A DNA stretch of 29,521 nt from Fragilaria crotonensis (Eukaryota; Bacillariophyta; Fragilariophyceae; Fragilariales; Fragilariaceae): contig JAKSYS010000732.1 of the NCBI GenBank assembly GCA_022925895.1, positions 1-29,521 on the forward strand, written 5' to 3'. The notes beneath the pieces are model-generated. The model had not been told where the DNA came from. It saw only the letters and a program-made list of their open reading frames with translations, and searched no databases. Both the position numbers and the translations under genes were made by a program. Positions 1-29,521 of the stretch are shown here, piece after piece; positions within the stretch are counted from its first letter, which is position 1; each line of letters starts with the position of its first letter.

Positions 1-299
1 CAACACAGGAGCAGCATTGTAGCTGGAATGCCATTGGCCTAGTATGTCATCTGTGACAATGATGAGGTTGCCCTTGATGACCTTACCCGCAATGACTGGA
101 ACTCTTTTGATGGCAACTTCTTGGTTGATCCTGGAGGGTCAAACCTTCTCGCACAATAGCAAGCAGGCATTTGATATCCTCAATTCATTCATTATGGGAA
201 AAAGCAGCTGTTGACATCCTCAATTCATAAATTATCGAGGGACCGGGTTGGCCCATTCTGTGCTGACTTCAAGGCCTCAAAGTCTCAGGCTGAGGGAAG

Positions 300-850
300 A
301 TCTGCAATTGCCAGAACAAACAAGACAATGACATATTCGATGGTAATAACAATCTTATTCATAGGCAATGAGAAGTTCTCTTATGACCAGCAGTTGGTGA
401 GAAGGCACCAGCAGGCACATAATTAGTTGTTGTTCTAGGAGGAGCCAGTTGCAGAGACCGAGAAGGTAAATGATTTCCTTGCTGCTGTTCGGGATTCTAA
501 GTTGGAGATTTGCTATCCAATGCTAAAGGGGCAATGAGCAGAAGAAGTTGGTATGAGCTGTCTTGTAATAGGATCCGGTTGGGACTTTCCCGCATGAGCA
601 AAAGTTACTTGGTCATTGGTTTGGTGTTGCCTCCTGCTCCAAGATGGTGGAGCCAACAAGGCAACTGTCGTTGGGAGGACGTTATTGTGCATGAATAGTT
701 CCACTTTCTCCACCCAACGCCATTTTATGCCATGATAGGACTTCGAGTACAAAAAGAATTCGAGTCATTTCACTTCTAGAGGGCGGATGGAGGACGTGGA
801 ACCTCCCGTGGAAGAGGTGGGTGAAAGTGATCCGCATGAGCATTATAAAT
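300..850 (+). pseudogene. Relic of Ty1/copia-type retrotransposon gag
   Basis: No intact reading frame is present, but one frame, read through stops, gives gag-like pieces. Around 370-425 it reads KFSYDQQLVRRHQQAHN, and around 438-505 it reads EEPVAETEKVNDFLAAVRDS. This pattern (aromatic residue, H-x-x-AHN, then EP-x-x-E-x-x-KV-x-DFL-x-x-x-RD) is what I know from the gag of copia-type elements in diatoms. Around 775-830 another frame gives a short Gly/Arg-rich run (GGRGTSRGRGG), as at the end of many gag proteins. Stops and frame changes show decay. No LTRs, protease, integrase or reverse transcriptase are visible. Bases 1-300 hold only a short direct repeat (ATCCTCAATTCAT near 175 and 216) and no gene I recognise. 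Confidence 0.45.
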
Positions 851-855
851 TCTCT

Positions 856-3800
856 CTATACCATGTCAGTTTTCCCGTAGTTCCTAGCAGGCGTCTGATT
901 TGCTTTTGGTTTCGCTTTTCCTGGTGCCAGTTTACCCGTATTCCACTTCCCTTCTTCCTTCCTTGTTGCCTCAATAGATCGAGCGGCCCCATACGTATCC
1001 TCCCCACCTGAGTGCTTAGGGTTCGAGTTGTTGCCATTCGCATCAACAAGCTTTCCCCATCTGGATTTTTTGCCTTCTTTGACACGTAACTCGACCGGAC
1101 CGTGCGCAAAAATACACTTATTTCGTTTTTGCATTGGGCAAAACGTTCCTAAACTGCTATCCCAATGGTTGCACAAACGTGTGCGAAACTTTGAATCATC
1201 AGCGCATCGGGCCAGGTTGCCATCTAACTTCTTCAGATTTGAATCACCTCTTCTGATCCATTCGTCATCAGCACGCAACCAACCGCGACTTTTGAAAGTC
1301 TTCGCGGCCGTGCTTCCGTCCCAGATAACGATATCCCCATCCGGGAGAAGAGGCGCTGTCGCGTCCCATTGTCCTTTTTCCATGTCGACGACGTGATTTG
1401 TGTCGGTGGCAACTTGACATTCGGTACTCTCTACAAGAAAATTGTCATCGCGCACCGCACCATTGAGAGTGTCGAACGTTTCATATTTGCGTTCTTGGTG
1501 CGTGTAGGTGTCCGTGCTAGCCTGAATATTCGCTTCGGGGGTCCGGAATTCGCCCCTGTCGAGGAAATCGTCGCACTCGCCTACGTTTGCTAATTCCTTC
1601 GCTTCAAGTCTCCGCCTAGGAAGAATTGGCGTTGGAATCGAGTACTTCTGCGCCAAGGGATCGTCGGCATCAAGGAATTCTTTGCTCAAGCTAAAGCAGT
1701 GCATCAAGAGTCTAGGGAAGCGACCTTCGAAGTATAAAAGTAAGCCGTCTGGATTTGGACCAACTCTCACCTTGACGTGTCCCGGTAGTTCATCATAGTG
1801 ATGATGTTTGTTGCGGATGAGTCGGAGGAAGTCTCGTACAGATGACGGATCGTAGGTACGAAATTTCGACACATTGCTGATCAGATCAGGGTCGAGGGAT
1901 TGATCCCAGGCTGTGCCAACCACTTGCGCCGCATTTCTCTCTATTGCAAAGACATTTGCAGCGAATCGAGAGGATACCTTTTTGCCCTGCTCCACCAATT
2001 GGGCGTCATTTTCGATTCGATCAGAAATGTCACACAGAAACGCCAGCTTTTTCCGTGGACTCCAGAAGAAGGGATGCTCGCAAACCTCTTGTGCCGTGGG
2101 TCGTTGAGTGGCATCCCTGGAAATCATGGCAGTAATTAGATCGTGCGCATCCGGTGATATGTCAAGGAGCTCTTCTGTTGACGTCTTGTTACGCATGATG
2201 TTAACTTCCCGCTCGTACCAATCTCCAAACGGATGAGTTCCAGGGACGAGGGTGCAATGGAAAATGCACCCTAGTGAAAAAATGTCCACGGAACGACTAG
2301 TTCGAGAAGACATCGCGGCATCAAGAGGAGATGTTTCCATTAACGAGTCAGTACGAGAGTTACTTTCACCAGACTTGACAGACGACGATTCAGCAGACCA
2401 TCGAATCGCCATGACTTCTGGCGCCTGCCATCCGACGCTTCCTGGCCCAGCTCCGACCAAACGTGACTCGCAACCATTCACCGATCCCTGAATCGACGCA
2501 GCTCCCAACGTACTCAGTCCGAAGCTACTTTGCCCTGCAAGCTGTTTGCCAAGACCCATATCAGATATCTTTGCAATGTAGCCTCCTTTCTCGTAGCGAA
2601 CGATAAACTCGTCTTCGCCTTTGAGTCCGTCGGGCGTGAAAGCAGCTTTGACTTTCGTTCGTCCTGACCAAGCCAGCAAGATATTGGCTGGCTTGAGATC
2701 CCTGTTGACAACATCGAGGCGTTAGTTCGCTCGTTGATCGGATGAGTAAGTCGCGCACAGTACTACTTACCTATGCACTATCCTCAGAGAGTGCAAGTGC
2801 CGAACGCCGCACGCAATTTGGTATAAAGTCGCCTGGACAGTTTCCCTTAGCTGGGGGTGCTGCAAGGGACCGGACTCCACTGAATGCCTTCTGAGCTCCG
2901 CAATCAAATCGTGCAACGACATATCACATAATTCTAGAGCCAAATATACAAAGTCTCCTTTGACTTCCTTCAGAAAGTATCGAACAACATTGGGGTGCCC
3001 ATCGCTTTCAATGAGCAGCGAGATCTCTCTGTCAGCACTCGCGTGATAGGCCTTCAGCATTCTCTTGACGGCTACTTGTCGACTATCCAACGTCCCTCTG
3101 TAGACAACAGTCCCATGACCTCCGAAGCCCAAAACGTCATCAGTGACTTGAATGACACCAACATTTCGAACTCCATCGCCGTTGACACTGCTTTCAGCGA
3201 TGGCGCTCGTACTTTCGAGAGATGCCATTGGCTGTATCGCAGTCTCCTTCTCTTTTCGCTTCTTTGCCTTGATTCGTCTTCCCATGTCAAATGCCAAGAC
3301 AAAGAGAAGGGCCATCGTGGGTGGAAGCCAGGATTCCATTAACTTGAAGAAATTACGCTTATTCTTGCGAAATTGTTGTAGCTCCAAGAGGTCGCTTTGC
3401 ATGGAATGCATCTGTTGAAAGGGTAGCACTGCTGTTTGGTCTGCAGTCCCATCACTGTCTAGAAAGGATCCTTCTAAGCTGGACACAAAATCATGATTGT
3501 GGTGAATCCCACCTACCAAACATGCAGGGAAATTAGGGTTCGTTGGTCCACAGGTTTTCTTAGCAAGAGCGGAGACCTTGGAATGTTCGTCAGACTTGTG
3601 AGAATAGGTTCCTGTCGCCGGAGTCTTTGCAAGATTAGGAAGCTTGCTACCTATTGCTTTCGATCCGACAGCTGACGAGGCCGGGGCGGTCGAATGGGGC
3701 AAACCAATCGATGTCACAAGCTTGGCTTGAGAAAGTCGTTTCCCAAGCGGCATGGCGAAGAGCTGTCCACTCGATAGCGCACCAACAATTGTCTGCTCAG

Positions 3801-5028
3801 GTTCTTCGGAGGCTTTTATCAGATCCATTTGCCGTTCCAATTGCCGTGCTACATATTCAGGCGAGCTATCGGGTAAAGGAGCATCCGGTAAGATATCCAC
3901 ACCTAGCGAAGTTCCAGTCGACGCCTCCAACGCAAAAGCAACAGGAGTATCAAAAGTTTCGTCAGACACCCAGTCAATACCTCCTGTGTGCGCGTTCCGG
4001 AGCGCAACGTTCCCATTCGGCGTCGCGATTAGCATGGCTAACTGTTTCTTGGCCTCCTCCTTCGTCGGAAGCATCAGGCGAGGTGCGTGAGGTTGCGAGC
4101 GAATATCCTCAATATCATCAACCATCATATCTCGAACACCCATGATTTCCGAGCTAGAAAATTTGACATCCATAGCGCCACTTCTGGCATCGAACAAGGA
4201 AATCGAATAATCGACGCGGCCCACCCAAACAATGTTCCTCCCTTGAAGGTCTGGACCCTCGTCTTGCGACGATGCCACATCGCCCCCCGTCACAACCCGC
4301 AAGATTTCTCCCGTGTCTCGGTCCATGGCTGCTGCGGTAGCTTGTCGGGATCCGACGTAAAATCGACCTCGGGAGTCGACGAAGGGGGCTCGCGCAACCA
4401 ACTCCTTGAGCGTGGACGTTGCCGTGAGCTCCTTGTCACGACCGGCCGTCAAGAAGACCCGGCCATCAACCGAGGGCACAGCGGCCGTTCGAGAATCGTG
4501 GGAGCTTGATTTAGTGGTTGTTGTGGTAGAGACGAGGGGACTAAGTACTTTGGAAGAGTCTGTGCTGTTGGTGGAATCGTCGTTTGCCGGGAGGTCTGCC
4601 TCCATTAGACAAATACCAGATTGTTTCCACAGAACCTTACCCGTTTGACGTGAGAGACCGGCGATACTTCCATCCACGGTCGCTACAACAATAATTCCTC
4701 GACTGTCGTCATCGTTGATCTCTCCATTTAGGAGGGTTTCCGTGGTCCACGATACGCCATGATCAATGTCGTAGTCGTCAGAGACCTCCAATTCTTGTGA
4801 TTCTGGAAATGGATTGCCTTGCGCATCAATATTGACTGAATTGCTGGCCTTTGCCGCAGAAAGTTGCTTTGAGACTACTGCCAGCGACAAGAGCAACCAG
4901 GTATTGACCCAGAGAGCCTTTCGGAGCAATCGATTTCTGGGGCGAGGAGGAACCGCAACGGCGTCTACAACCATAAGGTCGCTCGAAGCGTTCATTCTAT
5001 ACTTTTTCGATTCTGGAGACTCATTCAC
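856..5028 (-). CDS. IRE1: IRE1-type ER stress sensor kinase/RNase with C-terminal CCCH zinc finger
   Basis: This is the transmembrane unfolded-protein-response sensor. Its lumenal domain senses misfolded protein; its kinase and KEN RNase act on the cytosolic side. There are two exons (5028-2771 and 2701-856) and a 69-bp GT-AG intron, giving about 1367 aa. In order: a hydrophobic signal/anchor near residues 37-58; a lumenal region with a PQQ/beta-propeller-type repeat (VDGSIAGLSRQTGKVLW); one membrane segment near 566-582; a kinase with the glycine loop GFGGHGTV, VAVKR lysine, HRDLKPAN (752-759) and DMG (about 800-802); and a KEN domain near 983-1095. The KEN domain keeps the residues equivalent to yeast Y1043, R1056, N1057 and H1061 (here about Y1036, R1049, N1050, H1054). 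A Ser/Thr-rich insert follows the activation loop. An unusual C-terminal extension carries C-x10-C-x7-C-x3-H near 1263-1286. The splice is inferred because it rebuilds the HRD motif in phase. Both frames are clean. Confidence 0.93.
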
Positions 5029-5169
5029 TCCAAGACACCAATTGAAAATTAGCGTTGCGTAGGTATGAGATCGGAAGAAGAGGTACTGACGGAGTGTTGG
5101 TCGCTAGTTTGTGCCTGAGATAAGTGATGATGGCGTCCAATGGTTCCCGTCGTCATCGCTCATAGCAGT

Positions 5170-5560
5170 TGTCCAATCGTACACACTTCTCAAGTGTAGT
5201 ACTTTGGTACAACGATCTGCAGTAGTGTGGAGTGTACAGTGATAGTACCTTTGGTACTCCGAACCTCATTCTCCAAACTCGGAGTACTTTTACCTCTGTG
5301 TACTGGAGACTGGTCTACTCGTAGTGCAGAACACGTATTTCATTTTTCAGCATGTCGAACTCCGACGACTTCCACCAGCCACCAACTATATGCATTCTAC
5401 GATAGTAGCAAATAGCACCAGGAACTAGTACCAGTGTACCAGTACTTTGTACACGCATGCTGTACCAGAGGTCCTCAAATGCACATGCGACATGGACATG
5501 CGACATGCGAGCGTGTACAGATACAAGTACTTGTACCTCGTACCAGCAGGAATCATACTT
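5170..5560. repeat. GTAC-rich intergenic DNA between IRE1 and cystatin
   Basis: This lies in the gap between two divergently transcribed genes (IRE1 at 5028 and cystatin at 5699). It contains many copies of the self-complementary tetramer GTAC, often as AGTAC, TGTAC or GGTACC, with no fixed period. No convincing protein-coding frame is present. It may include both promoters, but no TATA box or initiator can be assigned. Confidence 0.6.
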
Positions 5561-5698
5561 GTACGAGGGAAATGGGTCACACATGCGCTGTCCTCAAAGG
5601 AAGCAAGACCCGCTTCTCATTTCTCATTGACAGAGGCCGTGAAGAACAGGAACTGGTTCATCAGAACACGATTGCATTCAATTCCACACTTGACAAAT

Positions 5699-6564
5699 AT
5701 GAGATTACTATTCTCCTCTTCTATCACTTCTACTCTCCTGCTCCTCCTTATCGCTTCTGTTCTTCTGATTCTCCTGACAATGCAAACGGTCGAGTCTCAC
5801 CAGCACCATGAACAATACCACCGTAGCATGCGTATGGGAGCCTACCATGATGCTGATGTGAATGACCCGTTCGTGGTGCGCGCTGTCGAATTCACGAAGG
5901 AAGCTCTGGCGTTGCAATCGCCTTACCCTGGAATTGTGTTGGACGAGACTCCTAATGTGACGTTGCAAGTGGAAAGCGCAGAAATACAGGTACGACTATG
6001 TATGCTGTAATGTGTGAATGATTGTTTTTTTACGAGTGGCAAATGAATGCTGGAATGTTCAGCCAGTCTCACAGAATTCACCTTTGCAATCATTCTTTTG
6101 ACACAGGTTGTTGCTGGAATGAATATCAGGTTGACACTCCAAGTCATGGATGGCGACGAATGCACAAGGGCATTTGACGTTGAAATCTACGATCATTTTG
6201 GGGACATGACAGTAACTAAATGGGGACAAGAACGAACTTGTGAGAAGTCAGATAACGCAGTGAAGTTGGCACCCTCATGTTTGAAGGTACCACTGTTTTG
6301 GGAAACAATGCAAATCAGAAGGATAGCAACTCTGAGGATCCATCTCCGGCTAAAGAGGAGGATCCCGAGGATGCTCATGACTCGAATGACAATGCTGAAG
6401 ACGCAAATGATGATGCTGAAGAAGGAAACGATGATGCCGGAGACGTAGATGATGACACAAAAGAAGCAAACGTCGATGCTGAAGAACCAAACGAGGAACA
6501 AATCCTTGGAGACGACGTGTCGGCTGATACTGACGACGACGCGGAGGTTGAAGAAAATAATTGA
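5699..6564 (+). CDS. Secreted cystatin-like cysteine protease inhibitor with acidic tail
   Basis: The protein likely inhibits papain-family cysteine proteases in the secretory pathway or outside the cell. Exon 1 (5699-5989) begins with a clear signal peptide of Leu/Ser-rich hydrophobic residues and then has VVRAVEFTKEAL, the cystatin helix region. A 117-bp intron (5990-6106) is followed by exon 2. Splicing joins Q to VVAG and so creates the cystatin signature Q-x-V-x-G (IQVVAGMNIRL). The later Trp of the second binding loop may be TVTKWG. After PSC the frame must change once near 6279-6285 to enter an acidic tail (to 6564) of repeats rich in D, E, N and A. A single missing T in a TTT run explains this best. 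A 32-bp intron at 6286-6317 would also restore the frame but is implausibly short. Without the shift the tail would be Met/Arg-rich, which looks wrong. Confidence 0.7.
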
Positions 6565-6617
6565 GGGCCGGATCATCAGCATTGCAAAATGTAACTTCCA
6601 AAATTGATAATTCTATA

Positions 6618-7208
6618 TTACACCTTCATTTTACGACGCACCACCCGAGACAAGATGTAGTACACTGCGGCATAGCCAATGTACTCGTTCAGGCGACGCT
6701 TTCTCTGTCTTCGCCGTGTTCCCCAGCAATCAATGTCTGGCGCACAGTCTGCATCAAGGTCACAGCGGGAAGGCGAGTCACGGCGCACTTTCTTGACCAC
6801 GATGGGTAAGGCGTCATCTTCGTCGACCTCCGCGTGCGTGGTGTACGAACAGTTGGATGGGAGCACCTTTAATTCCAGCTGCACGGCTTCGAAAACGCAG
6901 TCATCAACCTCCTCGTCACTCCTGTATTTCCCTTTCTCTGGTATGTTTGTCTGACGAAAATGTAGGATTCGGTACACCGCGAGGTAGCTGAGGCATAACA
7001 AGCACAACGTTGAGGGAGTCCACGCAGAATACGTGGTAATAAGAGATTCAGAGGCATCGAAGGCAGATATGGTGCGCATGGTGGTGGTGGTGTTCCTGAT
7101 TTTTCTTTGTGATTTTGTGAATTTGTGAGCGTATTCCTTTTCAAGATTTCGTTTATCACGCCACGCTTCCCACGCACCATTTCTTCGCTGACGAGGAAAG
7201 GTAGGCAT
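6618..7208 (-). CDS. Unknown protein with one or two membrane segments
   Basis: I do not recognise the family. The frame gives 196 aa. The N-terminus is basic and rich in Arg, Lys and Trp. A hydrophobic stretch (TLCLLCLSYLAVYRILHF) lies near residues 68-85. A charged middle includes EVDEDDALPIVVKKVRRD and several cysteines. The C-terminus has a Tyr-rich hydrophobic segment (YIGYAAVYYIL) ending in RRKMKV. A second Met at residue 44 could be the true start. The gene converges on the cystatin gene with about 50 bp between the stops. No introns are evident. The unbroken frame and balanced composition support a real gene, but nothing indicates its function. Confidence 0.5.
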   Translation of the reverse strand: MPTFPRQRRNGAWEAWRDKRNLEKEYAHKFTKSQRKIRNTTTTMRTISAFDASESLITTYSAWTPSTLCLLCLSYLAVYRILHFRQTNIPEKGKYRSDEEVDDCVFEAVQLELKVLPSNCSYTTHAEVDEDDALPIVVKKVRRDSPSRCDLDADCAPDIDCWGTRRRQRKRRLNEYIGYAAVYYILSRVVRRKMKV

Positions 7209-7633
7209 TTACTCGCGGACCTGAATATTATCGGGACGTTCTAGCACGCTGCAAGTCGCTACACCATTTGATTTCGGGATTCCTTCCATGGTAGTTGCGA
7301 CTTGCGTCATACAAATAGGGTGAGACGAGACGCGAGACCTGCACGGTATGCGACCATGAATATAAGCGCTTCCATGCTACCCTTACAAGTGAGATCATCT
7401 AGAATCCAGTCCGGAAGTGTACATACGTACAGAGTTGAAATGAATCCAAACAAGGGAACCTCCTGCTAAAGTATGCCGTTCACAGTTCGCATGGTCTACC
7501 GTAGTTGCTGAAAGAAGCGACTACTAATCGAAAAACCATATTCCAGTCCTCGGAATGCAGTACCGGTACAACTTCAGGTACCAGGTACGAATACAAGTAC
7601 TCGAGTGCTCCATTGGAGATTGGTGTACACGTC
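7209..7633. other. Intergenic stretch with some GTAC motifs
   Basis: This lies upstream of the unknown membrane protein on the minus strand and left of the inverted-repeat element. It contains GTAC-rich text near 7420-7625. I see no coding frame, RNA gene or clear promoter motif. Confidence 0.4.
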
Positions 7634-7657
7634 TACTACCGTAAATTGCGCCCATTA
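7634..7657 (+). repeat. Left terminal inverted repeat
   Basis: The sequence from TACTACCGTAAATTGCG through CCCATTA is matched exactly, in reverse complement, at 9366-9389. Confidence 0.8.
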
Positions 7658-8054
7658 GAGAGATCCTCTTTTTATTGTTTACAGTACGGAACCCGTAACC
7701 TTACGAAGATTTGTGTAAACTTGTTCCTGTAATTTACAGTGTAAAATTGATGTCCTCTTTTTAGAAAAAACAAGATAAATTTCACAACTCAGATTCCTTC
7801 GAAATTTCTCTTGTCTGGTACTCAAGTACCACTGATTGCTATTCTCAGTACTCCTACTAGTAGTAGCGGTAGGTACCAGTACAATTGTTCGTTGTTTCTA
7901 TGCACATGTAGACTGCACCTAAATGCCAGTCCTAACTCCTAACACTCCTGACTGGTGCGGAGATGCAACGTGTAGAGTCTATCAGTTGTCCCTCTCCTAA
8001 CTCTTAGACATTACAAAAGGACAGCTAGATTGGCTACTCATCACTACTGCGGCT

Positions 8055-8805
8055 ACCTTTGTCGTTCGGCCATGGCTTCATTGAAAGCCATGAGTATGTC
8101 ATTGTTAGCGGCATTGGCGACGCACAGTTGGGTACTACGTCCTTCATCTTTCAACCTCTCAAACCTCGAAGCTGTTCTACAGTTAGATAACCCATTGCAT
8201 CATTGTGACGGGTGTCTGCCTTCTCTTCTTCATCATAGGCTCTTGCAGTGGCCAAGGAGTGTATGTCATCGCTGCATTGTTTGGTGCCGCCAGCATTTAG
8301 CTTCTCACTTGATGGATCCTCATCGCAACCAGAATTCAATGGCATGTTAAAGGAACCGACTCTTCAAGTGATCACGCCCATTGCCCATTGCAAACTGAAG
8401 GGAACACTGCATTTCCATCCGGAGCCGTGGATATGCTCAGATACTTGGCACTTGTTGCCCAGGCTGCCATGCTCTTCCCATGAGGAGCCTCAAACGGTAA
8501 GTCTGCAATCAACTGCCGCACAAGCATGATGTCCATCAAATTTGTGGGATCTGTCAAGAATGGAGCCACCTGCATGACCCTTCCATTCTTGACAGTTGAG
8601 ACTGTTGACGCGGGCAATCACCTCAATCGAGCACGTGACGAAGACGCCAAGTTTCTCGTGTCCACGTTGCCGGAGGAAGATGTCGTTTCTTCCGTTGAAT
8701 CACCCGAAACAAGGGCGATCGAATGACCTACATCGCGATGTGGTTGTTCTAGAACAACCACATCGGAATGGCAAACGTCATCGTCGAGTTCCGATGAGGA
8801 CATGA
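8055..8805 (-). pseudogene. Broken reading frame inside the inverted-repeat element
   Basis: Three minus-strand pieces in different frames look protein-like when read in order. 8805-8618 is Ser/Asp-rich. 8617-8372 includes LTDPTNLMDIMLVRQLIADLPF. 8345-8151 includes ARAYDEEEKADTRHNDAMGY. A frame change near 8150 then leads to NAANNDILMAFNEAMAERQR and a stop near 8055. The composition is plausible for a protein, but I recognise no transposase or other domain. It may be a decayed passenger or a poorly conserved transposase. A gene unrelated to the element is also possible. Confidence 0.35.
8736..8765. repeat. 30-bp perfect palindrome
   Basis: The arm CGATGTGGTTGTTCT is followed immediately by its exact reverse complement, with no spacer and the centre between 8750 and 8751. 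It lies inside the inverted-repeat element, so both strands encode the same local peptide DVVVLEQPH. Confidence 0.85.
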
Positions 8806-9172
8806 TACAAGATACAGTTTTTTGTGTTCGCGAACTTCCAGGGACATGCCAAAGCGCGCCGCCTCAATTCAGAGCGCGCCGCACGATGAAAAGTCTACAA
8901 ACTACTAGAACGTACGCTGATATACACATATTGTTTTCCACGTGGAGGTACTTTCCGAACGAAGTAAACACGTGGAACGGAATTTGTTCAGTGTCAAGTC
9001 GAAGGGAAATTCGGGCTTCAAATTTACCAAAGGACCCCAAAATTCATGAAGTTAAGGGAAAATCGAATCTCAATTTTACGAAGCTGAGGACCCAGAACCG
9101 GTACTGGGTCCCGGAGTTTTGTAAATTTGTATTGTAAAAATTCAAAAGAGGATCTCTCTATTAAGAGATGAA

Positions 9173-9365
9173 GGTGATTAAGAGATTTTGACGGAATTCT
9201 GACGGAATCTTATGTACATCCTAAAATACGCAATGTTGTGGTGATTAAGAGATGCTATACTAGTTGTTGACTACTCCTACTGTCGGGAATCTTGTACATA
9301 CAAAAATTAAAAGTTTGTGGTAATTAAGAGATTTTGAAAGTGATTCATGTACATTCCCCATCTCT
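9173..9365 (+). repeat. Degenerate tandem repeat near the right end of the element
   Basis: Three related units start at 9173, 9240 and 9319, each opening with GGTGATTAAGAGAT or GGTAATTAAGAGAT. All three later contain TGTACAT. The first two units are 67 and 79 bp. The third runs directly into the right terminal inverted repeat. Subterminal repeats of this sort are common transposase-binding sites; that role is inferred here. Confidence 0.6.
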
Positions 9366-9389
9366 TAATGGGCGCAATTTACGGTAGTA
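9366..9389 (-). repeat. Right terminal inverted repeat
   Basis: TAATGGGCGCAATTTACGG through TAGTA is the exact reverse complement of 7634-7657. Confidence 0.8.
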
Positions 9390-9600
9390 CCTGGTACTCT
9401 ACCGTAGTACAGGTTTATTCATATTATTTCATATGACATATGGACATATTGAGCATGCACAGCATGCAAGATGCAGCATGGTCGCAGTGAGTATGGAGTA
9501 CAGTATGGAGTATGGAGTGTACTGGAGTATAGAGTAATATTAGTGTATGGACATAAGGTATGCATATTCATTTACTAGGACGGCGTACTCGTACCTGTTT
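9390..9600. repeat. GTAC- and GTATGGAGTA-rich intergenic DNA
   Basis: This lies between the inverted-repeat element and the succinyl-CoA ligase gene. It contains several GTAC motifs and a short run of near-repeats of the type GAGTATGGAGTACAGTATGG at 9487-9535. No gene is visible. Bases 9600-9895 are probably the leader or promoter of the next gene. Confidence 0.45.
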
Positions 9601-9895
9601 GCGGTTCGCAAGGCGGACCGTTGTTGAGCCATCTGCACACAACAATTGTTTCCGGTGAGGGTTCGCGTCACGGCTAAAACAATAGCACCGTGACAGCTGC
9701 TGATTGTTTGCATATCCTTACAGGAATCTTCGGTCTGCACATGTGTACAAGGAAGAACTTCCATCACCAACTGACAAAAGTGCAGGCATTCCATTCTTGA
9801 TTCTCAAGGCGACTGCACTCGCCAACAGGCTCCACACACATCATCGGTACGCTGTAGCCAGTCAACGCCGCACATCCGAACGACAGAAAACGACA

Positions 9896-11437
9896 ATGTA
9901 CTCTTCTCTTCGCATTGCAACCCGTCGAACGGCAGCTCCTTCTCTGGGAGCCGTCCGTAACTTGAATGTCCATGAATACATTTCGATGGAGATTATGAAC
10001 ACTCACGGCATTGCTACACCAAAAGGGTTTGTGGCATCGACACCAGAAGAAGCCGAAAATATTTACTTGAAGGAGTTTGCCAAGCGTACGTTCAACATTA
10101 TTTCTGTCTCTTTGCCTTATGTGTATTGTTCTCCACAAGTAGAAGTTCTTTCATAATTCTTCGGATTGTTCTCACGTACTGAAATGCTCATCTTATTTGA
10201 ATTCCTCAGCCGGATCCACTCCTAAGGATGTCGTCATCAAAGCGCAAGTTCTATCAGGAGGCCGTGGCTTGGGTACCTTCAAGAACGGCTTCAAGGGTGG
10301 CGTCCACATGGTTACCAAGCCCGGCCAAGCCCGTGAGTTTGCTGCGGCCATGCTCGGTCAAGAATTGGTCACCAAGCAAGCACCCAACGGAATCATTTGC
10401 AACAAGGTGTTTTTGATGGAACGCATGTACATGAGGCAAGAAATGTACCTTTCTATCCTCATGGACCGCGCTTCACAGGGTCCTGTTTTGGTTGCATCTC
10501 CTAGAGGAGGAACCTCCATTGAAGACGTTGCCGCATCCAATCCGGAAGTCATCTTTACGGAACCAATTGATTTGATTAAGGGCATTCAGCATGATACCTG
10601 CGTCCGAATGGCGAAGAACCTTGGCCTTGACGAGGGCACGGGACCACATGACAAGGCCGTCGCTTTGATGAAGAATCTTTACAACATGTTTGTTTCCTGC
10701 GATTGCACGCAAGTCGAAATCAACCCATTGGCGGAGACACCAGACGGCGATATTGTCGTTTGCGACGCCAAGGTCAATTTCGACGATAATGCCGAATACC
10801 GTCAGTCCACGATCTTTGCCCGCCGTGACATCACTCAGGAAGATTCGCGAGAAGTTGAGGCGAGCAAATATGATCTGAACTACATTGGATTGGACGGAAA
10901 CATTGGATGTATGGTGAATGGAGCTGGTTTGGCCATGAGCACCATGGTAAGTGTGTCTTGCAAACAGATGATAAAACATTATGTGAGATTAATTTCGGGG
11001 ACGAGGAAGAAACTCACTGGTTGCCTTCTGTCGCTTCTGCCAGGACATTATTCAGCTAAAGGGTGGCAGCCCAGCAAACTTTTGGACGTTGGCGGAGGTG
11101 CTAACGCAACCCAGGTTCAAAAGCCTTTGAAATTCTCAACGCGGACCCTCGCGTCCAAGCAATCCTGGTCAACATTTTCGGAGGTATCATGAGATGTGAC
11201 GTGATTGCGACTGGAATCATCAATGCTGCCAAAAATCGGTCTCTCGAAGCCTATCGTGATTCGTCTGCAGGGTACAAATGTCAATGAAGCCAAGACCCTG
11301 ATTGAGGATGCGGATTCCATATGACGTTGGCAGACGACTTGGAGGATGCTGCCATCAAGGCCGTGGGTGTCGCAGAGATTGCGGCGCAAGCTGCCAAGAT
11401 TCGAGTCGGGATCAAGTTCAATGGATTTCTGTTGTAA
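9896..11437 (+). CDS. Succinyl-CoA ligase (synthetase) beta subunit, mitochondrial; frame broken in last exon
   Basis: The enzyme interconverts succinyl-CoA and succinate with nucleotide synthesis in the TCA cycle. The N-terminus ([16 protein letters not shown]) is basic and hydroxylated like a mitochondrial presequence. It is followed by [17 protein letters not shown], the start of the ATP-grasp domain. Exons are 9896-10085, 10210-10946 and 11044-11437, with GT-AG introns of 124 and 97 bp. Landmarks are [23 protein letters not shown] and [20 protein letters not shown]. In exon 3, [16 protein letters not shown], then [21 protein letters not shown] and DDLEDAA are all present but in different frames. 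The breaks fall at an A run (11119-11122), an A run (11231-11235) and a TT (11315-11316). Every conserved block survives, so I take the shifts as sequence errors. The total length matches the family. Confidence 0.88.
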
Positions 11438-11535
11438 AAGGAACGCGTAATAGCAGTTCACGTAAATGACAATTAGACGACGACTCATATGTTTTTGTGC
11501 TCCCTTAAAATATTGCCCTCTTTCATGAATCGTCC

Positions 11536-12280
11536 CTAGCTAAGTGTAATGCGCAACGTCGATCCACCAAGTATCAATTCCACAGGTTCTTCCAACAAGA
11601 ATGCCTCATTTGTAGCCAACGCTCGATCCTTGCAAACAGTACCATTCGTCGATCCGACATCCGTAAAATAGGCTTTGCCAGATATGATTTCGAACTTTCC
11701 GTGGGTGGTTGAAACCTCACTATCCTTGGACAAACTAACTCCCTTCTCTCGAAACTTTTTGCCGGCCGATCGGCCAACTAAGCAAGCAGTGTTGGCTTTC
11801 GGCTGCACTGTCACAGTCATACCAGTATGTGGACCTGTGGTGACTTGAATATGAATGGCTTGCACTTTTTTGATGACAGTAGTATTCAAGGTTGCAAATG
11901 GTTGTTTGGAAATCGCGGCATTATATGCCTTGGCTCCTTTAGATGGAGCGGCAACCATCACGTTCGACGACGAGACGGATGGGACGTTTTCATCAGACTC
12001 CATGATTCTCCACAATTCCTGTTTGCGCTCTTCAAACTGGCGCTGCAGAGATTCAACCAGTTCGGCATGTTTTTGATCCGTCAATGCGTGACTTTGCAAC
12101 AAGTGCCATTGCAAGACATGTTCAACCGACCAATTTTCTGTGGGTTCTATCGTTACGATCGAGAAAGTCAGAAACGGGGTCACAAAAACATGCATTGGAG
12201 TAATCTGAAAAGCAATCGATCTCAAAATACTCACCACTATCTATGGAATGCGGAAAGTCGGGGAAAACGTTGGATGTCAT
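11536..12280 (-). CDS. FHA-domain protein
   Basis: A forkhead-associated domain, which binds phosphothreonine peptides, fills the C-terminal third of about 215 aa. It shows CLVGRSAGKKF, a Ser-rich loop (GVSLSKDSEVSTTHGKF) and the diagnostic DVGSTNGT, ending in ELILGGSTLRITLS. The N-terminal part is helical (NWSVEHVLQWHLLQSHAL, then a Glu/Gln-rich stretch). I infer two exons, 12280-12235 and 12137-11536, with a 97-bp GT-AG intron. This restores a natural start (MTSNVFPDFPHSIDSENWS) in phase; without splicing, the frame would begin in hydrophobic intron sequence. The gene converges on succinyl-CoA ligase with about 100 bp between stops. The phosphopeptide partner is unknown. Confidence 0.8.
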
Positions 12281-12459
12281 GGCCGTCTAAGAACGCAAAC
12301 TCAGTTTGCAATGGCGAAAAGGTGGCACTGTTACCACATCATGAACCTTCGTTGCCATACCCAGCCGTTACTCGTGAAGCCACTTTGTCAAATTCAAATA
12401 TAAATAACAGAATACCTCGTTTTTGGAGCTCGATACAACCCCCATCGGCCTTGTTTCGC
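12281..12459. other. Likely promoter/leader of the FHA gene
   Basis: This is upstream of the FHA start on the minus strand. I see no gene or clear regulatory motif here. Confidence 0.3.
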
Positions 12460-12690
12460 AGTACGCGTACTGTACCTAGTACTTAACCCCTGTGCCCGTG
12501 GAGTATCGTGCAGGATATACTAGCAACTTGTACTTCACACTACTAACTACCAGCAACTATGTACCGGTACCAGAACTCCGAGTTCCGAGCATACAAATTG
12601 CAGTGTGCCCGTACGCAAGTACTGTACTCCAAGCTCGAGGCCACGGCACTCGTTCTCCGAACTGGAGTACGTACTACTAGTACTACACAC
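12460..12690. repeat. Dense GTAC cluster
   Basis: I count 13 GTAC tetramers by eye in about 230 bp, including GTACGTAC, GTACCGGTACC and AGTACTGTACT. About one would be expected by chance. No protein-coding frame is convincing. The rest of the gap, 12691-12973, shows only an imperfect hairpin near 12859-12883 (GCAAATGCC pairing with GGGTATTTGC) and no recognisable RNA gene. Confidence 0.65.
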
Positions 12691-12973
12691 CACACGGGCA
12701 CAGGCTGCTCTGCACCAGAAAAGCTCATTATCTTGAGAGTTTAGGGTTTAACTCCAATAACGCTCATGGAGCTAATCAACGAACTCGCGAGACGATGTAA
12801 ACGAGAGTCAACGGCTCCGCTCCATCGCTTCAAGGCCTAACGCTAGGTATCTATACCGCAAATGCCTTGTAGGGGTATTTGCACAATAACTTAGCAGCTT
12901 GGAGGCCGCTAACTAGCTAGCAATCCCTTGAAACTCACCGCGCGACGCCGAATTCCCACATCGGTGCAGCTTT

Positions 12974-15900
12974 TCACTGCAACGCGGCATCAATGGGTTG
13001 ATCCTGCACCAAATGCGCCCTCATACCATCATCGAAGAATTTACTGATAGAAACATCTTCTGACAAGCCCTTTCGTCGTCGAGTTTTGATAAGCAGCTCT
13101 CTCGCTAAATGTGGTGGCGGACTGGGTTCCAGTGGATGTAGAATGATGTTCTTATCCAGAGGGTCGCCAGGCACAACATTCCAGTGATCGAACACCGCAT
13201 GAACCATAGCTTGGCCTTGCGTAAACGTCCTTAGATCTGTTTCGAATCCGAAACTATCCAAAACAGGAATGAATCCCTTCACTGAGTACAACATTGACCC
13301 CGAGATTGGACGATCTTGCACAATATGACCTCGCCGCCTAGTCAAAATTGGTTGAATTGAGTCTACCATGTCTCCAGGACATTGAATTTGCAGACGATAG
13401 ATGGGCTCCATGAGACGTGGCGTTGCAGTCAGAAGTGCCGATGCACCGTCCGTCGCGCCGTAGGAATGATTTGACCCCACCTCTATGAATAGGCTTGTCG
13501 GCGAGCGAGGCATTCAGAATCGAATCTTCGTCCCGCGCACCGGTTCTTCGCAGAGGGCCCTCACGAGTCGCCCATTGAAATCCTTGGACAATGCTAGACT
13601 TGCATGTCTTCAAGAGATTCTTGTCAACCTCACTAGGTAGAGTATCATCCAATAGGATGTTCGTTCCATGGGTAGGTGACGCTCCAAATGCCCACACAGA
13701 CCTAGAAGAAAGAAGATCCCAATCAAATTTCTTCTGAAAGAACCGTCCCTGCTTGCGGGTGTCCCAACTTGGATTAATCTTTCCAGCCTCCAGCATCTCG
13801 GCAAGACCGTCGTCTAGTGGCTCTGCAATGAACGTCAACTTGTTCCTCTTATTGGCAGTCTCGGCAAAGCATTTGAGACTGCTGGTTTCAATCACAGTCT
13901 CGCGAAACCCAACGATTGGATCCGAAACCTTGACCTCAATATCAGAGTACACGTGTCGGAGATCGTGCATCATGCAGTCCATGTACAGCTCGCCGGTTCC
14001 AAACAGAACATGCTCCCGCTTTCTTCAACACGGGTTTTCGCCATGGGATACGCCTTGGAGATGCGACGCAACCCCTCCACCATTTTGGCAATTCGCCAGG
14101 ATTTAGCGGCTCTATTGCGAGCTTCATGACAGAGTCACCACCTGCTTGCGGAAACTTGAGCGGCGCAAGATGTGGACCTCATCCTCCTCCTTCGTGGATA
14201 TTGATGCAATCGTGGCTGTTTTGGAGATGGTTGCTTCAATCCCTTCTAACAAGACCCAGTTTCCAGCTGTTGCTCGCGACACAAGAGTTTGTATTCTGCC
14301 ACGGGGGATGGCGACAGCTCCGACAGTCGCGATGCACATATCCTCTTCATCATCCTCGGGAGAGTAACCTTCGCCCAAGACTCGAACTCGTTCCCCCGGT
14401 CGCACGCTTCCTGAATAGATGCGACCAAACGCCGAAAAGTTTTGGCCGTCCTCCGAAGCGTACAGTTTAACAACATGCATCATGAGAGGGCCTTGAGAAT
14501 CGCATTCTAGCATGGCTTGCGCAATCTTTCCGTCCAGCACTCCGCTGTAACACCGTGCCACTTTACCCTTGGCGGCCGCGGATGGAGAAGGGCTGTCAAA
14601 GGGAAAGGGTGACGGTTAGTCCCACAGGGATGCGCCCAAAACTCAAGGAGAATTAGCAGAAGTCACTTACAAGTGTTGCACCACCATATCAACAAAGCCG
14701 CTGGTTGCAGTCTCAAAGAATTTCGAAAGGGCTGCTCGCAACAATGTCCTGGCACTTGCGCGCAATTCGTCCCGGCGTAGCAAAACTCCCACCTTACGCA
14801 GCAGCTTGTTCACGTCCTGTTCTCGTTCTGCCAGACACGCCGAGTACAATTTATAGAGAGGTTCCAACACGAAGGTACAGAACGTGCGCTCGACGCCCGG
14901 AGACTGGCAATTGCGAGCAGATTTGTGAAACAATCTCGATTCCGGATCCAGATAAGAATTTCCCCAGAGGCGCTTGGCAAAGTCGTCAGCTCCAAGATTG
15001 TCGCCCAAGCCATCTTCGCACAAGTGATCAAGATAGAGATTTGCAAAACTTTGTAACGTGAAACACCAACCATGTTGAGCACTAGCAAAGGCGACATTAC
15101 CGCGATCGGGAGATATCTTAGGATAGCGACCGTTCGACGCCTGCGCCACCAAATCATTCACACTCTCCACCAGGTGTAGCAACTTGTAATAGCAGTCACG
15201 CGGCGGCAGTTTTAGTTCCACGATCAATCGGTCCACCTTGTTTATCAACAACGTGATAGGAAGTCCTTCTGAAACAGAATGTCTAACAACCATCTCGGTG
15301 TGAAGCATGATGCCCTCGATAGCATCCAACACAACTACAGCTCCATCGACAGCACGGAGTGCTGCTACACTTTCATCATGAAAGTTGACATGCCCAGGAC
15401 AATCCACCAACGTTACAAGATATGACTTGCCTCTCGTATCAGGCAATATTGTGGAAATGGGTGTGCTGACTAAACTCATTTGGCGTGCTTGTTCACTTTC
15501 CATCTGATCTGCATACCGGGGGCCCTCTCGTGCATTCTGGGATGATACATTGTCTTGCTCGCCGTTGCTATTACTTCCCCACTTGTGTCGTTTCGTCGTT
15601 TCGAGCAGCAAGTCTACAAAGGTTGTCTTGCCCGAATGCAAATGACCAACCAAGGCGAATCCACGTCGGACGCGAGTCGTTTCGTTACCGAATAGAGCAG
15701 TCAAGTAGTTGTCGGTGTATATATAATCGTCTGCTTCGGTGTTTTTGGCTCGATTTGTCTTGGTGGAAACCGGTTCCACGAGTGGTACATTCAAGTCGAT
15801 GGCGTCCTCGTCCAGGACAGCCGTTCGCACGTCATCTCCATAGACTTGGTTCGCACTCGGATAGTGGACCTTATCTTCGTGTAAGACAATGGCTTGCACT

Positions 15901-16094
15901 GGATCTGCTTGACCATCCTGCTCATCATCTTCGACGAGCACCATTTTTTGATCCTGATCGGCCGACACATCAGACGCATCGTCGGGTGCTTGTTCCTCCT
16001 CGTCGTCATCATCATCGGAATCGTCGTCAGAATCCAAGTCCGGACCTATGTAGTTTCCAAACTCGTCGTAGAGATCCTGATCTGCGTCGGCCAT
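12974..16094 (-). CDS. SNU114: Snu114/EFTUD2, U5 snRNP GTPase; frame broken in second exon
   Basis: This EF-2-like GTPase of the U5 snRNP controls spliceosome activation and disassembly. Exon 1 (16094-14671) starts with the family hallmark [20 protein letters not shown] and an acidic stretch. It then has the G motifs GHLHSGKT (150-157), DCPGH (231-235) and NKVD (285-288). A 78-bp GT-AG intron (14670-14593) leads in phase to [14 protein letters not shown]. Exon 2 contains EF-2-like domains with [80 protein letters not shown] and [15 protein letters not shown]. Between 13.4 and 14.17 kb at least six single-base losses move these blocks between frames, for example near 14162 (GG), 14083 (TTTT), 14014 (CCC) and around 13430-13560. 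No nonsense change occurs apart from the shifts. Confidence 0.9.
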
Positions 16095-16590
16095 GCTGGG
16101 AGTAACGACTTGCTACTCACGCTTGTGTGGAATGACTCACAACAGCGAAGGAAATGGAAAATGACAAGGCTGTCTCAGCAACCGCAACATGTCGATCCAG
16201 TATGCATAGTCAGATCATACCGCAAATGTATTGGACTGGGAGGTCCGGTAAAATGACGTTTCTTCTCGTAGCTTCTACATGCAATTAATACCAAGCAGAG
16301 GTGCGTGGCCGGACCTTCCTGCCAACATGCCCTCGGAGTGAAATTGATTTTCAATAGACTGTGTAGACAGACAGACGAGCACTTTGGTGCTGAAAATTTG
16401 ACGATCCTACTACAGCCTTCTACAGTACTCCAGTAGTACTACAGTGCATTCTTTGTGTGGCTGTCAGAAACTCCCATCGCGGGTCGCGGTCCGAGGTCTG
16501 ATGTCAGTTCCGTGCGAAATGTGTGATGAATGGAGTTCGATGAAAGCGATGGATAATTATCTCGTTTTCGCTTGGAATCATCATCAATCC
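16095..16590. promoter_or_regulatory. Shared upstream region of SNU114 and the GroES-like gene
   Basis: The two genes diverge across about 500 bp, so both promoters probably lie here. A few AGTAC/GTACT motifs are present near 16423-16440. No TATA box can be assigned with confidence. Confidence 0.35.
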
Positions 16591-17181
16591 ATGATCATGG
16601 TGTTGTTTCGATTTATCACATTCACCGTTCTTGCAGCTCTCCTCGTCTCGGACACACTGGCACTCTCCAGCAATCCGAAACCCAAATTCTTTGGTGGAGC
16701 CGGTGTCGGACGACTAACGTTGGAAGACTTGTCGTCACAAAAGATCGCTTGTCATTATGACATGGTTCTGGTAGAGAGAATTCAAGGTCGTCCCAAGACT
16801 GAATCAGGTCTCTTTGTGCCACAAGAAGACTTGCCAAAGTTACATTTATGTAAAGGTATGCCTCGTCGACTTTTCGTGCCACGAATGATGTTGATTACCA
16901 TTCCTTTTTTTGTCAATTTTTGCTAACCTAACCGATGCAACATTCACATCTCAGTCGTTTCCGTTGGACCCGGCCGAGAAGAAGAGAACGGTATGATCGC
17001 TCCCATGCCAGATCTGTCGGTGGGAGACATTGTGATTGCCAAAAACCCATGGGGAATCGGCCCCAAGGACGAGGAAACGTCGGATGGGAAAAAGTTTTCC
17101 TTTATGAGGTCGCAAGATATTGCGGCGATTGTGACAGGCGGAATCGAAGAATTTGAGCGAGATGATGGTCAATACTTGTAG
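16591..17181 (+). CDS. GroES/Cpn10-like co-chaperonin domain protein with signal peptide
   Basis: The fold is that of Cpn10, the lid of the chaperonin. Exons are 16591-16855 and 16955-17181, with a 99-bp GT-AG intron. The splice makes KVVSVGPGREE, the conserved K-V-x-x-V-G-x-G block of GroES. Before it lies HYDMVLVERIQGRPKTESGLFVP, matching the L-D-R-V-x-V and T-x-x-G-I-x-L-P blocks including the mobile loop. After it come VGDIVIAKNP and a terminal AIVTGG. The protein begins with a strongly hydrophobic signal peptide (VLFRFITFTVLAALLVSDTLALSS), so it enters the secretory route. In diatoms this is usual for plastid proteins, but the expected Phe after the cleavage site is not obvious. The start may be Met at 16591 or 16597; in-frame Mets further upstream would bury the signal peptide. 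Confidence 0.78.
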
Positions 17182-17826
17182 TTATTCGGAATCGTTTTTA
17201 CAAGCAGAATGATGACGATGGCGACAACAGCAACAAGAACGTTGGAAGAATATAGGAAGTAGTCTATAGCTATAGTAGTAACGGAACACTCGGAGCACTC
17301 CCACGCCAAGCGTAATGATACTACGCCAATTGATGCCTCAGTTCGGCTCATCCAAGACCGTTTTCTGGAGTGAATGAAACAAAAAGTGAGTCTAAATATT
17401 GCAATGTTGGGATAGAGAGACTCTTCAAGGGGCCTTCTGCAGGCCCGAAGACACTCAGCAAACGTTGCAAGCTTTTCTATTCCCCCATTCCATGTAGGAA
17501 CAGAAGGGATACACATAGGCAAGTGTAATCTTCTGTAATTGTCGAGTGCAGGGGATTGTGCTTTCGCGAGAGCGTTTTAACGAGTCCAAGTCAGAAAACG
17601 TACCTCTTCCTATCCTGGGCTTGTAATGTCAACGGCGTCGCCGGAAGACCCGCGTTATGTTTCGATCCAGATACCCATGCAACTGGTACCAGGGAAGAAT
17701 TCCATGCGATATGTCTGAAGTTCGTCGTGCAACGGAGTATCCGACGCCTAGTCGTAGCCCGCGATCAAAGTAAGAAGGGTGAATCTTGATGGCTCGATGA
17801 TTGTAAAACTCGCAGCCGAGGCTTGC
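17182..17826. other. Gap between convergent genes
   Basis: The GroES-like gene and the FAM133-like gene converge here. Short frames exist on both strands, but none has recognisable motifs or protein-like composition. I see no RNA gene or repeat. Confidence 0.35.
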
Positions 17827-18405
17827 CTACTCGTCGTTGTCATTACCCTTGGTGAAGAAACTGCTCAGTTTATATCGATCATCCACCTCCTCGTCTTCGT
17901 CGTCCTTTTTCGTGCCCTTTTTCCGCTTCTTCTTCTTGCGTCGTCTCTCTTCCTCACTCGAGGAAGACGAGTCGCTCTCACTGTCATCGTCACGACGTCG
18001 ATGCTTCTTTTTCCGCTTTTTACTCTTCTTATGCTTTCTTCGCCGTCGTTCATCCTCACTGCTGTCGCTGGTATCGCTCTCGGACGAGTCGTGCTTACTC
18101 TTTCGCTTCTTTTTCTTCTTCTTCCTATCTCCTTCTTTATTGTTTGCCGTGTTCCTCCGCGCCAACATCTTCTCCCGTTGTTCATCCAATTCCTTCCGAT
18201 ACTCTTCCATCTTTTGTTGATCGGCACCGCTAAGATTCAACTTGTCTTGATTGTCTTTCTTGTATTGTTCCCATGTCGGACGATTGGAGTCTGCCATCTT
18301 TTCTGCAATCGTTCGTTCTTCCTTGCCAGTCATGAGACGCATGACAGCTTCCATTTGAGACGACATGCGGGTCGGAGGAGTGGCAGTTGTCGGTTTATCC
18401 GACAT
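17827..18405 (-). CDS. FAM133-like Lys/Ser-rich nuclear protein
   Basis: The frame encodes 192 aa. The N-terminal half is structured, with MEAVMRLMTGKEERTIAEKM and then NRPTWEQYKKDNQDKL and EYRKELDEQREKMLARR. This order (RPTWE followed by a Glu/Lys helix ending in REKML) resembles the FAM133 family of small nuclear proteins. The C-terminal half alternates long Lys/Arg runs with Ser/Asp/Glu runs (KKKKKKRK, SSESDTSDSSEDE), typical of nuclear-speckle and RNA-processing factors and full of possible CK2 sites. It ends in DDRYKLSSFFTKGNDNDE. No intron or frame break is seen. Its molecular role is unknown; FAM133 similarity is from pattern memory and should be tested. Confidence 0.7.
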   Translation of the reverse strand: MSDKPTTATPPTRMSSQMEAVMRLMTGKEERTIAEKMADSNRPTWEQYKKDNQDKLNLSGADQQKMEEYRKELDEQREKMLARRNTANNKEGDRKKKKKKRKSKHDSSESDTSDSSEDERRRRKHKKSKKRKKKHRRRDDDSESDSSSSSEEERRRKKKKRKKGTKKDDEDEEVDDRYKLSSFFTKGNDNDE

Positions 18406-18748
18406 TGTATGAATGTGTTGTGCTGTAACCTGTTACGTTATTGCGGATTGGATATCAATGTACGAGGCGTGTGGCTTGTACCAAGAATTGAATGGCAATA
18501 CTCGCTGAGTGAATAGAGGGCGACACAAGCAAATCTGATCTCACTACTTCGTTCTACTGCTGCATCAGGTGCCTTCGTTGCGTTCTAATGTGTTGAATGA
18601 TCAATCACGCTTGCATCAAACACCAACAGCAAACACAGTTGTGGGTTGTGGTAGAGCTGTTGTTATCATCGCCATTTGGTTTCGTGTTACCGTACGTCTT
18701 GCCCTGAACAGTGCAAGTATTCCAAACCGACAGCAGGCAGGACAGCTC
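18406..18748. other. Upstream region of the FAM133-like gene
   Basis: This separates the start of the FAM133-like gene from the piggyBac-like element. It has no coding frame or repeat that I can support. Confidence 0.3.
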
Positions 18749-18752
18749 TTAG
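18749..18752 (+). repeat. Target-site duplication TTAG, left
   Basis: TTAG directly abuts the left CCCCCGACAT end, and the same four bases abut the right end at 22105-22108. piggyBac elements normally duplicate TTAA. Confidence 0.6.
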
Positions 18753-18761
18753 CCCCCGACA

Positions 18762-18788
18762 TTTTTGTCCTACCGGGTAGGACAAAAA
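18762..18788. repeat. Subterminal hairpin of the piggyBac-like element
   Basis: Perfect 12-bp arms TTTTTGTCCTAC and GTAGGACAAAAA are separated by CGG, immediately inside the left terminal repeat. Confidence 0.75.
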
Positions 18789-19197
18789 ACAAAATGTTTT
18801 TCGGATCGCCGAATCCATTTTGTCCTCTGGCGGATTTAGCAATAGGACAAAAAGTAACCTTATAACCACGGGTTAATCAAGTTTAACACGAAGAACACCG
18901 TGTTGACCATGATCTGATCACACCATTCTTCATGGCTTACTCGCTCAGTGTCACGGATCGTTTCACAACAACCAAACGCACCTCCGGGGTACACTTGTTT
19001 ATGCGTATGCAATCCAGTTTTGACGTTGAATGACGGGTTGGTACGTTATGACAGTATCATGGCATGGTCGTTGAGACAATTTTCGGTGATGAACACGACC
19101 TGAACCTTTGTTACAATGCGAGTTCTTTACTACTCGCATTTCCTTGCAAATTCCATTGCAAATGAAACAGCAACTTCATCATGCACGATGATGAAGT

Positions 19198-21731
19198 ATG
19201 AAAGGTGCTAACGAGGACCTCCTTGGAGGGATTGAAGATGTTGACAACAGCATGATGGAGACCATGTTCAACCTGAGTGCATACGTCAGCGGTAGTAACA
19301 ATGATGAGGACGACGCGAAAGTGATGATGATCGTCTGTCCAGCACGGTGTGAGGACCAATTGCGATGATGTGGCAAGTCAAGGCTGGACGTATCTCACTG
19401 GATGCAACCGTCCAGAAGTTTCCATTTCAATTGATGGCATCGACAACCGTCTGCTTGACAGGGCTCGCGAAGAAGTTACTGTTGTGCTTCTAAACCTGAA
19501 AAAGAGAATTGGTTCAAGACGCGATCGGGATGTTCGTACAATTTCGCCCGGTGACTGCTTGAAGGCCTTCATGGATCCAAACTTTCTGGGATACATGAAG
19601 GCCTTCGTGTTAACATGAAAATAGTAATGATCTTGTATCAAGCTCCGACATAATTGCATTCATTCGTGTCGAGCTCATGATTTCGTTTATAAGGTAAGAA
19701 CATCAGTTATCAACGCCTTCCTTGTGTTTTTAATTTCATCAATGGACTGACCGGCAATTTGCCTTTTTGTTCTCGTCCCTCTTCTTAGGTTTCCCCCTCA
19801 ATGTACTTTGATCCTGCAAATGCAGCAAACTTCCCTTCCTCCACTGGTGGCATGAGTCACTATCGGTACAGCCAAATACTGAAAGCACTCGATACCACCA
19901 ACCGTGCTCCACGAACGCAGGTGGTGTGTGGAACAACTGGTCGTACTATTGATTCGTTAGGAGTTGGGTTTGGAAGCCCTATGACACACAACACAGATAT
20001 GGCAACTGCCATGTCAATCGTTCAGAACATGTGCTGAGATTGCTTTTGTTCCTGGCACAACAGACATCGGGCTCGATGATGATCTGCTACGACTTCGTTC
20101 TAGAAGAGTTGTGCTTGAAGGGTACTCTCAGATAAACAACCCCAACAAGGGGCTGGGCGTCATCCACCATGGCGCTGTCTCCAACTGTACATCTTTGTAC
20201 TGTGGAGGCCATGTCGCATCTAGGAAAGAGTCGACGATTGATTGAAACTGGCTGCATTTTCACCGGATGCAATAGCAGGTGTTCTTGTTGACGGATTGCC
20301 TTCTGGCCCTACGCGTTATGTGGCGTTGGTGGAGATGAAGTCTAAGTGTTCTCAGGCAACGTTAACTGAAGAGTACAAGCTGATTGCGGAGTTTGGAGAG
20401 TATCAAGAAATCAACGCTGACGAGGATCCTGAACTATTCAAACGAAGCATCCCTGATGCGTCGTACCGATGCCAACTGCTCCATGGTATGGCGTCTGGTA
20501 CTCTCGACCATGCATTCTACGTTGTGGCATCGCTACGGAAGATAATCCGTGTTGTTCATGTTCAAGTTAGGTCGTCCTTGATACGAGAACAGTACCTTTC
20601 TGTGATAACAAATTTGGGTCGGCAGCATCTGAATTGGATAGAGGAGGGGATTGTGCCAACTATGACGTTCGAAGCAGGGTCCCACGCAGTTGATCAGCAT
20701 AGCGTCCAGTGCACCTTGGACGTGTGGAGAGCTCTCTGCAAGTTGATTGATGAGCAAATGAAACCTCTTCCGGCAGGTCGCCACCTAATTCCAGAGGTGG
20801 TGGCGACATGGAATAGGGGCAAGGGTCCCATTGATGTCTACAGTCGCTTTCAGAAGAATTGCAAATCGGCACATTCGCATCTCGGTCCGGTGGGTGCAGT
20901 TTGGTTGAGGTTGATCATGACATGTGTCTATAATGCATACCACGCCCACAATCTCAGTCGGACAGTTTCATATCTTCTCAGTGAGGAATGCAAATCATTT
21001 AAGGACTTCCAAAGGTGCCGTTCACGTCAACTCCCATTCCGTCAATTCTGTCTAGAGCTTGCCAATGATTTGAAAATTGAAGTTCTTCCACCGACAATAC
21101 ATGAAAGCGGGAGCGATGATGATAACAATGATGCCAACAAAGGACACATCATTGCTTCAGTTGCTATTACGTACAACAAACGTGAGGCATACTTCTCCAA
21201 ACCACACCTGATTGAGCGGAGGATGAATCGAAGAGTTCTCCACCAACCTTCATCTGTCCAAAGGCAATCCAGTTGCATCTGGTGTTGTCGTATTGATCAT
21301 TCAACCGGTGAGAGACACACTCGACACGGAAGAAAGACGACTTGGGTGTGTTCAACATGTGATGTTCCACTATGCAAAAAGGCCAAGATTCAATGGACAG
21401 AGCTGTTTTGTTCTGTTCCACGAAGCGGAGACATTGTTCGACCCATGTTGTGCCCAGGCACAAAGCTTAGAAGTGTCAGTCCGCTCACACGGCAACCGAC
21501 GTGCTCCACCATCCCGTCGTACCCCCCGACTTGTCTGCTGTGACTGCGGAAGGACCGATAGTGCCGGCCTCTGCCTCACGGAACGATAACGATGATGATG
21601 ACTACATTCCCGGAAATTCCAGCGGTGATGACGATGATGAAAGCAGTCCCAAGCGTCCTGCAACTCGTCGTAGGACATGCAGTACAATAACCATACCCGA
21701 AAGGAGGACAAGACATAGGCGTTTGACGTAA
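19198..21731 (+). pseudogene. piggyBac-like transposase with internal YqaJ-like nuclease domain, several frame breaks
   Basis: A plausible start is MKGANEDLLGGIEDVD at 19198, an acidic N-terminus. Pieces in shifting frames then give the piggyBac order. GDCLKAFMDPNFLGY and SSSDIIAFIRVELMI are followed by a likely intron (donor near 19694, acceptor near 19788). Then come MYFDPANAANFPSSTGGMSHYRYSQIL and, near 20055-20200, FVPGTTDIGLDDDLLRLRSR (probable first catalytic Asp) with NNPNKGLGVIHHGA. From about 20240 an unbroken frame reads AFSPDAIAG, ALVEMKSK, YRCQLLHGM and YVVAS, which fits a PD-(D/E)XK nuclease of YqaJ type. It is followed by TWNRGKGPIDVYSRF (the piggyBac YN-x-x-KGGVD block). Last are CIWCC, VCSTCDVPLC and a shifted CFVLFHE, the terminal Cys/His domain. 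An acidic, basic tail ends at 21731. The breaks may be decay or sequence error. Confidence 0.65.
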
Positions 21732-22104
21732 TAGAAAGTGGTGTTGTCGGTAAATTCAGAGATAGCGGTCATGATCATTGTGAAGATGAGATTTAACATG
21801 GGGTTTCACCATGTAAAAATCCGAGGATTGATTTTTGTACGGAGAATTTTGGGATAATTTGTCCTTTCAAGAGCGATGAATTTTAGGACAAACGTTTTTC
21901 GACGACCACAAAATAGGGCTATCTTCAGATCAACGTATCTCAACCATTTTTAGGACAAAATGCAAAAGTAGGACAGTTTTAGAAAGGTAATGAAGTCAGG
22001 AAGAAGATGTACGACTACGATTTTGTTTGTATTCGATATCTGGAGTTAGCGAGTGTCGCCAAAATTTGTCCTCTTTTTTGTCCTACGATTTTTCATGTCG
22101 GGGG

Positions 22105-22108
22105 TTAG
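22105..22108 (+). repeat. Target-site duplication TTAG, right
   Basis: This is identical to 18749-18752 and abuts the right inverted repeat. Confidence 0.6.
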
Positions 22109-22450
22109 GTGCGTGGCATGAGTGATGGTTTGGCGGTCGTGTTTCTACGATTTTGCTGGGTGATGGATCTGGTGGAGACGGACGGTAGGAATGTGTCATT
22201 CACCCTGTTGGTGGGTGACACACGTTGGTACGCACGGACAGACGGATTATGGATCCAGGTTCGTAGTTGATTTGCAGGATTCCATTCATCGAAGTTTAAA
22301 GATTTGACACCTCATCACTCCGAGGTCATGCTTTGGGCCTTGGGCCCAGTGCCCTGTGCCCAGGGTGGACTCAGCCTGATGCAAGAGATTGTCGACGCAT
22401 ACACAACACGACACATACACCGCGCATCAACTGGAATTCACTTCAACACC
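22109..22450. other. Upstream region of the lumen-protein gene
   Basis: No coding frame is supported. A small GC-rich hairpin-like stretch (TTGGGCCTTGGGCCCAGTGCCC) lies around 22332-22360, and the promoter of the next gene is probably here. Confidence 0.3.
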
Positions 22451-23203
22451 ATGGTCCTTCTATTGACTTTCTTTCTCTCTTTGCAAGTCTCCACCAATGC
22501 CGCATTTCAGGTCGGTACCGGTAACATGCGGTGCAGTCGTCAAATTGAAACCTCGCTGGATGCTACGATTGATACACCTTCACGTCGAACCTTCCTCTCG
22601 TCCTCGACTAGCATCGCCCTTGGTTCGCTGCTGCTACTCAACAACAACAATAGCCCCGCCAACGCCATTGGTCCCACAAAATTGGATCTTGCCAATCCAG
22701 TATATTTTGCCGAACCCTGCCCTCCCAGCAAACCGATTCCGGGAGAGAAGGCCATGAAGGGCCTGCGAGGACTGTGTGTCACGGTCAAGGCAGATTTGAA
22801 GGATACTCCTCCCAAGGATTTGGAAAAGGTGGGCGTCTATGGATTCATCCAAGATGGCGAATCCGGCGATTCGGTGCTGGCCAACAATCCCGATCTCAAT
22901 TCCGATGCCGGACAGTTCGCCATGATTGAAAGCGTCAAGACGACCGATAAGACAGTCACGTTTGAATTCATTGCTGCCATTCCCATGGAACGAGACTTGT
23001 CTGGGTTTGAGAACGGCATCGGGCCGCTCAGTTTTTCGAGTCTGCGCATTGTGAGTTATCCTGGTGGACAACAATTCGGTGCAATCAGTCCGTGCGAGAT
23101 GAACGAGTTCAGTGAAGAATGCGAAGCGTGGGAGGCAGAGAACGGCGAATATGAGAAAGGAAAATTCATGGTTGACAGTAATCAACGTACCAAGGGACGA
23201 TGA
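22451..23203 (+). CDS. Thylakoid-lumen protein of unknown function (Tat-targeted)
   Basis: The single intact frame encodes 250 aa. Residues 1-17 are a hydrophobic ER signal peptide, followed by A-A-F-Q (17-20), the diatom plastid-entry motif. A transit segment then leads to SRRTFLSSSTSIALGSLLLL (44-63) and ANA-IG (70-74). This is a twin-arginine signal with an A-x-A cleavage site, the form used for Tat import into the thylakoid lumen. The mature part of about 178 aa has no domain I can name. It contains four cysteines (FAEPCPPS, LRGLCVTV, ISPCEMNEF, SEECEAW) that could form disulfides in the lumen. The core resembles a small beta-rich fold. I chose Met 22451 because upstream in-frame codons would bury the signal peptide. 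It converges on 6PGDH. Confidence 0.8.
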   Translation: MVLLLTFFLSLQVSTNAAFQVGTGNMRCSRQIETSLDATIDTPSRRTFLSSSTSIALGSLLLLNNNNSPANAIGPTKLDLANPVYFAEPCPPSKPIPGEKAMKGLRGLCVTVKADLKDTPPKDLEKVGVYGFIQDGESGDSVLANNPDLNSDAGQFAMIESVKTTDKTVTFEFIAAIPMERDLSGFENGIGPLSFSSLRIVSYPGGQQFGAISPCEMNEFSEECEAWEAENGEYEKGKFMVDSNQRTKGR

Positions 23204-23352
23204 AAGTACCAACGCTTATGCGCGCTACGATATTTACATGAGATGATTAGATTGCCTGTGAGCTAGTAGGACCAGTTAGATGGAAAGAAGTAATACAAAG
23301 TTGATGATTAACCAACAACGACAAGTGACTTCCACAACGAGATGCCATTCCT

Positions 23353-24809
23353 TTAGAGCTCTCCAGCTGTACGACCAGCCAAATCGCCTAGATCCTTGTG
23401 CGCTGCAGTCCAAGCCGTATGGAAAGTTCCTTTTCTGTCAGTACGCTCATACGTGTGTCCACCGAAGAAGTCACGTTGAGCTTGCACCAAATTGGCAGGA
23501 AGCGATTCGCGACGGTATTGATCGTAGTACTGGAGGGAGGCCGAAAGAGCCGGGCAGGCAATGCCCGAGGCAATGCTCAGAGTGACGATGCGGCGCCAAG
23601 CCATTTGGCGGGAGTTGATTTCCGACGCAAAGTTGGGTCGACCAAGAGATTAGGAAGTTCACGGTCGAGGGCAGAGCATGCTGGATCTTGCCCAACAGTT
23701 GAGCGCGGATGATGCATCCACCACGCCACATGCGAGCACAGGCTGAGAGGTCAACGTTCCAGTTATGCTTCTCGGAGGCGGCCTTGATGATTCCCATACC
23801 TTGGGCGTATGAGATAACTTTGGCACAGTAGAGCGCGCCCTGAAGATCAGCAATCACCTGGTTCTTGTCAACAGCTGGTTTCTCGGCTGGTCCCTCGAGA
23901 ACATTCGACGCAGCAACGCGCTCAGTCTTTCGCCCTGAGATGCAGCGAGCGTCGAGAGAGGCTGCAATTGTTGGCGCAGCAACGGACAATTCGGCAGCCT
24001 CTTGAACTGTCCAGCGACCTGTTCCCTTCATGCCCGTCTTGTCGAGCACGTAGTCGACGACTTCACCCTCACCGGTGAGATCGTCTTTCTTGGCAAGGAT
24101 CTTGTATGTAATTTCAATCAAGAAGGACTCGGGTCACTCTTATTCCATTCCTCGAACAACTTAGCCATTTCTTCGTTCGACAAACCGACCACTTGTTTTG
24201 GGATGTCGTAAACCTCACTAATGAGCTGCATGTCACCATATTCGATACCATTGTGGACCATCTTAACATAGTTTCCAGATCCAATGGGACCAACATACCA
24301 GTGCAGGCTTCGGTGCCAATTTTCGCTGCGCATTTGACCAGAATGGGTTCCAAAGATCGTAGGCCTCCTTCGGACCACCCGGCATGAGCGATGGTCCATT
24401 TCTAGCACCCTCTTCGCCTCCAGAGATGCCCATACCAACAAACAAAATACCCTTCTTCGCGAGCTCTTCTCACGACGAATCGTGTTGGGAACCACTCGTT
24501 GCCTCCATCGACAATCACATCGCCTACTTCCAAAAATTCGGACAGCTTGGCAATGGTTTCGTCCACAGGATTTCCGGCTTGAACAAGAATAACAATCTTG
24601 CGAGGCTTGCTGAGTTTGGAACAGAATTCCTCTGGCCCATTGGCTCCAACAATGGGGAGATCACCCTCATCCTTAGCACGCGCAACGGTTGCAGTCACTT
24701 TTTCGTAAGAACGATTGCCGACGACAACCTTGAAGCCGTGTTCGGCCATGTTGAGAGCAAAGTTCTGGCCCATGACCGCCAGGCCCCAGAGTCCAACATC
24801 GCAAGACAT
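23353..24809 (-). CDS. PGD: 6-phosphogluconate dehydrogenase (decarboxylating), frame broken
   Basis: The enzyme converts 6-phosphogluconate to ribulose-5-phosphate and CO2 with NADPH in the oxidative pentose phosphate pathway. The start [20 protein letters not shown] is the Rossmann dinucleotide-binding site of the family and lacks a targeting presequence, so a cytosolic form is likely. [42 protein letters not shown] (catalytic Lys and substrate binding), [26 protein letters not shown] and [22 protein letters not shown] are all present and in correct order. They sit in three frames because of at least six single-base losses, near 24470, 24353, 24298, 24131, 23685 and 23635. No block is missing. 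The C-terminus extends about 17 residues beyond the usual HTEW end ([18 protein letters not shown]). No intron is evident. Confidence 0.9.
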
Positions 24810-25774
24810 CGTATGATTTTCGGGTGGTGAAGTTGCCAGCTATGAACGCATCGAACAACGTTGAGTCAGAAATGAAGAACAAACAGGTAAACGTCAACAT
24901 CTAAATCAATGGAGAATCGCGACCTAACGAAAACGGCGCTCAGCTAGCCCCTCGTTCCCTTCGAGCAGGAACAACGGCACCCTCGAGCACTATCATGAAG
25001 AGAATGCTTTGTTAACGAGATGGAGATTGAATGAACTTTGCGGCGGCATTCGGTTCCTCAAACGATTGTAGTACTCTTGAACGCAGATACTGACCTGAAT
25101 CTTTTTGTGAGAGTTCGCAAAATCAACATAAAAATGTAGGATTTGTGACTCAGGCTCTCGGGCTGCAATAGCCTTTTCTTCGTCGTTCCAATAAGATAAA
25201 CATTCGTGTGCAGAACCTACTGGTACTGTAGTACGTGCTACAAGTACAAGGAACGAGTACAGGGTGTGGTGCAGTAGGATACTCCAGTATATGATACCGG
25301 TAGCGTCGGTATCTGATCCACACGTACAAGTACCAGTACACGTACAAGCAAAGCGTGCATTGTGCAAGCACGAGGATTGCATCTGCTCGCGAACATTCCC
25401 ATGGCTTCGATCCGGGTTGTCGAGAGGGTTCCGGATTCGTAGTGTTGGATTTTGCTCATGCATCATGCAGACACGCATGCACTGATGTAATGCGAGTGAT
25501 CAACAGATATACAGTGCTGTCGACTATGGCAACAGGTACAAACGGAATGACTACGGCTATCTGCGAGACTGCTCCCTTGTGATACGCCGTTGAACAAAAC
25601 TCATTCAACAAGTGATCAAGAATTAGAATTCCACCTACCTATTGATTCTTTCCCCAATAGTGTACTTCGGTTATTGCGCACTATACTATACCCGTTGCAC
25701 TGATCCGTCATTATTGTTGCTTTAAAATTGCTTCATATTTGGTCCTCCAAAGTAATGTTGTGCTTTCTTCCTCG
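24810..25774. other. Intergenic region with a GTAC cluster near 25210-25345
   Basis: This lies upstream of 6PGDH on the minus strand and downstream of the coiled-coil gene. Around 25210-25345 GTAC occurs repeatedly in AGTACAAG and GTACACGTACAAG contexts. A 161-codon minus-strand frame at 24993-25478 crosses this repeat and has no recognisable motifs, so it is not called. No RNA gene is seen. Confidence 0.4.
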
Positions 25775-26469
25775 TTACGCCTCTGCGAGACCTAGTTTGC
25801 GTTTCTTGGGAATGGCAGGTGCATCATCTTCGTCATGTCGATTTTTCTTTTCATCGTCGAGCTTTGCGGTGACTTCCTTGGCCTTGGATGTCAAGTCTTC
25901 CACGTTTCCTTCGCCTTGAAAAGCTTGGTCACCTTGTCGCTCGGACGTGTGCCGGCACTAAGGTATAGTGCGTCGCGCAATGGCTAGTTGTTCCATCGTC
26001 GCGCCGAGTTCAGTGCGATGACGCTGAGCTCAGCAAGTTTGACTGGAGATCTTTCAATTCTTGTTCGGCCTTTGTCAACTCCTCTTGGGATGGAATCTGA
26101 TCAGACGTTGGATACTCGACCGAAGATGTCATGATGTTCTCTTTGTTGTCAGGAATATCCGGAATTTCAGGTAGTGTATTTGTCACGAACGCCTCAACAA
26201 CCTTTCTTCTTCTCGATGGAGGCAGCGATTGAATTGAAAAATGTTGCGCGCCATGTATGCCTCGGAAGATTGACGTTGCGACGTAGACCTTGCAAGCATT
26301 TGCAGCAGAGCTTCTTCTTTTTTGGCAATCTGGGCAACGATGAAGCGCCCTCCACCAACGCTGCATCAATAGCATCCATCAGTTTATCACTGATTGCAAA
26401 TGTCTTTGTTCCAAACAAGACCCTGTCTTCCTGGGGAAGTGTGTCGTTGTCGGTCGATTCATCGTTCAT
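25775..26469 (-). CDS. Coiled-coil protein with nuclear-type basic tail, possibly Mis12-like; frame broken
   Basis: The start MNDESTDNDTLPQEDRVLFG at 26469 is followed by TKTFAISDKLMDAIDAALVE. After a frame change near 26345-26360 the text continues through RRRKVVEAFVTNTLPEIPDI and IPSQEELTKAEQELKDLQSN. After further changes near 26015, 25965 and 25920, TRPSDKVTKLFKAKE and a tail ending in IPKKRKLGLAEA (a monopartite NLS pattern) follow, with a stop at 25775. The order (an N-terminal hydrophobic helix region, a Pro-Glu-rich linker, then a Glu/Leu coiled coil) recalls the kinetochore protein Mis12. That is a weak, pattern-level resemblance. The shifts resemble those in neighbouring genes. Confidence 0.45.
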
Positions 26470-26529
26470 GGTGCAACGCTGCTCGATGTATTGCAATGCC
26501 GCGCCAATTAAGTGTGGAAAATTCAAATC

Positions 26530-26960
26530 ATTTATTTCGTACTACAGTACGGGAGTATTAATTTCTACATGGTGCAACGAATCATTGACAGTAGACTGTA
26601 CTCTGAGTATACAGTATACAGTGTATGTACAATACTCAGAACTTGAATACTTCGAACTACGAACGTCTATGTACTATCATATGTATCTATGTACGAGTGT
26701 ATGATGTCAGAGTTACTGATGTACAGTCCATTCGGTACGATGCCAAAGTACAACTACCGTAGATACAGTACCCCACAGGTACGCCGTACTGGAGTATCGG
26801 AGTACCTGGTACAGGATACAAGTGTATGTACAGTATGTATGAATACTGTAAAAAATTGAATGTTCCAAGTTCGCATTTGGTACAAATACAAGTACAAGTA
26901 CTTGTATGTTCATAGTTGGTAGTGTGAGAGAGGACTGTGCCATACAGTACAGTACAAACA
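26530..26960. repeat. Dense GTAC cluster between divergent genes
   Basis: I count about 20 GTAC tetramers by eye in some 430 bp, where fewer than two are expected by chance. They occur in AGTACAAGTACTTGTAT, CAGTACAGTACA and GGTACAGGATAC contexts together with many GTAT/ATAC. The cluster lies between the starts of the coiled-coil gene and the lipase gene. No convincing frame is present. Confidence 0.65.
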
Positions 26961-27153
26961 TGAAATACGACTCAAATCATCATAATCTTCTCCTCGACTC
27001 TCGGATGTATATGCATGTATCATGGGACTTGGTTTGCATTTCCTCGTCGTCTGAAAGATTGCTGCACTTATCACATGCATAACAACTACTCTCGACCTGT
27101 GTTACTGTAGCTGATTCATTTGCGTTAGGTGACGACGATATACTGAAGCAAAA
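26961..27153. promoter_or_regulatory. Putative promoter/leader of the lipase gene
   Basis: This is non-coding sequence directly upstream of the likely lipase start. No specific motif can be assigned. Confidence 0.25.
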
Positions 27154-28874
27154 ATGCCAGTACCGCCAGCGCTGTTTGTGTTGGGTGGTCCCACGCTCAT
27201 GGCTGCCAAAACTATGGCATTTGAAATGCTGCCTGCTGTAACATCCGCATCAGTGGCTGCGATTTTGGCGAGACTCCTATGGAAACGCCTTCCAGATTGG
27301 GTGAAGGAAGACGTTTCATTTCGCAACAACAGCTCAGGTCATCGTCCGATGTTGAGCGACTTGCGGCGGTACTGGACCGGATACAGGCTTGGATCGAGGC
27401 GTGCTCGGAACAACTCCAACGGCCGGTACCACATTTGTACGCGTCATTTTGATATACTGGCAGCTCATGGCGCAGCATCAGAGGCAAAGATTACTGCGGC
27501 AGAGGAAACAGACCCATCGGATGGTGGGGATAAGCCGGCGTTGGTTGAGGTGACCTCGTCCATGCCAGCGCTGATGTTGACTTTGAAAACTTGAAAGATG
27601 GCGAACTTGGCCCGTGGGCTTACTATATTGATGATGCCGCTGACTTGCAAGCGAGTGGAGACCTTGCACTTTGGTCTCAAGACGTGTGTCTTGCCATCCC
27701 GGCCGGGATCTGTTGGATATTACGTGGCCATCGGAGAGCAAGCCGATGACTCAGCAACAAATGTCTCTCCTGACCAGCCAAAATCGACCATGATACTTGG
27801 AATTCGAGGAACCTCTACTCTGGAAGAACTGCTAACTGATGCGTGTGGCAGGTCAGTATCCTACGAGGGTCCCAATCGCTATGCGGAGGATTCTGGCGAG
27901 GGAATTGGTAACAGTATTCGAATTGAAGTAGTAGCTCGCGAGGTAGATCAAGTGTGTTTTGGCTCAGAATTCGATCGGGTCGGCGACGAATGGGAAGGAG
28001 AAGTGGAAGTAGTCAGTGGTCACGAACGCGTATGTGTTGAACAAGATGGAAATCAGCTTGATGAACACCTCGGCGATTCAAAACACTTACCTGGTAGACC
28101 GCTCCTTCGACGATCTTCGAATCTTGATTCACAAATACGATGTCACGAGGGGATACTGATTTCAGCAAGGCGGCTGTTCTGGCAAGTGCGACCGATAGTC
28201 GAAGAAAAGATTGTTCGGGGATCATCGGCTTGTTATTGTTGGCCACAGTTTGGGGCCAGTGCTGGGTGCTTGTTGGCCTTGATGCTCAGATCTATGTACC
28301 CAGAATTGATCCAAGCAGACCGGTTACATGTCTACGCATTTGGACCTCCGCCAGTCTTGGACTACGACTCGGCCATTGGGGCGTCTACCTACGTCACATC
28401 CATTGTTCATCAATCCGATCTGATTTCGAGGTGCAGTCTAGCTAATTTGACTGTTTTCCTGGAATTCCTAAGAACAGTGTCGTCCGAAGTCTTGGTTGCG
28501 CAAGACTTGGCACCGTCGAACCCTCGAGCTGCTGGAGCTCTACTGATGCAGCTTTCAAAGGGTGACAAAGTGAGCCGTTCTGGTCCGAACAAGATCTTGC
28601 CGACGCCCTGGCTGCGGCACGGGATAAAAGTAGCAATGCGCGACCCAGATCATTTGTATGTTCCTGGTAAAGTCCTTCTTTTGGAATCGACAGGAACGTC
28701 AATCCTCAGCAAGACCTGCAGAATCCTTCTATTGTCGGATCCCGGCGGTACTACTGCTTGTAACTGACGGAAGTACCCCATCTTTGAGTGATTGAAATGA
28801 ACGGGTACCAAATGCTCGGTGACCACACGACAGCATCATACATGGCTGCGATTGATTCGTTGGCTGAAAGTTAG
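27154..28874 (+). CDS. Class 3 (alpha/beta-hydrolase) lipase, diacylglycerol-lipase-like; frame broken
   Basis: It probably hydrolyses acylglycerols. The N-terminal part (MPVPPALFVLGG onward) is hydrophobic with no known domain. Then, across frame changes, come GELGPWAYYIDDAADL, VGYYVAIGEQ, ILGIRGTSTLEELLTDA (the conserved RGT-S-L/LTD block), CHEGILISARRLFW and VIVGHSLG with the nucleophile Ser near 28247. These are followed by ASAGCLLALMLRSMYPEL, VYAFGPPPVLD, IVHQSDLISRCSLANL (probable catalytic Asp) and MLGDHTTASYMAAIDSLAES (probable catalytic His). The stop is at 28872-28874. One G is missing from the GGGG run at 28252-28255, exactly after the Ser motif. Other shifts lie near 27330-27460, 27560-27700 and 28660-28800. 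All three triad positions are present. The start is uncertain because the N-terminus is not conserved. Confidence 0.75.
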
Positions 28875-29521
28875 TCGATTCCAATCAATGGGTCCTTTAC
28901 ATGCCGCGTCGAATATGCCGATTAGAGGCCATCTTTTTGCGTCAAGGACGAGACGTACATCGATGTCACTTCGTCTGCAATGCAACGGAGTAAGCAGGAG
29001 TCAGAACATTGCCAGCAGTCCGAATCAGTCCATGCTCCAAAAGGCAAGGACTGCCTCTACCTGCAAATCCACTAGAAGCAAATATCAAAACCACAGCTAC
29101 CTAGGAAATGGATGGCCAATGGTCAACATCAGTTGGCAGGTGAGATTGAAACACGCAGGATCCTACACGAGACCATACTCGGAGACGCACCAAACCGGAA
29201 TTAGAAATAAGGCTGGTTGTGCCGATCAACGCATTCCTAATAGGATTAACTTATCTTCAATTAACCGCCAGCCCACCCCAGGAACAATCAAGCTCCGGGT
29301 GTGTTGGTGTTGGTGCTTGGGAAAAATCAACCGAGACCAAGTCTTGGAAACGCCAACCACCAGTCCCAATCTGCCCTAGCAACACCCGCCTAGTAGAAAC
29401 TACTACTAAGTGGAACAACGCGGAGTGAAGACGGAGAGCCCCACTGGGCGATATCGTTGCCTGCATCGTTGAGACGTTCCTGATCTCCACTACTGCACTT
29501 ACGTATTACAAGTACGGTGCC
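28875..29521. other. No confident gene
   Basis: An open frame at 28819-29379 overlaps the lipase end and has a composition rich in Arg, Ser and Thr with no motif. Another frame has retroelement-like fragments, but not enough to call. GTAC appears again at the very end (29511-29518). Confidence 0.3.

Follow-up and report, generated by a model that had tools for sequence, protein, structure and literature searches.

A putative YqaJ-type nuclease within a piggyBac-like transposase family of the diatom Fragilaria crotonensis

Introduction

DDE transposons took up repair-type nucleases repeatedly, and the roles of these enzymes are unsettled. In Dada, present in Laccaria bicolor and Ectocarpus siliculosus, a DEDDy exonuclease is described that follows the second catalytic Asp and precedes the DxxH motif (PMC3706591). 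KolobokE is reported to carry a lambda-exonuclease-like PD-(D/E)XK nuclease and to use TTAA sites (PMC9587614). ISL2EU is presented as a cut-and-paste transposon with a YqaJ exonuclease (PMC4482050, PMC9179366), and the PHIS paper describes the function of second ORFs, including that of ISL2EU, as unsettled. The T. ni piggyBac is described with asymmetric ends, where the palindromic internal repeat of the left end is bound by a dimer of the zinc-finger domain, CRD (PMC7351741). Since the chemistry, structure and seamless excision of piggyBac are well understood, a piggyBac version of a nuclease-bearing transposon would be useful, and the effect of the added nuclease on donor repair would be directly measurable in this setting.

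Here we analyse 29,521 nucleotides of Fragilaria crotonensis DNA (contig JAKSYS010000732.1, the window). We suggest that a DNA transposon of a piggyBac-like, multicopy family is probably present in the window as a defective copy, and that the full-length transposase of this family combines two enzymes in one protein. As in piggyBac of T. ni and in the ordinary piggyBacs of this genome, there are a DDE_Tnp_1_7 N-terminus, three ordered Asp blocks, a C-terminal cysteine-rich zinc finger, CC tips, a 4-bp TTAA-like duplication and asymmetric ends with a subterminal palindrome. However, unlike in piggyBac, almost 400 extra residues between D2 and D3 hold the YqaJ-type nuclease and a SAP domain, the target is NTAN rather than strict TTAA, and the D450 counterpart is absent. 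The insertion of a nuclease past the second catalytic Asp makes the family similar to Dada, although the Dada enzyme is described as DEDDy DnaQ-like, acting 3'-5', and not as PD-(D/E)XK, and Dada belongs to another transposon superfamily (PMC3706591). The family shares the nuclease kind with KolobokE, which is described as a different superfamily with the nuclease following the transposase domain (PMC9587614), and with ISL2EU, where YqaJ is reported in a separate (second) ORF beside a Harbinger-like transposase (PMC4482050, PMC9179366). Phage lambda exonuclease, YqaJ and RecE-like proteins have the same motifs in the same order. The phage enzymes are free-standing, whereas the family nuclease is split by SAP and fused inside the transposase.

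Among the matches listed from the open-access literature (Repbase and subscription journals lie outside it), none describes a YqaJ domain in a piggyBac transposase. The papers in which both words occur concern a list of filtered transposon domains, clam viral-type domains and bacterial recombineering (PMC13289751, PMC7826175, PMC11403445). The original prediction, made from the window alone, knew of no described piggyBac family with this arrangement; this stands for the open-access matches listed, and other DDE transposons do give precedents. Nucleases in Dada, KolobokE, KolobokD and ISL2EU are known, and the piggyBac version appears to be new.

Results

The window copy and its decay

The features of the window element are collected in Table 1.

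Table 1. Coordinates of the transposon copy and its parts in the window
Feature	Position	Strand	Remark
Left target-site duplication TTAG	18749..18752		identical 4 bp at 22105-22108
Transposon copy	18753-22104		flanked on both sides by TTAG duplications
Left terminal inverted repeat tip CCCCCGACAT	18753..18762	+	
Left subterminal near-palindrome TTTTGTCCTACCGGGTAGGACAAA	18763..18786	+	putative zinc-finger (CRD) binding site
Decayed first exon	19331..19693	+	frames 19331-19615 and 19614-19693; by eye against C509/C52 first-exon frames
Putative GT-AG intron, 95 nt	19694..19788	+	read by eye
Exon 2 start (VSPSMYFDPANAANFPSS...)	19789..20034	+	
Frame carrying first Asp block	19985..20242	+	
DIGLDDDLLR	20063-20092		presumed catalytic D1, codon 20075-20077; motif assignment
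Junction of internal deletion, ~994 bp	20243..20244		by comparison with C509
YqaJ/lambda-exonuclease-type nuclease, C-terminal half (SPD, E-x-K, Q)	20242..20607	+	
WNRGKGPIDVYSRF	20800..20850	+	presumed catalytic D3, 20833-20835; motif assignment only
C-terminal zinc finger (cysteine-rich domain, CxxC...H)	about 21250..21381	+	
Right subterminal repeat AGGACAAAAAAGAGGACAAA	22065..22084	-	
Right terminal inverted repeat tip	22095..22104	-	
Right target-site duplication TTAG	22105..22108		

The nuclease peptides on which the original prediction was built all lie in one frame. The 433-codon open frame at 20242-21540 (+) encodes SPDAIAG (Asp codon 20266-20268), VALVEMKSK (Glu codon 20332-20334, Lys codon 20338-20340), YRCQLLHGM (Gln codon 20473-20475) and YVVAS, with the D...E-x-K...Q layout, and continues through WNRGKGPIDVYSRF and the zinc finger. 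DIGLDDDLLR, taken there for the probable first catalytic Asp block, is also present, but in a different frame from the nuclease peptides. The frame switch between them is due to an internal deletion. The window is identical to the copy on contig C509 at 94.9% over 18759-20244 and at 83.4% over 20244-22092, and about 994 bp are absent from the window at 20244 relative to C509. With this segment the window copy lost D2, the nuclease's N-terminal half and the SAP domain. The second Asp block, about which the prediction had asked, is thus missing here and is present in the full copies. The first exon is disrupted by additional frame changes. As judged from its sequence, the window element arose by deletion from a longer copy and must be inactive. 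AlphaFold gives no usable model for the window frame alone (pLDDT 34.7), and Rfam has no match over the window at the gathering score.

Two full copies carry the presumed transposase blocks and the putative nuclease in one frame

A protein search of the species' own assembly (62.1 Mb, 881 contigs) returns at least 74 family matches on at least 32 contigs, including that of the window. The assembly also has 61 matches to the chlorophyll-binding protein family, which supports a photosynthetic eukaryote well; one of these proteins begins with a diatom-like leader that ends in SASAF, and LHCI proteins of entry 9vfj are the nearest chains of solved structure. The copy on C509 has one long open frame of 999 codons and that on C52 one of 1041 codons, both continuous from upstream of D1 through the zinc finger. 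By sequence, they show the order DDE_Tnp_1_7 start, D1, D2, a putative YqaJ-type PD-(D/E)XK nuclease split by the SAP domain, D3 and zinc finger. In C52 numbering, the acidic N-terminus and DDE_Tnp_1_7 start of the full copies are followed by GLDDDLLR (D97) and the D2 block FFWDRGYG (D180). The putative nuclease stretch of the open copy covers residues about 304-610; QRTPEWFLLRKFCITGT starts at residue 309, SAP covers 380-410, and then come GTLNE (E448), FSPDA (D498), VEMK (E519 and K521) and YRCQ (Q566). GPIDVYSR provides D686, and the zinc finger starts at 853.

Since both frames are uninterrupted, the nuclease is no separate gene in C509 and C52, and we reject the separate-gene reading. What the original prediction claimed, a YqaJ-type nuclease and a piggyBac-like transposase in one protein, holds for the family as represented by these two open copies.

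By eye, a short putative GT-AG intron can be read upstream of the long frame in C509, C52, C110 and the window, with the first exon carrying the DDE_Tnp_1_7 homology; C114 and C51 have no intron at the same place and read through. The copies on C509 (which resembles that of the window closely), C52 and C110 are 64-68% identical to each other. A distant set is grouped around C114, with C23, C616, C39, C658, C483 and C261 at 97-100% identity to it, C152 at 82% and C51 at 50%. With the copies of the window, C509, C52 and C110 this set shares 44-46% identity. Two peptide patterns in each of the IMG/VR and GTDB contig collections find no relatives, and neither does tblastn in phages and plasmids, a result that does not bear on other eukaryotes.

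The piggyBac side of the protein

The Pfam model DDE_Tnp_1_7 matches above its cut-off in the family frames L049 (2.5e-7) and L050 (2.8e-6). It also matches, at 1.9e-9, a construct of L047 in which the first exon was joined and the nuclease removed; the unmodified L047 frame gives 0.2, under the cut-off. The matches above cut-off are confined to the first 97 of the 349 model positions. In a genome scan, model positions 1-99 are matched ahead of family members on 10 of the 32 contigs, and the same scan finds dozens of ordinary piggyBac copies. zf-Tnp_2 reaches 0.01 in the window frame and 0.0036 at best, both under its cut-off, and has no match in a genome scan that is uninformative by its own control.

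In the comparison of the family profile with 14 ordinary piggyBacs, the N part gives E 1.2e-4 and the C part 3.8e-4, with significant local matches in the stretch before D1 and in the zinc finger. The N part scores 43.3 and is beaten by 3 of 60 shuffles, at anomalous scores of 134-140. In the C part the finger is the best local match, and 0 of 60 shuffles score as high. With the D1-D2 and D3 stretches alone, 66 and 80 of 100 shuffles, respectively, fit the ordinary piggyBac profiles as well, and the catalytic triad is therefore assigned by motif. The three Asp blocks stand in order as candidate counterparts of piggyBac D268/D346/D447, and a forced profile alignment puts D1 and D2 in register with ordinary piggyBac. 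At 23 residues after the D2 Asp the family has GTSQRMKSFP, which resembles the piggyBac motif GTVRxNKRxIP with the Pro shifted by one place; in piggyBac this motif is reported to begin at G369, 23 residues past D346 (PMC2533014). Ser occupies the position of piggyBac D450. A PDB search with the DDE profile finds nothing related.

The order of the blocks in the open copies places the nuclease between the presumed second and third catalytic Asp. From D2 to D3 the two open copies have 506 and 501 residues, compared with 119-127 residues in the ordinary piggyBacs. The spacing of the ordinary piggyBacs is that of 12 of the 14 copies; the other two have no D3.

The nuclease and the SAP domain

We assign the inserted stretch as probably YqaJ-like from profile-profile comparison and ordered motifs. 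The reference set consists of nine phage YqaJ/lambda-exonuclease proteins from annotated records, and alignment A1 of the family contains 7 of 14 translated rows. Duplicates and fragments (L005a, L005b, L011, L012b, L022a) and rows with a scrambled nuclease stretch (L015, L023) are omitted from A1; L003, in which the Glu of E-x-K is changed, was translated and enters the site counts but not the alignments. With the SAP stretch removed, the nuclease rows align to the phage proteins (hhalign) with probability 86, E 4.7e-6 and score 44.6, against 25.6 for the best of 100 column shuffles and 17.2 for the reversed profile. With SAP retained, E is 5.9e-4; this and the following profile comparisons draw on 12 of the 14 translated rows. 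The near subfamilies give 9.1e-4, the C-terminal half 0.002 and the distant subfamily alone 0.24, and the whole-protein profile matches the phage nucleases in the same place at 0.003. The flanking DDE regions give 0.51 and 0.36 against the phage nuclease profile, and ordinary piggyBac gives 0.74 against the YqaJ profile.

The N-terminal nuclease motif aligns without gaps, as QRTPEWFLLRKFCITGT in the family and QGDDAWHKLRLGVITAS in the phage proteins. An ordered set of motifs, Q-x4-W-x3-R-x3-[IVLM][ST]x[ST], GxxxE, SPD, E-x-K and Q, written on the basis of the phage proteins when the family was already known, and with a gap that allows the SAP stretch, fits all nine phage references as well as the two open copies. 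None of 200,000 shuffles of one open copy fits it, nor does any of 181 other frames with at least 100 codons (from the window, 15 ordinary piggyBac loci and 2 light-harvesting loci). Taken alone over 200,000 shuffles, the C-terminal half fits 150 and the N-terminal motif 51. On the column-shuffle and ordered-motif controls we reject chance motifs.

The curated YqaJ models of Pfam and NCBIfam do not reach their cut-offs with single sequences. YqaJ gives 0.023 at best (1 of 7 rows) and has no match in the whole-genome search; TIGR03033 gives 0.006 at best (2 of 7 rows), with 16.7 bits and a cut-off of 68.05. Of the two models proposed in the original prediction, DDE_Tnp_1_7 is above cut-off in two family frames and one construct, and YqaJ stays under it. 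The RecE-like phrog_434 gives a weak 0.001 (1 of 7 rows), and DUF5365, a family of unknown function, scores in 4 of 7 rows (best 0.0034, under cut-off). Among solved structures, the nuclease profile finds R354, which we take to be a lambda-exonuclease-like protein of Mimivirus, at 0.5, ranked under an unrelated nuclear receptor at 0.25. A PDB search with one protein gives SIZ1 as its best match (0.15), over the SAP stretch. The Pfam SAP model (cut-off 23.9 bits) is above cut-off in L046 (25.2 bits) and L047 (29.6 bits), which are 2 of the 3 frames that span this stretch, with E-values of 1.3e-5 and 5.2e-7, and just under it in L048 (22.4 bits).

Conservation of the two presumed active sites

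Among copies including decayed ones, the nuclease residues are kept as follows: W 20/22, R 20/22, the Glu of GxxxE 19/23, the Asp of SPD 23/25, the Glu and the Lys of E-x-K 20/25 each, and Gln 24/25. The presumed transposase residues are kept in 18/18 (D1), 19/20 (D2) and 19/24 (D3). Duplicated places (L008, L016, L030) are omitted from these counts and five re-fetched loci are merged. For diverged copies, where computable, dN/dS is 0.07-0.11 in the nuclease and 0.05-0.16 in the DDE parts; these values are only rough, since dS exceeds 1.3 and, from one subfamily to another, is often saturated. In close pairs, in which decayed copies prevail, dN/dS is 0.24 to 1.15.

Ends and target sites

TTTTGTCCTACCGGGTAGGACAAA has 35 matches per strand in the genome (0-3 mismatches) and its reversed control has 0. 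The matches on the two strands fall largely on the same places because the sequence is nearly its own complement. The right subterminal motif has 22 matches. The 4-bp flanks agree in 10 of the 16 copies examined at both ends: TTAA on C83, C651 and C367; CTAA/TTAG in the window (TTAG), C52 (CTAA) and C18 (CTAA); and ATAA/TTAT on C184 and C191 (ATAA) and C197 and C38 (TTAT). On C27, C50, C110, C49, C327 and C416 the flanks differ or one end is decayed. This comparison leaves out C131, C284 and C339, which have right motifs, as well as the lone right ends of C361, C822 and C870. The target consensus is NTAN, a relaxed TTAA with TA in the centre. Some of the examined copies are about 1 kb long, too short to encode the protein. 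The terminal tips read CCCC; piggyBac terminal repeats start with 5'-CC, opposite to the 5'-RR of Kolobok.

Discussion

Proposed mechanism

We suggest that the DDE core would act by cut-and-paste as in piggyBac, at 4-bp NTAN target sites, with the zinc finger presumably bound to the subterminal GTCCT palindrome. The nuclease would sit close to the cleaved ends, on the side of the insertion domain, where the SAP domain may help in contacting DNA, and it would act on the DNA ends produced by excision. We tentatively favour a role in which it resects the donor break in the 5'-to-3' direction. The break would then be repaired by homologous recombination with the sister or the homologue, so that the donor copy would be regained and the copy number would rise. 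That one protein couples excision to 5'-to-3' donor resection, with copy gain via cut-and-paste, is a tentative proposal. If it is right, this piggyBac lineage may have traded seamless excision for recombination-based repair, which we put forward just as tentatively.

Alternative explanations

In a close alternative, the nuclease would trim a 5' overhang or flap, or open hairpins, at the transposon ends instead of resecting the donor. piggyBac is described to pass through intermediates with a hairpin and a 4-nt overhang (PMC7351741), and the authors of Dada propose that its embedded exonuclease processes cleaved 3' ends (PMC3706591). However, piggyBac is reported to open its own hairpins (PMC7351741), so that no extra enzyme would be needed, and for this reason we favour donor resection; end trimming is a possible but doubtful role.

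It is rather improbable that the nuclease domain is idle in transposition and, as an enlarged insertion domain, grips the flanking or target DNA together with SAP. The piggyBac insertion domain is described to line the target DNA channel, and the extra stretch lies between D2 and D3, as do the insertion-domain residues R372, K375, V414 and L416 (PMC7351741). Against such a role, the active-site residues of the nuclease are kept about as well as those of the DDE part, and the rough dN/dS values of the two parts are alike in diverged copies.

The element is very unlikely to be a Kolobok rather than a piggyBac. KolobokE is reported with the same nuclease kind and TTAA-like 4-bp sites (PMC9587614). 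However, the family tips are 5'-CC as opposed to the 5'-RR given for Kolobok, and the KolobokE nuclease is placed downstream of the transposase domain (PMC9587614). DDE_Tnp_1_7 and, under its cut-off, zf-Tnp_2 are the only transposase models of Pfam that are matched, the Kolobok motif C/DxxH is absent between D2 and D3 in both open copies, and the third residue is an Asp, invariant in the five rows of alignment A4.

That the region is the ordinary piggyBac insertion domain with nuclease-like motifs by chance, as the scores of the curated single-sequence YqaJ models would allow, is scarcely credible given the length of the D2-D3 interval, the profile and motif controls and a SAP domain above cut-off inside the region; this reading, which the original prediction had set against itself, is thus disfavoured.

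If the two-enzyme reading is true, the DDE fold accepts a whole foreign enzyme, and SAP in addition, in the interval from the second to the third catalytic residue.

A further point concerns the oligomeric states. Lambda exonuclease works as a ring trimer. piggyBac, in turn, is described to work as a dimer (PMC7351741), and we counted this mismatch against the two-enzyme reading.

Variation among the transposon copies

The window element, the internally deleted copy, matches the copy on contig C509 unevenly: in sequence comparison, one half (18759-20244) has 94.9% identity and the other (20244-22092) 83.4%. A protein search of the same assembly found, on contig C191, a copy with 99% identity to residues 2-178 of the element's 433-codon frame, which includes the C-terminal half of the nuclease and the zinc finger. 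Hence, we suggest that recombination between family copies may have shaped the window element.

Two left-end palindromes are spaced 212 bp apart at C416:8295-8620, and the sequence 5′ of either occurrence is nearly identical. Judged by sequence, this locus is evidently an element end duplicated in tandem.

The genome houses both the nuclease-bearing family and ordinary piggyBac copies, of which the genome-wide scan found dozens, several with frames of >700 codons. The open frame adjoining the C52 element (locus L047, 5970-6752, (+)) is, by eye, Harbinger-type transposase-like.

Host genes in the window

The ATP-grasp (presumably succinyl-CoA ligase-like), FHA, EFTUD2-like and class 3 lipase loci around the element are ordinary host genes. 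From its domains, we take the kinase–ribonuclease frame pair to be an IRE1-type unfolded-protein-response sensor; propeller-like matches in its N-terminal part fall below the cut-off.

Genes in the window
Feature	Position	Strand	Note
Two neighbouring frames	856-5028	-	Protein kinase and Ribonuclease 2-5A domain matches
ATP-grasp protein	10197-11192	+	
FHA-domain frame	11536-12237	-	
EFTUD2-like U5 snRNP GTPase	13338-16094	-	In pieces
Class 3 lipase	27598-28767	+
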